Source: Streptomyces sclerotialus (GTDB taxonomy: Bacteria > Actinomycetota > Actinomycetes > Streptomycetales > Streptomycetaceae). Taken from it: DNA of 64,000 nt. Below are positions 1-64,000 of this stretch, piece after piece. Every line of letters begins with the position of its first letter. Positions within the stretch are counted from its first letter, which is position 1. Under the pieces are notes generated by a model. It saw only the letters and a list, made by a program, of their open reading frames with translations. It was not told the DNA's origin and did no database searches. The DNA lies in assembly GCF_040907265.1 (NCBI RefSeq), contig NZ_JBFOHP010000002.1, forward strand, positions 8,197,950-8,261,949, written 5' to 3'. Made by a program: the position numbers and the translations under genes.

Positions 1-2
1 CG

Positions 3-230
3 CACCTGCGCTACAGCGGCGTGGCCCTGGCCTACAACCTCGCGGGCGCGCTGACGGGCTTCCTGCCCTTCCTCGCCACCGCCCTCCTGGACGCTGCCGG
101 CGGCGCCACCTCCTGGCCCGCGGCCGTTCTCCTGATGGCCATCGCCCTGCTCACCGCGCTGGGCGGCCTCCTGGGCGAACGCCTCCGCGTACGCGACAAC
201 GTGACCACCGACTCGTCATCCGCTTCCTGA
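3..230 (+). CDS. MFS transporter, MHS (metabolite:H+ symporter) type, 3' end only
   Basis: The frame is open from the window edge to the TGA at 228-230 and encodes the last ~75 residues of an integral membrane transporter. The visible part starts HLRYSGVALAYNLAGAL, which matches the last transmembrane region of ProP/MHS-type major facilitator symporters, where RYSG and the following glycine-rich helix are conserved. Two hydrophobic helices follow and the tail is short and polar. Most of the protein lies outside the window, so the substrate cannot be inferred. Other sugar-porter-like MFS families share this ending less well. Confidence 0.75.
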   Translation, partial: HLRYSGVALAYNLAGALTGFLPFLATALLDAAGGATSWPAAVLLMAIALLTALGGLLGERLRVRDNVTTDSSSAS

Positions 231-282
231 CTCGGTGTCCCTGATCCGGTGCTCCTGACCTGGTGTTCCTGACACGGTGCCT
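227..282. repeat. 14-bp tandem repeat, four degenerate copies
   Basis: Four consecutive units of the form CTGANYCGGTGYYC begin at 227, 241, 255 and 269, directly overlapping and following the stop codon of the upstream transporter gene. The unit length is not a multiple of three and the array is non-coding. No hairpin is formed. It belongs to a set of short tandem arrays scattered over the window. Confidence 0.7.
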
Positions 283-458
283 GCCTGGGGCCGCCGCGCC
301 GGCGGGGTCAGGCAGGCGGAAGTCCTGGTTTCTGCACCACCCGTGCCCCCCCGCCACCCCCCCGCCACCGGGCGGGGTCCGGCTGCCGACCCCGCCCTCG
401 TACCCGGCTAGTGTGGATCGAGATCAAGCTGGCAGGCGCAGTGTGAAACGGGGGCGGA

Positions 459-1682
459 GTGCGGGCAACACACGCGGACAAGCAGGTGATCGACGAGACC
501 GTCGGCGCGGTCAACGGCCTGACAACACGATGGGCGGAGACGGTCGCGAGCGGCACGGTGCTCTCCGCGGCCGGTGTGTGGCCGCTGCTCGCCTTCCTCG
601 CCGACGGCGCGAGCGGCACGGCGCGCGACCAGTTGGCGGAGGCCGTCGGTCTGCCCGCCGACCGTGCGGCACACACCGCGCGGACGTTCCTTGTCGCGCT
701 CGACGAACTCCGGGGAGTGGACGCGGCGCTGGGGCTGTGGACCAGCCGGAAGCTGAAGGCGCGAGCGGAATGGCTCGCGGGGCTGCCGCCGCACGCCCAC
801 CGCAACTTGACCGGTTGGCTCAGGTCCGACCGGAAGGCGCTCGACAGGTGGGCGGCGGAACGGACCCGCGGGCTGGTCAAGCAGATGCCGGTCGCCTTGC
901 GCAGGGACACCGAACTGGTACTGGCGAGCGCGCTCGTCATGGAGACCGAGTGGATACGTCCCTTCGCCGCCGGTTACGCCTGTCCCCGTTCGGGCCCGTG
1001 GGAAGACCGCGAGCTGGCCGGGCTGCACCGCACCACCTCGCTGCTGGACCGCGTCGGCGTGGCGGACACCCCTGCCGGACACGTGACCGACCTCAGAGTG
1101 GTGGGCACCGCCGGCATGGACGTGCACCTGCTCCTCGGTGACGAGACCATGCCCCCGGGCCAGGTACTGAAGGCAGGCGTCGGCATCCTCGCCGGGCGGC
1201 ACCACGTCGTACCGGGCGGCCGACTCCCGTACGGCACGGCCGGACCCGGCGTCACCGTGCACGAGGCGCGCCACTTCCGCCCCACTCCGCCGAAGCTCCA
1301 CGTCAACACCGTCGCCTTCGACATCTTCGGCGAGCACGACCTGACGAGCCACGCCGGCCTCTTCGGGCTGAGCGCGGCGACCGACCGGTCCGCGGGCCAC
1401 TTCCCCGGCATCAGCGACCGGCCGACGGCGATCGGCTCCGCCAGACAGGCGGCCACCGCGGCCTTCACCGAGAAGGGCTTCAAGTCCGCAGCGGTGACCG
1501 CCATGGCGCTGATGGCAGGCAGCGCCCGGCTCCCGGAGGAGAAGTACGTGACCACCGAGGTGTACGCCACCTTCGACCGCCCCTTCGGCTTCCTGGCCGT
1601 ACACCGCCTCTCAGGCCTCGTCCTCGCGGCCGGCTGGGTCACGGAGCCGCAGCCGTACCGAGAGGAGGGAATCAACGGGTGA
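459..1682 (+). CDS. Serpin-family protein (serine protease inhibitor)
   Basis: This 407-residue protein has the length and fold signature of a serpin. Near its C-terminus the hinge-like stretch ATAAFTEKGFKSAAVTAMAL lies where serpins carry the small-residue reactive-centre-loop hinge, and it is followed by FDRPFGFLAVHRLSGLVLAAGWV, equivalent to the serpin signature FxRPFLFxIxxxxTGxxLFxGRV. The N-terminal 'SAAGVWPLLAFLADGASG' resembles the serpin helix with SPxSI and GAxG. The start is a GTG at 459 behind a purine-rich stretch. No signal peptide is evident, so an intracellular target is possible. The loop sequence is unusually poor for a classical inhibitor (no clear P1 Arg), so it may be a non-inhibitory serpin. 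Confidence 0.75.
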   Translation: MRATHADKQVIDETVGAVNGLTTRWAETVASGTVLSAAGVWPLLAFLADGASGTARDQLAEAVGLPADRAAHTARTFLVALDELRGVDAALGLWTSRKLKARAEWLAGLPPHAHRNLTGWLRSDRKALDRWAAERTRGLVKQMPVALRRDTELVLASALVMETEWIRPFAAGYACPRSGPWEDRELAGLHRTTSLLDRVGVADTPAGHVTDLRVVGTAGMDVHLLLGDETMPPGQVLKAGVGILAGRHHVVPGGRLPYGTAGPGVTVHEARHFRPTPPKLHVNTVAFDIFGEHDLTSHAGLFGLSAATDRSAGHFPGISDRPTAIGSARQAATAAFTEKGFKSAAVTAMALMAGSARLPEEKYVTTEVYATFDRPFGFLAVHRLSGLVLAAGWVTEPQPYREEGING

Positions 1683-1856
1683 CCGGCGGTGCCGACGGCG
1701 ACGGTGGACGACGACGGTGTGGGGGTTCTGCTGCTGTGCGAGTACGCAATTCGGACGCCATGGGGCGAGGCCCTCGACGAGTGACACGGGAGTGTTCCTG
1801 ACGGGGGCCGACCACCGGCACTCCGGGGAGTCTCTCTCCCTGCCTCCGCCAGTGGG

Positions 1857-2099
1857 TCACACCTGCTTGAGCAGCGGTGGGACGGTCGGTACTTCGGAGG
1901 CGTTGTCGATGTCCTCGGCGGTCATCCTGAAGCTGTCGGGGTAGGCCTCGCGCCGGGTGCGGCGGGCGGGTTCGCTGGTGCGCCAGCAGTAGAGGCACTG
2001 CCGGCATTGCAGTACCTCCCACACTCCGGGGACGGGCGAGGCGAAGAGCTGCTCGATCGTCTCGTGGGCGCAGCGCGGGCACATCGTGATGTCGGCCAT
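1857..2099 (-). CDS. vdcD: Non-oxidative hydroxyarylic acid decarboxylase subunit D
   Basis: This 80-residue protein begins MADITMCPRCAHETIEQLF and carries two CxxC pairs (CPRC and CRQC) plus the motif QCLYCWRTSEPARRT, which are the marks of the small D subunit of vanillate/4-hydroxybenzoate decarboxylases (VdcD/ShdD). It ends with the usual ...VPPLLK tail. The ATG at 2099 was chosen because known D subunits start a few residues before the first CxxC; the longer upstream reading is non-conserved. It lies 62 bp downstream of vdcC on the same strand. The D subunit is required for activity in characterised three-gene systems, although it has no known catalytic residue. Confidence 0.85.
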   Translation of the reverse strand: MADITMCPRCAHETIEQLFASPVPGVWEVLQCRQCLYCWRTSEPARRTRREAYPDSFRMTAEDIDNASEVPTVPPLLKQV

Positions 2100-2161
2100 G
2101 GCGGTTGTCGTTCCTCGAGTTCCTCGGTACGGGTGACGGTGGATCAGTAGCTGGTGCCGGG

Positions 2162-3586
2162 TCAGCGGTTGGCGGTGAGCTGCTGGAGCTTGGTGAGCCA
2201 TGCGGCGGCCTCGGGCAGGTCACGGACCTGGTTCCCGTAGTTGCCGCGCCTGTCCGGCGCGACAGGGGTGGTGGCGTCGATGACGAGCTTGTCGACGATG
2301 CCGGGGGACTGGGCCTGCGGAGCGAGTTCGAGGACGGAGAGGTTCGGGACTGTGATCAGGTCTCCGGACGGGTTCATCTTCGTGGACAGCGCCCACATCA
2401 CCTGGGGCAGGTTGAACGGGTCGACGTCCTCGTCCACCACGATCACCGTGGCCGCGTACCCGAGCCCGTGCGGCAGAGTCAGGACGCGCATGCCGACCGC
2501 CTTCGCGAAGCCCCCGTACCGCTTCTTCGTCGACACGATGACGACCAGCCCGTGGGTGTACATGGCGTTGACCGCCTGCACCTCGGGGAACTCGGCCTTC
2601 AGCTGCTCGTACAGCGGCACGCAGGTGTTGGCGGCCATCAGGTAGTCGATCTCGGTCCACGGCATACCGAGGTACAGATGCTCGAAGATCGGGTTCGTGC
2701 GGTAGGAAATCTTGTCGATGCGGATCACCGTCATGTTGCGTCCGCCCGAGTAGTGGCCGGTGAACTCGCCGAACGGGCCCTCGATCTCGCGCTTGCGGCC
2801 TTCGATGACACCCTCGATGACCACCTCGGAGCCCCACGGCACCGGCAGGCCGTGCAGTGGCGATTCGGCGATCGGGGCGGGGGCGCCGCGCAGCGCGCCG
2901 GCCAGCTCGTACTCGTTCTGGTCGTACTTCATGGGCGTGGACGCGACGATGGAGATGACCGGGTCATTGCCGAGCGTGATGGCGATGGGCAGGTCCTCGC
3001 CCTGCTCCTCGGCCTTGCGCAGGTGCTGGGCGATGTCGTGCATGGGCACGGGCTGGAGGGCGAGCTTGCGCTTGCCCTTGACCTCGATGCGGTAGATGCC
3101 GACGTTCTGCTTGCCGCTGTTCTCCGGGTCCTCGGGATCCTTGGAGACGACCGCGGCCTTGTCGATGTAGAAGCCGCCGTCACCGTCGTTGAGGCGGATC
3201 AGCGGCAGCACCTGGAAGATGTCGACGTCATCGCCCTCCTGGCTGTTCTCCGCCCACAGCGGGTCTGCCCGCCACTCCGGCGCGACCGGGAAGTCGGCCC
3301 AGCGGCGGATGAACTCGGCGACCTGCTCCTTGGTCCCGGTGCCCTTCGGGAGTCCCAGGGCGAGGGCGTGATTGGCCCAGGAGCCGTGCACGTTCATCGC
3401 GATGCGGGCGTCGGTGAAACCCTTGACGTTGTCGAAGTACAGGGCGGGGGCGGCGTCGCCCAGACGCGGCGCGGCGTTCGCGGCCGCGGCGATGTCCGGC
3501 TCCGGCATCACCTCCTCGGTGACACGAAGGAGCTGCCCTTCCTCGTCCAGGGTGTCCAGGAAACTGCGAAGGTCGTCATAGGCCAT
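2162..3586 (-). CDS. vdcC: UbiD-family decarboxylase, vanillate/4-hydroxybenzoate type (subunit C)
   Basis: This 474-residue protein is full length for UbiD enzymes, which decarboxylate aromatic acids using prenylated FMN. Family marks are visible: the conserved GPFGEFTGHYS segment with the catalytic Glu region, 'ENSGKQNVGIYRIEVKGKRKLALQ' containing the R/K residues that bind prFMN-Mn, and IPYLM-like 'EIDYLMAANTC'. The closest type is VdcC, which makes guaiacol from vanillate. It is the first gene of a C-D pair read toward lower coordinates. Unlike the classic vdcBCD order, no flavin prenyltransferase (UbiX/VdcB) gene precedes it; the region upstream instead holds tandem repeats and a divergent AraC regulator. 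Confidence 0.9.
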   Translation of the reverse strand: MAYDDLRSFLDTLDEEGQLLRVTEEVMPEPDIAAAANAAPRLGDAAPALYFDNVKGFTDARIAMNVHGSWANHALALGLPKGTGTKEQVAEFIRRWADFPVAPEWRADPLWAENSQEGDDVDIFQVLPLIRLNDGDGGFYIDKAAVVSKDPEDPENSGKQNVGIYRIEVKGKRKLALQPVPMHDIAQHLRKAEEQGEDLPIAITLGNDPVISIVASTPMKYDQNEYELAGALRGAPAPIAESPLHGLPVPWGSEVVIEGVIEGRKREIEGPFGEFTGHYSGGRNMTVIRIDKISYRTNPIFEHLYLGMPWTEIDYLMAANTCVPLYEQLKAEFPEVQAVNAMYTHGLVVIVSTKKRYGGFAKAVGMRVLTLPHGLGYAATVIVVDEDVDPFNLPQVMWALSTKMNPSGDLITVPNLSVLELAPQAQSPGIVDKLVIDATTPVAPDRRGNYGNQVRDLPEAAAWLTKLQQLTANR

Positions 3587-3613
3587 GGGGTGGCGCCTTT
3601 CTTCAGCTCTTCA

Positions 3614-3790
3614 GCGGTATGGGGCCTCATGGGGCCTCATGGGGCTCCATGAAGCCTCTTGCGACGCGGCGCGTTGCGGCGCGACGCGGTGCGTTGCGGT
3701 GCGGGGGCTCCGAGGTACGGAAAGGAAAGGTCGACTGGGAAGGCCGACTGGAAAGGTCGACTGGGAAAGTCGACTGGAAAGGTGGACCGA
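3614..3790. repeat. Low-complexity intergenic block with three tandem arrays
   Basis: The space between vdcC and the divergent AraC gene contains, in order, ~10-bp repeats of GGGGCCTCAT, a 20-bp unit rich in GCGTTGCGGYGCG repeated about twice (3661-3704), and five 13-14-bp units around GAAAGGTCGACTGG (3721-3788), each carrying a GTCGAC-like core. Both divergent promoters must lie here. The regular GTCGAC spacing could serve as repeated protein-binding sites, but simple slippage is equally possible. Confidence 0.6.
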
Positions 3791-3913
3791 TTCGGTCTTC
3801 CCTTTCCGGAAGGCAATCGAGTCCCTGACTTCCCTCAGTCCCTCTGGCCGGTTCCGCTGCACTTCACGCTAGGTGCCTCTGCCCGATGTCGAGCCGTATC
3901 CTGAAGACACGTT

Positions 3914-4810
3914 ATGGACAGAAACAGACACGCAAGCATCACGGAAGTGCCCTTCCGCGCCACCGCGGGAGCCCCGCCCGGAGCGGAGGTCCTCGCCCTG
4001 GCCGCGCTGGCGAACCGCGCCCGGGGCCATGACGTGGACGCCTACTCACCCATGCGGCCGGCCTTCCACCACCTGATCGCCGTGCGCTCCGGACGGCTGA
4101 CCTGCTCCGTGGACTTCACCGACCATGCTGTGACCGACGGTGACTGGCTGTGGGTACGTCCAGGGCAGATCCTCCAGTTCCGCTCCGGTCTGACGACGAC
4201 CGAAGGCACCGTCGTCCTCTTCCAGCCCGGGTTCCTCGGCGCGGCCGCCACGGGAGCCGCCCGCGTGGACCGGCCCGCACTGCGGACCGAGCCGTTGCAT
4301 CCCCCGGAGGCCGCACAGGATGTCCTGCAACGCACACTGGACCTGCTGGAGAGCGAGTACGGACGGCTGGCCGAGCTGCCCTTGGAGATGCACATCGAGG
4401 TCGTACGTCATCTCCTCTCCGTCCTCCTCCTGCGCCTGGCCCACCTGCAGCACGGCCAGGACGAGGAATCGGGCAGCGACAGCGATGCGTTCCGCCGCTT
4501 CCAACAGGCCGTCGAACGGGACTTCGCCCGCACACACCGGGTGGAGGACTACGCACGGCAGCTCGGCTACAGTGTCCGCACCCTCACCCGCGCCACTCGC
4601 GTGGCCGCCGGTTGCGGAGCGAAGCGGTTCATCGACGACCGCGTACTGCTCGAAGCCAAACGGCTGCTCGTGCACACGACGCTGACCGCATCCGCCGTCG
4701 GCGAACGCCTCGGTTTCCCTGACCCGACCGTTTTCACCAAGTTCTTCAGAAGCCGAACCGGTGAAACCCCGGCCGCCTTCCGCCTCCGCGCCAAGGGCAC
4801 CGCGTCCTGA
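3914..4810 (+). CDS. AraC-family transcriptional regulator
   Basis: This 298-residue protein has an N-terminal cupin-like sensory domain (residues ~15-115, with 'DGDWLWVRPGQILQF') and a C-terminal AraC double helix-turn-helix (residues ~200-295, ending GFPDPTVFTKFFRSRTGETPAAFR, the second HTH signature). The ATG at 3914 is the first in frame after the low-complexity leader. It is divergent from vdcCD, so regulation of that operon in response to an aromatic acid is the simplest inference. AraC proteins of this cupin type often sense small aromatic or sugar ligands. Confidence 0.85.
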   Translation: MDRNRHASITEVPFRATAGAPPGAEVLALAALANRARGHDVDAYSPMRPAFHHLIAVRSGRLTCSVDFTDHAVTDGDWLWVRPGQILQFRSGLTTTEGTVVLFQPGFLGAAATGAARVDRPALRTEPLHPPEAAQDVLQRTLDLLESEYGRLAELPLEMHIEVVRHLLSVLLLRLAHLQHGQDEESGSDSDAFRRFQQAVERDFARTHRVEDYARQLGYSVRTLTRATRVAAGCGAKRFIDDRVLLEAKRLLVHTTLTASAVGERLGFPDPTVFTKFFRSRTGETPAAFRLRAKGTAS

Positions 4811-4865
4811 AGCGTGCTCCTGGCTGCCCTCCACGCGGGTGTACGGGCGGCACCGCGCGGGCGCT

Positions 4866-5891
4866 TCAGCCGCTCAGCGGTTCCCACAGCGCTCCTGCGA
4901 GAGGAGCGGACGGCCGTCCCCACGTCAGGGCGGTGCCGTTCACCAGTCCGGGCTGGGGGAGGCCGGCAAGAGAGGGGGCCTCAAGAGCGTCTGCCATCTC
5001 TTCCAGGTAGGTGGTCAGTGAGGCGTACTCGGGATCACGTTCTCCGAACTTCCCCCACATGCATACCTCACCCGTGCGGGCGTTGAGATACAGCCCGTAC
5101 GTACAGTCCTCCGCACTCGAAGAGCAGACGGGAAACCAATCAGCCTTCCACAGCGTGAACTCGTCGCCGTTCTCCCGCCGCTGGGCCAGCATTTCCTCGT
5201 GCCGCTGAAAGTCCATCTGACGTCGGTACACCTCGGCCACACTGCCGAGCCGCATGGGCGCCCAATTCCCCAGCATGAACACTGCACTCAGTCCAGGCCC
5301 TGCCGCTCCCGCACGCAGCCGCCACAGCGCCCGTAGCGCAGCCGGGACCCGGACGCCAAGCGCTTCTTCCAGTGCCGTGATCTCGCTCTCGGACGCGCCC
5401 GGCTCGAGCGAAGCGTACGAAGCGGGGGCGTTTTCCCGCAGCCGGCACTCGATCCGGTGCCACGCAGCAGCCACCTGGCGTGCCTGCAGCTCTTCCTGCT
5501 GGGCATCGAACCCCGGCTCCTTCTCGTGCTCCTCGTGCTTCTCGTGCTCCTCGTGCCGCTGGGGCAGTCGGCTCGGCTGCGCCGCTTCGATGCGCTGAAT
5601 CCGTACCCGCCCTGCCTCCAGCACGGGAGGGCCGTAGGCGTAGAACACGTCCAGCTGCGGGCAGTCCTCGAAAACCTCGCCGTCGATGTGCGCGACATAG
5701 TGGGAAGGGTCTTCCAGTGGGCTGCCCAGCAGGGGATTGTCCGCGAGCTGCCCGCACAGCACCTTCAGGGCGTATCCCACACCCTTTCCCAGCTTCGTGC
5801 CGCGCTCGCGTAACTCCGCCGGCAAGTCGACAACCACAGCATGCTCCTCATCCGTCGCCGCACACGTATTTGCTGGTAACCCGTAGGTCAA
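4866..5891 (-). CDS. SMI1/KNR4 (SUKH)-domain protein with an unassigned N-terminal domain
   Basis: The 341-residue product has two parts separated by a charged repeat linker (HEEHEKHEEHEKE at about 113-125). The first ~105 residues, with 'HYVAHIDGEVFEDCPQLDVFYAYGPP', form a compact domain that I do not recognise. Residues ~155-330 look like a SMI1/KNR4 domain: 'SESEITALEEALGVRVPAALRALW' is the typical opening helix, followed by WxPM and a Y-rich middle. SUKH proteins are commonly toxin-immunity or adaptor proteins. The proposed TTG start at 5891 overlaps the stop codon of the upstream MarR gene (TTGA), which suggests translational coupling; it would place a rare TTA leucine codon (bldA-dependent) at codon 5. 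A start further inside cannot be excluded. Confidence 0.6.
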   Translation of the reverse strand: MTYGLPANTCAATDEEHAVVVDLPAELRERGTKLGKGVGYALKVLCGQLADNPLLGSPLEDPSHYVAHIDGEVFEDCPQLDVFYAYGPPVLEAGRVRIQRIEAAQPSRLPQRHEEHEKHEEHEKEPGFDAQQEELQARQVAAAWHRIECRLRENAPASYASLEPGASESEITALEEALGVRVPAALRALWRLRAGAAGPGLSAVFMLGNWAPMRLGSVAEVYRRQMDFQRHEEMLAQRRENGDEFTLWKADWFPVCSSSAEDCTYGLYLNARTGEVCMWGKFGERDPEYASLTTYLEEMADALEAPSLAGLPQPGLVNGTALTWGRPSAPLAGALWEPLSG

Positions 5892-6406
5892 TCGGTGGAT
5901 ATGTCATGCCCTTCCCGTGCGGCGGGCTGTCGGGCCACCGACGGGTCCTGTTGCTGCAAAGTCAGGAGCAGACGGCTCAGGGCGGGCAGGGCCGCGGTCA
6001 GCGCTGCCCGGTCCGTCGGCGGTAGCTCGTCGCTCGCCCGGGCCAGCGTCGCCGTGCTCGCGCTGTCGTAGCGCTCCAGCAGGCGGAGCGCTTCGGCGGA
6101 GGCCGTGAGCGTCACGGTGCGCAGGTTGTGCGGATGCGGTACCCGCTGCACCAGGCCGGCCGCCGTCATGGCGCGCACCAGGTTGCTCACCGTGGACGGT
6201 GCGATCCGCAGCCGGGCCGCCGCCTCGCGCGGAGCCAGCCCCTCGGGGGCCGCTGCCAGCGCGCGCAGCAGTTCGATCTGCGCCTCGGGCAGGTCGGGCA
6301 GGCCTTCGGCGTTCCGGGTGGCGCGCAGTACGGCGCGCCGTAGGGGCCCGAGGAGCCTGCCGAGTTCGATGGCGACGTGGCCGGTGTCTGCTGCGCTGTT
6401 GTCCAT
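5888..6406 (-). CDS. MarR-family transcriptional regulator
   Basis: This 172-residue protein (from the ATG at 6406, MDNSAADTG) has the MarR winged helix: helices at '[33 protein letters not shown]' followed by the wing '[18 protein letters not shown]'. It is divergent from the phenolic acid decarboxylase gene with a 113-bp shared promoter region containing repeated TTTTG...CAAAA palindromes. MarR and PadR proteins that sense hydroxycinnamates are known regulators of phenolic acid decarboxylases, so control of padC is likely. A start nine codons upstream is possible but would run into the putative operator. Confidence 0.85.
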
Positions 6407-6435
6407 GGTCCTATTCTGCCCGCCGCGCGGCATGC

Positions 6436-6464
6436 TTTTGCAGCAAAACTGTTTTGTGGCAAAA
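6436..6464. promoter_or_regulatory. Putative MarR operator, two adjacent TTTTGNNGCAAAA palindromes
   Basis: Two 13-bp near-palindromes, TTTTGCAGCAAAA (6436-6448) and TTTTGTGGCAAAA (6452-6464), stand 16 bp apart centre to centre between the divergent marR and padC genes. Such A/T-rich words are rare in this GC-rich window. The position and symmetry suit a MarR dimer binding two sites. Binding is inferred. Confidence 0.55.
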
Positions 6465-6519
6465 TCGAAAGCGGCGGGAGCCGTACGGGCGACCGCCGCG
6501 TACCACTGAGGAGGACCCC

Positions 6520-7041
6520 ATGACCACCACCGTCGAGAACCCCGTACCGCCGCAGGACCTGGCCGGCATCGTGGGGCACCGGTTCATCTACACGTACGCC
6601 AACGGCTGGAAGTACGAGATGTACGTGAAGAACGCCACCACGATCGACTACCGCATCCACACCGGCATGGTCGGCGGCCGCTGGGTCAAGGATCAGGAGG
6701 TCGACCTGGTGCAGCTGGCCGACGACACCTACAAGGTCTCGTGGAACGAGCCGACGGGCACCTCGGTCGTCGTGAACGTGCTGCCCCGCCGGCGCGTCCT
6801 GCACGGCACGATCTTCTTCCCGCACTGGATCGAGGAGGACGGCAGCAAGACCGTCCTGTACCAGAACGAGCACCTGGACGAAATGCGCGCCTTCCGCGAC
6901 GCCGGCCCGACCTACCCGATCTACGTCGTACCGGAGTTCGCGAAGATCACCCTGTTCGAGTACGTCGGGGAGAACGACGAGGGCGTCGTCGCCGTGGGCC
7001 CGGCCGATCTGCCCGCCGGCTTCGCCGACCGCATCAACTGA
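6520..7041 (+). CDS. padC: Phenolic acid decarboxylase
   Basis: This 173-residue cytosolic enzyme matches the length and sequence pattern of PadA/PadC, which decarboxylate ferulic and p-coumaric acids to 4-vinylguaiacol and 4-vinylphenol without cofactor. Visible family stretches are '[20 protein letters not shown]' and '[19 protein letters not shown]', which contain the substrate-binding Tyr and Arg residues and the catalytic region, and 'GTIFFPHWI'. It has a strong GAGGAGG ribosome-binding site before the ATG at 6520. The downstream DUF3237 gene starts 8 bp after its stop. Together with vdcCD it points to non-oxidative removal of lignin-derived phenolic acids. Confidence 0.93.
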
Positions 7042-7048
7042 GGACGCC

Positions 7049-7519
7049 GTGACCGCCACACCGGCGCCCCCGACGCTCTCCTTCTTCGCCCATGTGTCGA
7101 TCGCCGTCGGCCCGCCGGTCGACCTCGGTGCGGCGCCCACCGGCCACCGGCGACTCGTCCCCATCGTCGGGGGCTCCTTCCACGGGCCCCGGATGCACGG
7201 CCGGGTCCTGGCCGGTGGCGCCGACAACCAGGTACTGCACAGCGCGACGCTGACCGAACTGGACGCCCAGTACGCGCTGGAAACCGACCAGGGGGAGCGG
7301 ATCTCGATCCGTAACACCGGGATCCGCTCCGGCACCCCCGAGGACATCGCGGCGATCGTCCGGGGTGAGCCGGTACCGCCCGAACGCGTCTACTTCCGCA
7401 GCGTCCCCGCCTTCGCCACAGCCGCGCCTCGGCTCGCCTGGCTCAACGAGCGGATCTTCGTCGCCCGCGGCGAACGCCGCCCCGACAGCGTCGGACTCGA
7501 CGTCTTCGTCGTCGACTGA
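7049..7519 (+). CDS. DUF3237-domain protein
   Basis: This 156-residue protein fits the DUF3237 family: it opens with a β-strand pattern 'FFAHVSIAVGPPVDLG', then 'HRRLVPIVGGSFHGPRMHGRVLAGGADNQ', a typical segment of the family, and 'YFRSVPAFATAAPRLAWLNERIFVARGER' near the end. No catalytic residue is known for the family. The GTG start at 7049 is 8 bp behind the padC stop, so the two are almost certainly cotranscribed, suggesting a role in phenolic acid metabolism or binding of a related compound. Confidence 0.8.
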   Translation: MTATPAPPTLSFFAHVSIAVGPPVDLGAAPTGHRRLVPIVGGSFHGPRMHGRVLAGGADNQVLHSATLTELDAQYALETDQGERISIRNTGIRSGTPEDIAAIVRGEPVPPERVYFRSVPAFATAAPRLAWLNERIFVARGERRPDSVGLDVFVVD

Positions 7520-7595
7520 GGCCGCCGGCGTTCGTTCCGTCCTCGGGCGCGAAGACACGGGCCGACGGTGACCCGTAGGAACGGCGGTCCGCCAC

Positions 7596-7635
7596 AGCCG
7601 ACGAAGCCGCCCGCGCAGGGGCGACTTCGTCGGCT
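7596..7635. terminator. Hairpin terminator between padC operon and the convergent lipoprotein remnant
   Basis: An 11-bp perfect inverted repeat, AGCCGACGAAG (7596-7606) and CTTCGTCGGCT (7625-7635), with an 18-base GC-rich loop, sits 76 bp downstream of the DUF3237 stop and upstream of a convergent gene end. There is no U-tract, as is common in actinobacteria. Location between convergent genes suggests it works in both directions. Confidence 0.7.
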
Positions 7636-7661
7636 GCTGCATGTGTGTGGGCGGGGGAGTC

Positions 7662-8157
7662 TCAGCCGGCCCTGCGGAAGGAGTCGATGGGGCCGCCCCA
7701 GCCTCCCTCAGGGCCTTCCCAGCTGATGGCCGGCGCGCCCTCGCCCTTCATCCCGACGGTGCCCAGGCCACGCCACGCCACGCCCGCCATCGCTGCCACC
7801 CTCGCACGAGAGCGTCAGTGAAACGGCTTCCCCGCTCTTCTCCTCGCCCTTCTCCTTGCCCTTCTTCTTGTCCGGCTTCAGAGTGCCCGTGCAGTCCAGT
7901 TCCGGTCCCTTGGTGGTCACCTTGCCGTCCTCGATGGGCAGGGTGGCCAGGTCGTCGGCGTCCTTGGCTTCGATGAGGGACTTCCAGGACCCGGCGGCAC
8001 GGTCGATCAGCGGCTGCTCGCCCGCGGGCTTCGCACTCGGCGACTGCTTGTCCGCTGCGCTGCCCTTCGCTTCCGCCGCGCCGGTGCTGCCGCTGCTCGA
8101 GCAACCGCTGAGCAGGAGGCCGGTGACGGCGGCCGCGACCGCCCGCGGTGTACTGCC
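7662..8157 (-). pseudogene. Small lipoprotein, broken at both ends
   Basis: A lipobox-like stretch GLLLSGCSSSGS at about 8130-8095 is followed by a lysine-rich secreted domain ('IDRAAGSWKSLIEAKDADD', 'DKKKGKEKGEEKSGEAVSL', 'LSCEGGSD'). The expected C-terminus, '...AISWEGPEGGWGGPIDSF', is present but in another frame, so a frameshift lies near 7780. Upstream, an in-frame TAG at 8158-8160 and the lack of an ATG/GTG/TTG before the lipobox mean the start of the signal peptide is gone. The intact relatives are small conserved Streptomyces lipoproteins of unknown function. Either decay or base-call errors could account for this. Confidence 0.55.
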
Positions 8158-8175
8158 CTACGCACTGCGGAGGGC

Positions 8176-8903
8176 TCAGGCGGTGGTTCGGGGGTGGGCC
8201 GGGCTGAGGTAGTGCACGGTGGTCCGGTCGGTGTGCGGGGTGAGCAGGCTCCGGAGGTCGTGCGCGGCGGACTTGAGGAGGTGGCCGTCGTGGGTGGCGC
8301 GGAGGGTCTCGAGGGCGAAGACGACATGAGTGGAGTCCTCGGTGACGCGGGTGCGATGGGCGTCGCGGTGGTTCCAGTGGCGGGTCAGTACGCCGGTGGT
8401 GTCCGCGTAGATGATCTCGCCGTGCTTGGGGTTCTCGGTGGTCTCGGGTTCGCCGAGTGGGGTGAAGGATTCAGTGCCGTCCGCGTGACGGATCTCGATG
8501 TCGCCGGTGACGTGGTCGAGGTCGAAGGCGCCGGCGGGCAGGCCGTGGCGTACGGAGACGGCGTTGTAGGAGTCGACGGCCGGATTGATGCGCGGCAGCG
8601 TGCCTTTCTTGGCGAAGCGACGGCCGAGGGCGTCGACGCTGGGGCGGATGCGGCGGGGATTGGTGCCGAAGGAGCGGTACGCGGTGTGCCACGCCTCGAT
8701 GCGGGGGTCCGTCTCGTCGGCGGGATGCCACGCGCCGTCGGCGAGTTGCTGCTCCAGGTCCTGGAGGGCGGTGACGGTGTCGGGCCAGGGTTCGTGGCCA
8801 CGCAGGCCGGTGGCGGTGACCAGGGCGATGAGGGTGTCGGGGGAAGGCGTCTGCGACGGCGGGGGGTGAGGCGGACGGTGGGCATCGGGAGGGGGATGGA
8901 CAT
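8176..8903 (-). pseudogene. B3/B4 (tRNA-synthetase-like editing) domain protein, frameshifted near its start
   Basis: The main part, 'DPRIEAWHTAYRSFGTNPRRIRPSVDALGRR' through 'LPRINPAVDSYNAVSVRHGLPAGAFDLD' and 'GEIIYADTTGVLTRHWNHRDAHRTRVTEDS', matches free-standing B3/B4 domain proteins, which resemble the editing region of PheRS β and may handle mischarged amino acids. The natural N-terminus appears to be MSIPLPMPTVRLTP (ATG at 8903), then VADAF, then DTLIALVTATG, and these three pieces lie in three frames separated by C-runs (about 8865 and 8848). A continuous reading from a GTG at 9006 exists but begins with non-conserved proline-rich sequence. I regard the gene as frameshifted or miscalled. 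Confidence 0.6.
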
Positions 8904-8993
8904 AGGGGCGGTCCACTTTCTTGATGAGTGCGCGGGGACGAGAGGGCTCTGGCGAGTACGGGAGGTCGAGACGCGTGAGTGTGAGTACGGGGG

Positions 8994-9314
8994 TCAGGAC
9001 TTCCACGGGCCTGTGCGGTCCGGGCGGCGGTGTTGCCGGCGTGCGGTGGGTACGTCGAGGCCCTGACCGCGGGCGGTGAGGTGGTCAGCGGCGGTGGTGC
9101 GGTGCTCGACGGGTTCGTGGTCGTCGTACGTGAACTTGGCCACCGCGCCGGTGACCTCCAGGCACGGACCGCGGCTGCCGGGCAGCATCCGGCCGTCGGT
9201 GGGCGGGTGGCCGGGCAGGCCATTGACGGTCAGCTGTCCGGAGTCGTGGCCGTCGGCGATCCAGGCCTGCCATTCGGCTTCGTCGAGACCGGCTTCCGGG
9301 GGCTGGACGAACAT
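8994..9314 (-). pseudogene. PaiB-like FMN-binding regulator with an internal deletion
   Basis: The open frame encodes 106 residues from the ATG at 9314. Its beginning, MFVQPPEAGLDEAEWQAWI, and 'GQLTVNGLPGHPP' match the N-terminus of FMN-binding negative transcriptional regulator (PaiB-like split-barrel) proteins, and its end, 'VTGAVAKFTYDDHEPVEHR' plus 'HLTARGQGLDVPTARRQ', matches their C-terminus. Intact members are about 200 residues, so roughly 100 central residues have been removed in frame. The core of the flavin-binding barrel would be missing, so the protein is probably non-functional. It precedes the B3/B4 gene on the same strand. Confidence 0.55.
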
Positions 9315-9388
9315 GTTGGTCGGTCTCCTTACGCGGTCGGGTGGTCGGGTGGTCGGCTGCGGGGTGGGCCGCATGCTGCGCGGACCGC

Positions 9389-10243
9389 TCAGGTCAACGC
9401 CAGGAGGCTGACGGCGACCGCGGCGGTGCCGAGGCCGACGAGCTGGCCGCGGTGGATGCGTTCGGCGAGTACACCGCGGGCGAGCAGGACCGTACCGGCC
9501 GGGTAGAGAGCCGTGATCACGGCGACGACGGTGAGGTCGCCGCTGCGGGCGGCGAGCAGGAACAGCAGGTTCGCCACCGAGTCCAGCACACCCGCGGCGG
9601 CCGACATCGCGTACGCGGGCCGCTCGGGGCCCAGCTTGCGGCGCATCAGCCCCGCCGCGGCCAGCGTGACGGCAGAGGAGACCGCCCTGCCGATGATCAG
9701 CGGGGCCACTCCGCTGTCGGACGGTGCCTGGTGCAGGAAGACGAGCTGGAGGGCGATGGCGGCGCCCGCGCCGAAGGCCAGCAGCAGCGCCGTACGGGAG
9801 GGCCGCGCGGAGCCCGCGCCGTGCCCGGCGCTGACCAGTACCACCGCCACCAGGGCGAGGGGCAGCCCCACCAGTCCGGCGGTGGCGAGGTGCTCACCTT
9901 GCAGCAGGCCCACCCCGACGGGCAGCGCGGCGGACACCAGCGCGGTCACCGGCGACAGTACGTTCATCGGGCCGATCGCCAGCGTCTTGTAGAGCAGCGC
10001 GAACGCGGCGGCCGAGGCGACCCCGGATGCCGCGCCCCAGCTCAGGGCCGCGGTGCTGAAGGAGGCGCCGAGTACGGGCCACAGCAGCAGTTCGACCGCG
10101 AGGCTGGCAGGGGCGGCGACCATCACGGTACGCAGCACGTGGGCTTTCCGGGCGCCGAGCCCGCCGAGGAAATCGGCACACCCGTAGGCGAGCGAGCTAC
10201 CGAGGGCCAGCAGTAGAGCGATCACAGCACAATCCCTTACCAT
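9389..10243 (-). CDS. EamA/DMT-family transporter
   Basis: This 284-residue protein is almost wholly hydrophobic, with about ten membrane helices in two internally similar halves, the organisation of EamA drug/metabolite transporters. 'YGCADFLGGLGARKAH' near the start and 'LYKTLAIGPMNVLSPVTAL' at the end of the first half are typical of the branch with 'A(L/I)xxGPxxVVxPL'. It is divergent from an XRE-cupin regulator, a frequent pairing in which the regulator controls efflux of a small metabolite. The ATG at 10243 is listed; a GTG six codons on (10225) is an alternative. Confidence 0.85.
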   Translation of the reverse strand: MVRDCAVIALLLALGSSLAYGCADFLGGLGARKAHVLRTVMVAAPASLAVELLLWPVLGASFSTAALSWGAASGVASAAAFALLYKTLAIGPMNVLSPVTALVSAALPVGVGLLQGEHLATAGLVGLPLALVAVVLVSAGHGAGSARPSRTALLLAFGAGAAIALQLVFLHQAPSDSGVAPLIIGRAVSSAVTLAAAGLMRRKLGPERPAYAMSAAAGVLDSVANLLFLLAARSGDLTVVAVITALYPAGTVLLARGVLAERIHRGQLVGLGTAAVAVSLLALT

Positions 10244-10265
10244 TCAACGGAACGACCGCACGGTA

Positions 10266-10317
10266 CATTGAAATGACCGAACGAATCAACCGATCGACCG
10301 TGTGGTGCATTCGAATG
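10266..10317. promoter_or_regulatory. Two CATTNNAATG-type palindromes between eamA and the XRE-cupin gene
   Basis: CATTCGAATG (10308-10317) is a perfect palindrome, and CATTGAAATG (10266-10275) a near copy, 42 bp apart, i.e. about four helical turns. They flank the divergent promoters of the transporter and regulator genes. The obvious candidate ligand is the HTH-cupin protein encoded just downstream; autoregulation is inferred. Confidence 0.5.
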
Positions 10318-10327
10318 GTTCGGTGCA

Positions 10328-10936
10328 GTGGCGAGGAACGAGGAAGGTGATCAGGTGGCCGAGGCAGCCGCAGCCCTGCGGACGGTCGCGAACAACGTCA
10401 GGGCCGCCCGCGCCCGCGCGGGCCTGTCCCTGGACGAGCTCAGCCGGCGCGCCCAGGTCAGCAAGGGTGCGCTGGTGGGGCTGGAGAAGGCCCAGGGCAA
10501 CCCCAACCTGGCCACCCTGGTACGGCTGGCCGACACCCTTGGCATCTCGGTGTCCGCCCTGATGCAGGGGCCGCCCGAAGGGCGCGTCCGCGTGGTGTCC
10601 GGCGACACCGTGGCTCCGCTCTGGACCGGCGAAGGCGGCAGTGAGGCCCGGCTCATGCTGACGACCTCGGGCCCGGCCCCCGTCGAGGTCTGGCGCTGGC
10701 GACTGGAGCCGGGCGAGGAATATCCCAGCCATCCTCACCAGGCCGGAGTGGTGGAGACCGTCAGCGTCACCTCCGGCCGGATGGTGCTGGTCGTCGACGG
10801 CGCCGAGCACATCGTCGAAGCCGGGCAGACCGCCACCTTCGACGGCGACGCCTCCCACGCCTACCGCGGAACGGGCGCGGAAACCTGCCACCTCATCATG
10901 ACCGTCCACCTGCCGCCCGGCCCCGCAGCCGGCTGA
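10328..10936 (+). CDS. XRE-family regulator with C-terminal cupin domain
   Basis: This 202-residue protein has an N-terminal XRE helix-turn-helix (residues ~20-75, 'LSLDELSRRAQVSKGALVGLEKAQGNPNLATLVRLADTL') and a C-terminal cupin (residues ~110-195, with 'EYPSHPHQAGVVETVSVTSGRMVLVVDGAEHIVEAG' and 'TATFDGDASHAYRG'). Such SutR/PuuR-like proteins sense small metabolites through the cupin. Divergent orientation and the CATT..AATG palindromes upstream suggest that it controls itself and the EamA transporter. The GTG at 10328 directly follows the perfect palindrome, so bound regulator would cover the initiation region. Confidence 0.88.
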   Translation: MARNEEGDQVAEAAAALRTVANNVRAARARAGLSLDELSRRAQVSKGALVGLEKAQGNPNLATLVRLADTLGISVSALMQGPPEGRVRVVSGDTVAPLWTGEGGSEARLMLTTSGPAPVEVWRWRLEPGEEYPSHPHQAGVVETVSVTSGRMVLVVDGAEHIVEAGQTATFDGDASHAYRGTGAETCHLIMTVHLPPGPAAG

Positions 10937-11002
10937 CCTGCTGGTCGCGGATACGCACCTCGGGGAGGCGTCGGACGGGCGTGGAGAGCCTGTGTCGGGC
11001 GG

Positions 11003-11215
11003 TCACCGCAGCCGGCAGGAGCGCCAGCTGTGTCCGGTGCGCGTGATCATGCCGCGGGCCTCCAGTTGCCGCAGCTGGTACAGCACCGACGACGGGCTCG
11101 ACAGCCCCACCCGGCGGCCGATCTCCCGGACCGTCGGCGCCTCGCCGTGCTCGACGATCCACCCCCGGATGCACGCCAGCACCCGCTCCTGCCGCTCGCT
11201 CATCTCCTCCCGCAC
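11003..11215 (-). CDS. LexA N-terminal-type winged-helix protein, DNA-binding domain only
   Basis: The 70-residue product is little more than the LexA DNA-binding domain: 'SERQERVLACIRGWIVEHGEAPTVREIGRRVGLSSPSSVLYQLRQLEARGMI' reproduces LexA helices 1-3 and the wing, including the PTxREIxxxxGLxSxSxVxxxLxxLExxGxI signature. There is no cleavage site and no S24 protease domain. It is encoded 2 bp downstream of a 78-residue gene whose promoter has a LexA-box-like sequence, so it could act as a non-cleavable competitor or local regulator. A start at MSERQ four codons in is possible. Confidence 0.75.
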   Translation of the reverse strand: MREEMSERQERVLACIRGWIVEHGEAPTVREIGRRVGLSSPSSVLYQLRQLEARGMITRTGHSWRSCRLR

Positions 11216-11217
11216 CG

Positions 11218-11454
11218 CTACGCCTCCCGCTCCTCAGCCGCGCGGGCCTGGCGGCGCAGCTCCGCCCGGGTGGCGGCCGACCGCCGCTCGGTGGCCGTCC
11301 AGAACGGATGGCCGGCGATGCGGGCGGAGAGCAGCTGCAGGCGGTGGCGCAGCGCCGCGGTGTGCGTCGGCCGCGCGGCGAGTGCCTGGTAGGTGCGGTT
11401 CCACTCGCGTTGTGCCTCGATCAGGTCCTGGAGGAAGGGGGTGGTTCGCGCCAT
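11218..11454 (-). CDS. Small conserved protein of unknown function, partner of the LexA-like gene
   Basis: This 78-residue, arginine-rich, probably all-helical protein starts MARTTPFLQDLIEAQREWNRTYQ and contains 'FWTATERRSAATRAELRRQ'. It has no recognised domain. It lies 2 bp upstream of the HTH-only gene on the same strand, so the two form an operon. The pairing of a small W/R-rich helical protein with a LexA-type HTH looks familiar from other Streptomyces loci, but no function is known to me. Confidence 0.6.
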   Translation of the reverse strand: MARTTPFLQDLIEAQREWNRTYQALAARPTHTAALRHRLQLLSARIAGHPFWTATERRSAATRAELRRQARAAEEREA

Positions 11455-11463
11455 GGCCCGAAT

Positions 11464-11479
11464 TAGACCACGTGTTCGA
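11464..11479 (-). promoter_or_regulatory. LexA/SOS-box-like sequence
   Basis: Read on the minus strand, TCGAACACGTGGTCTA lies ~10 bp upstream of the start codon of the two-gene LexA-like operon. The actinobacterial SOS box is close to TCGAACN4GTTCGA; the left arm is perfect and the right arm matches in part. It suggests damage-related or autoregulatory control. Confidence 0.4.
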
Positions 11480-11643
11480 TTTTCCATGCACGCGGGCTCG
11501 CCAGGAGTCCGAAGCTGCCGGCACGTGCGTCCTCCCGGCTCGGCTGCCGAGCTGCCCAGCGCGATGGTGCGCGCCGGACTCGAAGGTACGGGTACGCGTC
11601 CGGAGCATGCGCGGGCGATGGCGGCGGACCTGGTGGACCGGCT

Positions 11644-12669
11644 GTGACGCGGCCTTCCGGACGCTCCTCCGGTCACGCGGCCGGCTCGGTGGGCACGGGA
11701 TCGCTGTGTGTCCCCCTGGCGTCGGTGCTGTGGGGTACCACCGGTACCGCGGCGACCTTCGCGCGGGCGGTGGGCCCCCTCGCCATCGGGGCCGTCGCCA
11801 TGGGAGTGGGCGGGCTGCTGCAGGCCCTGGCAGCGGCCCCTCGTATCGCACGGGAAGCGTCCAGGCTGCGCGCGCAACGCGGTGCGGTGCTGCTCGGCGC
11901 GGTGGCCGTGGGGGTCCACCCCCTGGCGTTCTACAGCTCCATGCACCTGGCCGGAGTCGCTGCCGGCGCGGTGGTGTCGATCGGCTCGGCCCCGCTCGCC
12001 TCGGTCCTCATCGAACGTGTCGTGGAGGACGCCGCCTGACGCGCCGTTGGATGTTCGGCGCCGCCCTGGGACCGTCCGGGACGGTGCTGTTGTGCGTGGC
12101 CGAAGCGGCCACGGCACACTCCGGCGGCGCCCGGCTCCGGCTCCGTATGGGCGACCGTGTTCGGTGTGGGGCTGGGCCCGGTAGCCGGGCTGACGTACGC
12201 CTTGTACTCATGGGCGGCGCACCGGCTGATCAGCCGCGGTGTCTCCGCCGGCGCGGCCATGGGCAGCGTCTTCGGGCTGGGCGGTGTGCTGCTGGTGCCC
12301 GTACTGCTGATCACCGGTGCCCCGCTCCTCGACTCCTGGTCGGACACGGCCGTCGGTGCGTACATGGCCCTGGTGCCCATGTTCCTCGGCTACGTCCTGT
12401 TCGGCCGGGGGCCGGCGCACGTCCCCGCGAGCACCGCGACCACGCTCTCCCTGCTGGAACCCGCCGTCGCCGCCGTACTGGCCGTGCTGGTCGTCGGTGA
12501 ACGGCTGCCCCTGCTGGGATGGGGCGGCATCGCCCTGGTCGTCGGCTGCCTCGCCGTACTCACCATGCCGTCACGAACGGCCCCGAAGCGCCGGGCTCCG
12601 CGGCGCCGAGCGAGTACCGGGGGGCTCCGCACCGGCGCCGAGGAGCCCGAACAGGCCGCTGTCCACTGA
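11644..12669 (+). pseudogene. EamA-family transporter interrupted by two frameshifts
   Basis: Three consecutive pieces of one EamA transporter are in alternating frames. The first (11644-12039) starts with 'LASVLWGTTGTAATFARAVGPLAIGAVAMGVGGLLQ' and stops at TGA 12037. The second (~12040-12140) reads 'RRWMFGAALG', 'GTVLLCVAEAA' in another frame. The third (12157-12669) is back in the first frame, 'GLGPVAGLTYALYSWAAHRLISRGVSAG' through 'HVPASTATTLSLLEPAVAAVLAVLVVGERLP', a typical EamA ending. Joined, the length is normal (~340 residues). Two compensating indels with an intervening stop argue for decay or two sequencing errors; the protein is not made as read. Confidence 0.75.
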
Positions 12670-12684
12670 ATCGCTCCGCTTCTC

Positions 12685-13926
12685 TCAGGCCGGGAGCGTG
12701 TCACACGCGACGGGTCGCGCCGACCGGTGCGGAAGCCGGTTGCCCAGTGCGGCGGCGGTGCGTGCGAGGGGTGTGGTCATGATGCCGGCGACGCTGGTGT
12801 GGCCGGCGATGTAGGAGTCGAGCCGACGCCACGCCGGGGGCAGCCGGGTCAGAGCGGTGTGTACCAGGCCGGGGTTGCGGGAGAAGAGGTTCATCAGGGC
12901 GCCACTGGCGCGCATCTCGACGCCGAGGATGTCCTTGATCTGCTGTCCGTAGTGGTCGGCGACGGTGTTCGCTTCCTCCCTGCCGGCGGCGCAGACGATG
13001 CGGGCGGCGGCCTGTCCCGCGAGGTCGCCCGACCGCAGGGCGTAGGAAATGCCTTCTCGGGACCAGTGGTCGACGAGAGCCGCGGCGTCGCCGGCGACCA
13101 GCACGCGCCCGCGGGCCAGTGGGGAGTCGGGGCGGCGGCACCGGGTCAGGTGACCGGTGTCGTGAAGAGGACGGGGCGCGAGCAGTTCATGGCGCGTGAG
13201 GAAGTCCTCCTTGTACGCGCGCAGGGCATCGGGGTTGCCGCGGGCGGCCACCACTCCGGCGGTGAGGACGTCCCCCTTGGGGAAGATCCAGGCGAAGGAG
13301 CCCGGCAGCGGTCCCCACTCCATCAGCACACGGCCCCGCCACCGGTCGGCCGTCCGTGCGTCGATCGGTGCTTCCACCTCGAGGGCGAGGTCGACCTGTG
13401 CGCACTCCACTCCCACGTACCGGGCGACCCTGCTGGCGCTGCCGTCGGCGCCGACGACGGCCCGGGCACGGAAGGTGTCGCCGCGGTTGGTCCGTACGAT
13501 GACGGTGTCACCTTGTTGTTCCAGGGAGGCCAGTGCGGTGTCGTCCCGGACCGTGGCACCCGCGGCGGAGGCGGCTTCGGTGAGAGCCGCGTCGAGTTCG
13601 CTGCGGTAGACCATGGCGCAGGTCGGAGACGCGGAGGTGAGGGTGCGTTCCTTGCGGCCGTTGAGGGCGAAGGTGAACTGTCCGGCCGTGTCGTACACCT
13701 TCAGGGGCAGGCCGGGCGGCAGGGCGGCGAGGGCCGCCCCGATGAGGCCGCCGCCGCAGGCCTTGTAGCGGGGGATGGTGGCGCGTTCCAGGAGCAGCGT
13801 CTCGCTGCCCTTCTCGGCTGCGACGCGAGCGGCGGTGGCGCCGGCCGGGCCGGCGCCGACGACGATCACGTCCCATGTGCGGGGCGTACGGCTGGGAGTG
13901 GGGGTGTGGGTGGCAGGAGGCGGCAT
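12685..13926 (-). CDS. Geranylgeranyl-reductase-family FAD-dependent oxidoreductase
   Basis: This 413-residue flavoprotein has the N-terminal dinucleotide-binding motif VIVVGAGPAGATAARVAAEKG with the following acidic strand end 'LLLERA', the geranylgeranyl-reductase mark 'YKACGGGL', and the second FAD motif 'GRVLVAGDAAALVDHWSREGISYALRSG'. Enzymes of this family reduce isoprenoid double bonds or act as flavin monooxygenases/halogenase-like enzymes in secondary metabolism. The ATG at 13926 starts 71 bp downstream of the PKS stop on the same strand, so the two are probably cotranscribed and the enzyme is a plausible tailoring oxidoreductase for the polyketide. The GGR substrate cannot be read from sequence. 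Confidence 0.85.
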   Translation of the reverse strand: MPPPATHTPTPSRTPRTWDVIVVGAGPAGATAARVAAEKGSETLLLERATIPRYKACGGGLIGAALAALPPGLPLKVYDTAGQFTFALNGRKERTLTSASPTCAMVYRSELDAALTEAASAAGATVRDDTALASLEQQGDTVIVRTNRGDTFRARAVVGADGSASRVARYVGVECAQVDLALEVEAPIDARTADRWRGRVLMEWGPLPGSFAWIFPKGDVLTAGVVAARGNPDALRAYKEDFLTRHELLAPRPLHDTGHLTRCRRPDSPLARGRVLVAGDAAALVDHWSREGISYALRSGDLAGQAAARIVCAAGREEANTVADHYGQQIKDILGVEMRASGALMNLFSRNPGLVHTALTRLPPAWRRLDSYIAGHTSVAGIMTTPLARTAAALGNRLPHRSARPVACDTLPA

Positions 13927-13997
13927 ACGGTGGTCACCTAGCGGTCGGGCGAAACGGGGGCGTGAAACGGGGGAGTGGGTCGGGTGAGTGTGGACTG

Positions 13998-16900
13998 TCA
14001 GCTGCTGGTGGCCGATTGCTCGGCCGGCTGAACTCGCCCGGCCGGCTGGACCTGCCCGGCCGGCTGGACCTGCCCGGCCGGCTGGACCTGCCCAGCCGGC
14101 CGGACCTGCTCGGTTCGCTCGGGGTGCAGGCGGTTCAGCAGGTAGCGGGTGAGGGCGGAGGCCGTCGGGTGGGTCCACATCACCGTGGTGGGGATGTCCA
14201 GGGTCAGTTCGCGCTGCAGGCGGTTGCGCAGGGCGATGGCCATCAGCGAGTCCAGGCCGAGCGTGACCAGGGACGTGTTGGCGTCGAAACGGTCGGTTGC
14301 CAGCCGCAGTACCGCGGCGATGTGTTCGACGACCTGGGGCAGCAGCAGTTGCTGACGCCGCTGGGGATCGTCGGTCTCCCGCAGGGACTCCAGCAGGGCA
14401 CTACGGGCGGCGCCCCCGGTGGAGTCGGCACCACCCCCTGTCGCAGCGGCCAGTTCGGCGAAGAAGGAGGTGCGGGCGGTGTCGGGATAGGAGTCGAGCC
14501 ACCGCGACAGGTCGAGGGGAGTGTAGGCGGTGCGGTCGCGGTCGTGGGAGAGGAGGCGTTCCAGGGCGGTGATGCCCTCCTGGGGAGCGATCATGGCGTA
14601 ACCGCGTTCCGCCATCCCGGTGCCGCGGCCGGCCTCCGCCCACGGCCCCCAGTTGATGCAGGTGGCCGGGAGGCCCTGGGACCGACGCCAGGAAGTGAAC
14701 TCGTCCAGCCAGGCGTTGGCGGCCGCGTACGCGCCCTGCCCGGGGTTGCCCAGCAGGGAGGCGGCGGAGGAGAAGGTGACCCACCAGTCCAGCTCCGCTC
14801 CGCCGGCGGCCCGGGCGACGGCGTGGTGGAGCAGCCAGGCCCCCGTCACCTTGGGGCGCCAGACCTTCTCCAGAAGGTCTGCGGAGAGATTGGCGACGGT
14901 GGCGTCCTCGACCACCGCCGCGGCGTGCACGACACCGCGCAGCGGGTGGCCCGTGTCCGCGGCGGCACGTACGAGCGTGTCGGCGACGCCGGGCTCGGCG
15001 AGGTCGCCGTTGACGACCTCGACACGGGTACCGAAGGCGGCGGTGAGGGTGTCGAGGGCGGTACGGACGGCCGCGGTGGGGGAGCTGCGGGAGGTGAGTA
15101 CCACGGCTGCGGCGCCGCGTTCGGCCAGCCACCGGGCGACCAGCAGTCCCAGTCCGCCGAGCCCGCCGGTGACCAGGTAACTCGCGTCAGGCCGTACGAC
15201 GGGGACGTCCTCGGGGCGTACGGGAAAAGTGTCGGTGCCCTCGGTGGGCCAGGTGAGGACGAGTTTGCCGGTGTGCCGGGCGGAGGCCATGGTGTGAAAG
15301 GCCGACGACGCCTCGGTGACGGGGTGGCCGGTGACAGGCAGCAGCGGCAGGGTGCCGTCCGCGAGCATGCCGGTGAGTTCACGGTAACCCTCGGCGAGCA
15401 AGTCAGGGTCCTGCCGCAGCATCATCAGCACGTCGATGCCGGCGAAGGTGACGTTGCGGCGGAAGGGCAGCAGACCCAGGCGGGTGTTGGCGTAGATGTC
15501 CCGCTTGCCGAGTTCGAGGAACCGGCCCCGGTGTGCCAGCAGGTCGAGGCCGGCGGCCTGTGCCGGGCCGGTGAGGGAATTGAGTACGACGTCGACGCCA
15601 CGGCCGTCGGTGAGGTCGCGTACCTGGTCGGCGAAGTCCAGGGTGCGGGAGTCCATGACATGGCGGACGCCGAGGCCGCGCAGGTACTCCCGCTTGGCCT
15701 CCGTGCCCGCGGTGGCCAGGACCTCCGCGCCGCACGCCCGCGCGAGGTGCAGTGCGGCCAGTCCGGTGCCGCCGCTCGCCGAGTGGATGAGCACCTTCTC
15801 TCCCGGCCGGAGCCGGGCCAGGTGCCGCAGGCCGTACCACGCCGTGAGGTAGGCGCACGGCAGGGCGGCGGCGTCGTGTGTGCTCACCGCGTCCGGCACC
15901 GGCAGGACACAGTCGGCGCGGACGGTCGCGAAAGAGGACATGAGAACAGGCCGGGCCCCGGCCCCGGTCCCCTTCCCGGTCCCGTCTTCGCCCCCCTCCA
16001 CGAACATCGCGGCAACGCGGTCGCCCTCCCGTACTCCTCGGACGCCCTCTCCGACGGCGGTGACGACGCCCGCACCGTCGAACGCGCAGACATCCGTGCC
16101 GCCCTGGTGCTCGTCGCCGGCGTCGAAGCGCTGGTAGACGCCCATGGCCTGGAGCACGTTGATGAAGTTGACGCTCGTGGCGTCGACCCGGACCTCGATC
16201 TCGCCCGCTCCGGGCCGTCGGCGTGGCCGGCCGACGAGCTCGAAGGAGTCCAGGTCACCGGCGCGTGCGAGATGCAGTGCCACTCTGTCGCGCCCGCGGT
16301 CCACCGTGCTCCGGCGGCGTTCCCGCTCCTCCAGCGGGGCGCTGCGCAGCCGGGCCAGGTAGCGCGTCCCGCACCGGTAGGCGATCTCGTCCTGCTCCTC
16401 GGGGCAGGACAGCAGCTCGGCAGCGACTGCTTCAACCGACGTCCGCCCATCGGTGACCGACGTCTGCGCACCGGTATCGACGTCCAGGACGCTGGGGTGC
16501 AGTTCGGGGTGCTCGTAGCTCAGCACCCGTACCAGTCCGCGCAGACCGGCCTGTCCCAGGTCCGGCCGGTCCTCGGGCACCACCTGCTGTGCGGTGCAGG
16601 TGACGGTCCACAGGCGCGGTGCCGCCGGGCCGCCCGCGCCCGCCAGCCGGCGGGCCGTCTCCACGAGGCGGGCGACCTGCTCCCGTGCCCGGCGCTCGGG
16701 CGAGGCGACGTCGGGCGAGGCGACGTCGGGTGCCGTGCCCGGCGCGGGCAGGTAGACCACGGCCTGCGGTGCCGGTCCGCCGGGCTCGGGCGGCACCGAT
16801 GTTGCGGGGGCGTCCTCCGAGGCTTCGCCCAGGGGGAGCGTCCGGACGTCCACCGCGGCGCCCCGCTGCTCGAGCGCCTCGCTCAGCGCGGTCGCGTACG

Positions 16901-19900
16901 CCTCACGTCCGGGCTCCACCAGCAGCGTCCATGAGCCACCGGTCACCGCCGTCGACGCCGGACGCTCACCGGGCTCACCGGGCTCACAGGGCTCCCAGCA
17001 GGTCCGGAGCAGTCGGCGGGCGAAGCGTTCCTCGGCGCTCTCGGCGGGTACGTGGTGGAACTCCACTCCGGTGGCGTCCGCGACCACCGTCCCGTCGTCG
17101 TCCCACAGCCGGAAGTCGGCGATGTACCGGTCGCGGTCCGCACACTGGAGGGTGACCAGGCAGTACCCGCTCAGCGGGACCGTTCCGTACAGCCGTAGCG
17201 CCTCGATACGCCGTGGCAGGATGCCTCCGGCGGGCACCGTGCCGGTACGCAGTACGACACCGGCGACGGCCTGGAGGCAGGTGTCCAGCGCGACGGGGTG
17301 GCAGTGCAGCGCCTGCGCACCGGCCCGCCCCTCGTCGGGAACGCGGACGCGCGCCAGGAGCCGGCTGCCAGGGCCCTTCGCCGGCTGCTCCGCTGTCGCC
17401 GACTGCTCCGCTGCCCCGTCCGTGAACAGAGCCTGGAGGCCGAGGAACGGCGAGCCGTGGTGCACGCCGCGCTCCTCGCGCATCTGCCGGTAGACGTCGG
17501 CCGCGTCCACGGCGTGCGGGAACTGCGCCAGCAGGGACCGCGGGTCGCAGCCCTCCGGGACGGACTCCTCCCGGGGCGTTCTGTGCAGGCTCGCCTGAGC
17601 GTGTTGCACGCTCGTACCGTCGGACGCCGTGCTGACCACCCGCCAGCGGGCGGAGTCCGGGCCTGTCGCCTCGGCGGTGGCGGTGACGGACGTGCCGTCG
17701 CCGGCCGGCAGCAGCAGCCGTTCCAGGTCGATGCCGGTGACGCGCAGCCGCTGCGGTCCGGAGGCGTACAGGTCGGCGGCCGCGGCGACGGCCATCTCGC
17801 ACAGCGCGGCGCCGGGTACCACCACGACGTCGTTGACGCGGTGCGTGTCCAGCCAGGGCAGCGTCGTCGGGGTGATACGGGTCTGCCACAGGTGCCGGCC
17901 CGCGCCGTCGGGGTCAGCGGTGTGCGGACCGGTGAGCGGGTGCGCACCGGAGCCGGGCAGGGGAGGTGTCCCGGCCGACTGCCGCAGCGGGGAGGGGTCG
18001 ACGACGTACCGCGTACGTTCCCAGGTGGTCGGCGGAACGTCGGCCAGGGAGCCGTCGCCGTAGCGTTCGGCCCAGTCCAGCGGGTGGCCGGCGCAGTGCA
18101 ACGCCGCCACGTGGGTGTGGAACGCCGGCGCGTCGTCGGTGTCGCGCAGCAGGGAGGGCACCACCGCACTGTCGCCGTGGCCGTGCGCGGCGAGCGTGGC
18201 CTGCACCGGATGGGCCAGCACCGGGTGCGGACCGATCTCCACGAACAGCCGGTGCCCGTCCTCGGCCGCTGCCTGCACCGCGTCGGCGAAGCGCACCTCC
18301 CGGCGGAGATTGTCCGACCAGTACGCGGCGTCGAAGGCGGTGTGGTCGCGCGGATCGTCGGTGACGGTGCTGTAGAACGCCGTGCCCGGTGTCCTTCCGG
18401 TGACACCGGCGAGCGCGTCGGCGAGGTCGGGCAGGACGGGATCCATGTGCGCGGTGTGCGAGGCCACGTCCACCTCGACCACGCGGATGCCCACGCCGCG
18501 CGCGTCCCACTCCTCGGCGAGCCGGCGGATACGGTCGGCGTCGCCGCCGATGACGGTGTTCTCCGGAGACGCGACGACCGCGACGGTCACTCCCCGCACT
18601 TCCTGTTCGGTCAGCAGCCGTTCCACCTCGGCACGGCTCAGGGCGACCGAGGCCATCAGGCCCTGCCCGGCGGTCCGCAGGATCAGCCGCGACCGCCGGC
18701 AGATGACCCGTACCCCGTCCCGGACGCTCAGCGCGCCCGATGCCACCGCGGCGGCCACCTCACCCATGGAGTGGCCGATGACGGCCGCCGGCTCGACGCC
18801 GTGGGACCGCCACATCGCCGCCAGACCCAGCTGAACGGCGAAGATCACCGGCTGCACCCGGTCGAACCCGGTCACCACCTCCGGCCGGCACAGGGTCTCC
18901 CGCAGGGAGAAGCCGGACTCCTCGGCGACCAGCGGTTCGAGTGCGTCGATGACCCGGGTGAACTCCGGGTCGCGGTCCAGCAGTCCCTGGCACATACCCG
19001 CCCACTGCGAGCCGTGCCCCGAGAAGACCCACACCACGCCCTGCCCGGCGTCCGGCACCGCCCGGCCGGTCGCCACCCCGGCAGGCGACGCGCTTCCGGC
19101 CGCCAGCTCTTCCAGCCGCGCCACCAGCTCCGTACGGTCGGCCGCGACGACAGCGGCGCGTTCCCGGGCGGGCGAACGGCGTACCGCCAGTGTGTGCGCC
19201 ACGTCGCCCAACGGGACCCGCGTCCCTTCCCCGCGCAGCCACTGCGCCAGCCGGCCGGCCGCGGACCGCAACGCCACCGGAGTACCGGCGGACAGCGGGA
19301 AGACGCGCAACGACTCCTCGGCGTCATCGTTGCGCACCGGGGCCGGCCCGCCGTACGGCGCCGGGCGGGTGGCGCGGCGCCGTACGGCAGGCGAGGCGGG
19401 AGGCTGCTCGACGACGACATGGGCGTTGGTACCGCTGATGCCGAAGGAGGACACGGCGGCCAGCCGGGCGCCGCTCCGTACCGGCCACTCGGTGGTGTCG
19501 GTGGGCACGAACAGCCGGGTGCCGCTGGGGTCGATCTGCGGATTCCAGTCGCGGAAGTGCAGACTCGCCGGCACCAGGCCTTCCCGCAGGGACGCGATGG
19601 CCTTCAGCAGGCCCGCCACGCCCGACACCGGTTCGGTGTGACCGATGTTCGTCTTCACCGAACCCAGCGCGCACCGGTCCCGGCCCTTGCCGTACACCGC
19701 TGCCACCGCATTGAACTCGATGGGGTCACCCACCGCCGTGCCCGGGCCGTGCGCCTCCACCATGCCGATGTCACCGGCCTCGACGCCCGCGCGCTCCAGC
19801 GCCAGACGGTAGAGGTCGATCTGCGCGGGCTCCGACGGAGCGCTCAGCCGCGTGCCCCGGCCGTTCTGGTTGACCGCCGTGCCGCGCAGTACGGCCAGTA

Positions 19901-20789
19901 CCCGATCACCCTGCCGTACCGCGTCCGACAACCGCTTGAGTACGACCACACCGCAGCCTTCGCCGCGTACGTAGCCGTCCGCGGCGGCGTCGAAGGCGTG
20001 ACAACGGCCGGTGGGGGAGAACACGCCCCACAGCGCGGGAGCGGTGACCCCCTCCGGGCCCAGAGTCAGCATCGAAGCCCCGGCCAGTGCGACGTCCGTC
20101 TCGCCGGTCCGCAGGCTCTGACAGGCGGTGTGCACCGCGACCAGCCCCGAGGCACAGGCGCTCTCCACGACGACCTGAGGGCCCTTCAGGTCGAGCATGA
20201 ACCCCACCCGCCCGGGGCCGATGCTGTCGAAACCCGTGTACATGGCGTAGGCGTTGACCTCTTCCAGGGGCCGCTGCACGCGGAGCAGGTAATCCTTCTG
20301 ATAAATCCCGAAGAACATGCCCGTCGGCGTGCCCGACAGCCGCTGGGCCGGAATCCCGGCGTGCTCGATGGCCTCCCAGACCACTTCGGACAGCAACCGG
20401 TGCTCGGGATCCACCCAGGGTGCTTCCTGGGCATTGATCCCGAAGAACTCCGGCTCGTAGGCGTAGACGTCGTCGTCGAGGAAACATCCGTACCGCAGCC
20501 GGGACGCCACCTGCTCGGGCAGCCCGGCCAGTTCCGCCTGCTCCCACCGCTCCGTGGGAACCGCGCGCGCCGTGTCCCGACGTGCCATCAGCAACCGCCA
20601 CAACGAGGTGAGCGAACTGACCTCCCCCGGGAACCGGCAGGCAGCCCCGACAACCGCGACCGGCTCGTCCTGCCCCGCTCCCGATTCCGCGGTACCAGGC
20701 TCCGCGATACCGAGCGGCTCCGTGACACCCGGTTCTGCGCTGCCAGTTCCTGCGACACCGGGTCCTGCGCTGCCGGGCTGTGCACGCAT
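13998..20789 (-). CDS. Reducing type I polyketide synthase, one module KS-AT-DH-ER-KR-ACP
   Basis: The 2263-residue protein (ATG at 20789, preceded by GAGGGACGG; an ATG at 20960 would add a non-conserved leader) carries a full reductive set. KS (~40-470) has the active Cys in ESACASG (~211) and the two His in [12 protein letters not shown] and [16 protein letters not shown] and GPGT deviate from the usual CSSS/GTGT. AT (~590-890) has GHSMGE (~670) and VASH, as in methylmalonyl-selective Mas-like enzymes. DH has H(RVND)VVVVPG (~981) and LDTCLQ. ER has [13 protein letters not shown] (~1670). KR has TGGLGGLG (~1876) and YAAAN. ACP has LGLDSLMA (~2178). There is no thioesterase; the tail is a VQPAGQ repeat. 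Domain order and the FSGHGSQW motif resemble mycobacterial Mas/Pks2, so iterative action is likely. Release must occur in trans. Confidence 0.95.
14021..14112. repeat. 18-bp tandem repeat in the PKS 3' end
   Basis: About five units of GGCCGGCTGGACCTGCCC-like sequence encode the repeating tail VQPAGQ (read on the minus strand) after the PKS carrier domain. The array is in frame and its copies are nearly identical, pointing to recent expansion. It may act as a flexible C-terminal linker or docking element, or be neutral. Confidence 0.8.
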
Positions 20790-20998
20790 GGCTGTCCGTC
20801 CCTCGATCTTGTAAGGCACTGGCCATTTCGGCACACGTGGCGGTGCCTGCCAAGGACGAACCGGCTGCGAGCGGTTGCGTGTCGAAGAACGCCCAACACT
20901 CCAATGCACCAAGTTCAGCCGTTCAGCCGCCTGGGCGGGGCGTTCAACAGCCCATCGCATTACTGATGGCGGGCCTTTTCACCGGGAGAGGTGCGCCT

Positions 20999-21990
20999 TC
21001 ACGGGAGAGGTTCGCACTCAGCGTGCGCCTTGATGAGTGCGTAGGACCGAATGCGGTCGCGGAGGTCGTGGACGGGGGTGGTCAGCATCAGTTCGTCCGC
21101 TCCGGTCTGCGCAACCAGTTCGTTGAGCCGGCCGACCACGAACTGGGGCGTACCGACGGCCTGCTGTGCACGGAAGGCGGCCAGCGCCTTCCGCTCTCGC
21201 GCCGTGAAGGGATGCGCGGCCGCGTCCGCAGGCGTGGGGAAGGGCGTCTCACTCAACCCCTTGAGCAGCCCGGCTTTGACGACGTTCATCGGTCCGGCCC
21301 GCCACACGGCTTCCTCTTCCGTCTCGGCACACACCGCCTCCACGCACAGCAGCACCCGGGGCCGCTCGCACCAACGGGACGGGGTGAACGCGGCGCGGTA
21401 ACGCTCCAGAACCGCGAGGGTGTTGTCCGGCCGGATGTGGTGTGCGACGGCGACCGGCAGGCCGAGCTCCGCGGCGAGCGCCGCCCCCGCGGTGCTGGAG
21501 GCCAGCAGCCAAGGCTCCGGCAGCGAACCGAGCGCGACGTCGTCGGCCAGAAAGGACAGGACCGCCGCCACGTCGCCCTGGTACTCCTCATCCGTCGCCG
21601 GCCCGGCACCACGGCGAAGCGCCCGTGCGGTGGCTTCGTCGAAGGTGCCAGGGCCGCGACCGATGCCCAGGTCGATGCGGTCCTCGTGCAAGGCCGCCAG
21701 CGTCCCGAACTGCTCCGCCAGCGCGAGGGGGAGTGGTTGGGGGCCAGTACTCCGCCGGACCCCAGACGGATGACCGAGGTCAGAGCGGCAGCGTGCGCGG
21801 TCAGCACCACCGGTGGGAACGCGCCGATCGCGGGCGAGTGATGATGCTCGGCGTACCAGATACGGCGATAGCCCAGCCGCTCCAGTCCCTGTGCGAAGGC
21901 CGCGGTGTCGCGCAGGGTGTCCACGGCACGGGTGCCTGCTTGCACCATCGCGACTTCGAGAGCTGAAAGAGGTACGTCGACGTCGACCAT
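20999..21990 (-). pseudogene. LLM-class flavin-dependent oxidoreductase, single frameshift
   Basis: From the ATG at 21990, 'MVDVDVPLSALEVAMVQAG', 'LERLGYRRIWYAEHHHSPAIG' and 'IRLGSGGVLAPNHSP' are the N-terminus of a bacterial-luciferase-like monooxygenase of the YhbW/MsnO8 type. The continuation 'HEDRIDLGIGRGPGTFDEATARALRRG' through to 'GRLNELVAQTGADELMLTTPVHD' lies in another frame from about 21735. The break is in the run TCCCCCTC, where one extra C would restore NHSPLALAEQF. Joined length is ~330 residues, normal for the family. It is upstream of the PKS on the same strand, 209 bp away. A base-call error in the C-run is a real possibility. Confidence 0.8.
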
Positions 21991-22040
21991 GTCGTCAGCA
22001 TAGAGATCATGCGTTCGAGGCGGGAGCGATACTGATTCTC

Positions 22041-22090
22041 TTCTGCCGTCCTCTGCCGTCCTCTGCCGTCCTCTGCCGTCTTCTGCCGTC
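22041..22090. repeat. 10-bp tandem repeat, five copies
   Basis: Five direct copies of YTCTGCCGTC run without interruption from 22041 to 22090, between the start of the LLM oxidoreductase gene (21990) and the 3' end of the neighbouring gene (22107). This is the promoter-proximal region of the oxidoreductase. No hairpin potential is seen. Confidence 0.8.
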
Positions 22091-22106
22091 CGGACGCCGT
22101 TCGCGT

Positions 22107-22871
22107 TCAGTCCGTCGCGGCCTGCGCCGCTTCGTCCCAGGCACGGGGGCTGCGGTGGTGATTGGTGTGGCCTGCGGCGAGTACGAAGCGGAGTTCCGCA
22201 AGGTGTGGGGTGCCCGCCGGGAGGCGCAGGCGATCGAGGAGAGCGAGTGCGGCTGCCGGCTCCAAGTCGCCGTAGACATCGTGGTAGCTGGTCAGCAAGC
22301 CCTTGAACAGCGGTTCGTGCAGAGCCGGGAGCCGAGCGGCGGTGTCGTACGCCTGCCGCTTGACGGGCCAGGGCACAGGGCCCGAGCACGCCAGAACCCG
22401 GTCGGCACGGCGGAGCGAGGCACCTGCCCCCTTCGCCACGATGTGGTCGACGCCGTTCCCGAGCACCTCGGCGAAGGCCGTCCCCGCGGTGTCGCGGTCC
22501 TCGAACCAGTCCACCCGGAGCGAGTAGGTGATGGCCTCGGCGACCTGCTCCGCCTCCAGCCGTTGCCGGTAGCAGTCCCACAGGACGTCGGCGGGGAAAG
22601 ACCCCTGCGCGCCGCGGCTCGCGTGCCGGATCTCGGCCGTCACCCAGTATTCGTCGAGGAGATCTACCAGCCCGAAGGCCAACCGCACCTGCTCGGCCGC
22701 CTCCAGGGACTTGTCGGTGAACACCTCGCCGGCCCAGGAGTGTGCGATCTCGTTGTGGGTGAGGTGTTGGCCCTGGCCTGGCTCGCTCGCGTCGACCCAC
22801 CCGTCACCGGCCTCGACGGCACCCCGCCCTGCCAGCCGGCGTCGTGCCTCTTCTGCGGCTTGTGCATCCAT
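22107..22871 (-). CDS. Protein of unknown function, 254 residues
   Basis: I do not recognise this protein. It is soluble, acidic and probably mostly helical, with 'HLTHNEIAHSWAGEVFTDKSLEAAEQVRLAFGLVDLLDEYWV', 'FPADVLWDCYRQRLEAEQVAEAITYSLRVDWFED' and 'ALLDRLRLPAGTPHLAELRFVLAAGHTNHHRSPRAWDEA'. Codon use is typical of the window, and ATG 22871 is the first start. No cofactor or catalytic motif is evident. It lies upstream of the frameshifted LLM oxidoreductase, separated by the 10-bp repeat array, and divergent from the MEDS-STAS gene. Confidence 0.6.
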   Translation of the reverse strand: MDAQAAEEARRRLAGRGAVEAGDGWVDASEPGQGQHLTHNEIAHSWAGEVFTDKSLEAAEQVRLAFGLVDLLDEYWVTAEIRHASRGAQGSFPADVLWDCYRQRLEAEQVAEAITYSLRVDWFEDRDTAGTAFAEVLGNGVDHIVAKGAGASLRRADRVLACSGPVPWPVKRQAYDTAARLPALHEPLFKGLLTSYHDVYGDLEPAAALALLDRLRLPAGTPHLAELRFVLAAGHTNHHRSPRAWDEAAQAATD

Positions 22872-23108
22872 GCGAGAAGTACGGCAATCCGGTACTCATG
22901 TACACGACCGCGGTTGTACACGGCCGCGGGGTCGCCCCTACCGCACCCAGTCAGCAGAGACAGACCGGCAGTACGTGATCGGTCAGGTTTGTGGTCACAT
23001 CAGTGCACGCCTCAGACGTCGATGGATAGAACTGGCTGCCATTCTCCAACTAAATGGACGCGTCGCGCTCACCCCGCGCAACAGGCGCTACTGTCCACCG
23101 CATCCACC

Positions 23109-23168
23109 GAGAAGCAGCTCAAGAAACAGTCCGAGAAACAGCTCGAGAGACAGCCCGAGAAGCAGTGC
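23109..23168. repeat. 12-bp tandem repeat in the leader of the MEDS-STAS gene
   Basis: Five units of GAGAARCAGYYC (starting at 23109, 23121, 23133, 23145, 23157) end 25 bp before the ATG at 23194 and just upstream of the AGAGAGG ribosome-binding site. As RNA this would be a purine-rich repeated leader. The remainder of the 322-bp gap from 22872 has no gene; an A/T-richer stretch around 22970-23050 probably holds the promoter. Confidence 0.75.
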
Positions 23169-23193
23169 AGCAAACAGGACAGAGAGGCGACAG

Positions 23194-24081
23194 ATGTCTG
23201 GTGGTCTCAGGGGGCATCCAGGCATGCTGCCGGTGCAGCAGCTCAGCGCCGGTGATCACGCCTTCGTCAGCTACGGCAGCGATCATGCAGCCCGCGACAT
23301 CGTCACCACCTTCGCGTGGATGGGACTGGCCCAGCAGGAGAAAGTGGTGATCTTCGCGGCTCCACAGCTGGATGAGGAAGAGGTGTGGGCCCGTATCGAG
23401 GCCCCGGGCCGACTGCTGGCCGAGGCGCGTAAAAGTGGGCAACTGAGTGTCAGCAGCATGCGGGCACTCATCCACCCCCACGGACAGTTCACCGCAGCGC
23501 GCCAGTGGCAACGCATCGAGGAAGAGACCGAGCAGGCACTCGACGAGGGATACCGGGGCCTGCGCACGTACATCGACATGCACTGGGTGCCCGACCTGAG
23601 CGCCGATGTCGATGTGATGATGCACCGCGAAACCCACGCCGATCACCTCTTCACCGATCGCCCGTACACCGAGATCTGCGCCTATGACACGCGGTGGTTC
23701 GCCCCCGAAGTGCTGGAGGCGATGCATCACGCACACCCCACCAGCCTCCTCCCGGGGCTGGGCACGCTGCACGCCGACGCGTCCCCGCACGGCGTACGAC
23801 TGGTGGGCGAGGCGGATGTTGCCACGCGAGAACAGTTCAACATCGCCCTTCGCGAGGCACTGCCCAGCGATGCTGAACCCCGGCAGGTGAGCATCGGCAT
23901 CGACCTGTCCCGGCTGGTGTTCCTCAGTGCGGCGTGCGCTGAGGACCTGCTGCGACTGACGTGCAGTGCATCCAGACACGAACCTGTTCGCATTCTCTGC
24001 CGGCCGCAGCAGGCGAATCTTCTACGGCGTGTCGGTGCCGAGCACCTGTCGCACCTGGTACTGAACGAGGTGAGCAGCTAA
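23194..24081 (+). CDS. MEDS-domain sensor fused to STAS (anti-sigma antagonist-like)
   Basis: This 295-residue protein has an N-terminal MEDS (DcmR-like sensory) domain (residues ~10-190): 'LSAGDHAFVSYGSDHAARDIVTTFAWMGLAQQEKVVIFA' and 'RTYIDMHWV' are typical, as is 'ICAYDTRWF'. The C-terminal ~95 residues, 'LVGEADVATREQFNIALREAL' and 'IGIDLSRLVFLSAACAEDLLRLT', look like a STAS domain with the usual L(S)xxxFxSxAxxxxL helix. MEDS-STAS proteins are a Streptomyces speciality thought to link sensing to partner-switching control of sigma factors. The stop TAA abuts the ATG of the downstream ATP-binding gene. Confidence 0.85.
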   Translation: MSGGLRGHPGMLPVQQLSAGDHAFVSYGSDHAARDIVTTFAWMGLAQQEKVVIFAAPQLDEEEVWARIEAPGRLLAEARKSGQLSVSSMRALIHPHGQFTAARQWQRIEEETEQALDEGYRGLRTYIDMHWVPDLSADVDVMMHRETHADHLFTDRPYTEICAYDTRWFAPEVLEAMHHAHPTSLLPGLGTLHADASPHGVRLVGEADVATREQFNIALREALPSDAEPRQVSIGIDLSRLVFLSAACAEDLLRLTCSASRHEPVRILCRPQQANLLRRVGAEHLSHLVLNEVSS

Positions 24082-24498
24082 ATGACACCGCCCGCCCCCG
24101 GCGATCCCCCCTCCCACCTCCTCTTCACGACGTCCTTCACTCTGGACGACCTGCCTCACCTGCGGCTGCTCATCGAATTCTTCGCTGCGCAATCGGGGCT
24201 TGCCGAACTGATGCGAGCAGAATTCGTCGTAGCCGTGGATGCTGTCGCCACCAGTGCCATCGAGCACGGGGACGGTGGCACGCTGCGCCTTCGGCAAAGC
24301 GATGGACGTCTTGAGTGCCAGGTCGGCGATTCAGGTCCCGTATGCGCCGTGGAGAACGTTTCCTCCCGGGCGAACGAGTGCGGGAAAAGCCTGTGGGGAT
24401 GCGGCTTCGGGCTTGTCAGCCGGCTCACCGACCGTCTCTCGGTCTCCGCCAGCGCGAACGGTGCCACAGTGACCCTGTCCGTGAATCTTCCCTGCTGA
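24082..24498 (+). CDS. ATP-binding anti-sigma-factor-like protein (HATPase_c)
   Basis: This 138-residue protein begins immediately at the stop of the MEDS-STAS gene. It has the compact RsbW-like GHKL fold: an N-box-like 'EFVVAVDAVATSAIEHGDGG', a G1-like 'CQVGDSGPV' and a G2-like 'GCGFGLVSRLTDRLSVSAS'. In the N-box the canonical Asn that binds Mg-ATP is replaced by Ser-Ala (ATSAIEH instead of xxNAIEH), so kinase activity may be reduced. The tight coupling to MEDS-STAS implies a partner-switching pair of antagonist and anti-sigma-like protein; no sigma factor gene is adjacent. Confidence 0.8.
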   Translation: MTPPAPGDPPSHLLFTTSFTLDDLPHLRLLIEFFAAQSGLAELMRAEFVVAVDAVATSAIEHGDGGTLRLRQSDGRLECQVGDSGPVCAVENVSSRANECGKSLWGCGFGLVSRLTDRLSVSASANGATVTLSVNLPC

Positions 24499-24738
24499 CT
24501 GCTGACTGCTGGCCGCCGGCTACTGACTGCTGCTCGCTGAACTGCCGCGATCTGCTGGTCCTGATCGCTGATCGCTGATCGCTGGTCGCAGGTCGCTGAT
24601 TGCCGATCACTGATTGCTGATCGTGTGGCAGGAGCCACCCGAATCCACCTGAGTTCACCCGAGTCCATGACAGATGTCATGCGGACGCATGACAGACCGC
24701 ACTGCCGCGATCTTTGCACCGCCGGGAGTGTGGAGGAC
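24499..24738. repeat. Intergenic low-complexity region rich in CTGAYYGCTG words
   Basis: The 240-bp gap between the anti-sigma-like gene and the ABC transporter gene begins with overlapping degenerate repeats (CTGACTGCTGACTGCTGG at 24498-24515, TCGCTGATCGCTGATCGCTG near 24565-24585, then ATTGCCGATCACTGATTGCTGATC). The unit is 7-8 bp. Further on, a shorter inverted pair ATGACAGATGTCAT (24666-24679) is close to a perfect palindrome and lies about 60 bp before the ABC start, so it is a candidate operator. Confidence 0.55.
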
Positions 24739-25665
24739 ATGGACCCAGTCATCGAAACCGTCGGCCTGAGGCGGAGCTACGGGGGCTTCGACGCCGTGCG
24801 CGGCATCGACTTCACCGTAGCCGCAGGGGAGCTGTTCGCCCTCCTGGGAACCAACGGGGCCGGTAAGACCTCGACACTCGAACTCCTGGAAGGCCAGGCC
24901 CTCCCCACGGACGGCACCGTCCGGGTGCTGGGGCGTGACCCGTTCCACGACCGCGCCGCGGTCCGCCCTCGTATCGGAGTGATGCTCCAGGAAGGCGGCT
25001 TCCCGACGGAACTGACGGTCCTGGAGACCGTACGGATGTGGGCGGGCTGCACCAGTGGCGCCCGGCCCGCCGACGAAGCCCTGGAACTGACCAGGCTGAG
25101 CGACCGGCGCAAGGTACGGGTCAAGCAGCTCTCCGGCGGTGAACGCCGCCGCCTCGATCTCTCGCTCGCGCTGCTCGGGCGGCCCGAGGTGCTGTTCCTC
25201 GACGAGCCGACCACCGGCCTCGACGCCCGGTCCCGCCGCGACACGTGGGACCTGATCCGCGAGCTCAAGAGCCAGGGCACGACCGTGCTGCTCACGACGC
25301 ACTACCTGGAGGAGGCCGAGCAGCTCGCCGACCGGTTGGCGATCATGCATAAGGGACTGATCGCCACGACCGGGCGGGTCGCCGACGTGGTGGCCGAACG
25401 GCCGTCCCGGATCAGTTTCGCGCTGCCCGCCGGCCGCTTCCCGGGGGACCTGCCGCCGCTGCCGCCGATGGGTGTGACCCGGCACGAGACGGTGGGCCGG
25501 ACGGTGCGGCTGGAGACCCGGGACCTGCAGCGCACCGCGACCGAACTGCTCACCTGGGCCCGCCGCACCGGGGTCGTACTGCACGCCCTCGACGCCCGGT
25601 CCGCATCACTGGAGGAGGCCTTCATGGAGATCGCCCAGGGCCTGGAGAACGAGGAGGCGCGATGA
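24739..25665 (+). CDS. ABC transporter ATP-binding protein
   Basis: This 308-residue protein is an export-type ABC ATPase. It has Walker A 'GTNGAGKTS' (~38), Q-loop 'VMLQEGGF', signature LSGGERRR (~131), Walker B 'VLFLDEPTTGLD' (~152) and the switch His in 'LLTTHYLEEAEQLADRL'. The C-terminal ~90 residues form the regulatory extension common in drug and lantibiotic exporters of the CcmA/DrrA group. The ATG at 24739 is preceded by GTGGAGGAC. It overlaps the permease gene by four bases and is followed by a two-component system, the usual arrangement of a self-regulated efflux or envelope-stress exporter. Confidence 0.93.
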   Translation: MDPVIETVGLRRSYGGFDAVRGIDFTVAAGELFALLGTNGAGKTSTLELLEGQALPTDGTVRVLGRDPFHDRAAVRPRIGVMLQEGGFPTELTVLETVRMWAGCTSGARPADEALELTRLSDRRKVRVKQLSGGERRRLDLSLALLGRPEVLFLDEPTTGLDARSRRDTWDLIRELKSQGTTVLLTTHYLEEAEQLADRLAIMHKGLIATTGRVADVVAERPSRISFALPAGRFPGDLPPLPPMGVTRHETVGRTVRLETRDLQRTATELLTWARRTGVVLHALDARSASLEEAFMEIAQGLENEEAR

Positions 25666-26495
25666 TGACGACCGCCCCCACTCGCGCGGCCGACGCCCCC
25701 ACCGCCGGGAACGCCGCCACCTCGTCCACGCGGCGCGGCCTCGTAGCGCGCCTGGGCGCCCTCGGCCGCGCGGAACTGACGCTGCTGGTGCGCAGCCGGG
25801 CCGCGCTGTTCACCGCGCTGCTGCTGCCGGCCGTCATGGCCGTTTCGATGCGGGGCATGGTCAAGAGCCTCGACCTCGGCGGTACCGGCCTGTCGTTCGC
25901 GACCGTCCTGTTGCCCGGCTCGCTGGGAATGGCGCTGTTCTTCGCCGTCTACACCAACCTCGTCGGCGTGTACGTCACGCGGCGCGAGAGCCTCGTACTC
26001 AAGCGGTTGCGCACGGGTGAGGTGCGCGACTGGGAGATCTTCGCCGGCGGTGCGCTCCCGGCGTTGCTGCTGGCGCTGGTGCAGTGTGTACTTCTGTCCG
26101 TCGGCCTGACGGCGGTCCTGGACGCCCCCGCACCGGCGGCCCCGCACCTGGTGGTCCTCGGCCTGCTGGCCGGTGCGGCGATGCTCGTGGTCGGGGCTGC
26201 GCTGACGGCGTCCTTCACCCGGACGGCGGAGAGCGCGCAGCTGACGTTCCTACCGTTCATGCTGGTGAGCATGGCCGGCTCGGGGCTGTTCCTGCCGCGT
26301 GAGGTGCTGCCAGGTGTGGCGGCCGACATCAGCGCCTGGCTGCCGTTCTCGCCCGTCATGGATCTTCTGCGGGGCGGCTGGACCGGAGGCCTGGACGTCG
26401 CGGACCAGGCCCGTCCGGTACTCACCGCACTGGCCTGGACAGGTGTGACGGCGCTCGCCGTGCGGCAGTGGTTCCGCTGGGGCCCGCGCCATTGA
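25662..26495 (+). CDS. ABC-2 type transporter permease
   Basis: This 277-residue membrane protein begins with an ATGATGA overlap with the ATPase gene. A ~25-residue cytosolic N-terminus is followed by about six membrane helices: 'AALFTALLLPAVMAVSM', 'FATVLLPGSLGMALFFAVYTNLVGVYVT', then the amphipathic 'RRESLVLKRLRTGEV' that is diagnostic of ABC2 permeases, and 'SGLFLPREVLPGVAADISAWLPFSPVMDLLRGG'. It forms the membrane part of the exporter with the preceding ATPase. The substrate is unknown; the family exports antibiotics, peptides or lipids. Confidence 0.9.
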   Translation: MMTTAPTRAADAPTAGNAATSSTRRGLVARLGALGRAELTLLVRSRAALFTALLLPAVMAVSMRGMVKSLDLGGTGLSFATVLLPGSLGMALFFAVYTNLVGVYVTRRESLVLKRLRTGEVRDWEIFAGGALPALLLALVQCVLLSVGLTAVLDAPAPAAPHLVVLGLLAGAAMLVVGAALTASFTRTAESAQLTFLPFMLVSMAGSGLFLPREVLPGVAADISAWLPFSPVMDLLRGGWTGGLDVADQARPVLTALAWTGVTALAVRQWFRWGPRH

Positions 26496-26523
26496 GTACA
26501 GTACAGCGGTCCCGGGACGAGGG

Positions 26524-27804
26524 ATGGGGACCATGAGCGTGAACGACTGGGTGGAACGGCTCGGCGGCCCGGACGGCCCCGACCGCTACCGCCGCTACGC
26601 ACTCGGCAGCCTCGCCTACTTCGCCGTCTTCGGGGTCGGCATGTGGGCGCTCTGGGTGGGGCAGACGGATGCCGCGGCGGCCACGCTCGTATCCGTGACG
26701 GTGCTGGCCGCGGCCCACATCGTGACCCAGTTGCTGCTCTCCCGCGCCGCCCTGCGCCACTATCTCGCCGCGGGTCCGCGGCCGGACCGGCTGGTGGTGC
26801 TGTACACGATCGTGACCGTGGCCATGGCCGCCCTGGGATGTGCGCTGCTGGCCACCGGCCGTATCGGCGGCAAGAGTCTGGCGCCCTACATGTTGTGGCT
26901 GCTGATGTTCTACGCCGGCCCTGTCGCGCTGGCCCTGCCGGTCCGCGCCGGAGCGACGCTGATCGCGGTGTTCTCGGTCTCCGCCGCGGCGGGCAGCCTG
27001 GCGGCGGGGCTCACCGGAACGGAGCTGGCGCTCGTGCTCGGCGCCGCCGTGTTCATGGCGCCGTTCATGGCCGTGGCGTTCCGGCTCACCGGCTGGAGCG
27101 TCCAGCTGGTGGAGAAACTGGCCGCGGCACGCGAGACGCAGGCACGCCTGGCCGTCGCGGAGGAGCGGCTGCGCTTCGGCCGCGACCTCCATGACGTACT
27201 GGGCCGCAACCTCGCGGTCGTGGCCCTGAAGAGCGAACTCGCGGTGCAGCTGGCGCAGCGCGGCCGGCCCGAAGCGGTCGACCAGATGGTGGAAGTGCAG
27301 CGCATCGCGCAGGAATCCCAACGGGAGATCCGATCGGTGGTACGGGGGTACCGCACCGCCGACCTGCACACCGAGCTCGTCGGCGCCCGCTCCGTACTGG
27401 AGGCGGCCGGCATCACCTGCCGCATCGAGGAGGGGCCGGCAGCCCGGCTGCCCGACGACGTACAGGCCGCACTCGGCTGGGTGGTGCGAGAGGGCACCAC
27501 GAACGTGCTCCGCCACGCGCAGGGCGCCTCGCGCTGCACCGTGTCGCTGCGCACCGAAGGCATGGGCACCGAAGGCACGGGCACTGAAGGCACGGGCACT
27601 GAAGGCACGGGCACTGAAGGCACGGGCGCGGTGACGCTGGTGATGGAGAACGACGCCGCGCCTGTCGTCGGCGGCGGTGCCGGTACGGGCCTGTCCGGAC
27701 TGCAGGAACGCCTGACCGCGCTGAACGGGACACTGACCACGGAGAGGCTTCCCGGTGGCGACTTCCGCCTGATTGCACACATCCCGTTGGAGGAAGGCCA
27801 ATGA
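26524..27804 (+). CDS. NarL-type sensor histidine kinase
   Basis: This 426-residue kinase has five or six N-terminal membrane helices (residues ~20-180), a HisKA_3 dimerisation box with phospho-His in 'FGRDLHDVLGRNLAVVALKSEL' (~222), and a HATPase_c domain with N-box 'VVREGTTNVLRHAQGA' and G-box 'GTGLSGLQERL', as in DesK-like kinases. It starts at the ATG at 26524 (a second ATG is at 26533) after GGGACGAGGG. Between N-box and G-box lies a TEGTG pentapeptide repeated five times, absent from typical relatives. The response regulator overlaps its end by four bases. It probably controls the adjacent ABC exporter. Confidence 0.92.
   Translation: MGTMSVNDWVERLGGPDGPDRYRRYALGSLAYFAVFGVGMWALWVGQTDAAAATLVSVTVLAAAHIVTQLLLSRAALRHYLAAGPRPDRLVVLYTIVTVAMAALGCALLATGRIGGKSLAPYMLWLLMFYAGPVALALPVRAGATLIAVFSVSAAAGSLAAGLTGTELALVLGAAVFMAPFMAVAFRLTGWSVQLVEKLAAARETQARLAVAEERLRFGRDLHDVLGRNLAVVALKSELAVQLAQRGRPEAVDQMVEVQRIAQESQREIRSVVRGYRTADLHTELVGARSVLEAAGITCRIEEGPAARLPDDVQAALGWVVREGTTNVLRHAQGASRCTVSLRTEGMGTEGTGTEGTGTEGTGTEGTGAVTLVMENDAAPVVGGGAGTGLSGLQERLTALNGTLTTERLPGGDFRLIAHIPLEEGQ
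27556..27630. repeat. 15-bp tandem repeat inside the kinase ATPase domain
   Basis: Five units of GAAGGCAYGGGCACY encode EG(T/M)GT repeats within the histidine kinase, in frame. Copies 2-4 are identical, implying recent slippage. The insertion is in the variable loop between strands preceding the G-box, so it may be tolerated as a flexible loop. Confidence 0.85.
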
Positions 27805-28406
27805 TCAGGGTCCTGCTGGCGGAGGACGAGCATCTCATCCGGGGCGCGCTCGCCTCCCTCCTCGCCCTGGAGGACGACGTCAGCGTCGTCGCGGAGGCGG
27901 GAACGGGCGACGAAGCGCTGGCAATGGCCCGGGCGCACCGCCCCGACGTGGCCGTGCTCGACCTCCAGATGCCGGGGCTGGACGGCATCACGGTCGCCGC
28001 GCAGCTGCGCGACGCCGTCCCCGAGTGCTCCTCGATGATCGTCACCAGCCACGCGGACCCCGGAGCGCTGAAACGCGCGCTGAGCGCGGGCGTGCGCGGT
28101 TTCGTACCCAAGACGGTGTCGGCACAGCAGCTGGCGGAGATCATCCGCACGGTGTGCGCGGGCGGCCGCTACGTCGACCAGGAACTGGCCGCCGACGCCA
28201 TCGCCGCCGGCGAGTCCCCGCTGACGCCCCGCGAGGCGGAACTGCTGGCGTACGCCGAGAACGGAGCACCGGTCGGCGACATCGCCGCGCGGGCCTCGCT
28301 GTCCGCCGGAACGGTCCGCAACTACCTCTCGTCCGCCGCGATGAAACTCGGCGCGGCGAACCGCCACGTCGCCGCCCGGATCGCCCGCGAGCGGGGCTGG
28401 CTGTAG
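27801..28406 (+). CDS. NarL/LuxR-type response regulator
   Basis: This 201-residue regulator has a receiver domain with acidic pair 'AEDE' at the start, phospho-Asp in 'VAVLDLQMPG' (~54), the conserved Ser/Thr in 'MIVTSHA', and Lys in 'VPKTVS', followed by a C-terminal LuxR HTH (residues ~138-195) 'LTPREAELLAYAENGAPVGDIAARASLSAGTVRNYLSSAAMKLG'. This is close to DesR-type regulators. It overlaps the kinase gene by ATGA and completes the ABC-kinase-regulator operon from 24739. Confidence 0.93.
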   Translation: MIRVLLAEDEHLIRGALASLLALEDDVSVVAEAGTGDEALAMARAHRPDVAVLDLQMPGLDGITVAAQLRDAVPECSSMIVTSHADPGALKRALSAGVRGFVPKTVSAQQLAEIIRTVCAGGRYVDQELAADAIAAGESPLTPREAELLAYAENGAPVGDIAARASLSAGTVRNYLSSAAMKLGAANRHVAARIARERGWL

Positions 28407-28417
28407 GGACAGCTGCG

Positions 28418-29536
28418 TCATAGCTGGTCGAGGTACTGGCCGGTCAGGTGGAGGCCGGTGCGCAGGGTGTCGGTGTCGTCGGCGAAACCGATGCGTACGG
28501 TGTGTTCGATGTCGAACGCGGCGCCGGGGGTGAACATGACGCCGGTCTCCTTGAGCAGGCGGGTGCAGAACTCGTAGGAGCCGATGGGGGCGTCGTAGCG
28601 GAGGAGTGCGGTGGTACCGGAGGCCGGCTTCACGTAGTGGATGTCGGTGCGGCTGCCGACCCACTCGTCGAGGATGGCTAGGTTGGTGCGGGTGATCCGG
28701 TGGGAGCGGGCCAGGATGGTGTCCTTGTTCTCCAGGGCGACGCAGGCCAGCAGGTCATCGATGCGTCCGACGCTGATGGTGGTGTAGTCGCGGTGTGCGG
28801 CGACGGATTCCAGCAGGCCGGCGGGGCCGACGAGCCAGCCCAGGCGCAGCCCGGCCAAGGAGTACGGCTTGGACATGCTGCCGGTGGAGATGCCGCGTTC
28901 GTACAGATCGGCGATCGAGGCGGTGAACCCGTCGCCGGCCTGGTCGACGCCCCGGTACACCTCGTCGCACAGCACCCACGCACCGGCCCGGCGGGCGATC
29001 TCGGCGATGCGGGTCAGACCGGCCTCGCCGATGAGCGCACCGGTGGGGTTGTTGGGATTGTTGACCGCGATGAGTCTGGTGTCGGGGGTGACCAGGCGGT
29101 CGAGCTCGTCGAGGTCGGGCAGCCATCCGTTGCCCTCGCGCAGTGGCAGGTGCTCGACGCGGGCGCCGTAGCTGTCCGGGATGGAGTAGTGCTGCTGGTA
29201 GGTGGGGACCACGGTCACCACGTGGTCGCCGGGGCCGACGAGGGCGGCGTGCACCAGCGCGTTCGCGCCGATCGCACCATGGGTGACCAGGACGTTGTCC
29301 GGACTCTGGTCCGAATAAAGGTCCGCGACCAGCGCACGCAGGCGCGGGCTGCCGGGGATCGGCCCGTAGGTGAGCGGGGTGGCCGCCAGCTCGGCCAGCA
29401 CCTGCTCGCGCCGGCCGGACAGTTCCAGCAGTTCGCCGGTGGTGAGGGAGCGGACGCAGGTCTCGGCCAGGTTGTACCGGCAGGTCTCCTCGTACTGGTT
29501 CATCCACTGCTCGACTGCGAACTCGCGGATCTTCAA
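28418..29536 (-). CDS. PLP-dependent aminotransferase, class I/II
   Basis: This 372-residue fold-type I enzyme shows 'YGPIPGSPRLRALVADLY', 'NNPNNPTGALI', 'VLCDEVYRG' and the PLP-lysine motif 'SMSKPYSLAGLRLGW'. The N-terminal 'MKIREFAVEQWMNQYEETCRYNLAETCV' is typical of a subgroup of aspartate-aminotransferase-like enzymes of uncertain substrate (capreomycidine-synthase relatives share the beginning). The start codon is TTG at 29536; it is preferred because relatives begin exactly MKIxxFxVExWMN. It is divergent from an XRE-cupin regulator with strong operator palindromes, hence probably regulated by it. Confidence 0.87.
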   Translation of the reverse strand: MKIREFAVEQWMNQYEETCRYNLAETCVRSLTTGELLELSGRREQVLAELAATPLTYGPIPGSPRLRALVADLYSDQSPDNVLVTHGAIGANALVHAALVGPGDHVVTVVPTYQQHYSIPDSYGARVEHLPLREGNGWLPDLDELDRLVTPDTRLIAVNNPNNPTGALIGEAGLTRIAEIARRAGAWVLCDEVYRGVDQAGDGFTASIADLYERGISTGSMSKPYSLAGLRLGWLVGPAGLLESVAAHRDYTTISVGRIDDLLACVALENKDTILARSHRITRTNLAILDEWVGSRTDIHYVKPASGTTALLRYDAPIGSYEFCTRLLKETGVMFTPGAAFDIEHTVRIGFADDTDTLRTGLHLTGQYLDQL

Positions 29537-29640
29537 CGGGGCTGCCCCTTCGTGTCGTGGTCGTGGTGGACGTGGCAGCGGCAGGTATCGCCGCGGGAGA
29601 CGTCACCTGGTGGGTTTCGTCGCGGTGGATGTCGTTGCGG

Positions 29641-29715
29641 TGAATCTCCTCGCGGTGAATCTCCTCGTGGTGAATCTCCTCGTGGTGAATCTCCTCGTGG
29701 TGAATCTCCTTGTGG
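29641..29715. repeat. 15-bp tandem repeat upstream of the aminotransferase gene
   Basis: Five units of TGAATCTCCTYGYGG occupy 29641-29715, with two more degenerate units just before them. They lie in the 5' leader of the aminotransferase gene (read leftward), between its TTG start and the divergent promoter. Read in the leader direction each unit carries GGAGATTCA, a purine-rich ribosome-binding-site-like word. Confidence 0.8.
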
Positions 29716-29814
29716 TGGGCGGCTGAGGGAACCGCCGTGTGACGAGGCCGGAGAGGTCACCGCGCACGGGCGCGTTCGGGGACCTCGAGAGAGCTGACCA
29801 CTCGCTCGCATGGC

Positions 29815-29871
29815 GAGCAATATATTGCTCACCCGGCGCCTTGGGCAAGTTTTCTGCGCACTATACTGCTC
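29815..29871. promoter_or_regulatory. Two operator palindromes upstream of the XRE-cupin gene
   Basis: GAGCAATATATTGCTC (29815-29830) is a perfect 16-bp palindrome. A second copy of the same pattern, GCGCACTATACTGCTC (29856-29871), lies exactly 41 bp later and ends 3 bp before the ATG at 29875. Spacing of about four helical turns suggests cooperative binding. The central TATA of both could be part of the divergent -10 elements. The adjacent XRE-cupin protein is the likely ligand. Confidence 0.65.
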
Positions 29872-29874
29872 ACC

Positions 29875-30471
29875 ATGGGCAGTGAGGCGTCGGCCGGCAG
29901 CAGTACCACTCAGCAGTTCGTCACCCGCATCGGCGGACGCATCCGGGCGCTGCGCAAGCAGCGCGGCTGGAGCGTGCAGCAGCTGGCCGAGGCCGGCGGA
30001 ATCAGCCGCAGGATGCTCACCGATATCGAGCTGGGCCAGGCGAATCCCAGCCTCGCCACCGTCGACCGGGTCGCCCAGGCTCTGGACACCGACTTCGCCG
30101 CCCTGGCCCTGCCCGAGAGCGCGGGCGAGGGGAGGGGTGCGGGCGGCGCTGGTTCGGAGGTGGCGGGGACGCTCGTGTGGCAGGCTCCGGACGGCAGTCA
30201 GGCGCTCCTGCTGGGGGCGACGCAGAAGCCACGGGCTGAGCTGTGGCGCTGGACCCTGGCGCCCGGGGGGCAGTACGACGCCGAGCCCGACCGGCCCGGC
30301 GCACAGGAGATCCACCACGTTCTCGCCGGGCGTCTGACCCTGGCACTGGAGGCCGGGCCGCAGGTGCTGGCGTCCGGACAGAGCGCCGTCATCGCCAGCG
30401 ACCAGAAGTACGCCTACCTCAACGAGCAGGCCGAACCGGTCGTCTTCATGCGGGTCGTCACCGGTGCCTGA
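29875..30471 (+). CDS. XRE-family regulator with cupin domain
   Basis: This 198-residue protein has an XRE helix-turn-helix (residues ~18-75, 'WSVQQLAEAGGISRRMLTDIELGQANPSLATVDRVAQAL') and a cupin domain (residues ~100-195, 'ELWRWTLAPGGQYDAEPDRPGAQEIHHVLAGRLTLALE'). It is a paralogue in architecture of the regulator at 10328. Here the HTH recognition helix 'SRRMLTDIE' differs, as do the operators. Divergent orientation to the aminotransferase and palindromes covering its start imply autoregulation and control of that gene. Confidence 0.88.
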   Translation: MGSEASAGSSTTQQFVTRIGGRIRALRKQRGWSVQQLAEAGGISRRMLTDIELGQANPSLATVDRVAQALDTDFAALALPESAGEGRGAGGAGSEVAGTLVWQAPDGSQALLLGATQKPRAELWRWTLAPGGQYDAEPDRPGAQEIHHVLAGRLTLALEAGPQVLASGQSAVIASDQKYAYLNEQAEPVVFMRVVTGA

Positions 30472-30788
30472 CCAACCCGGCCGGTGCCGGTGGGGTACCG
30501 GTGGCTATCACCCGGAGCAGGGCGCTGCCTGGCTGCGTGTGCGGTTGCTCTGGGGGAGGTGGCTGCGTGCGTGGCTGTTCTGCGGCGGGCGCCTGGCTGT
30601 GCGCGCGAGCGTTGGGCGTACGTAGGAGTCTGTGTCATACCCCCTGATCAGTGACCCTGTGTGCTGGTTAGCGAGAGCACGGGGTTGTGGGTGGCGGCCC
30701 TACCGTTGTTTGCTCCCCGGCGTGGTGCTCGCTTTGATGCTTCCGGACGTGGATCGGTTGTGCGAGTGAGTGGCGAGGGGCGGCGGGC
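30472..30788. other. Intergenic gap, no feature recognised
   Basis: The 317 bp between the XRE-cupin gene and the MFS gene contain GT-rich sequence (GGCTGCGTGTGCGGTTGC repeated loosely around 30528-30580) and no credible coding frame. A promoter for the MFS gene presumably lies near 30640-30760, but no clear -35/-10 pair stands out. Confidence 0.5.
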
Positions 30789-32057
30789 ATGACGAGCGGG
30801 CACCGGATGAAACGTCTGCTGGGACATCGGCTGGGGCGGCGGTTCGGGTGGCTGTGGGGAGCGTATGGGACCAGTGCGCTCGGCACCTGGCTCGCTTTCG
30901 GCGCGTTCCCGCTGATCGCCATCCAGGTCCTGCACGCCGGACCGGCCGAGGTCGCCGTGCTCTCCTCCGTGGGGGCTGCGGTGGGCGCGGCCGTAGCGGT
31001 GCCGCTCGGCCCATGGGTGGAGTTCCGCCGCAAGCGGCCGGTACTGATCACGATGGACCTGATGCGGTTCGCGGCGCTGCTGACGATCCCCGTCGCGTAC
31101 ACGCTCGGCGCGCTCACCTTCTTCCAGCTCCTGCTGGTCTCGGTCGTCGTCGCGGCGGCCGACATCACCTTCCGCGCAGCCTCCGGCGCGTACCTGAAGA
31201 CGCTGCTGCCGGCCGAGGACCTGCTCGTGGCCAATGCCCGCTTCGAGTCCACGACTTGGACGACCACGATCATTGGACCGCCACTGGGTGGCGCGGCGAT
31301 CGGGCTCTTCGGCCCGGTGGTGACGGTGCTGGCCGACGCGGTCAGCTACCTGCTCTCGGCTCTGGGCATCCGCGCGATCGGCGGGCACGAGCCGCGGCCC
31401 GAGCGTCAGGAGGCCACGCGCATGCGGGCCCGGACTCTGCTCGACGGCTGGCGCTACATCCTCGCCGACGCGACGCTGCGTCCGCTCTTTTTCCACACCG
31501 CCCTCTTTCAAGGGCTGGTGATGGCCACTCAGCCGCTGCTGGCCGTGCTGATGCTCGGCCCACTCGGGTTCACACCGTGGCAGTACGGTCTTGCCTTCGC
31601 CGCGCCCTCGATCGGTGGGCTGCTCGGTTCGCGGCTGGCCCGCCCGCTCGTCAGCCGGTTCGGACAGCACCAGGTCCTGGTCGTCACCGGGGCCCTGCGC
31701 GCGATCTGGCCCATCGGCCTGGCCTTCCTGGGACCGGGCACCGGTGGACTGCTGCTGGTGATCGGCGTCGAGCTCGGGCTCATCTTCTGCTGTGGGGTCT
31801 TCAATCCCGTCTACGCCACCTACCGTCTGGAGTGCACCGCAACCCACCGGGTTGCCCGCACGCTGTCGGCTTGGACGGTGACGACCAAGGCCTCGACCGC
31901 GCTACTGACGGCCCTCTGGGGCGTGCTGGGGAGCCTGCTCGGCCCGCGTACGGCCATCGGTCTGGCCGGCGTGCTGCTACTGGCGACCCCGTTCCTGCTC
32001 CCCCGTCGCACGGCAGCGCCTCTGTCCAAGCCGGAGCCGACACCGAGCCGCACCTGA
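30789..32057 (+). CDS. MFS transporter, MFS_3/enterobactin-exporter type
   Basis: This 422-residue membrane protein has about eleven hydrophobic segments, with 'LWGAYGTSALGTWLAFGAFPLIAIQVL' at the start and the loop motif 'WVEFRRKRPVLITMDLMRF' between helices 2 and 3, as in DHA3/MFS_3 efflux proteins. 'EDLLVANARFESTTWTTTIIGPPLGGAAIG' in the middle is also typical of that group, which includes macrolide and siderophore exporters. The ATG at 30789 is used; RBS GAGGGGCGG precedes it. The nearest regulator is upstream and on the same strand. Confidence 0.85.
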   Translation: MTSGHRMKRLLGHRLGRRFGWLWGAYGTSALGTWLAFGAFPLIAIQVLHAGPAEVAVLSSVGAAVGAAVAVPLGPWVEFRRKRPVLITMDLMRFAALLTIPVAYTLGALTFFQLLLVSVVVAAADITFRAASGAYLKTLLPAEDLLVANARFESTTWTTTIIGPPLGGAAIGLFGPVVTVLADAVSYLLSALGIRAIGGHEPRPERQEATRMRARTLLDGWRYILADATLRPLFFHTALFQGLVMATQPLLAVLMLGPLGFTPWQYGLAFAAPSIGGLLGSRLARPLVSRFGQHQVLVVTGALRAIWPIGLAFLGPGTGGLLLVIGVELGLIFCCGVFNPVYATYRLECTATHRVARTLSAWTVTTKASTALLTALWGVLGSLLGPRTAIGLAGVLLLATPFLLPRRTAAPLSKPEPTPSRT

Positions 32058-32239
32058 CGGCCACCACAGCCGTCAGTGCGACCGGATGGCGCACGTGGCG
32101 CGGCGTAACCCCGGGTCGTGCTCAGCTGAGGGCTGTCGGAGCGAGCCGGATGGCGTCGGACCGCGGACGGATCCTCATCGGCCGGGGCGGCCCGGCCGCA
32201 TCGGCGGGGCCGACCTGAGCCGATCGGGGCTCTGGTGTG

Positions 32240-32334
32240 GGACGGGTCAAGCGGCGGGTCACGAGGGTGATGATGGTCCAGTTGATGTGTGCCTCGCTGT
32301 GCTGCGGGAGCCTTTCATCATCCCGGACATTCCT
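32240..32334 (-). mobile_element. IS5-type transposase, 3' remnant
   Basis: Read on the minus strand, 'RNVRDDERLPQHSEAHINWTIITLVTRRLTRP' is the C-terminus of an IS5-superfamily transposase (usually RDYERLxxHSEAHxxWAxIxLMxRRL). Nothing upstream in the same frame resembles the rest of the transposase, so only the last ~32 codons survive. No terminal inverted repeats could be identified. Confidence 0.65.
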
Positions 32335-33019
32335 CCGCGCCGGCGCCCAGCAGCGCCGCGGGGATGAGCTGCTGCTCACCGCGGTGCACCGGTTCGCCGC
32401 CCAGCTACCGCTGTCGGTCCGGCAGCGGGTACGCGCTGGTCTCCATTGGGGTGCAGCGCGGGCAAGAACACCGCCGCGCAGCTGCTTGCACGGCTCAACT
32501 CCCCCTCTCTCTAGCAGAGTTGGGGATGCCCGCTCGAGGCTCAGGCGCTGTCGTCGGCGCACGGGGAGCCGCTGCCGTACCCGAAACCCCCCACCCGGGA
32601 CAAGCCGGCACTGCGGGTGTGGTGGGCGGGGTCGGAGATGACGTCCATCAGCCGGGAACTGGTACGCCCTATACCCAAGGGGCCCGCAGTTCGCCGAGGG
32701 CGCGCTGGTGTCTGCGGAGCTGGTGCGCATGCTTCGGGGCGCTCCAGGACGAGGCCCCCGCCCGGTACAAGCGGTGGCGCGTCAACTCGGGGCGGGCCGG
32801 GTACGGCTGGTGTGCAGGACCCGGGTGACGGAGTTGCTGAGGAAGGGATCGTAGGCGGTGCACAGGCACCCCGCTCACCCCCGGCACGCAACGGCTCCGG
32901 CCCACCTCGACGCGGTCCACCTGCCGATTCATCCGAGATCTGCAGGTCGAGCGCGTGACTCCGCGCGCGGCCGGCACCGACGTGGAAACCGCCCTGGCAC
33001 CTCGGTCATCAGGGGGTTG
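32335..33019. other. Degraded region without an intact gene
   Basis: On the plus strand, short stretches such as 'LLLTAVHRFAAQLPLSVRQRVRAGL' (32375-32450) and 'ISRELVRPIPKGP' (32640-32690) look protein-like but are in different frames and end quickly. They probably derive from a decayed mobile gene next to the TnsA-like remnant. I cannot name the family. Confidence 0.4.
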
Positions 33020-33345
33020 CTGGGGGTGGGCGTGATGGACGACGCAGGGGCTCTGGTGAGTTACCGATGCCGGGACGGTGAATGCGTCGAGGGCCTGGCG
33101 TGGCGATCGGTCCCGCTGGATCGGCTGGTCCAGGCAACTCCGGGGCGCACGGTCCGGTGGTACCGAGGGCAGAGGCACTTCTCATGAGTCTACGGGTTTC
33201 GGCACACTGAGTGATCGCGTGATCTGCGGGAGTCGCCTGGAGCTGGTGAGGCTTCTCTTCGCCGACTTCGTCCGGTCCGTACGGGGCATCCATCGTCGCG
33301 CAGCCGTTTCCTCCGGTGATATCGGCTCTGCCCAGAACGTTCCGC
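33020..33345 (+). pseudogene. TnsA-like transposase endonuclease subunit, frameshifted fragment
   Basis: Two pieces in different frames, 'YRCRDGECVEGLAWRSVPLDRLVQATPGRTVRWYRGQRHFS' (ending at a TGA, 33185) and 'RVICGSRLELVRLLFADFVRSVRGI' (about 33218-33290), match the N-terminal half of actinobacterial TnsA-like heteromeric transposase endonucleases, where the second is normally 'HVxYESRLELxRLLxADFDPxVRGIxAQPF' containing a catalytic Glu. That Glu is replaced (CGS for YES). The gene is broken and its C-terminal nuclease core is absent, replaced by the carboxylesterase fragment. Confidence 0.6.
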
Positions 33346-33354
33346 CGCGCGCCG

Positions 33355-34033
33355 CTACGGAGTCACCAAGGGAAGCGGGGCGAAGACGTGTCGCTCCCAC
33401 AGCCGACGCGACGCCTCCTCCGGATAGGTGGCGACCGTCGGCGCGGTGTCGAAGAGTTGGACGCGGCGCTGGCCGCTGTTGTAGGCGGGCCAGCCCGGAT
33501 CTCCCGTGGTGGCGAAGGCGGTCCAGGCGGACCGGAAGCGGGCGGACAATGCCCCGGCCTCGGGCGACGGCGTGGGACCGATCAGCATTTCCCCGATGCC
33601 GCCATAAACACCGAAGGTCAGAGGCACGTCCAGGCCGTGGCAGGCGCCGAGCGCACCGTCGTCGGCGGGGGAGAACGCGGTCGGTGTGCAGGCGACGGGA
33701 CCAGCGGTGGACGTACTCACGCATCCGGGGCCGAGTGCGGCCCCGGCCTCGGCCAGCTTGCGCGGATCCACGCCGGCCAAGTCGGCCACCGTCGGACGCG
33801 GTCCGATCCCGCCGGCCAGGGTCTCGGCGACGTCCTTGGCCAACGCAACCGAGAAGAAGGGTCCTGGCACGCTCTGGGCGATGGCCCTATGGAACAGCGA
33901 CCGGGCCCGGGGCATGGCCATGAGGGCGGCGATGGATCCGGCGCCGGCCGACTCGCCGAAGACGGTGACCTGCTCCGGATCTCCTCCGAAGGCGGTGATG
34001 TGCTCCCGCGCCCACTCCCCATTCGTGCGTACG
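33355..34033 (-). pseudogene. Type B carboxylesterase, C-terminal fragment
   Basis: The frame encodes '[38 protein letters not shown]', the nucleophile-elbow region of α/β-hydrolase carboxylesterases (Ser in GESAGA), then a shortened middle and the C-terminal '[33 protein letters not shown]'. Intact enzymes have ~500 residues; only ~225 remain, the N-terminal half being missing at the junction with the tap promoter near 34030, and an internal segment also appears deleted. It marks a recombination boundary directly beside the tap-tpg pair. Confidence 0.75.
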
Positions 34034-34111
34034 CGATTAGTACGCCTTCTGTACGGTGAACGTGCGCGAACGGTACGCTTCTTGAGATAGGGTGGGAGCA
34101 GGAGGTGTTCC

Positions 34112-36364
34112 ATGTCCGAGTTGTTCGACGCGGTCGACGCGCTGGTCGCGTCCCGCGCTCCGCTGCCGCCGGCGGCGGAGCGCAAGCGGCTGCGCCAGGC
34201 GCATGGCCTGACGCTGGACGAGGTGGCCGGTGCGCTGAATGTGCGCCGGGCCACGGTGTCCGGCTGGGAGTCGGCCAAGAAGCCGACCGAGCCGCGCGGT
34301 CCGGAACGTGAGGCGTACGCGCGACTGCTCAGGCAGCTCGCGGAGCTCTACCCCGCCCCCGGCCCGACGGAGGAGCCGGCCGCTGCGGCCGCGGTACCGG
34401 AGTCGTTCACCGGCACGGCCCCCGAGGTCGCGGCCGAGTCTGCACAGGAGGCCGCCCAGAGCGCCCCCACCCCCACTTCCGCCCCCACTTCCACTTCCAC
34501 CCCCGCTCCCGTTGCCGCTGCTCCGCAGGCCGCAGCGCGTCCGGCGCGCACCGCCAGGAGCACGTCGGCCTCCCGCCGCCCAGGGACGCGGAAAGCGGCC
34601 CCGGCCAGCACCGTCAGCACCCCGGCGAGCACCGACCCGCGCTTCGAGAACGGGCCGTTGGCGGTCGTCGACGTCGAGGACGGGAAGGTACTGGCGTACT
34701 GCGTCGGCGGCCTGGTCCTGGACGTGCCCGCCAAATCCCTCCCGGCACTGATCGACTGGACGCTCAAGGAGGCGAAGCTGGGGCAGCCCAAGCTGTCCGG
34801 CCCGGGCAAGGACGCCGATCCGCTGCTGGTCCTCACCGAGTCCGCCCTGGAGCGCTACGGCCTGCCGGCCGCCCTCAGCGAAGAGGAGCGGCTCGCTGGG
34901 CGGATCCCGGAAGGCCACAAGGTCATCAAGCAGCTGGCCCGCGCCGAGTGGCAGCTGACCAAGCGCGGGTTCGGGCCGTGGGCACGGATCTACCGCCCGG
35001 CCAAGGGCTCGGAGCGGGCCTGTGTGCAGCTGTGCATTCCCTCCTGGCACGCGCTGGACTCCCGGCACTGGGGCGAGGCCGGGCAGCTGCCGCCGGCCGA
35101 CCTCGCCCGCGTCCTGGGGACGTACGCCTCCCGGGTGATGACGCCGCGCGGCTCCACCGCCGTCACCGGCCTGGAGCTGATGACCGCGCTGCACCCGCCG
35201 ACCCGCGCCTCCGAGCCGGATGCCGACGGCCGCCGCCACTCCGAGCACAACCCCGGCTCGCTGGGGAAGGACCCGGTGGACTGCGCACCGTGCGAGGCCC
35301 CCGACGGACACCCGCTCCTGGCGGCCCTGCCGCGCTTCCACGTCCGCGGCCCCGACGAGAAGCTCTTCGAGGAGGCGTACGACTGGGCGCGCCCGATGAC
35401 CGACGACGAATGCCTGCACCGCAACCTGGTCGGCATCGACGTGAACCTCGCCTTCGCCGCCGGCGCCAACGGACTGCCCGTCGGCCTCGGCGCGCCCACG
35501 CACGTCACGAACCCGGTCTTCGATGCGAAGCTGCCCGGCTCCTGGCTGGTCGACCTCTCCCACGTCGACCTCTCCCGCGTGAAGGTCGCCAAGGACAAGT
35601 GGGCAGAGCTGGACAGCGCGCTGCTGCCCAGCCCGTTCACGCCGAAGGGCGAGCGCCCCGAGGGCCCGGCCTGGTACGCGACCCCGACCGTCGCCTATGC
35701 GGTGGAGCTGGGTTATGAGGTGCGCCCGCTGGAGGCGTACGTCCGGTACGAGAACGGCCGCTACCTGGACGGCTGGTACACCCGGCTGCGCGACGCCTAC
35801 CTCGCCACGATGGCCGACCTCGGCGTCGACGCGAACCTGTCGCCGGAGGACTTCCTGGCGGCGATGGAGGGCTACCGCGGCCGCGACCCGGAGCTGGCGA
35901 TCGTGGTGTCCGCGATCAAGGCGACGGTCAAGGGCGGCCTGGGCAAGCTGCGCGAGCGCCCGCGCGGGGAGGGCTGGCGGCCGGGTGAGCCGTGGCGGGC
36001 GCTGTCCCGGCCCACCTGGCGCCCTGACATCCGCGCGGCGGTCATCTCCCGTACCCGGATCAACCTCCACCGCAAGATCGTCAAGCACGCGGCGTTCACC
36101 GGCCAGTACCCGGTCGCGGTCCTCTCCGACTGCGTCGTGTACGCGGTCAACGGCGAATCGCCGCTGGACTTCCTGCCCTACCGCGAGGGCAAGCCGCTGC
36201 CCGGCGGCTTCAAGCTCGGCGTGAACCCCGGCCTGGTCAAGCACGAGGGCACGCAGACCACGCTGTGGGGCGAGGGCGTACGGGAGCAGTTCAACGCCCC
36301 CGAGCTCAACCTCGCCCGGTACATCAAGGACGGCACCGTCACCAATGTCGACAACGGGGAGTAG
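34112..36364 (+). CDS. tap: Telomere-associated protein
   Basis: This 750-residue protein is full length for Tap, which binds the telomeric 3' overhang of linear Streptomyces replicons and brings the terminal protein to it. The N-terminus '[42 protein letters not shown]' is the helix-turn-helix typical of Tap; a Pro/Thr/Ala-rich linker (~95-175) leads to the large domain with '[20 protein letters not shown]', '[52 protein letters not shown]' and '[20 protein letters not shown]', which resembles DNA-polymerase/primase-like nucleic acid-binding domains. ATG 34112 has AGGAGG at 34100. tpg follows after 7 bp. An imperfect inverted repeat CGTAC...GTACG (34026-34042) lies in its promoter. Confidence 0.93.
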
Positions 36365-36371
36365 GTAGGCG

Positions 36372-36932
36372 ATGGCCAAGGAATTCGGGGACGGCCTGGA
36401 CCAGGCGGTGCAGAAGGCGTTCACCCGCCCGGCGCCGAAGTCGGCCGGCGCCCAGATGCGGTACCTGGTCAAGCAGCTCAAGGGCACCCGCGCGGTCGCC
36501 CAGATGCTGCGGATCTCCCAGCGCACCGTGGAGCGGTATGTGAAGGACCAGATCAAAAAGCCCCGCCCGGACCTCGCCGCGCGCCTGGAGCGCGAGGTGA
36601 AGAAGCGGTGGCAGCCCCAGATCCGGGCCAAGGCCCGGCAAAAGGCGGCAACCACCGGCGGCATCGTCATCGACACCCGCGCCCGCCTCGGCTACACCGC
36701 ACCCATCGGCACCACCGACCAGGACCGCATCCGCCACCTGACCGTCGCCCTACCGCCGCAGTACGCCGCCCGCCTCTTCGACGCACAGGAGGCCGGCGCC
36801 GGCGAGCAGCAGCTCAAGGAGATCGCGGCCGAAGCGCTCAAAGAGGTGTACTTCCAGGACAGCGGCCGCCGCGCCGGCAGCCTGGAAGAAGTCCGGTTCA
36901 CGGACATCGAGCACCTGGAGTTCGACCTGTAG
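36372..36932 (+). CDS. tpg: Terminal protein
   Basis: This 186-residue protein is the terminal protein that caps the 5' ends of linear Streptomyces DNA and primes end patching. It matches Tpg throughout: 'LKGTRAVAQMLRISQRTVERYVKDQIKKPRPDLAARLEREVKKRWQPQIRAKAR' (helix-turn-helix), 'GIVIDTRARLGYTAPIGTTDQDRIRHLTVALPPQYAARLFDAQEAGAGEQQL' and 'EVYFQDSGRRAGSLEEVRFTDIEHLEFDL'. Priming residue in characterised Tpg is a threonine. It is cotranscribed with tap. A second, frameshifted copy is at 59588-60143. Confidence 0.95.
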   Translation: MAKEFGDGLDQAVQKAFTRPAPKSAGAQMRYLVKQLKGTRAVAQMLRISQRTVERYVKDQIKKPRPDLAARLEREVKKRWQPQIRAKARQKAATTGGIVIDTRARLGYTAPIGTTDQDRIRHLTVALPPQYAARLFDAQEAGAGEQQLKEIAAEALKEVYFQDSGRRAGSLEEVRFTDIEHLEFDL

Positions 36933-36953
36933 GAGCCGCGCCCCGAGCAGCCG

Positions 36954-36984
36954 GCGAGCCCGGACCGATGTGGTCCGGGCTCGC
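36954..36984. terminator. Terminator of the tap-tpg operon
   Basis: A 13-bp perfect inverted repeat, GCGAGCCCGGACC (36954-36966) and GGTCCGGGCTCGC (36972-36984), with a 5-base loop GATGT, begins 21 bp after the tpg stop. No U-tract follows. Stem strength and position make it a very likely intrinsic terminator. Confidence 0.85.
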
Positions 36985-37101
36985 TCGCGTATCCGCGGAG
37001 ATCGATGGTGTGACTGAGCGTTCCAAGTGATGCCCCGTCAGCCATCCCGATGTCCTCGCCCCAGCCACTGCCCGAGGGCTCAACTGCACCGTTCGAATGT
37101 C

Positions 37102-37141
37102 GGTGAGTCGGTGAGTCGGTGCGTTGGTGCGTCGGTGCGTC
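37102..37141. repeat. 8-bp tandem repeat, five copies
   Basis: Five units of GGTGMGTY occupy 37102-37141 in the 368-bp gap between tpg and the carboxymuconolactone decarboxylase gene. The array precedes the region where the promoter of the latter must lie. Nothing else is recognised in the gap apart from the terminator. Confidence 0.7.
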
Positions 37142-37300
37142 GGCCGTGGTCGAGCCATGGAAGCTCCGTGGACGGCGAGTCCTTCGCCATCCGACGGGCG
37201 TCGACGGCGGGGAGACGCGGGTCACATCCGTCCGTGTCACAGGACGTCGGGCCACCTCGTCTCAGGGGTGTAGCCATTGACGACCACAGAGGAGCACACC

Positions 37301-37774
37301 ATGGACGCGAGGCTGGACTACTTCGCCGACCCGACCGCCGGCAAGGCCCTGAAGTACTTCATGTCGGCGGGCAAGGCGCTCAAGGACTCGCCGCTGCCGG
37401 CCGCGACGCAGGAGCTGGTGGCACTGCGCGTGAGTCAGATCAACGGCTGCGCCGTCTGCATGGACATGCACACCAAGGAGGCCGCCGCTGCCGGCGAGAC
37501 CACGGTGCGGCTGAACCTGGTCGCGGCGTGGCGGGAGGCCACGGTCTTCACCGAGGCCGAGCGTGCCGCGCTGGAACTGGCGGAGGAAGGGACCCGGGTC
37601 GCGGATGCGGCCAGGGGCGTCAGCGATGAGGTGTGGTCGTACGCCGCCGAGCACTACGACGAGGAACAGCTCACCGCCCTGGTGGTCCTGGTCTCCTTCA
37701 TGAATGCGGTGAACCGGCTGAACATCATCACCCAGCAGCCGGCCGGCAACTATCAGCCCGGACAGTTCCACTGA
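37301..37774 (+). CDS. Carboxymuconolactone decarboxylase/AhpD-like protein
   Basis: This 157-residue protein has the AhpD-type redox motif in 'LVALRVSQINGCAVCMDMHTKEA' (CxxC-xxxH) and the all-helical pattern of the CMD family, including 'FTEAERAALELAEEGTRV'. Such proteins reduce peroxides or handle reactive electrophiles. It lies 177 bp upstream of an ECF41 sigma factor; ECF41 factors are known to be linked with, and to control, CMD/oxidoreductase/epimerase genes, so this is very probably the target gene of the sigma factor. Confidence 0.9.
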   Translation: MDARLDYFADPTAGKALKYFMSAGKALKDSPLPAATQELVALRVSQINGCAVCMDMHTKEAAAAGETTVRLNLVAAWREATVFTEAERAALELAEEGTRVADAARGVSDEVWSYAAEHYDEEQLTALVVLVSFMNAVNRLNIITQQPAGNYQPGQFH

Positions 37775-37951
37775 ACGGCATCAGCGACTGGCTCGGGGTC
37801 CGGCTGCGGACTCCGGGCCCGGGTCCGCAGCCCGGGTCCGCAGCCTGGGCCCGGTGGCGTTGGCGTGACCACCGGTGGTCCGGATGATCACAGAGGATGT
37901 CTGCGCCGGGGAGTGGCGCTGGGCCGGAAGGCACAGGGGAGGGGTTTCGTC

Positions 37952-38875
37952 GTGAACAAGGTCGAGGAGTTCGAGGAGCTGCGGCCGCTGCTGTTCTCGA
38001 TCGCCTACCGGATTCTGGGCAGCGTGGGGGAGGCCGAGGACGCGGTGCAGGAGACGTGGCTGCGCTTCGACGGCTCGGCGACCCAGGTCGCGTCGGCCAA
38101 GGCGTTTCTGTCGGCCACGGTGACGCGGATCTCGATCGACGTGCTGCGCTCCGCGCGGGTGAGGCGGGAGGAGTACGTGGGCCCGTGGTTCCCCGAGCCG
38201 CTGCTCAGCGATCCGTATCAGGATCCGGTGCGTTCGGCGGAGCTGGCCGACTCGGTGTCGATGGCGGCGCTGCTGCTCCTGGAGCGGCTCAGCCCGCTGG
38301 AGCGGTCGGTGTTCGTGCTGCGTGAGGTGTTCGGTTTCGGGTTCAACGAGGTGGCCGCGGCGGTGGGGCGCTCGGAGGCGGCGTGCCGGCAGTTGCTGGT
38401 ACGGGCACGGCGGCACATGCAGGCCGGGCGGCCACGGTTCGAGGCGGACCGTCAGGAGCGGCAGGAGCTGGCGGCGCGGTTCTTCGAGGCACTGAAAGAT
38501 GGTGACGTGGGCGGGCTGCGGAAGCTGCTGGCCGCCGACGTCCAGCTGGTTGGGGACGGCGGCGGCAAGGCCCCGCAGCTCGCCAAGGCCGTCAGCGGCA
38601 CCGAGAACGTGGCCCGGCTGCTCGCCTCCGTCTTCCCCCTGCTCGCCCGGATCGACGTGACGTTCGAGCCGCACGAAATCAACGGGCAGCCCGGCGCGGT
38701 CTTCCGCGACCGGGACGGCAAGGTGCTCCACGTCCTGGCCCTCGAGGTGCTCGACGGACGGATCCGGACCATTCGCTCAGTGATCAATCCAGACAAGCTC
38801 GGCCACCTCGGGCCGGTCGCCGACGCCTGGGCCATTGACCGCGAGGTGAAGCAGGCCCGGAGGCAGGTGAAGTGA
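37952..38875 (+). CDS. ECF41-family sigma factor (SigJ-like)
   Basis: This 307-residue sigma factor has region 2 ('LRPLLFSIAYRILGSVGEAEDAVQETWLRF') and region 4 ('LSPLERSVFVLREVFGFGFNEVAAAVGRSEAACRQLLVRARRHM') plus a ~100-residue SnoaL-like C-terminal extension. The three marks of ECF41 are present: WFPEPL in the linker (usually WLPEPL), DGGGKA, and NPDKLGH near the C-terminus. In this family the extension acts as a built-in anti-sigma/activator, so no separate anti-sigma gene is expected. GTG start at 37952. The paired CMD gene lies just upstream. Confidence 0.92.
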   Translation: MNKVEEFEELRPLLFSIAYRILGSVGEAEDAVQETWLRFDGSATQVASAKAFLSATVTRISIDVLRSARVRREEYVGPWFPEPLLSDPYQDPVRSAELADSVSMAALLLLERLSPLERSVFVLREVFGFGFNEVAAAVGRSEAACRQLLVRARRHMQAGRPRFEADRQERQELAARFFEALKDGDVGGLRKLLAADVQLVGDGGGKAPQLAKAVSGTENVARLLASVFPLLARIDVTFEPHEINGQPGAVFRDRDGKVLHVLALEVLDGRIRTIRSVINPDKLGHLGPVADAWAIDREVKQARRQVK

Positions 38876-38945
38876 CCTTGGGACCGGTGTGGACCGACTC
38901 GTTCACCGGCAGCTCATGGCAGCGACCGCGCGGCGGCCGATTCGC

Positions 38946-39290
38946 TCATCCGGCGAGATTGAGGTTGTGCAGGCGGGCAATGCCGCGCATCGCGTGCTGG
39001 ACCGCCGTCACCGCGGAGCCTGCGATCGCGCAAGGTCTTCCAGGCCTTCATGCGGGCGAAGACGTGCTCGACGCGGACCCGGACGTGTCAATGGCTCTTG
39101 TTGTGCGCCTGCCTCCAGCCGGGGAGTTCCGCGCCCGTGCGACGGCGGTGAGGGATGACCAGCCCCGTTCCGCGGTAGCCGCCGTCGGCGATCGTCACGG
39201 TCTCGCCGACGGCGTCCTTCGCGCCGATCGGCATTTGACGAACCATCAGGTAGTCGTCGCTGCCGACAGCCGACCGGTGGTCGTGGTCGA
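38946..39290 (-). mobile_element. DDE transposase, decayed 3' fragment
   Basis: On the minus strand, 'VGSDDYLMVRQMPIGAKDAVGETVTIADGGYRGTGLVIPHRRRTGAELPGWRQAHNKSH' is followed by an in-frame TGA and then 'HVRVRVEHVFARMKAWKTLRDRRLRGDG', with the final 'QHAMRGIARLHNLNLAG' shifted by one base and ending at TGA 38946. This is the C-terminal part of a DDE_Tnp_4/IS5-group transposase; the conserved Glu of the catalytic triad is in RVEHVFARMK. N-terminal half and inverted repeats are absent. Confidence 0.75.
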
Positions 39291-39473
39291 CCGGCCACTG
39301 CCGGGCAACCGTAACGACTGCCGGGCCTGGGCCGAGTCCGACTCAGCCCGGTGAACGGGGCTGTCCAAGACGGCTCCGACGCCATGATCACACCAACCAC
39401 GGCCACATGAGCGAGTCTGAACCCGGGATCAATCCGGTTGCGGCGAAACCGGCGATCCCGATGAGGTACCTCC

Positions 39474-40691
39474 ATGAGCGGTGCCAAGCGGCGAGGGCAA
39501 CGGGTGGGGGCGGGTCAGGACCGCAGGAGCACTGGACCGTCGGCTCCATGGCACCGATGGGCGGTGCTCCTGGCCCTGATGCTGGCCGCCTTCACCTTCA
39601 ACACCGCGGAGAACCTGCCGGTCGGCCTTCTGGAGCTCATCTCCGAGGACATGGCGGTGTCCGCGTCCGCGGTCGGTCTCCTGGTCACCGGTTACGGCGT
39701 GACGGTGGCCGTGGCGTCTCTGCCGCTTGCTCGGGCCACGCAGTCGTTGCCCCGGCGTCATGTCCTCACCGGCCTGTTGGCCGGGCTGGTCGTGTCCAGT
39801 CTGATCGCGGCGCTGTCCCCCTCTTATCCGCTGCTTCTTGGGGCGCGGCTGCTGACCGCGCTGGCGCAGGCCCTGTTCTGGGCCGTGATGGGCCCGGTGG
39901 CGGTAGGGCTGTTCGCACCCCAGGTCCGGGGGCGTGTGGTGGGGGCACTGTCCGTCGCCGGATCGCTCGCCCTCGTGCTCGGTGTGCCCGCCGGGGCCTG
40001 GCTGGGGCGGCAGAGCGCCTGGCCGGTACCGATCGCCACGCCGGCGGGCCTGGGGTCCGTCTCGCTCGTGATCATCGCCGCTCTCCTGCCGACCACACGC
40101 CCGGAGAAGTCGCGCGCCGCCTTCGGGACCGCTCCCGACGCCCGCCGGTTCGCTACCGTGCTCGTGGCCGGCGCCCTGTCCGCCACCGGGGCATTCGCGG
40201 GATTCACCTACCTCGTGAAGTTCCTGGGCGACGTGAGTGGGTTCTCCCCGAATACGGTCAACGCCCTGCTCGTGGCTTTCGGCGTCACCTGTCTGGCCGG
40301 GGTGTCCCTCACCGGGGCGCTGCTCGACCGCTTTCCGCACGCGGCCCTGGTCGCGGCCGTGGCCACGCAGGCCGGGGGACTGCTCGGCCTGTACATGGTC
40401 GGTGCCGACCCGGTGGCGGCGGTGGTGTCCCTGGTGCTGATGGGCGGCGCACTCGGACCGGTGTTCATGGCCACCCAGAACGAGATGCTGCACTGTGCGC
40501 CAGGCCGTACGGATATCGCTCTCGCGGCGAACTCCGCTTCCTACAACGCCGGTATCGCAGCCGGCGCCGCGCTCGGGGGACTGCTCCTGGCACTGGTCGG
40601 CGTACGGGCCGCCTTCCTTGCCGGCGGGCTGCTGACCACGGCGTCCTGCGTAGTACTGCTCAGCGAGCGGCGTCGCCGTAGGCCGTGGTGA
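39474..40691 (+). CDS. MFS transporter, DHA1 type
   Basis: This 405-residue protein has about twelve membrane helices and DHA1 features: 'FNTAENLPVGLLELISEDMAVSASAVGLLVTGYGVTVAVASLPLARATQSLPRRHVL' covers helices 1-3 with the family's GxLxxxxGxxxGPxxx-like loop replaced by 'ATQSLPRRHVL'; 'WAVMGPVAVGLFAPQVRGRVVGALSVAGSLALVLGVPAGAWLG' is the drug-antiporter motif C region. Relatives include sugar-efflux SotB and chloramphenicol exporters. ATG 39474 follows ATGAGGTACCTCC, a good leader. Substrate unknown. Confidence 0.85.
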   Translation: MSGAKRRGQRVGAGQDRRSTGPSAPWHRWAVLLALMLAAFTFNTAENLPVGLLELISEDMAVSASAVGLLVTGYGVTVAVASLPLARATQSLPRRHVLTGLLAGLVVSSLIAALSPSYPLLLGARLLTALAQALFWAVMGPVAVGLFAPQVRGRVVGALSVAGSLALVLGVPAGAWLGRQSAWPVPIATPAGLGSVSLVIIAALLPTTRPEKSRAAFGTAPDARRFATVLVAGALSATGAFAGFTYLVKFLGDVSGFSPNTVNALLVAFGVTCLAGVSLTGALLDRFPHAALVAAVATQAGGLLGLYMVGADPVAAVVSLVLMGGALGPVFMATQNEMLHCAPGRTDIALAANSASYNAGIAAGAALGGLLLALVGVRAAFLAGGLLTTASCVVLLSERRRRRPW

Positions 40692-40889
40692 CATCAGACG
40701 AGTGACCGGACAGAAGCACGGGCGCCGTCGCAGTAATCGGCGGCGTCCGCACCAGGGTCAGGGCAGGGCGACGGAGACGAGGCGGACCGTGTGCGACTGC
40801 GGACGTGTCCGAAGGCGAACGGGGATGGCTTGACGGTTACCGTCGTGCGCTCGGCAGGTCGGGAGGTGATGCGCGGGGGGCCGGGGCGG

Positions 40890-41159
40890 CCGGATATGAC
40901 GGCGGACCAGGAGGGTGATCATGGTCCAGATGAGGTGAGCCTCGCTGTGGGAGATCAGCCGTTCGTGGTCCCTCACGTGTCGGCGGGCCCGCAAAATGAT
41001 CCACGAAATCGCGCGCTCGACGCGCCACCGCTTTGCCAGGACGGCGAAGCCGTCCTGGTCCTCGCGGCGAGGGACGGTGTGCAGCGCGATGCCGAGGAAG
41101 GACTTCGTCCAGGGGATGAGTTCACCACCGTAGGTGTAGTCGGCCCAGGCAACGGTCAC
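40890..41159 (-). mobile_element. IS5-type transposase, 3' remnant (second copy)
   Basis: The minus-strand frame from 41159 encodes 'DYTYGGELIPWTKSFLGIALHTVPRREDQDGFAVLAKRWRVERAISWIILRARRHVRDHERLISHSEAHLIWTMITLLVRRHIR', the last third of an IS5-superfamily transposase, including the catalytic Glu in RWRVERAISW and the HSEAH motif. It is related to the remnant at 32240 but differs enough to be an independent insertion. The catalytic Asp residues are missing. Confidence 0.75.
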
Positions 41160-41569
41160 CTCCGGACGGGCGAGGCGGAGGCGGAGGCGGAGGCGGAAGA
41201 GAAGGTCCCGGAATCTCCGGGAGCGTCCGGGCCGGACCCGCTCGGTAAGGCAGGCCGAGCCGCGCGCAGATCAGGAGTCCCGACTGGCCCGGTTCCGGAT
41301 GTGTCGGCGTACTCCTCACGGGGTGTGGCTCGTTCTCAGCGACTGGAACGATCAAGGAAGGCGTACTGGCCCCGGTCAGCGGCTTCGTGGACACGGTGAT
41401 GCTTGCGGGTGGTGAGGTGGTAGTCCCAGTACTGGCGCCGTCACCTCGCGCGCGAACACCACCGCAACCACGGCTCCGCCGACCAGGACAGTTACCCCCT
41501 GTCCGCCTGAGCCCGGAGGCTTCACAGCGGTGCCGTTGCTGCCGACGCACGTGTCGAAGCCGGCATCCA
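41160..41569. other. Gap with GGAGGC repeat, no gene recognised
   Basis: Next to the IS5 remnant a short GGAGGC array (41169-41200) occurs. Further on, the minus-strand stretch 'DAGFDTCVGSNGTAVKPPGSGGQGVTVLVGGAVVAVVFA' looks like a fragment of a secreted or membrane protein but has neither start nor continuation. I make no gene call. Confidence 0.4.
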
Positions 41570-41938
41570 TCAGCGTCTGACCAGGCAGAAAGGATGACCG
41601 GCCGGATCGAGGAGAACACGGAACCTGCCCTCGTCCGGTTGATGATCCGGCTTGCTCGCGCCCAGCTCGAGCAGCCGGGACTCGGCCCCGTCCAGGTCCT
41701 CGACCTCGAAGTCGATATGCATCTGCTGCGGAGCGGTCTGACCGGGCCAGCAAGGAGCTCGGAAGTTGTCGACCCGCTGAAAGCCGAGAAACAGTCCGTC
41801 CGCACGATTCAAGCCGGCGAACTCGGCGTCGGACTTCGGATGAGGCTCAAGCCCGGTGGCCTGCTGATAGAACGCGGCCAAAACCAGCGGGTCAGGGCAA
41901 TCAAGTGTTATCGCACACAACTTCATCTGCAGAGACAT
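41570..41938 (-). CDS. VOC-family (glyoxalase-like) protein
   Basis: This 122-residue protein (ATG at 41938, MSLQMKLCAITLDCPDPLVLAAFY) consists of one vicinal-oxygen-chelate domain with βαβββ modules: 'AITLDCPDPLVLAAFYQQATGLE', 'GLFLGFQRVDNFRAPCWP', 'QMHIDFEVEDLDGAESRLLELGAS' and 'RVLLDPAGHPFCLVRR'. The metal-ligand position in 'MHIDFEV' (His) and the final strand (Glu usually before the end) are only partly kept, as in the glyoxalase_6 branch that often binds drugs rather than catalysing. Stand-alone, next to the xylanase gene. Confidence 0.85.
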   Translation of the reverse strand: MSLQMKLCAITLDCPDPLVLAAFYQQATGLEPHPKSDAEFAGLNRADGLFLGFQRVDNFRAPCWPGQTAPQQMHIDFEVEDLDGAESRLLELGASKPDHQPDEGRFRVLLDPAGHPFCLVRR

Positions 41939-42121
41939 GGCACCTCCGAGCCGGATCACTGAACACGCGGTGCACACCATAGAAGAGGCCCGCCCTCACT
42001 ACACGATCATCACTGCAGAAGAGCCGCACCCACATCGCGGACAAGGCGTGTGCTCGTGGGGTGGGATGTCGCCGATCGCTGTGTGGAGGTGCTGGTTGCC
42101 GAACCGGTCGACCCCATCCCG

Positions 42122-42141
42122 CGGTGGCGAGTTCGCCACGG
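42122..42141. terminator. Possible terminator downstream of the xylanase gene
   Basis: GTGGCGA (42124-42130) and TCGCCAC (42133-42139) form a 7-bp stem with a 2-base loop, 57 bp beyond the xylanase stop. The loop is very short, so the real hairpin would be smaller. It is on the correct side to end xylanase transcription. Confidence 0.35.
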
Positions 42142-42195
42142 TTGCGGGACCCGCCACGAGGACGGGCCCGCAGCCGGTTGTTCGCCGGACAGAGG

Positions 42196-42921
42196 TCAGC
42201 CGCTGACCGTGATGTTGGAGCTTCCGCTGCTCTGGTAACCCTCGGTGGCCATGATCATGTAGTACTTGAACTGGCCCATGTTCATGCCCGCGCGCGCCCA
42301 GGCGTCGAAGTGGTTGCCGGTGGTGATGGTGCCGGAGCCGCTGGTCACCTTCGACTGCCGGACGCTCCAGTACTGGTCGAAGGTGCGGGTGCCCTCGACG
42401 GAGGGGGCGTTGTACCGCGTCGTCTTGTAGATGTCGTACGTGCCGCCGTCGCTGTAGACAGTGCCTCTGTACTCGCCGGTGGGTCGGTAGCTGCCCCAGT
42501 TGTCGACGATGTAGTACTCCACCAGCGGGTTCGACGTCCAGCCGTAGAGGCAGCCGTAGCCGTTGCCCGACGGGTTGAAGTAGCCGGTGTAGCGGACCGT
42601 CCTGCGCCCGCCGGTGTTCCAGCCCTTGCCGGCGACGAAGTTGCCGCAGTTGGTCCACCGGGTGCTGTAACTGCCGCCGCCGTTGAGCGTCATGGAGACG
42701 GAGCCGCCGCCGTCGGTCCAGAACGAGTAGTACATGCCGTCGTAGCCGGTCTGGTTGGTGGTGATGGTGGTGGCGGCGTGGGCGGTGCCGGGCAGCAGCA
42801 GTCCGGACGCGGTGGCGAGCGCGACGGCGCCGGCGCCGCCGAGGAAGCCTCGTCGGCTCAAGCCGCTGAAGGGAGCGGGGTTCTGCTGGATCTGGTCCTG
42901 CTGCGTGCTGTCCTGCTGCAT
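42196..42921 (-). CDS. Secreted GH11 endo-1,4-β-xylanase, Tat-exported
   Basis: This 241-residue precursor starts at ATG 42921 after GGAGG. A twin-arginine signal (LSRRGFLGG, residues ~19-27) and hydrophobic segment precede the cut site AHA-ATTI. The mature ~185 residues are a complete GH11 domain: '[41 protein letters not shown]', the nucleophile Glu in '[13 protein letters not shown]' and acid/base Glu in '[14 protein letters not shown]'. There is no carbohydrate-binding module. It cleaves xylan backbones outside the cell. An N-terminal [13 protein letters not shown] stretch before the Tat motif is unusual. Confidence 0.95.
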
Positions 42922-43107
42922 GCGTCCTCCCGATGAAGGCTGGTGGGGCGGGGCGGCTTCTGCTGCCCGCGGCCTTGCATGGAACACGGCGGGGGTCACC
43001 CGTCGTCGTGCCGCAACGACCGACCGCCATCCCCGGTCACATGACGCGAAGGGAACGACGGCCTCCTGTCGCTCGGTGGCCACAGTTTTCGTAAAGCGCC
43101 ATGAGCC

Positions 43108-43137
43108 TGTCAACACTTTCGACATTCTTTCGGAAAC
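43108..43137 (-). promoter_or_regulatory. Xylanase upstream elements: TTGACA box with two CGAAAG motifs
   Basis: On the minus strand, two CGAAAG words 11 bp apart (43127-43132 and 43116-43121) are followed by TTGACA (43108-43113). The whole reads GTTTCCGAAAGAATGTCG then AAAGTGTTGACA. A further inverted repeat CGAAAACTTTCG sits at 43263-43274. Such CGAAA/TTTCG motifs resemble those reported upstream of Streptomyces xylanase genes. The distance to the start (about 190 bp) implies a long leader. No good -10 was found. Confidence 0.45.
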
Positions 43138-43248
43138 TCTTTTATAGCCAGAAGAGGTCTTGGCGAGTATGTATTCGCTGGTCAAGCCTCTCCTCACGCT
43201 AACCGTTGCGAGGAGTGGAATGAGATGAGGGAGGAGCATAATGCAAGC

Positions 43249-43925
43249 ATGCACAGGAAGTTCGAAAACTTTCGGAGCGGGGACGCGACTGCGGCAGCCC
43301 CCACTGGGAACGACTGCGCGCGAACGGCCTGAAAGCCACCGCGTACGACGCGGCGAAATCCGCGACCGTCGTCTACGCCGAGGTGCGGTGCCGCGCCCGG
43401 ACCCTCGAATCCGTCAGCCTCGTCCTGACAGCACAGCTCGCGGAACGCTCCCGCAGCTGAAGGTCTGCGACGGCACCGCCTTCCTCCACCCCCGCACACG
43501 CATGGGCCGGCAGTACGCCAAGCTCAGCCTCGACACCCCCGACGCGGTCTCCGCCGGTCTGGACGCCGCCCGCCACCCCGGCTCCACCGCCTACGAGGAG
43601 CACCAGCGCACCCGCGGCCGCGAGTTGCACGTCCTCCGGGAGAAGCTGAGGGACGACGACCGGTGCGCTGACGAGCAGTACGAGGCCCTCAAGGGCCCGT
43701 CCGGCCACTCCGGCTGGCTCCGGCTGGCCGCCAACCACACCGCCGCCGCCGATCTCCAGGACGCTCTGGCCGGGGTGTACGAGGAGTTGTTGACCGCCGA
43801 ACCGTCCCTGGCCGAGGAGCACCGCGCCAGCGCCGAGCAGTACCGCGCGTACCCCCAGAACGCCCAGAACGTCCGCAAGTACGTCGAACTGGCTCTGAAG
43901 CGAACAGGGCGAACTCCGGCCCGGT
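43249..43925 (+). pseudogene. Unknown conserved protein in three frames
   Basis: After a good GAGGGAGGAG site, '[16 protein letters not shown]' starts at 43249 but stops soon; '[51 protein letters not shown]' (43302-43458) continues in a second frame; 'LKVCDGTAFLHPRTRMGRQYAKLSLDTPDAVSAGLDAARHPG' to 'NVRKYVELALKRTG' (43458-43908) in a third. The pieces fit one ~220-residue helical protein of unknown function. At least two frameshifts break it. Its 3' end meets the 3' end of the convergent gene at ~43925. Confidence 0.5.
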
Positions 43926-43929
43926 CCGG

Positions 43930-44556
43930 TGAGCGGGTGCGGCGCGTGACGGGGCCACGGCCTGGCGCTGCGATCGGCAGCGGCGGCATGCAGCGCCTCC
44001 AGCAGCAGGCAGCCTGGGTACGCGCCGAACACCGGGTACTGACGTCGGTGATGGCAGGACCAGTAGCTCACCACCCGACGCTCGGTCCGCCGGAAGAAGG
44101 CCGGGTTGCGCGCGAGGAAATCCCCGTACAGCTTCCACGAAGCAGACCATGGAGTGGCGAGGTCGGGCAGGCCGTACCGGATCGCCTCCAGGATCTCCAG
44201 GACGTACTCGCCGACCAGTTGCACCACGAACGGGGCGGCCCACGGTTCGCTGGAGCCGAGGATCTGCTCCAGGTGACGCTGGCGGACCCGCCCGTCCCCG
44301 TCGCGCGAGTACAGGCAGTGCAGGATCAGCCGCTGGGTCGCCGTGAGCGAGCGTTGCGCACCGGAGACCGGCTCGTCGTGGTAGATCCGGTACGGGATGG
44401 TGACCGTCTCCCCGGACACCTCGACCCGGAACGGCCGTATGTGCGGGTACCGACTTCTCGGCATCACCGCCAGGACGTCCCGCACCTCATCGGCCAGCGA
44501 GGAGGGAACGCCGCCGTCAGAACACCGTCGATCTCCGCCGTGGTCCGCAGCTGCAT
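43930..44556 (-). pseudogene. Conserved Streptomyces protein of unknown function, frameshifted near its start
   Basis: The start 'MQLRTTAEIDGVL' (ATG 44556) is separated by a one-base shift near 44515 from 'VPSSLADEVRDVLAVMPRSRYPHIRPFRVEVSGETVTIPYRIYHDEP' and 'RLILHCLYSRDGDGRVRQRHLEQILGSSEPWAAPFVVQLVGEYVLEILEAI' through 'RTERRVVSYWSCHHRRQYPVFGAYPGCLLLEALHAA'. These parts look strongly conserved-protein-like, with many aromatic and charged pairs, but no function is known to me. The usual stop is lost: the frame runs on antisense into the convergent gene. Confidence 0.55.
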
Positions 44557-44705
44557 CCCAGGAGCATAAGCCGGTCTCCCTGTGTTGCCCTGCGGCTTGG
44601 CTTGGTCCTTGAGTACCGGACCTGGTCCGCGGTCACACGCTTCTCTCCTGGGCTGCCAGCTGGGATGATCGCCTGGTGGGTCAAGGTGGAAGAGCTGGGC
44701 CTGTC

Positions 44706-45173
44706 ATGAGCGAATGGCCGCCGGCGGTGCGTAAGGACTTGGAGGCTTCGGGATGGATGGCGGGCAGGCGGGTCGACACGGCCGACTGGCGATCCCTGTT
44801 CGAAGGGGTCGGTATCGTCATGCACGACGCCGCGGAGAGGTTTCTCCAGGAGTTCGGGGGGCTGACCGTGAGCATCGGCGGTCCGGGCATCAACTGCGCC
44901 CGGGAGCCATTCGTACTGGACCCGGAGTTGGCTCGGGGAGAGGACGACCGGTTCTCCGAGTGGAGCGACGCCTTGGGAAGACGTCTCTTCCCGCTCGGCG
45001 AGCTCGATCACGGCCGATGCTTTCTCGGTATCGATGAGGGCAGTGAGATTTACCTTGTCGAGGCCTGGGTCGCCAGCTTCGGACCAATGCCGCATGCCCT
45101 GGAAAATCTGATCTCCGGCGTGATGCCCCGCAGGATCGATGGTGAACTCAGGCAGTTGGATCAGGTCCGCTGA
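44706..45173 (+). CDS. SUKH-3 domain immunity-type protein
   Basis: This 155-residue cytosolic protein matches SUKH-3 (SMI1/KNR4 group 3): 'VRKDLEASGWMAGRRVDTADWRSLFEGVGIVMHDAAERFLQEFGGLTV' is the typical start with W..GR.V....W, then 'FVLDPELARGEDDRFSEWSDALGRRLFPLGELDHGRCFLGIDEGSEIYLVE'. SUKH-3 proteins are immunity proteins to polymorphic or YwqJ-like deaminase toxins. No toxin gene is adjacent, so it is an orphan immunity gene or acts on a toxin from kin. Start ATG at 44706. Confidence 0.85.
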   Translation: MSEWPPAVRKDLEASGWMAGRRVDTADWRSLFEGVGIVMHDAAERFLQEFGGLTVSIGGPGINCAREPFVLDPELARGEDDRFSEWSDALGRRLFPLGELDHGRCFLGIDEGSEIYLVEAWVASFGPMPHALENLISGVMPRRIDGELRQLDQVR

Positions 45174-45335
45174 GAGGCCGCCGCGAGAGCAGAAACTGCA
45201 GATGGAAGGAGACTGGCGTTCTCGGCGAGGGCGGCAGCTTCAGTCACGACGACCGCCCCTGAGCTCAACCCCATGATCCCGATCGACGACCTCACTCGCC
45301 TTGCCGGGAAGACAGCCCGCCCTCGGCGGCGCGGG

Positions 45336-46241
45336 TCAGCGCTGCGATCCGGATTCCGCCGCGGGCAGCCTCTCCGGTGCCGTGCCCTCGGTGACGCTCA
45401 GGTCCTGGGTTCCTATGACGGACAGCAGTTCCAGTTGCTCGGCTCCCGGGCTTCCGGGCGGTGCGGTGAACCACAGCAGGCGTTGGCGTCCGTCCTCGCT
45501 GAGCAGGTTGTAGCAGTCGAGTTCGATGATGCCGAGCGTGGGGTGGACGATCTTCTTGTGGTCCATGCGGCGCACCGCGACGTCGTGGGTGTCCCAGAGG
45601 GCTGCGAATTCCTGGCTGCGGCGGCGTAGCACAGCGATCATCTTCGTGACCTCCGCGTCCCGGCCGCGCCGGGCGGCCGCTGCCTGGAGGTCGGCCACGA
45701 ACACCCGGGAGTGGTGCGGGTGGTCCTCGGGCGGGTACCTCTCACGTGCTCGCGGGTCGGTGAACCAGCGGTACACGAAGCTCGCCGCCGGGCCGCGGTG
45801 TGCCGGGGACGTGCCGAGCAGGTTCCGGGCCAGGTCGTTTTCCACCAGGGTTTCGTGCAGGTCGGTGATGACGCGCGCGGGGGTGTTGGACAGCCGGTCC
45901 AGGAGTCCGAGAAGCGCGGGCTGCACGTGTGCCGACGGTCCGTGTGCCGACGGGGGGATCGGCCGTTCGGCCAGGTGAAACAGATGGTCGCGCTCGTCGC
46001 CGGTCAGGCGCAGGGCTCGGGCGAGGGCGGCCAGGGTCTGGGCCGAGGGCTGCACGCCGTGCTGTGCGCTGCCGCGTTCCAGCTCGGTGTAGTAGTCGGC
46101 TGACAGCCCTGCCAGCTGGGCGACTTCTTCGCGGCGCAGTCCGGGGACGCGCCGGCGCGGGCCTTGGGGGAGACCGACTTCCGCGGGGCGGATGCGGTCG
46201 CGGCGTGTCCTGAGGAAGGCGCCGAGTTCTGGAAGGTTCAC
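45336..46241 (-). CDS. MmyB-like XRE-family regulator (A)
   Basis: This 301-residue regulator has an N-terminal XRE HTH ('RRVPGLRREEVAQLAGLSADYYTELERGSAQHGVQPSAQTLAALARALRLT') and a C-terminal MmyB/PAS-like ligand-binding domain ('ARVITDLHETLVENDLARNLLG', 'IVHPTLGIIELDCYNLLSEDGRQRLLWFTAPPGSPGAEQLELL'). MLTR-type proteins are commonly divergent from a short-chain dehydrogenase and repress it. Here a broken SDR gene lies divergent, with a palindrome in between that is similar to one beside the paralogue at 53327. Confidence 0.9.
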   Translation of the reverse strand: MNLPELGAFLRTRRDRIRPAEVGLPQGPRRRVPGLRREEVAQLAGLSADYYTELERGSAQHGVQPSAQTLAALARALRLTGDERDHLFHLAERPIPPSAHGPSAHVQPALLGLLDRLSNTPARVITDLHETLVENDLARNLLGTSPAHRGPAASFVYRWFTDPRARERYPPEDHPHHSRVFVADLQAAAARRGRDAEVTKMIAVLRRRSQEFAALWDTHDVAVRRMDHKKIVHPTLGIIELDCYNLLSEDGRQRLLWFTAPPGSPGAEQLELLSVIGTQDLSVTEGTAPERLPAAESGSQR

Positions 46242-46273
46242 CCCTTCATGGTCGCGCGTGCGCCAGGCCGTAG

Positions 46274-46294
46274 CCAGGGGGTGGCATCCCCTGG
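46274..46294. promoter_or_regulatory. Operator-like inverted repeat upstream of regulator A
   Basis: CCAGGGG (46274-46280) and CCCCTGG (46288-46294) form a 7-bp inverted repeat with spacer GTGGCAT, 33 bp upstream of the regulator start. A second, wider symmetry TAGCCAGGG/CCCTGGCTA links 46271-46279 to 46305-46313. The 21-bp core agrees at 16 positions with the palindrome beside the second MmyB-like gene. Confidence 0.6.
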
Positions 46295-46443
46295 GTGAAC
46301 GCAGCCCTGGCTAGGGGTGGGGGACCGGCCGATCGTTGAGGACGCAGCAGGGCGACGGCGAGACCGCGGCCTGATCGCATTCACGACAGGAGTCGGTACT
46401 GAACCGCCCACAGCCACCCCATCGATCAACGAGAGGCCCCGTC

Positions 46444-47220
46444 ATGAGGAACGACGACGCCGGAAAGGTCGTCCTGGTCACCAAGGCCGCCAGCGGAATC
46501 GCGGCGTTGTCCGTGCGTGTCCGGGCCCCCGCCGGTCACACCGTGTACGCGGGCATCCGCCGGACCACGACCCGTGACGTGACCGCGGTGGCCGGCCTGG
46601 CGCACTACGGCACCGACCACCAGGTCGAGGCGCATACCGTGGAGCTGGACGTCACCTGCCAGGACTCCGCCGACGCCGCGGTCGACCGGATCGTCGCCGA
46701 GCGCGACCGGCTGGACGTGGTCGAGCACAACGCCGGACACGTGGTCCTGGGCGCCGCCGAGGCGGCGTTCACTGCCGAGCAGTTCGCGGACCTGTACGAC
46801 GTGAACGTCCCGTCCTGGGTGCCCCGCGCGCCAAGCGCGCTGCCCTGCCGAAGTCGTCGTGTGAGCAGGGCTCGGGGCTGCTGGTGTGGATCGGCAGCTC
46901 CAGCACCCGCGGCGGCTGCCCCCGTTCCTGGCCCCGTACTTCGCCGGCAAGGCCGTGATGGACGCCCTGGTCGTCAGCTACGCCGCCGAGGTGCTCCCGT
47001 TCGGCATCGACCACGATCGTGGTGCTCGGTGCGTTCACCACCGACACCAACCACTTCGCCGACGCAGACGCCCCGCCGACATCGACCGTGCGGAAGTCCA
47101 CGACCAGCGTCACCGACCTCTGAGGGGCGATCCGGGCAAGTGCCTGGCCGCGCTCATCCCTTCGGACGCCGATGTGACCGAGGTCGCTGAAGCCGAGGCG
47201 CGGCTGGTCGCGATGGCGTA
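46444..47220 (+). pseudogene. Short-chain dehydrogenase with several frameshifts
   Basis: 'KVVLVTKAASGIAALSVRVRAPAGHTVYAGIRRT' (a degraded TGxSSGIG cofactor motif), 'VELDVTCQDSADAAVDRIVAERDRLDVVEHNAGHVVLGAAEAAFTAEQFADLYDVNV' then in another frame 'FLAPYFAGKAVMDALVVSYAAEVLPFGID' and again shifted 'VLGAFTTDTNHFADAD' and finally 'LAALIPSDADVTEVAEAEARLVAMA' are the ordered parts of one SDR. The active-site Tyr survives as YFAGK. The glycine motif is also mutated, so real decay is likely. It is divergent from regulator A. Confidence 0.7.
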
Positions 47221-47406
47221 AGGCACTCGGCCGCTGCTCACCCACTCAGACCCCGGCCGAGACGGCAGCGAAGTCGTCTCCGGGGTCGCCGACCGCCTCC
47301 GCGCCGACTGGCTCCGCGCCGACTGCCTCCGCCGCATCGGACTGGACAGCCTGCTCACCGCAGGCAGCTCCCTGTAGCGCCCCACTGAGAGAAGGAACAA
47401 CCAGCC

Positions 47407-47637
47407 ATGCCTTTCGCGAACTTCAAGGTCCCCGAGAAGACCCTCACCCCGGAGCAGAAGGAGGAGATCGTCACCCGCACCACCGAGCTGTACGTCGAGA
47501 TCTACGGCGAGCGCGCCCGCAACAACACCATGGTGCTGGTCGAAGAGGTCGCCGACGGCGGCTGGGGCATCTCCGGCAACGTGCTGACCCTGGCCATGCT
47601 CGGTGAGACGACACCGACCGACACCGGCGACGCCTGA
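47407..47637 (+). CDS. 4-oxalocrotonate tautomerase-family protein
   Basis: This 76-residue protein starts MPFANFKVPEKTLTPEQKEEIVTRTTELYVEIYGERARNNTMVLVEEVADGGWGISGN, giving the catalytic Pro at position 2 after Met removal, the amphipathic helix and the 'TMVLVEEV....WGI.G' second strand typical of small tautomerases. It catalyses keto-enol tautomerisation or related chemistry, usually as a hexamer. ATG 47407 follows GAGAGAAGGAAC. It stands downstream of the broken SDR. Confidence 0.88.
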   Translation: MPFANFKVPEKTLTPEQKEEIVTRTTELYVEIYGERARNNTMVLVEEVADGGWGISGNVLTLAMLGETTPTDTGDA

Positions 47638-47973
47638 CCGCACCCACCGGCCGTCATTCGGCCAGGACAGCACCTTGGAACCGAGGGCCGCCGCCGATCG
47701 CTCCCGGCGGCCGGCTTCGTTCACTTTCCGCAGCAGCGTGTGTCCGGCACTTGGGGCAGCAGCTGGAGGCCGACGGCCCTGCGAATGTTCACGAGAAATG
47801 ACGTCAGCGCATGGGACCGTCATCCGCTGTGAGGCGGTGGGCCGTTGAGAGGAGAACCGGGGCCTGATCTGAGACATCCGAAACGAGAACTGGCGCCACG
47901 CGGTAGCCGCTGAAACAGTGGTGAGGCATCGCCGCCGCCAGGAGAAGACCGCCACCACCCGCCTGGCCGGGCT
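47638..47973. other. Intergenic gap, no feature recognised
   Basis: The 336 bp between the tautomerase gene and the convergent end of the amidohydrolase gene contain no convincing coding frame, no strong hairpin and no tandem repeat. GCCGGCCG-rich stretches near 47640-47720 may fold, but no terminator can be singled out. Confidence 0.4.
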
Positions 47974-49278
47974 TCATATCGGGGCGGCGCCTTTCTCGGC
48001 CCGCCCGGTGATTCCGGACGACGCTGCCTGGCGCCTGTCGACGGCTAGCTCGCCGTTCTGGATCACCATGCGGAGGGCGCGAAGGTTGCCGATGTCCGCA
48101 GTGGGATCGGCATTCAGCACGAGCAGGTCGGCGCGCTTGCCGGGGGCCACCGTGCCGAGGTCGGGGCGGACACACTGGCGCGCCGCGCCGCTGGTGCCTG
48201 CGGCCAGCACCTGGGTGGGCGTCATCCCGGCCGCCACCATGAGTTCGGCTTCTTCCAGAGTGTTGGCTCCGAACAGGCCCCGGCCGCTGAAGGTGTCGCT
48301 GCCCAGCGCGATGTGCACGCCGGCCTCAGCGACCTTCTGGAGATTGCCACGGGCGTCCGGGTGGGCGTCGTCGATCCAGAGCGTGGGTGTGTAGGTGATG
48401 CCGTGTTCGAGCATCAGGTCGATGAGCGAGCGATCGGTGAGGGGTTCGACGGTGACACCGTGCTCCAGGCCGTCCGCCCCGGCCTCGACCGCCTCGCGTG
48501 CCGCGGCTTGCTGGGTGGTGTGGACGGTGACCCGAAGGCCCCGCTCGTGCCCGGTCTCGATACCCGCCCGAAGGAGATCGAGGGGAAGCCGTTCCAACTC
48601 GACACCATCCGTAAAGGCAGGATTCTGCCAGAAGTATTTCGGCTCGCCGGAGTGTGCGCACGCGCCTTCCGACAGGAGTTTGATCGCGTCCACCTTGCGG
48701 TCAGCGAGACGGTGCACCAGGTCGCGGATCTCCTGCACGCTGTCGACCTCTCCCGTGAAGCGCTCGCGCGCCCAGGGGTTGCCGTTGAAGACAGTGGCGG
48801 CGGGATGCCCGTCGCGTCCGGTGATACCGCAACCGGTCGCCAACAGCCGCGGGCCCCGCAGCGTGCCTGCGGCGATTCTGGCCCGGGTGTCCAGGATTCC
48901 GTCCGTGGGATCGCCCACCGACTTGATGGTGGTGACCCCGTGGTCGAGGAACAGCCCGAGCCTTCCGGGAAGCTCGTTCTCCTCGAAGGTCCGCATCGAA
49001 TCGGGATCGGAGACCGCGCGCACGTCGTAGAAGTGGACATGAGTGTCGATCAGTCCCGGGATGACCCATCCTCCGGCCGCATCCACCTCCTGTCTGCCTC
49101 TGAGCGGCTCGGCCGAGACGGAAGCGATCTCTGCGCCGTCGATGGCGACGTCGTACAGACCGGTGAGCGCCTGGCGGCCGTCGAAGACACGTGCGCGACG
49201 GATCACGAGGTCGTAGGTCGCAGGACTGCGAGCCTCGGCGCTCGCGATCGCTTCGGCTTTCTGCTGCATCGCTTGCAT
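47974..49278 (-). CDS. Amidohydrolase-family metal-dependent hydrolase
   Basis: This 434-residue enzyme (ATG 49278) has the amidohydrolase β-sandwich start 'YDLVIRRARVFDGRQALTGLYDVAIDGAEIASVSAE', the metal motif HxH in 'VIPGLIDTHVHFYD' (~80), a conserved Lys region 'DAIKLLSEGA', His residues in 'LRVTVHTTQQAAAREAVEAGADGLEHGV' and the Asp in 'HIALGSDTFSG'. It is of the imidazolonepropionase/prolidase-like Met-dependent hydrolase type; substrate unknown. Its promoter region holds a CTAGTTACAGT element shared with the neighbouring rrf2 gene. Confidence 0.9.
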   Translation of the reverse strand: MQAMQQKAEAIASAEARSPATYDLVIRRARVFDGRQALTGLYDVAIDGAEIASVSAEPLRGRQEVDAAGGWVIPGLIDTHVHFYDVRAVSDPDSMRTFEENELPGRLGLFLDHGVTTIKSVGDPTDGILDTRARIAAGTLRGPRLLATGCGITGRDGHPAATVFNGNPWARERFTGEVDSVQEIRDLVHRLADRKVDAIKLLSEGACAHSGEPKYFWQNPAFTDGVELERLPLDLLRAGIETGHERGLRVTVHTTQQAAAREAVEAGADGLEHGVTVEPLTDRSLIDLMLEHGITYTPTLWIDDAHPDARGNLQKVAEAGVHIALGSDTFSGRGLFGANTLEEAELMVAAGMTPTQVLAAGTSGAARQCVRPDLGTVAPGKRADLLVLNADPTADIGNLRALRMVIQNGELAVDRRQAASSGITGRAEKGAAPI

Positions 49279-49405
49279 CGCTCTCACTCCTGGCACGTTG
49301 TGAGTAGGTGGTCGAGTCCGGGTGCATGCAGAGGGATCGTGCGGCCGCTGACATCGGGAGCCGGAGGCCCTGAAGTCCCACACCCCGGAACGAACTGCAA
49401 CTGCA

Positions 49406-49416
49406 CTAGTTACAGT
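49406..49416. promoter_or_regulatory. Putative Rrf2 site upstream of the amidohydrolase gene
   Basis: CTAGTTACAGT at 49406-49416 is the right half of ACTGCACTAGTTACAGT, an imperfect palindrome around CTAG, 128 bp before the amidohydrolase start. An almost identical word lies in front of the rrf2 gene. A shared regulator is inferred. Confidence 0.5.
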
Positions 49417-49449
49417 CAGGGGTGCGTCATGACGCGGGGCGTGTATGCG

Positions 49450-49950
49450 TCACGGCTGAATCAGCGGTCCCTCGCTTCGTTGTCGAGTGGTCCTTCGCTT
49501 CGTTGTGGAGTGGTCCCTCACTTCGTTGTCGAAGGCCAGTATCTGCTGCAGCAGGGCGGCGATCGTCGTCCGGCCGAGCTGTTCCTCCAGAGCCCGCTCC
49601 GCGTTCTGGAACTCGACGTCGAGCAGATCGCCGATGTTGCGGCCGATCACGCATGCCCCACTGGGTGGATGGGGGTGCCTCGAGAAGATCCGCGCCCCTT
49701 CCACGGCGGCGTACGCGTCATAAAGCGTGATGTCCCGCGGGTTGCGGGCAAGGGACCAGCCACCGCCCCGCCCCTCGGCGGACCGCACCAGGTGAGCGTC
49801 TCGCAAGCGGCCGAGGATGCGCCGCACGAGAACGGGATTGCTTTCGAGACTGTCCGCGATCTCCGCTGAAGTCAGCGAGCCTCCACGCCGGTGCGCCAGC
49901 ATCGCAAGCGCGTGAATCGCGACCGTGCTCCTGCTGCTGAGCCCCGCCAT
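49450..49950 (-). CDS. Rrf2-family transcriptional regulator
   Basis: This 166-residue regulator (ATG 49950, MAGLSSRSTVAIHALAMLAHRRGG) has the Rrf2 winged helix with 'LTSAEIADSLESNPVLVRRILGRLRDAHLVRSAEGRGGGWSLARNPRDITLYDAYAAVEG'. It has only one cysteine in the region where Fe-S Rrf2 proteins carry three, so it probably does not bind a cluster and senses a small molecule or electrophile instead. The last ~20 codons are made of a 26-bp DNA repeat (49475-49530) coding DHSTTKRRTT-like sequence, suggesting a C-terminal extension by slippage. Confidence 0.85.
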   Translation of the reverse strand: MAGLSSRSTVAIHALAMLAHRRGGSLTSAEIADSLESNPVLVRRILGRLRDAHLVRSAEGRGGGWSLARNPRDITLYDAYAAVEGARIFSRHPHPPSGACVIGRNIGDLLDVEFQNAERALEEQLGRTTIAALLQQILAFDNEVRDHSTTKRRTTRQRSEGPLIQP

Positions 49951-50516
49951 CTCCGGCTCCTGTCGCCGCGGACTAACTGTCACCAAGCTAGTTGCAGTTA
50001 ATTCGACGGTCAACCGAGTTGTCCGGGGCCTCGGCCCTGAGCAGGTCGGACGCGAGGCGACCGATGGCCTGGACAGGGTTGGCGCTGCGGGGTCTGGACA
50101 GGGGGGGGCGCTGCGGGGGGAGCCTCATGGCTCGTCGCCTTCATGGCCCGACGCCTCCGGGGTATTGCCGCTGGGATGTCTGGAGTCAACGCCCGCTTGC
50201 GTCGACGCGTCGGCGACCGGTCGCGCTCCGCCGTCGCCGGTGATGAACGGGAATGCGGCATGTGGTGCTCGTACAAGCGCAGGCTGTTCGCGTCGCAGCC
50301 GCACGGGTCGCGTAGCGTCAGGGCCGATGCTCATCGAACCGTGGAAAGCTTCCTTACTCCGGCGGGGGCTTCACTGATCGTTTCAGAAGGCGCTGCGCAG
50401 CCATCGGAAGCAGGTGATGGTTCAGGCGAGTTGGAGGAGTTCCTGGCGCAGGTCGGCGGGTATCTCGTAGCGGATGTGCAGGCGCTTGGACTGCTGCAGC
50501 CGCGCACGAGGTCCGG
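49951..50516. other. Gap with possible transposase debris
   Basis: Apart from the Rrf2 site, the 566 bp hold no intact gene. On the minus strand near 50510-50390, 'VTGPRARLQQSKRLHIRYEIPADLRQELLQLA' stop 'TITCFRWLRSAF' stop looks like the interrupted tail of a mobile-element protein. The poly-G stretches at 50100-50120 are notable and are sites where base-calling may fail. Confidence 0.35.
49988..49998. promoter_or_regulatory. Putative Rrf2 autoregulatory site
   Basis: CTAGTTGCAGT at 49988-49998 lies 38 bp upstream of the rrf2 start codon and matches 10 of 11 bases of the element in front of the amidohydrolase gene. Flanking AACTGTC on the left gives partial dyad symmetry. It stands out as A/T-richer than its surroundings. 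Confidence 0.5.
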
Positions 50517-51116
50517 TCACGCCCGCAACCCGTCCACCGCCGCATCGATCGCTGCCAGGGCCGAGGCTCTGTCGAGCCCCGCCCTCGATACGAGCGAGAG
50601 CCCTTGGACCAGATAGAGCAGCATCTGGGCCTGGGCCGCGGGGTGGGCCTTGTCCGTGACCTCTCCGGCAGCCTGAGCGCGGCCGAGCGCGTCGGTGGCG
50701 ATCTCGGTGAACCGGCGGTACGAGCGCGTGACGATCTCCGTGGCTTCGCTGTCCTGGGGGACGAGTTCGGCGGTCGTGTTGCCGACCAGGCAGCCCTGCG
50801 GCACGCCCACGTCGGAGATCAGTTCGTCCAGCCGCGCGGGATGGGTCAGGATCTTGCGCAGGGCAGGCAGGAGCGGACTGGTGTCGAGCGTGGCGATCAG
50901 GTGCCGCTCGTACACCTCCCAGTAGAGCCTGACGGCTTCGAGGTAGAAGCGGCGCTTGTCGCCGAATGCGCCGTAGAGACTGCCGCGCTCGACCGCCAGC
51001 GCGTCGACCAGGTCCTGGATCGACGTCGCCCCGTATCCCCGGGACCAGAACAGTCTGAGTGCGCGCTCCAGCGTCTGTTCCTTGTCGAACTCGCGGGGGC
51101 GTCCGGTTCGTGCCAC
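50517..51116 (-). CDS. TetR-family transcriptional regulator
   Basis: This 199-residue protein (GTG at 51116, VARTGRPREF; a longer start at 51152 would run through the operator) has the TetR HTH 'RALRLFWSRGYGATSIQDLVDALAVERGSLYGAFGDKRRFYLEAVRLYWE' and a C-terminal ligand domain with 'GCLVGNTTAEL', as in the AcuR/YcdC-like TetR_C branch. It is divergent from two SDR genes. A 38-bp perfect inverted repeat lies immediately upstream. Confidence 0.9.
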   Translation of the reverse strand: MARTGRPREFDKEQTLERALRLFWSRGYGATSIQDLVDALAVERGSLYGAFGDKRRFYLEAVRLYWEVYERHLIATLDTSPLLPALRKILTHPARLDELISDVGVPQGCLVGNTTAELVPQDSEATEIVTRSYRRFTEIATDALGRAQAAGEVTDKAHPAAQAQMLLYLVQGLSLVSRAGLDRASALAAIDAAVDGLRA

Positions 51117-51125
51117 GCGCTCGAT

Positions 51126-51163
51126 GCTACGACTTCTTGACTTGGCGTTCAAGAAGTCGTAGC
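51126..51163. promoter_or_regulatory. TetR operator: 15-bp perfect inverted repeat
   Basis: GCTACGACTTCTTGA (51126-51140) and its exact reverse complement TCAAGAAGTCGTAGC (51149-51163) are separated by CTTGGCGT. A third half-site, ACTTCTTGAA, follows at 51176-51185. The element starts 10 bp from the tetR start codon and lies before the SDR genes, so it can control both directions. Symmetry of this length is far above chance. Confidence 0.85.
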
Positions 51164-51234
51164 TTCCGTTGCATCACTTCTTGAACAGATGCACAGAAGT
51201 CAGTCGCTCACCGGCCGGCACGAAGGGCGAAGCA

Positions 51235-52022
51235 ATGGAATGTGCAGGCAAGCAAGAATGTGCAGGCAAGACGGCACTCGTCACCGGATCCGGCGCGATC
51301 GGCGGACTCGGGCACGCGACGGCCAAGGTGCTGGCCGCGGGCGGCGCCGACCTGGCCCTGACCGGCACCGGTCCGAAGCGCGGTGCCCAGGTCGTAAAAG
51401 GCTTCCGCGCAGTCGGTGGCGAGTCCGCCGGGACGGTGCGTTTCGTCGCTGCCGATGTGTCCGATTCGGCGGGCGTGCGACAGCTGGCCGCGGCTGCCGA
51501 AGCCGTCGACATCTTGCTCAACAACGCGAGCGTCATGACGTTCTCCCCGGCCACCGGGCAGGATTTCGCGAGTTACGACGCCACCTTCGCGGTCAATGTG
51601 CGTGCCCCGTCCTGCTCACCGCTCTGCTCGCGGAGAAGATGGCCGCGGGCGGTGGCAGCATCGTCAACGTCCAATCCACCGCGGCCGGTCTCGGCATGCC
51701 GGGCATGACCGTCTACGGCGCGACCAAGGCGGTGCTCGAATCGCTGACCCGCACCTGGGCGGCGGAATTCGCCGAGTCGAACGTGCGGGTCAGCGCCGTC
51801 GCTCCGGGCCCGATGCGCACCTCGAAGGTGGTCGCGGCGGTGGGACCGGACATCGGTGGTATGAGCCTGGCCGCCGCACTCGAGCGCATCTCCGACCCGG
51901 CCGAGGTGCCGCACGTGATCGCGTTTGTCGTCAGTGGCCGGGCCAGTTGCATGACAGGGGCGATCGTGGCCGCTGACGGTGGCCGCACCGCAATCCGAGG
52001 AGATCCGAGGAGGGACAGAACC
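51235..52022 (+). pseudogene. Short-chain dehydrogenase (first of two), one-base frameshift
   Basis: From ATG 51235, 'GKTALVTGSGAIGGLGHATAKVLAAGGADLALTGTG', 'VDILLNNASVMTFSPATGQDFASYDATFAVNVRAP' then a missing base near 51608 (GCCCCG-TCCTGCTC, where TTC would restore FLLTALLAEKMA). The rest, 'GSIVNVQSTAAGLGMPGMTVYGATKAVLESLTRTWAAEFAESNVRVSAVAPGPMRT' and 'MTGAIVAADGGRTAI', is in the next frame, with catalytic YGATK. That second frame continues without stop into the downstream SDR, so as read the two are fused. Repair of one base would restore a normal ~255-residue SDR. Confidence 0.75.
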
Positions 52023-52772
52023 ATGGATCGTCTTACGGGAAAGCACGCGCTGATCACAGGGGGGACGAGCGGCATCGGCCTCGAAACGGCCCGCGAGTTC
52101 CTCGCCGAGGGAGCGACTGTCGCCATCACCGGCCGCTCTCAGGAAAAGCTGGACGAGGCGGCCCGGCAATTGGACGGCCCGCTGCTGACCATCGCCAGTG
52201 ACGCCGGCGACGTACCCGGCCAGGCGGCGCTCGCGGCGCGGCTCCAGGAGGAATGGCCGAAGCTCGACATCCTGATGAGCAACGCCGCCGACGTCACCCA
52301 CCTCCCGATCGAGGCATGGACCGAGGAGGCGTTCGACAGGCTCCTCGCGACCAATCTTAAGTCGCCGTTCTTCCTGATCAGGGACCTGTTACCGCTTTTC
52401 TCCCAGCAGTCCTCGGTCATCCTCGTCGGCTCGGTCTCCGCGTACATCGGACACGAGAACGCGACGGTCTACGGCGCGGCCAAGGCGGGCCTGCTCTCCT
52501 ACACGCGCGGGCTGACCCATGAACTGAAGGACCGAGGGATCCGCGTCAACGGACTGAGCCCGGGCCCGACGATCACCAACGCGTTCGCGCCCCTCGGCCC
52601 CGAGCGCCAGGCCGCCCTCTACGAGGAACTCCGGCGGACCGTGCCTCTCCATCGCCTGGGAACCGCCACCGAACTGGCGAAGGCAGCGGTCTATCTCGCC
52701 TCGGACGAATCCGCCTACACCGCAGGGACCGTGCTGCGCGTTGACGGGGGCATCGGGCAGCTCGCGTACTAG
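52023..52772 (+). CDS. Short-chain dehydrogenase/reductase (second)
   Basis: This 249-residue oxidoreductase starts at ATG 52023 after GAGGAGGGACAG. It has the classical SDR marks: cofactor motif TGGTSGIG (~14), 'DILMSNAADV' in the NAG position, catalytic Ser in 'LVGSVSAYIGH', YGAAK (Tyr and Lys), 'VNGLSPGPTITN' and 'VLRVDGGIGQ' at the end. The position after strand 2 is 'TGRSQEK' (Arg), favouring NADP(H). It is preceded in frame by the broken SDR and both are under the TetR operator. Confidence 0.92.
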   Translation: MDRLTGKHALITGGTSGIGLETAREFLAEGATVAITGRSQEKLDEAARQLDGPLLTIASDAGDVPGQAALAARLQEEWPKLDILMSNAADVTHLPIEAWTEEAFDRLLATNLKSPFFLIRDLLPLFSQQSSVILVGSVSAYIGHENATVYGAAKAGLLSYTRGLTHELKDRGIRVNGLSPGPTITNAFAPLGPERQAALYEELRRTVPLHRLGTATELAKAAVYLASDESAYTAGTVLRVDGGIGQLAY

Positions 52773-53326
52773 GCGGTTTCATGTTGGATCAGCGTGCGGA
52801 CCAGAGGAAGACGCCTGCGACGTAGAGTCCGCCAGGTAGCCGACTGGGTGGCACCAAGCTGCGCTGGGAGCTGACCGCCGACCGCACCGAACGGGACACC
52901 CTGCGCCAGTAGGCTCTGAAGTCCCAGCTCTGACACCAGCCGCAGGGTAGTGGGGGGCGGGCTCGCCTTGGTGGCGGTCTGCTCGTGGTGTTCGGGGAGC
53001 GTCCGCATGACGGGTGACGGGTGACGGGTGATGGGTGACGGGGCCGGACATGGCGGCGAGCGCGGTGAGCACGATGCCGGACGGGTGGTGCGGACCCTTC
53101 AGCTCCTCGGCGAGGAAGTCCAGCCCGACATCACTCGCCGTCAGCTCCTGGGCGAGCAGGGCGAGCATGGCGAGTTCGATCCCGCAGCCGGGTCGCTTGT
53201 GCTCGTGGACGGCGAGGGTCACGGCGACGCCGCAGGAGCGGATCTCCCGGCGAGCTTCGCAGCGGCCTCCAGCTCCGGGCGGCTGTCGGCGTCGGCACCT
53301 GGGAAACAGGCGGCGGCGAAGCCGAT
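52773..53326. other. Gap with a 7-bp repeat and unassigned fragments
   Basis: The region between the SDR and the convergent regulator B holds five GACGGGT units (53009-53043). Short plus-strand (52850-52912, 'LRWELTADRTERDTLRQ') and minus-strand (53222-53045, 'GIELAMLALLAQELTASDVGLDFLAEELKGPHHPSGIVLTALAAM') stretches look protein-like but lack starts or continuity. They may be remnants; no family is recognised. Confidence 0.4.
53009..53043. repeat. 7-bp tandem repeat, five copies
   Basis: GACGGGT is repeated five times (53009-53043) with one A-to-G variant class (GATGGGT). Non-coding on both strands in any convincing gene. It is part of the pattern of short tandem arrays in intergenic DNA of this window. 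Confidence 0.8.
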
Positions 53327-54208
53327 CTATCGCCGTTGGTCTCCACGTTCCGTCGGCTGGTCAGCGATGGGGCCGGAGTCGGGCCGGCGCCGGGTGGCGT
53401 GGAGGGAACCGAGCAGATTGAGGGACTGGGCGCTGGGGCTGCCTGGTTCGGCGTGGTAGATGACGAGCTGCTGGCCGGGCGTCTCGCGTACGTCGAATGC
53501 TTGGTAGGTGAGGGTGAGCGGGCCGACCTCTGGGTGGAGGAAGTGTTTGGCGTCCTGGGTCTTGCCTCGCACGGTGTGGGACTGCCAGAGGCGGGTGAAG
53601 TCCGCGCTGTGCTCGATGAGGGTGCGGACGAGTTCGCGCAGCCGTGGATTGTCCGGGTCGAATCCGGTTGCCTCGCGAAGGTTGGCGACGGTGGCCTGTG
53701 CTGCCCGGTCCCAGTCCGTGTAGAAGGTGCGGCCCGCGGGGTCGAGGAAGGTCATGCGGGCCAAGTTGTCCGCCGGCTCGAACGGGGCGTAGAGGGCATC
53801 GGCCAAGGCGTTGACGGCGAGGAGGTCCAGGGTCCGGCTCATGACGAACGCTGGAGTGTTCGGGTAGCCGTCCATCAGCTGTCGCAGTGCCGGGCTGACC
53901 CGCTCGGCGGCGTGGACGGAGGGCCGTTCGCCTGGCGTGGCCCCGGCCAGCCGGTACAGGTGCGCGCGGGCGTCCGCGTCGAGGCGCAGCGCGCGGCTGA
54001 GCGCGTCGACCACCTGGGGTGAGGGGTTGCGTTCGCGGCCTTGTTCGAGGCGGGTGTAGTAGTCGGCGTTCACGCCGGCCAGGACGGCGACCTCCTCGCG
54101 GCGCAGGCCGGCGACTCGGCGGGCTCCGTAGCTGGTCATGCCGACGTCCTGCGGCTGCAGGCCGGCGCGGCGTGCGCGCAGGAAGTCTCCCAGGTGGTTG
54201 TCGTCCAT
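53327..54208 (-). CDS. MmyB-like XRE-family regulator (B)
   Basis: This 293-residue protein has the same architecture as regulator A: XRE HTH with 'RRVAGLRREEVAVLAGVNADYYTRLEQGRERNPSPQVVDALSRALRLD' and a C-terminal ligand domain with 'TPAFVMSRTLDLLAVNALADALY', 'LARMTFLDPAGRTFYTDWDRAAQATVANLR', 'HFLHPEVGPLTLTYQAFDVRETPGQQLVIYHAEPGSPSAQSLNLLGSL'. This second form is the more common MLTR class. Its divergent neighbour is an Atu4866-like gene and then an SDR. A 33-bp near-perfect palindrome lies 27 bp upstream. Confidence 0.92.
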   Translation of the reverse strand: MDDNHLGDFLRARRAGLQPQDVGMTSYGARRVAGLRREEVAVLAGVNADYYTRLEQGRERNPSPQVVDALSRALRLDADARAHLYRLAGATPGERPSVHAAERVSPALRQLMDGYPNTPAFVMSRTLDLLAVNALADALYAPFEPADNLARMTFLDPAGRTFYTDWDRAAQATVANLREATGFDPDNPRLRELVRTLIEHSADFTRLWQSHTVRGKTQDAKHFLHPEVGPLTLTYQAFDVRETPGQQLVIYHAEPGSPSAQSLNLLGSLHATRRRPDSGPIADQPTERGDQRR

Positions 54209-54234
54209 GTGGTCAGGCTAGGCGGCGGCCCGGT

Positions 54235-54267
54235 GTGCTGCCTGGGTGTGGCACACCCAGGCAGCAC
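54235..54267. promoter_or_regulatory. Operator: 16-bp perfect inverted repeat around a single base
   Basis: GTGCTGCCTGGGTGTG (54235-54250), G, CACACCCAGGCAGCAC (54252-54267) is a perfect dyad. It lies between regulator B (start 54208) and the divergent gene at 54348. The central GGGTGTGGCACACCC resembles the core beside regulator A (GGGGGTGGCATCCCC). As a hairpin it could also form a cruciform, but operator function is more likely at this place. Confidence 0.8.
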
Positions 54268-54347
54268 GCGCCCTGGTCGGTGGCCGCTGACCTGCCCAGA
54301 CTCGGTGGAGCGGGAGGGACCGCACCGTTCGAGGAGAGGAGTTTGCC

Positions 54348-54632
54348 GTGGCCGGGACCGTGGAGAGCGACCACGTCGACGTGGTCGGAACGGTCGGCGT
54401 GGTCGGAACGTGGGTGACCGCGGACGGGCACATCCGTCAGGAGCTACTGCGGGACGGCCGCTACGAAGAGGCCCGCGGCGAGCGGCGCAGCGCGTACACC
54501 GGCCGGTACACGGTGACCGGCAGCCACCTGGACTACGTCGACGACACCGGGTTCACCGCCACCGACGACATCCGGGACGGAGTGCTTTATCACGAGCACC
54601 TCGTGCTCTACCGGGAGCAGAAGTCGTCGTAG
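54348..54632 (+). CDS. Atu4866-domain protein
   Basis: This 94-residue protein contains 'VGTWVTADGHIRQELLRDGRYEEARGERRSAYTGRYTVTGSHLDYVDDTGFTATDDIRDGVLYHEHLVLYRE', the small β-barrel of the Atu4866 family (Agrobacterium protein of known structure but unknown function). GTG start at 54348 after GAGGAGAGGAG. Its first ~18 residues contain a VDVVGTVGVVGT repeat not typical of the family. It is frequently adjacent to MmyB-like regulators and SDRs, as here. Confidence 0.82.
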   Translation: MAGTVESDHVDVVGTVGVVGTWVTADGHIRQELLRDGRYEEARGERRSAYTGRYTVTGSHLDYVDDTGFTATDDIRDGVLYHEHLVLYREQKSS

Positions 54633-54754
54633 AGGAGGCCGGGCCGCGGCCGCCCTGGTCACCGGGGCGAAGCCGCCGTCGGCGGACCAAGAAGCCCGGC
54701 ACAGCAGTCAGCCAGTCAGCCAGTCAGCATCAATGAGAACCAAGGATCACATCC

Positions 54755-55511
54755 ATGACAGGACAACGACTTGACGGCAAGGTCGCGCTGATCACGGGCG
54801 CGACCGGCGGCCTCGGCACAGCGACCGCCGAACTCTTCGCCCGCGAAGGCGCCCGGCTGGTGGTCACCGATGTCGCCGAAGGCCCTGCGGGACCTGTCCC
54901 AGCGGATCGGGGCACGCGGCGCAGAGGTCGTCGCTGCCCGCCTCGATGTCTCCTCCGCGCGGGAGTGGGACGAAGTGATCACCGTCGTACGCGACCGGTT
55001 CGGAACGCTGGACGTGCTCGTGAATCTCGCCGGCATCCTGGACTGGCCAGGTGTCGAGGACACGCGGGAAGAGGCGTGGGACCGCGTCATCGACGTGAAC
55101 CAGAAGGGCACCTGGCTCGGCATGAAGGCGGCGATGCCGCTCCTGCGTGCGAGCGGCAACGCCTCGGTGATCAATACCTCGTCCGTACTCGGCCTGGTGG
55201 GAAGCGGCGCGGCTGCGGCCTACCAGGCGTCCAAGGGGGCCGTGCGCCTGCTGAGCAAGACCGCCGCGGTCGAGTACGCCCGGCAGGGAGTACGGGTCAA
55301 CTCGGTGCATCCCGGGGTGATCGCCACGCCGATGATCCAGGACCTCCTGGACGACCAGGGCGACCGGCAGCCGGACATCCGGCGCACCCCCATGCGCCGA
55401 GCCGGCCGCGCCGACGAGGTTGCCTCCGCGATCCTCTTCCTGGCCTGCGACGACTCCTCGTTCGTCACCGGCTCGGAGCTGGTGGTCGACGGCGGCCTCA
55501 CCGCGCACTGA
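54755..55511 (+). pseudogene. Short-chain dehydrogenase, frameshifted in the first third
   Basis: 'MTGQRLDGKVALITGATGGLGTATAELFAREGARLVVTDVAE' (ATG 54755, TGATGGLG cofactor motif, Asp after strand 2 favouring NAD) is followed, after a one-base shift around 54885-54890 (GAAGGCCCTG), by 'ALRDLSQRIGARGAEVVAARLDVSSAREWDEVITVVRDRFGTLDVLVNLAGIL' and the catalytic 'INTSSVLGLVGSGAAAAYQASKG' to 'ITGSELVVDGGLT'-like end. Apart from the indel everything is conserved, so it may be a recent mutation or a sequence error. It is downstream of the Atu4866 gene, in the regulon expected for regulator B. Confidence 0.8.
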
Positions 55512-55526
55512 ACAGCCCGGCCGTAG

Positions 55527-55645
55527 GACGGCCACGACGGCCACGACGGCCACGACGGCCTGCCGTGAACGCCGCACCCCGTGACCGCGTCAACGTCCTG
55601 GCCTACCTGGCCTACCTGGCCCGCCTGGCCTACCTGGCCCGCTCA
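55527..55645. repeat. Two 9-bp tandem arrays between SDR genes
   Basis: ACGGCCACG is repeated about four times at 55529-55561, and a second array of CCTGGCCTA/CCTGGCCCG units follows at 55600-55642. Both have period 9 and lie in the 210-bp gap before the next SDR; the second could be translated as WPTWPTWPAWP if an upstream start were used, which I consider unlikely. Confidence 0.7.
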
Positions 55646-55721
55646 CCGCGCCACTGCACAGCACCTCAGGTCCGCCCGCACCGGCGCCTGCACTCACCTC
55701 ACCTTCTCCAGGGACCGCACC

Positions 55722-56498
55722 ATGACACCTGCAACTGCGTCCGCCGAAGCATCCGAATCCGCCGAGTTCGCTGGGATGACCGCTCTCGTCACCGGGGCCG
55801 CGCGCGGCGTGGGCAAGGAGACCGTGGCGCTTCTCCACGTCCGCGGCGCCCGCGTCGTAGCCGTGGACCTACGCCCCGACATCATGAGGCTGCCGGACGA
55901 GTTTCCCGGCGTATTCGCGATGCGCGGCGACATCACGCGGGAAGAGACCGCCGCCCGCGCGGTGCAATCGGCCCTGGACACCTTCGGAGGGCTGGACATC
56001 CTGGTGAACAACGCCGGACGCACTGTGAACAAGCCCATCACCGAAACCACCGCCGAGGACTGGGACGCTGTGATGGCGGTCAACGCCCGCGGCTCGTTCT
56101 TCTGCGCCCGTGAAGCATTTCGGGTCATGAAGAACCGCGGCGGCGGTGCCATCGTCAGTACCGGGTCCTACGCCGGCGCCGTCGCCCTGCCCGAAGGCGT
56201 CGCCTACAGCGCGTCGAAGGGCGCTCTGGCTCAACTGACCAAGGTGCTCGCCGTCGAGGGCGGGCCACTGGGCATCCGCGCTAATCTCGTTGCCGCAGGC
56301 GTCATCGAGACCGATTTCCTCGACACGATCCGCCCCGACAGCCGCTCATACCTGGCGTCCTTCGCTGAGGCGCAGCCCCTGGGACGAGTTGCGCAGCCCG
56401 AAGAGATCGCCGAGGTGCTGTGCTTCCTGGCGTCCCCGCGCTCCAGCTTCATCACAGGAGCCGTGGTCGCCGCTGACGGCGGCTTCACCGCGGTCTAG
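55722..56498 (+). CDS. Short-chain dehydrogenase/reductase
   Basis: This 258-residue SDR (ATG 55722, MTPATASAEASE) has TGAARGVG (~26), Asp in 'VVAVDLRPD' favouring NAD(H), 'LDILVNNAGRTVNKPI', catalytic Ser in 'IVSTGSYAGAVALPEGVAYSASKGALAQL' with YSASK, and 'ITGAVVAADGGFTAV' at the end. It follows the frameshifted SDR and the 9-bp repeats. Part of the dehydrogenase-rich block 51-56.5 kb; substrate unknown. Confidence 0.92.
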   Translation: MTPATASAEASESAEFAGMTALVTGAARGVGKETVALLHVRGARVVAVDLRPDIMRLPDEFPGVFAMRGDITREETAARAVQSALDTFGGLDILVNNAGRTVNKPITETTAEDWDAVMAVNARGSFFCAREAFRVMKNRGGGAIVSTGSYAGAVALPEGVAYSASKGALAQLTKVLAVEGGPLGIRANLVAAGVIETDFLDTIRPDSRSYLASFAEAQPLGRVAQPEEIAEVLCFLASPRSSFITGAVVAADGGFTAV

Positions 56499-56589
56499 CG
56501 CCGCATCAGGCAGTATGTCTTCGGTGGCCACGGCCCGTAGGCCCGGGTTGTCAGCGGTTCCGCCGGATGACGTGGCGGTGAGGTGTCCG

Positions 56590-57420
56590 AGTCGTGCGGC
56601 GGGGCAGTCAGGCGGCCTGACTGTAGCCGTCGGCTCCTGCGCCGCCATCACTCCGCTCGACGCCGATCAGGCGTACAGCATCATGGCCCGGCTGCGCCTG
56701 GCCATGCCCCGCCAGCTCAAGATGTTGCTGCTGCCGACCACCAGGCAACGGACTATCTCCGCCGCGCGCTGCGCAACCTCCGCGCGGACGCCCTGGTTGC
56801 TCGGGTCCACCGCGCCCAGCACAGCTTCTGGTACTGCGTCCCGGCGGGCCTGGCCGAAGCTGCCGCCTCCGGCGAGCTGCCGCCGAGGGCCGGCTGGGCC
56901 ACCCGGGATGCGCGCGGCTGGCGGCGGCGGGTGGCCACAGCCGCGCGGACCGGCTTGCGTGAGCACGCCCTCGCCCTGGTCGGCACCGGCATTGCTTCCA
57001 CCAGGCGCAGACGGCCGACCTGCCGACTGGCAGGTAGAAGTCGCCCATCCCACGCCGGCCGGCCCCCTGATACCCGACGGCGCGGTGCTCCTGAGCGATG
57101 GCTCCCACGCGTTCGTGGAGATCGACCGCACGATGTCCTACGCTCGCCTGCTCGCCAAGCTGGAGCGCTACGACGCCTACCGCGGCGCGCCGGCGAGCGG
57201 ATGAGGCAACGCCGCCCGTGTCCCGCGCAGCCACTGGCAGGAGACCTACGCCGGACCGACCCTGCACCGCCCCTTCCCGCCGGTGCTGTTCGTCTTCGCC
57301 CCGGCCCGGCGGCGCGCCGCCCCGGCAACGAGGGAGGCCGCGTTCTGCGACCGCGCTCGCCGCGTGGTGAGTGTGAACTACCGGATTATGGTGGCGACCA
57401 CGACCCGGCCCTGCTGACCC
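56590..57420 (+). pseudogene. Replication-relaxation family protein, multiple frameshifts
   Basis: Ordered pieces in different frames match plasmid-type replication-relaxation proteins (winged-helix N-terminus plus nuclease-like fold): 'YSIMARLRLAMPRQLKMLLLPTTRQ' (~56670), 'TDYLRRALRNLRADALVARVHRAQHSFWYCVPAGLAEAAASGELPPRAGWATRDARG' (56750-56930), 'LREHALALVGTGIA', 'ADWQVEVAHPTPAGPLIPDGAVLLSDGSHAFVEIDRTMSYARLLAKLERYDAYRGAP' (57020-57200) and 'WQETY...PFPPVLFVFAPA' (57237-57300). Such genes sit on actinobacterial plasmids, integrative elements and chromosome ends. At least three indels show it is dead. Confidence 0.7.
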
Positions 57421-57992
57421 GGTAGAGGCCCGACCGTCCGGTGTGGCGGGGCGTCGGCCACGGCGAGGACCGCCGGAACCTGGCCGCGCTGCCGACGCCG
57501 CGCTGAGCACGGCAGCGGGCCCGGCCTCCATCCAGGTGCCGGGCCTCTGCCGTCCGGCCGCGTTGCCGGTGGTGGCTGCAAGGCTGGGGATGAACGGCGA
57601 TGAGCAGCTGCTGCGCGGCCGGGGCTACGGCCACGACCACGACACCCCGGCCCCGGCCCGCTGCCGCACCGGACGTACGCGGTGCTGTCGGCGGGCCGCT
57701 GGACGGGTTCCTGCTGGGCATCACCGGCTGGCGGCCGGGGGAAGCCGAGGACGGCGCGGCCCTGTCCACCGAGCTGTCGCGGTGGCCCGGCGGCCGCGCC
57801 CTGTACGACCCGCGCCCCGGCGAGCCGCGCACACCGGGCCCTGGAGTGAGCTGCCGCTTCTACTACTCCGGCGACACGCCCTGACCACGATGCGTCGGCC
57901 CCACCGACGATGGCGAGTCAGGCGTCGGTGAGGCGGTCGAAGCCGCTCAGCATCGGGGGCAGCTGGAGACAACAGGCTGCCACCTAAGAGGC
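57421..57992. other. Gap with one unassigned fragment
   Basis: The plus-strand stretch 'DGFLLGITGWRPGEAEDGAALSTELSRWPGGRALYDPRPGEPRTPGPGVSCRFYYSGDTP' (57700-57882, ending in TGA) resembles the end of a real protein but no start or family is recognised. The rest is GC-rich non-coding DNA between two decayed mobile genes. Confidence 0.35.
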
Positions 57993-58424
57993 TTGACAGC
58001 GGATGGTGAACTGATCATGAATCGCAACCTGAGAGGATCTGATGGCTGGGCGGGCGGCGAGGCCTTCGAATACTTCCGCTACCTATGGGACGAACCAGCC
58101 ACCCAGCTCGCGATCATCTTCGTCGGCGGCGAAGGCTGCCACACCGTGCTGCGCCGCGAACCGATGCTCTCCTCCCGCATCTTCATCCGGCAGCACTTCA
58201 CCCGCCTCACCCCCAACGAGGTCCTCGACGTCATCCCCCTGTTCCACCCGATCCGGGCCGATGCCGATCCCGAGGACATCACCTTCGCTGACAGCCACGC
58301 CGCGCACGGCAACTTCCGCGCCTGGGCCCAACTGACCGCCCACACCCGCACCGCCCTGACCCGCACCGGCCGCGCCCGCGTGAACCAGGAGCTGCTGCGC
58401 TGGGCCTTCAGTCGCCTCGCCTGA
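57993..58424 (+). pseudogene. TniB-like AAA+ ATPase, C-terminal half only
   Basis: 'GGEAFEYFRYLWDEPATQLAIIFVGGEGCHTVLRREPMLSSRIFIRQHFTRLTPNEVLDVIPLFHP' and 'HGNFRAWAQLTAHTRTALTRTGRARVNQELLRWAFSRL' are the C-terminal half (sensor region and lid) of a transposition-helper ATPase of the TniB/TnsC kind common in Streptomyces Tn7-like elements. The Walker A and Walker B/DEAQ parts that must precede it are missing. Together with the TnsA-like remnant at 33020 it points to former Tn7-like transposons near this end. An ATG at 58017 may be fortuitous. Confidence 0.6.
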
Positions 58425-58467
58425 ACACCACACCGCCACGCACCTCGCCGCGCCGCCGCCCGTCACT

Positions 58468-59556
58468 GTGGTCATCGACCCGGGCAACGATGTGATCTAC
58501 ACGCACACCGCCCTGGCCGCCCACCATCCGCCGTCCGGCCGGATCACCCTGCACCCCGGCCCGGGCACCACCAGCGAGACCGGCCTCGCCCACGACCTTC
58601 TCGCCGCCCTAGGCAAACCGCCCCTACTCCCGGGCCGCTTTCCCGGCGGCCGTCAGCCAGCCCGGCAGGCAGCCACTGCCTGGATGGCCGCCCTGCCCGT
58701 GACCCGGCTGACCGTCCTGCGCGCCCACCGCCTCACCCCCCCCGCCCGCCGCACGATGCGCCCCCTGCAGCTACAAGCCCTCACCGATATCCACCTGACC
58801 CCGATCTGCCACCGCTCTCACCTTCCCGCCGCTCTGCACCAGGCCCTGCGCACGGCCGACTACTCCGTCACCGCCGACTTCGAAGCCGCCCCGCCGCCAC
58901 TACTACGGCACGCCTATCGCCGAACCCCCGCCGGCAGACGAGCCCGCCTGGCCGGCCAGCCGGTGGCTCACCCTGCCCGCACTGGACCGCCTCATCTCCT
59001 ACGACAGCCCCGCCCCTGCACTGCCCCGTGCACGCCGCCCCCGATCGTCTTCCGGCACCGCCCACCGCCCGCTCCACTCACCCCGCACACCGCCCAGCGA
59101 GTCACCCACCGGCTTCGCACAGCAACCGCACATCCTCGCCTGGCCGCGGCCGTCGCCGCCGCGCTGTTCACCGGCGCCTCCCTCCAGCAACTCGCCACCG
59201 CCCGCCCCCGCGACTACGACGACGCTGCGGCCACACTCGCCCTGCACGACCGCGCCCGCTACACCGACGGCTGCGCCACCCACCCCGTACCGCCCTGGGC
59301 GGGCATCTTCCTGCGGGCCGCGGCCTGCTTCGCCCGGCTCGTACCCGGCGAGGGCCAGGAACTGCTCGCCGCGCCAGGTGACCGTGCGCACCTGCTGCGC
59401 CTGGCCGAGACGGCCAGGCTGCGCCCACCCCAGCCACCCACGGCCCGCCGCCAAGGCCCGGCCGGCCGTGTCGAGTGGGACTGGCAGGAGCGGCAGGAAG
59501 CTGAGAGGTACGAAGCGATGCCGGCCAGACGCGCCAGGCCCACCACGCGACGCTGA
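58468..59556 (+). pseudogene. Companion gene of the TniB-like ATPase, unknown family, probably with two frameshifts
   Basis: The frame opens with a GTG at 58468 and stays open for 362 residues, but the middle (58890-59030) reads as arginine/proline-rich nonsense; in the next frame the same DNA gives 'RHYYGTPIAEPPPADEPAWPASRWLTLPALDRLISYDSPAP', which looks genuine. Flanking parts are 'LPVTRLTVLRAHRLTPPARRTMRPLQLQALTDIHLTPICHRSHLPAALHQALRTADY' and 'AAALFTGASLQQLATARPRDYDDAAATLALHDRARYTDGCATHPVPPWAGIFLRAAACFARL'. Two compensating indels are therefore likely. I do not recognise the family; its place 43 bp behind the ATPase suggests a mobile-element accessory gene. Confidence 0.45.
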
Positions 59557-59587
59557 ACACCTGACGTGTTCGCTCGAAGGTGCAAGC

Positions 59588-60143
59588 TCATCCGATCGAG
59601 AAGTCGGCGAACTCGATGTCGCTGAAGGCGATGCGTAAGCCGTGGGCGCGGCGGCCCCATTCGCGAAAGTAGGCATGTCCCAGCGCGCGGGCCAGGATCA
59701 CCGTCTGCTGCTGCTCGCCCGCGCCGGCGTCCCGGGCGGCGAACAACTCCCGGGCTACCTCTCCCGGCAGGTACTGGGTGATGCACCGCACCCGCGGATC
59801 GTCCGAGGACCCTGCTGGCGCGGCGAACCCGAATCGCGCCCGGGTATGGAAGACGAAGCCCTCCGCTTCGGCCTGGGCACGCCGACGAGCCCGTATCCGG
59901 GGCTGCCACCGCGCCAAGACCGCTTCCTCGATCGCCCGGTCCTGCATCGCCCCCCGGCAGGCGGCGCGCTCCGGGCTTCTTCGTCACCCACCGCTGCACA
60001 GTGCGCTGCGACACCCCCAGCACGACGGCCACCCTCCGGGTGGAATACCGATTCGTTGCCAGCAGAAACCGCAGGCGAGCCTCGGTGCTCAAGGGAACGG
60101 GCCAGGTGCGTAACGCGTGCTCCAGCCCCTGCTCGATATGCCC
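59588..60143 (-). pseudogene. tpg: Second terminal-protein (tpg) gene, frameshifted in a G-run
   Basis: From GTG 60143, 'GHIEQGLEHALRTWPVPLSTEARLRFLLATNRYSTRRVAVVLGVSQRTVQRWVTKKPGAR' matches the N-terminal HTH of Tpg. After the run GGGGGG near 59955, the protein continues in another frame: 'MQDRAIEEAVLARWQPRIRARRRAQAEAEGFVFHTRARFGFAAPAGSSDDPRVRCITQYLPGEVARELFAARDAGAGEQQ' to 'AYFREWGRRAHGLRIAFSDIEFADFSIG', again Tpg throughout. Joined length ~185 residues equals the intact copy at 36372 but identity is only moderate, so it is a divergent paralogue. Without tap beside it and broken as read, it may be a relic of another linear replicon, or one base is miscalled. Confidence 0.85.
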
Positions 60144-60302
60144 CACGCCCGCCTCCTCCAAGTGGCCAGCCGATAAGGCCGGCACCCTGCGGCCATGACG
60201 TCAGTTCTCCCACACTCCCCGCCCCTCACCGCCGATTGCGGCATTCCCGGAACAGCAGTAGCTGGCATCGGCTAGAGGGCCCCTGCGTCGGCGACAGGGC
60301 GG

Positions 60303-62948
60303 CTATGCCCACTTCACGCCCAGCTCCCGCAGTGCATTCAGCTGGTCGTGAGTGAGCTTGTCGCGCCTCGATTTCGTGTTCGAGACCCACACGCCCAGCT
60401 TCACAAGCACCGGCTCGGCCTCGCCAACGACCGCGATTTCTTCGGCGTGACCCCTTGGTACCGGCCGGTCCGCGCCCTCCCGCTCCACCCATTGCGCGAG
60501 GGCCGCAAGTCCTCGCTGGAAGGCTGATGCCTTCCCGGTACCCTTGGCCGTCGGGGCGGGAGCCGGCGCTTCATCGGGCTGTACGCCCAGCGCTGTCAGC
60601 CGCTCCTGCTGCTCGGTGGTCAGCTGCGCCCACGTACTCGGCTGCTTCTGCCGCTGCAGCCACCTGCCCAGGTCATCCCCCTCGAAGAGCACTCCGCGCT
60701 GGATTTCGGCAAGGACGCCGGCCCCGTCGGCGTCGACCAGGTCGGCGAGGACGCGGTAGTGGCGTTGCCAGTCCAGCGGCCAGAGGCAGTTCCAGTCCGG
60801 GTCGATCTGGGTGAGCTGGGCGGCACGGGCTGCCGCACGCTGTGGGTTCTTGCCGAGGCCGTCCTTGCGGCGGAGGTTGGCCATGTGCTCCCCGACCGGG
60901 ACCAGCTCACTGTCGGCGTCGCCCCATACAGCGTGCCGCCTAGGGGCGAGGTGGCCGTGGGCGCGGTGGAAGGAGCGCAGCGCGGCGAGTTTGCTCTCCC
61001 AGGCTTCGTCGCCGGGCTCCCACACCATTCCGGCTTCGTCGAGCAGCGTCTTGCGGTGGTCGCCGAGTTCGCCCGCACGGTACACGCGCCGCTGCTGGTG
61101 GACCCACCGCCCCAGAGGGAACGCCTTGGTGACGCCCACCGTCGTCTCGGTGTCGTACGGCACCGCGTACAGGCCGGTAATCCCGTTCTCTTGGCGCCAA
61201 CGCAGGAGGGCTTGGTAGCCCTCGAGCCACACCAGGGATTCCGGCCGGTAGACCCGGGTGCGCAGGAACGCAGCGATGGTGGCGGCGTCGCGCGGGGTGG
61301 AGAAGTGCAGCAGCGCCGACTCCACCGCGCCCTCGGTCTCGTCCTGCCCGCCCTCGCCTCCGGCCGTGGTGCCGATGATCCGCCCGTCCTCGTCCCGCTT
61401 CACGTGCACGTGCCGCTGCCCGCTGCTCAGCGCCCGGCTGGCAAGCTGTTCGACGAGGCGTTCCGAATGTGAGCGCAGGCCCTGGAGAACGGCCACAAGG
61501 GGGCGAAACGAGGCGCTGGCGACCATGTCGGTGGGGTCCTCGCCGGGCTCCAGGAACACCGGCACAATGATCCTGGCGACCTTCGTGCTGCCGTCGCGGT
61601 TGAGCCGGAGCGCCCGGCCGATGTTCTGCACGATCTCGACCTGGGAGCCGCGGGTGTCGGCGAAGCACACTGCTTCCACGCCGCGCTCGCCGGTGATGTC
61701 CACGCCCTCCCCGAGCACCCGAACGCTCGCCAGGAACGCCCGGTGCACCCGGCGCCCGGCCGCGTTGATCCCATTGGCGAACTGCCGCAGCACCTCGCGC
61801 CGCTCGGAGACGAGGTGGTCGCCGCACAACCAGGCTGACCACACCCGGTCCGGGGGGACGTGGCGGCCGGCCTCCAGCTCGTAGAACTCCGCGTCGATCG
61901 ACGATTTCGGCAACCGGTCCGCAGCCGCCAGGGCCCCGCCGGAGGCGTCGCCTGCGTACAGCTCCGCAGCTGTCTCTGGCAGCTTCTCCGCAAAGGCCGC
62001 CGCCTCCTCGACCTTCTGGTGGAACGTCATCACAGTGCGCAGGTTCCACCTCGCCGCGTGCTCCAGCAGCGCCGTCTGCAACAGGGCCAGGCGCCGGCCC
62101 CGCTGCGCCTCCTCGGATTCCCCGAGGGCGGGGGTGGGGTCGCGGATTTCCAGGACGTCGATCTCGAATCCGGCGAGGATGCCGCGCTCGATGGCCTCTG
62201 AGAGCCCGAGCTCGGCCAGCCACGGCCCGTACGTGCCGTCCGGGTCGTCGGCCATGCTGGCGAGCTCCAGCTCCTGGCCGTCCGCGCCCCTTCGCGGCTG
62301 GGGAGAGGCGAGGATGCGGGGGGTGGCGGTGAGATAGAGCCGGAAGTCGGCGGGGATCCGCTGGTTGTCGTGGATCGCCGCCCACGGACGACCAAGATCA
62401 CCGGCGGTTCCGTGGGCCTCGTCCACGATCGCGAGGTCGAAGCCGTCCATGCGCTGCCCGTACAGCCGCTCGCCGCCCGCCAGAGCGGCCTCCAGCGGCC
62501 CGCGGACCTTCCGCTGGCCCGCGGGTGCGTCGAGGTCCTCGCGGTCCACTAGGGAGGCGTATGTGGCGAACACGACGATCGGCCCGTGCGCGGCCCACAG
62601 GGCGAGCTGGATCGGGTTGGTGGTGGTGCGCACCCTCAGCGAGTTGAGCACCGGGTCGTTCTCCAGCGAGCACACCGCGACCATCGGCGCCCGGTGGCCC
62701 ACCAGGCGCCAGGCCTGGGCGGTCTGCACGAGCAGGTCCAGGGTCGGCACCGTCACCAGGATCCGCCGGCCGGAGAAGCACTCCAGCGCGCACGCGGCCG
62801 CTGTGATCGTCTTGCCCGACCCGGTCGCGGACACGATCGTGCCCCGTGCCCCCTCCGGGGGAACAGAAGATCTTGCAGGGAATCTGACCCATTCACGGAA
62901 GGCCGACTTCTGGTCGACCTGGTGTTCTCTGAGTGAGATTCCCTGCAT
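60303..62948 (-). CDS. Telomere-proximal superfamily 2 helicase with helicase-associated domains
   Basis: This 881-residue protein has a helicase core: motif I SATGSGKT (~43), DEAH as 'AIVDEAHGT' (~174), 'LTATPR' (~204), and a second RecA-like domain with 'RRVHRAFLASVRVLGEGVDITG' and 'QNIGRALRLNRDG' (motif VI, arginine finger). The C-terminal ~280 residues contain several helicase-associated (HA) repeats, e.g. 'ALRSFHRAHGHLAPRRHAVWGDADSELVPVGEHMANLRRKDGLG'. Helicases of this type (TtrA group) lie at the ends of Streptomyces chromosomes and linear plasmids and have been linked with conjugal transfer of linear DNA. It reads toward the chromosome interior. The long frame is intact. Confidence 0.88.
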   Translation of the reverse strand: MQGISLREHQVDQKSAFREWVRFPARSSVPPEGARGTIVSATGSGKTITAAACALECFSGRRILVTVPTLDLLVQTAQAWRLVGHRAPMVAVCSLENDPVLNSLRVRTTTNPIQLALWAAHGPIVVFATYASLVDREDLDAPAGQRKVRGPLEAALAGGERLYGQRMDGFDLAIVDEAHGTAGDLGRPWAAIHDNQRIPADFRLYLTATPRILASPQPRRGADGQELELASMADDPDGTYGPWLAELGLSEAIERGILAGFEIDVLEIRDPTPALGESEEAQRGRRLALLQTALLEHAARWNLRTVMTFHQKVEEAAAFAEKLPETAAELYAGDASGGALAAADRLPKSSIDAEFYELEAGRHVPPDRVWSAWLCGDHLVSERREVLRQFANGINAAGRRVHRAFLASVRVLGEGVDITGERGVEAVCFADTRGSQVEIVQNIGRALRLNRDGSTKVARIIVPVFLEPGEDPTDMVASASFRPLVAVLQGLRSHSERLVEQLASRALSSGQRHVHVKRDEDGRIIGTTAGGEGGQDETEGAVESALLHFSTPRDAATIAAFLRTRVYRPESLVWLEGYQALLRWRQENGITGLYAVPYDTETTVGVTKAFPLGRWVHQQRRVYRAGELGDHRKTLLDEAGMVWEPGDEAWESKLAALRSFHRAHGHLAPRRHAVWGDADSELVPVGEHMANLRRKDGLGKNPQRAAARAAQLTQIDPDWNCLWPLDWQRHYRVLADLVDADGAGVLAEIQRGVLFEGDDLGRWLQRQKQPSTWAQLTTEQQERLTALGVQPDEAPAPAPTAKGTGKASAFQRGLAALAQWVEREGADRPVPRGHAEEIAVVGEAEPVLVKLGVWVSNTKSRRDKLTHDQLNALRELGVKWA

Positions 62949-62989
62949 TTACGGCTTCCTTTCCAGTGCTGGTTCTCAGGGGGGCGAGA

Positions 62990-63658
62990 TTATGACGAAA
63001 GATGGTCTACGTCGTCACGTCCTCGAAGTCCCCATTCGTCGAGTCCGGCGTAGACAGTGGCGGTCAGGCACTGTGGCGCATCCATGACCTCGGCTTCGCC
63101 TCGATAGATGGCGATCAGCGAGTCGCCGCCGCGCCACCAGGTGTCCGCGAGGCCGGCAATCTCTGGCACGGCCTCGAAGCCGTCCAGTTCGAGGTCCTCC
63201 ACAGCAGCACCCGTATACGTCGTGGTCGTACGCGCACTCCTGCGGGCGTGATCTGCCAGGGCGAGGGCTTCCACCCACCCTTCGACGCTGGCGTGCAAGG
63301 GCACCCACTTCCCGGCATGAAGCCCGAACTCCCCGTTCGGACCGATCATGAAGGAGTAGGGAAGAGCCGTACGCTGCGCGCCGGCTCCGAAGCGCCAGTC
63401 AGGGTCCGGTCCCTCGGGTACATCTCCGCTGAACGCCCGAGGCCCCCCGTCGTAGTGAGGAGAAGGAGGAAGGACCAGGCCACCCCAGACAGCCTCGAAG
63501 GCGGACACCCGATCGATCTGAGCTTCGGGGACCCCGCGCTCCATCCATCGACTCCTGTACCGCTCTATATCACCACGACCAGTCCAGTAGCCATGGCAGC
63601 CAATAAAGTACCTAGCTCTGCGGGTGATCCCTCCAGGAATACCATTGTTGATCGCCAT
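62990..63658 (-). CDS. Protein of unknown function, last gene before the telomere
   Basis: This 222-residue protein (ATG 63658, MAINNGIPGG, after GGGTGGAGCG; an ATG at 63676 is possible) is soluble and W/G-rich: 'YFIGCHGYWTGRGDIERYRSRWMERGVPEAQIDRVSAFEAVWGGLVLPPSPHYDGGPRAF', 'LPYSFMIGPNGEFGLHAGKWVPLHASVEGWVEALALADH', 'EDLELDGFEAVPEIAGLADTWWRGGDSLIAIYRGEAEVM'. The overall plan (long loop, 'LHASVEGWVE') recalls SMI1/SUKH proteins, but I would not assign it. It lies 41 bp upstream of the helicase and in the same direction, so may be cotranscribed with it. Confidence 0.6.
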   Translation of the reverse strand: MAINNGIPGGITRRARYFIGCHGYWTGRGDIERYRSRWMERGVPEAQIDRVSAFEAVWGGLVLPPSPHYDGGPRAFSGDVPEGPDPDWRFGAGAQRTALPYSFMIGPNGEFGLHAGKWVPLHASVEGWVEALALADHARRSARTTTTYTGAAVEDLELDGFEAVPEIAGLADTWWRGGDSLIAIYRGEAEVMDAPQCLTATVYAGLDEWGLRGRDDVDHLSS

Positions 63659-63769
63659 CGCTCCACCCTCTACCATGTTTCTGCCAACGCTACATGCTGC
63701 ATCAGCCTGATGCAGCCGCTACACTGGAACTCGACACGAACGAGCACCCCCTCCCCTCGTAGCCAGCCA

Positions 63770-64000
63770 GGCCCGTGTAACGGGCCTTCAGGTTCTGGAG
63801 GCGCAGCCGGAAGGACCGTTGGGGGCGGGGAGCGTAGCGGACCCGCCGGCTCCTGACTGGAGCGCAGCGGAAGTCAGGAGTTTTGGGGCGTAGCCCCACC
63901 GCTCCGGGAGCGCAGCGGACGGAGCGTCAACCCTGGCGCGCAGCGCCAGGGTTGTGCGGGTGGCGCAGCCACCCGCCAGCGCTCACGCTCCGCGTGAGCG
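63770..64000. other. Telomeric hairpin array (right end)
   Basis: Successive perfect inverted repeats fill the end of the window: GGCCCGT-GTA-ACGGGCC (63770-63786); CTCCTGACT...AGTCAGGAG (63850-63880); TGGGGC-GTA-GCCCCA (63884-63898); GCTCCG...CGGAGC (63901-63925); AACCCTGGCGC-GCA-GCGCCAGGGTT (63929-63953); GCGGGTGGC-GCA-GCCACCCGC (63956-63976); CGCTCACGC-TCC-GCGTGAGCG (63980-64000). The plus strand at a right-hand end is the 3' overhang, and GCA/GTA loops on it are what Streptomyces telomeres show. Read inward, the junction GAGCGCTGGCGGGTGGC also matches the known telomere after its outer palindromes, so the true end is probably within ~100 bp. Confidence 0.88.

Follow-up and report, generated by a model that had tools for sequence, protein, structure and literature searches.

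According to PMC4513846, Streptomyces telomeres carry a 3′ overhang of about 300 nucleotides after replication, and the overhang folds into hairpins. In the same description, Tap binds palindromes II and III, Tpg together with Tap makes the first 13 nucleotides on palindrome I, and a polymerase fills the rest. The stretch of DNA analysed here (the window, 64,000 nucleotides) corresponds to bases 8,197,950-8,261,949 of contig C2 (G000:C2), which is 8,261,949 bases long. Its right end, positions 63769-64000, is almost certainly most of an archetypal chromosome telomere, from palindrome IV inward, whose outer palindromes I-III were not assembled and which would be patched by Tap and Tpg.

Anatomy of the hairpin array

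At the right end of the window, the plus strand is the 3′ strand. A script searching this strand for perfect triloop hairpins with a stem of 5 bp or more found five within the array: two with a GTA loop, two with a GCA loop, and the last with a TCC loop. Between them lie four larger hairpins, in which GGA-type internal loops surround a small GNA-capped stem. The array thus comprises nine hairpins, as listed below. Two more 5-bp hairpins were found by the script, one with a CGG loop nested in a larger hairpin (63900-63912) and one with a GCC loop outside the array (63700-63712).

63769..64000, plus strand: archetypal telomere hairpin array on the 3′ strand; incomplete, stopping within the telomere at palindrome IV
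63769..63787, plus strand: innermost hairpin of the array, 8-bp stem, GTA loop; absent from the minimum-energy fold (script and covariation)
63791..63817, plus strand: larger hairpin, inner GCA-capped stem; absent from the minimum-energy fold (covariation)
63824..63847, plus strand: larger hairpin, inner GTA; least supported in the alignment, with 61.2% of cells paired (fold and covariation)
63850..63880, plus strand: larger hairpin, GGA-type internal loop, inner GCA-capped stem (covariation)
63884..63898, plus strand: hairpin with a 6-bp stem and a GTA loop (script and covariation)
63900..63926, plus strand: larger hairpin, GGA-type internal loop, inner GCA-capped stem (covariation)
63928..63954, plus strand: hairpin with a 12-bp stem and a GCA loop; 98.2% of cells paired, 8 of 12 pairs changed on both sides
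63956..63976, plus strand: hairpin with a 9-bp stem and a GCA loop; 99.5% of cells paired
63980..64000, plus strand: palindrome IV, 9-bp stem; its 3′-strand loop is TCC (flipped; usually GGA)

The palindromes are tightly packed and the hairpins mostly have GNA loops, as is typical of archetypal telomeres. The initial annotation, made from the letters alone, had described seven inverted repeats, four of them closed by GNA triloops. The array is real and the four triloops were counted exactly, but the hairpins number nine, seven of which appear in the minimum-energy fold. GTA loops had also been regarded as non-canonical; GTA is named among the commonest telomere loops in PMC8743542.

Folding of the 3′ strand, proposed as a check at the outset, gave a clear answer. 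As DNA, the array folds with -84.4 kcal/mol, as compared with -59.28 (sd 3.42) for 200 dinucleotide shuffles (z -7.35, none of the 200 as good). For an equally long control just inside the array (63300-63530), z is 0.07 and 100 of 200 shuffles were as good. In the minimum-energy fold the two innermost hairpins pair otherwise, but across the relatives their outer stems are paired in 100% and 90.6% of cells. When 23 telomeres are aligned, pairing holds in 94.3% of 1724 cells, a percentage biased in favour of the structure since this was derived from the window itself. Double changes are less exposed to this bias, and 31 of the 78 pairs have changes on both sides. None of 500 shuffles reached any of five measures, and pairing fell to 33-42% when the partners were slid out of register. 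The helix at 63824-63847 is the poor one; the alignment is gapped there, and a G run of the window is shifted or differing.

Short inverted repeats are common in high-GC DNA, as the 5-bp hairpin outside the array illustrates. Thus, it could be argued that the array arose by chance at an arbitrary contig break in GC-rich DNA. This is hardly conceivable: the z-score of the array against that of the control stretch and the covariation both contradict it, and the same array occurs near other contig ends in other genomes. A chance array was therefore rejected.

The contig end and the missing outer palindromes

Base 64000 is the final assembled base of contig C2, so that the contig does end here, as was to be checked. 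The reverse complement of the right end of the window aligns with the contig's own left end, revealing a TIR of about 12.6 kb:

51315..63929, strand not assigned: part of the right TIR, aligned with the left contig end across 12,618 columns at 99.96% identity

Judged from the assembly alone, the array thus sits, as archetypal telomeres do, at one end of a presumably linear replicon that has TIRs. The end of a separate linear plasmid was also considered and rejected, since contig C2 is chromosome-sized. Blastn of the small second contig of the genome (L005, G000:C1; 14.2 kb, 14,206 bp) against the window and the first 20 kb of C2 yielded no match, and a tRNA scan found no tRNA in this contig. 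Just inside the telomere, the window encodes an 881-residue helicase with four helicase-associated domains (60303-62948, minus strand). Where plasmid records match the terminal 1.15 kb, the matched region is often annotated with a "Helicase associated domain protein".

Is the array homologous to known telomeres? The telomere query matched 135 plasmid records, 134 of them named Streptomyces and one [Kitasatospora], as well as 100 of the 392 genomes of the genus, its own included (E <= 1e-5). Similarity to archetypal telomeres, another of the proposed checks, was found at 76-83% identity in the nine relatives whose loci were matched across all 300 query bases. Thus, homology to the archetypal ends of other replicons is evident. 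For the alignment, 22 of the 29 fetched loci of relatives (L015-L043) were used together with the window; L024 was left out because its contig starts inside the match, and L036 and L039-L043 because their match starts at query base 72 or later. All 22 relatives have the same palindrome series as the window.

The relatives also indicate what lies beyond. In 20 of the 22, the contig extends 41-69 bases past the position of base 64000; the other two have 6 and 174 bases there, the outer part of the latter looking different, and fit the preferred reading less well. The 13-nt palindrome I CCCGCGGAGCGGG is present in six of the 22, and in these palindromes II and III come next in order, as described in PMC4513846. 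From this order, the last hairpin of the window is palindrome IV. In the named end L075 (S. coeruleorubidus ATCC 13740), the counterpart of base 64000 is base 68; it is base 69 in L080, 70 in L094, and 68 in L066. The ends of S. scabiei 87.22 (L070 and L121) open with the same palindromes I-IV, while further inside they match only 59 of 231 query bases. Thus, the molecule very probably continues for about 67-69 bases past base 64000, judging from aligned relatives. These outermost bases, with palindromes I-III (about 70 bases), are probably absent from the assembly. The claim that the array ends at base 64000 is correct for the contig, whose last hairpin is 63980-64000, but very probably not for the molecule.

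It may be asked whether the telomere is instead truly shortened, lacking palindromes I-III and replicated by another route. The assembly does stop at palindrome IV and contains none of palindromes I, II, and III; nothing convincing turned up in the whole genome with a 69-base outer probe taken from one relative (best E 0.04). It is also a weak point of the preferred reading that the outer part is deduced from relatives, among which II and III are present. However, the assembled chromosome ends are unequal by 71 bases: the TIR match begins at base 72 counted from the right end, and the left end (G000:C2:1, corresponding to window position 63929) stops 71 bases further in than the right one. This is what an incomplete assembly predicts, and the unequal ends as well as the failure of the probe fit an assembly fading out in the telomere. 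Other assemblies also stop at scattered places. According to PMC8743542, many "complete" genomes have no recognisable telomeres, and ends missing or possibly missing from assemblies are acknowledged there; in PMC7205883 the last bases are acknowledged as possibly missing from the authors' own assemblies. A shortened telomere is thus very improbable, and an archetypal telomere with an incompletely assembled end is preferred.

The flipped loop of palindrome IV

The 3′-strand loop of palindrome IV is normally GGA, complementary to the centre of palindrome I. In the window, this loop is TCC. The initial annotation had pointed to the last hairpin as unusual; the rare flipped loop is genuine, although it belongs to palindrome IV and not to the terminal hairpin. 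In the 23 rows of the alignment, read by eye, the loop is GGA in 18, TCC in three (the window, L015, and L020), GGC in one, and GAA in one. Among named loci, the loop was readable in 60 of 66; on the 5′ strand it is TCC (normal) in 58, TTC in one, and GGA (flipped) in one, L094. A pattern search of the 392 genomes found the flipped form in at least three, its own included, and the normal form in at least 29; both counts are lower bounds, as one mismatch was allowed and a neighbouring CTGG was required. Since L020 and L094 have an identical sequence, come from contigs of equal length, and are probably one strain, independent cases of the flip are few.

Does the flip matter for pairing with palindrome I? 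Palindrome IV of the window matches the usual palindrome I at 8 of 13 positions. Among the 21 complete named ends in which palindrome I lies at the exact expected place, the I:IV match is 10 to 13, with L094 at 10. The modelled I:IV duplex has -14.6 kcal/mol for palindrome IV of the window with the usual palindrome I, the same as L094, while four others range from -16.1 to -22.6. In this model, the flipped loop would weaken the I:IV pairing. L094 is a complete flipped end whose palindrome I is unchanged, so that the flip is uncompensated there; for the window, a compensating change in its own palindrome I, the bases of which are missing, is conceivable.

I read the flipped palindrome IV as tolerated variation, a genuine but minor departure and the sole one from the archetype. 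A further step would be to regard it as a natural functional variant: the duplex of I and IV at the base of the "rabbit-ear" fold would be weak or unused, and patching would rely on palindromes II and III bound by Tap instead of full I:IV pairing. The unchanged palindrome I of L094 fits such a duplex, yet the proposal is a tentative and rather doubtful one. In any case, the flip offers a small test, set up by nature, of the need for full I:IV pairing in end patching, and it is the sole part of the finding that may be of use to a specialist.

Some public contigs bear on the I:IV pairing through their junctions. Ten of the 66 named loci carry sequence well outside palindrome I. In L098 (about 1096-1289) and L101 (about 7738-7985), an inverted telomere copy starts exactly at palindrome IV, over 188 of 188 bases (100%) and 242 of 242 (98.8%), respectively. 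Weaker inverted copies joined at palindrome IV were seen in L090 (1-194; 68 bases, 82%) and L105 (15 bases), and L083 has the same junction, known by the junction only. L073 and L077 differ in being inverted at palindrome I itself. The outer sequences of L071, L072, and L120 gave no inverted-telomere match; those of L071 and L120 resemble transposon-library adaptor left in public contigs. The inverted-copy contigs look like products of 3′-end fold-back extension, either in the cell or during library preparation. Fold-back of palindrome I on IV, or less stably on itself, and extension of the 3′ end in vitro are described in PMC4513846.

Telomere protein genes and comparison with known telomeres

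A tap-tpg gene pair, as expected with an archetypal telomere, lies 27 kb from the window end and outside the TIR, with intact reading frames:

34112..36364, plus strand: tap, telomere-associated protein, 750 aa (NF047542, 1114.8 bits, cut-off 600)
36372..36932, plus strand: tpg, terminal protein, 186 aa (NF047541, 302 bits, cut-off 90)

Both proteins score above the curated NCBIfam cut-offs. In S. lividans Tpg, T114 accepts the nucleotide, with D115 and D117 (as reported in PMC3572947); the Tpg of the window has Thr115, Asp116, and Asp118 in the same context. Its closest plasmid relatives are 94.0% identical over 98% of the protein, and those of Tap up to 90.4% over 87%. If the described scheme holds, the 3′ strand would be single-stranded after replication and fold into the hairpin array, Tap on palindromes II and III would recruit Tpg, and the threonine of Tpg would prime the first 13 nucleotides before the gap is filled. 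Judged by its anatomy, the strain most likely uses this published Tap/Tpg end patching.

Other tpg-like sequences were observed in the genome. A second tpg-like gene is present in both copies of the TIR (window 59597-59947 and 59976-60122, minus strand; G000:C2:3807-4332). It is split over two frames and apparently broken; its pieces are 47% and 43% identical to the intact Tpg, with a Ser at the priming site. Lone tpg pseudogenes are described as frequent in terminal regions in PMC3572947. Short Tpg-like and Tap-like fragments were also found in the left arm (G000:C2:49282-49389 and 120273-120569, respectively, both minus strand), and they are perhaps relics of another telomere gene pair.

The initial annotation had suggested a variant class of telomere with its own Tap/Tpg specificity. 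The TCC loop of palindrome IV is rare indeed, which also counts against the preferred reading, and L094 shares the flip, yet the best Tpg of its genome is only 52% identical to that of the window. On the other hand, the array is homologous to archetypal telomeres along its length, and Tap and Tpg belong to the archetypal families. Two plasmids that match the telomere query (NZ_CP113912 and NZ_LN831789) encode a Tpg that is 92.9% identical. A new class would lack homology to the known classes or have a divergent Tap/Tpg pair, and neither is seen here. Moreover, palindromes II and III, to which Tap is reported to bind, lie outside the window, and no pointer to a private specificity was found within it. 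Four genomes with complete archetypal ends were tested, and each encodes a Tpg relative, the best identities being 78, 69, 53, and 52%; the two low values are less favourable to the preferred reading and caution that an archetypal-looking end need not be accompanied by a near-identical Tpg. Taken together, a new class is exceedingly improbable, even more so than a shortened telomere. Thus, the observation itself was sound and is confirmed. A telomere is borne out by the contig end with its TIR, by the homologous ends of many Streptomyces replicons, by the covariation of the hairpins, and by tap-tpg in the window, while the proposed new class is not supported. It should be cautioned that an apparent new telomere type at an assembly end may be the common type minus its diagnostic outer palindromes.

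How does this end compare with described telomeres? PMC8743542 describes six telomere classes with little stem sequence in common, and Tac/Tpc as the proteins used by SCP1; going by this description, the window would differ from the non-archetypal classes. The non-archetypal ends of SCP1, Sg13350, Sg2247, pRL1, and pRL2 are described there as having 3′-strand hairpins with loops of 3 or 4 nucleotides, a feature that the window shares. With archetypal telomeres such as L075 and the S. scabiei 87.22 ends (L070 and L121), it shares the common palindrome series, the GNA loops, a contig end with a TIR, and tap-tpg; it differs from them in lacking assembled palindromes I-III and in the flipped loop of palindrome IV. 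The right end of the window is thus of a known kind, the common and well-studied archetypal Streptomyces chromosome end with the usual telomere proteins encoded nearby.
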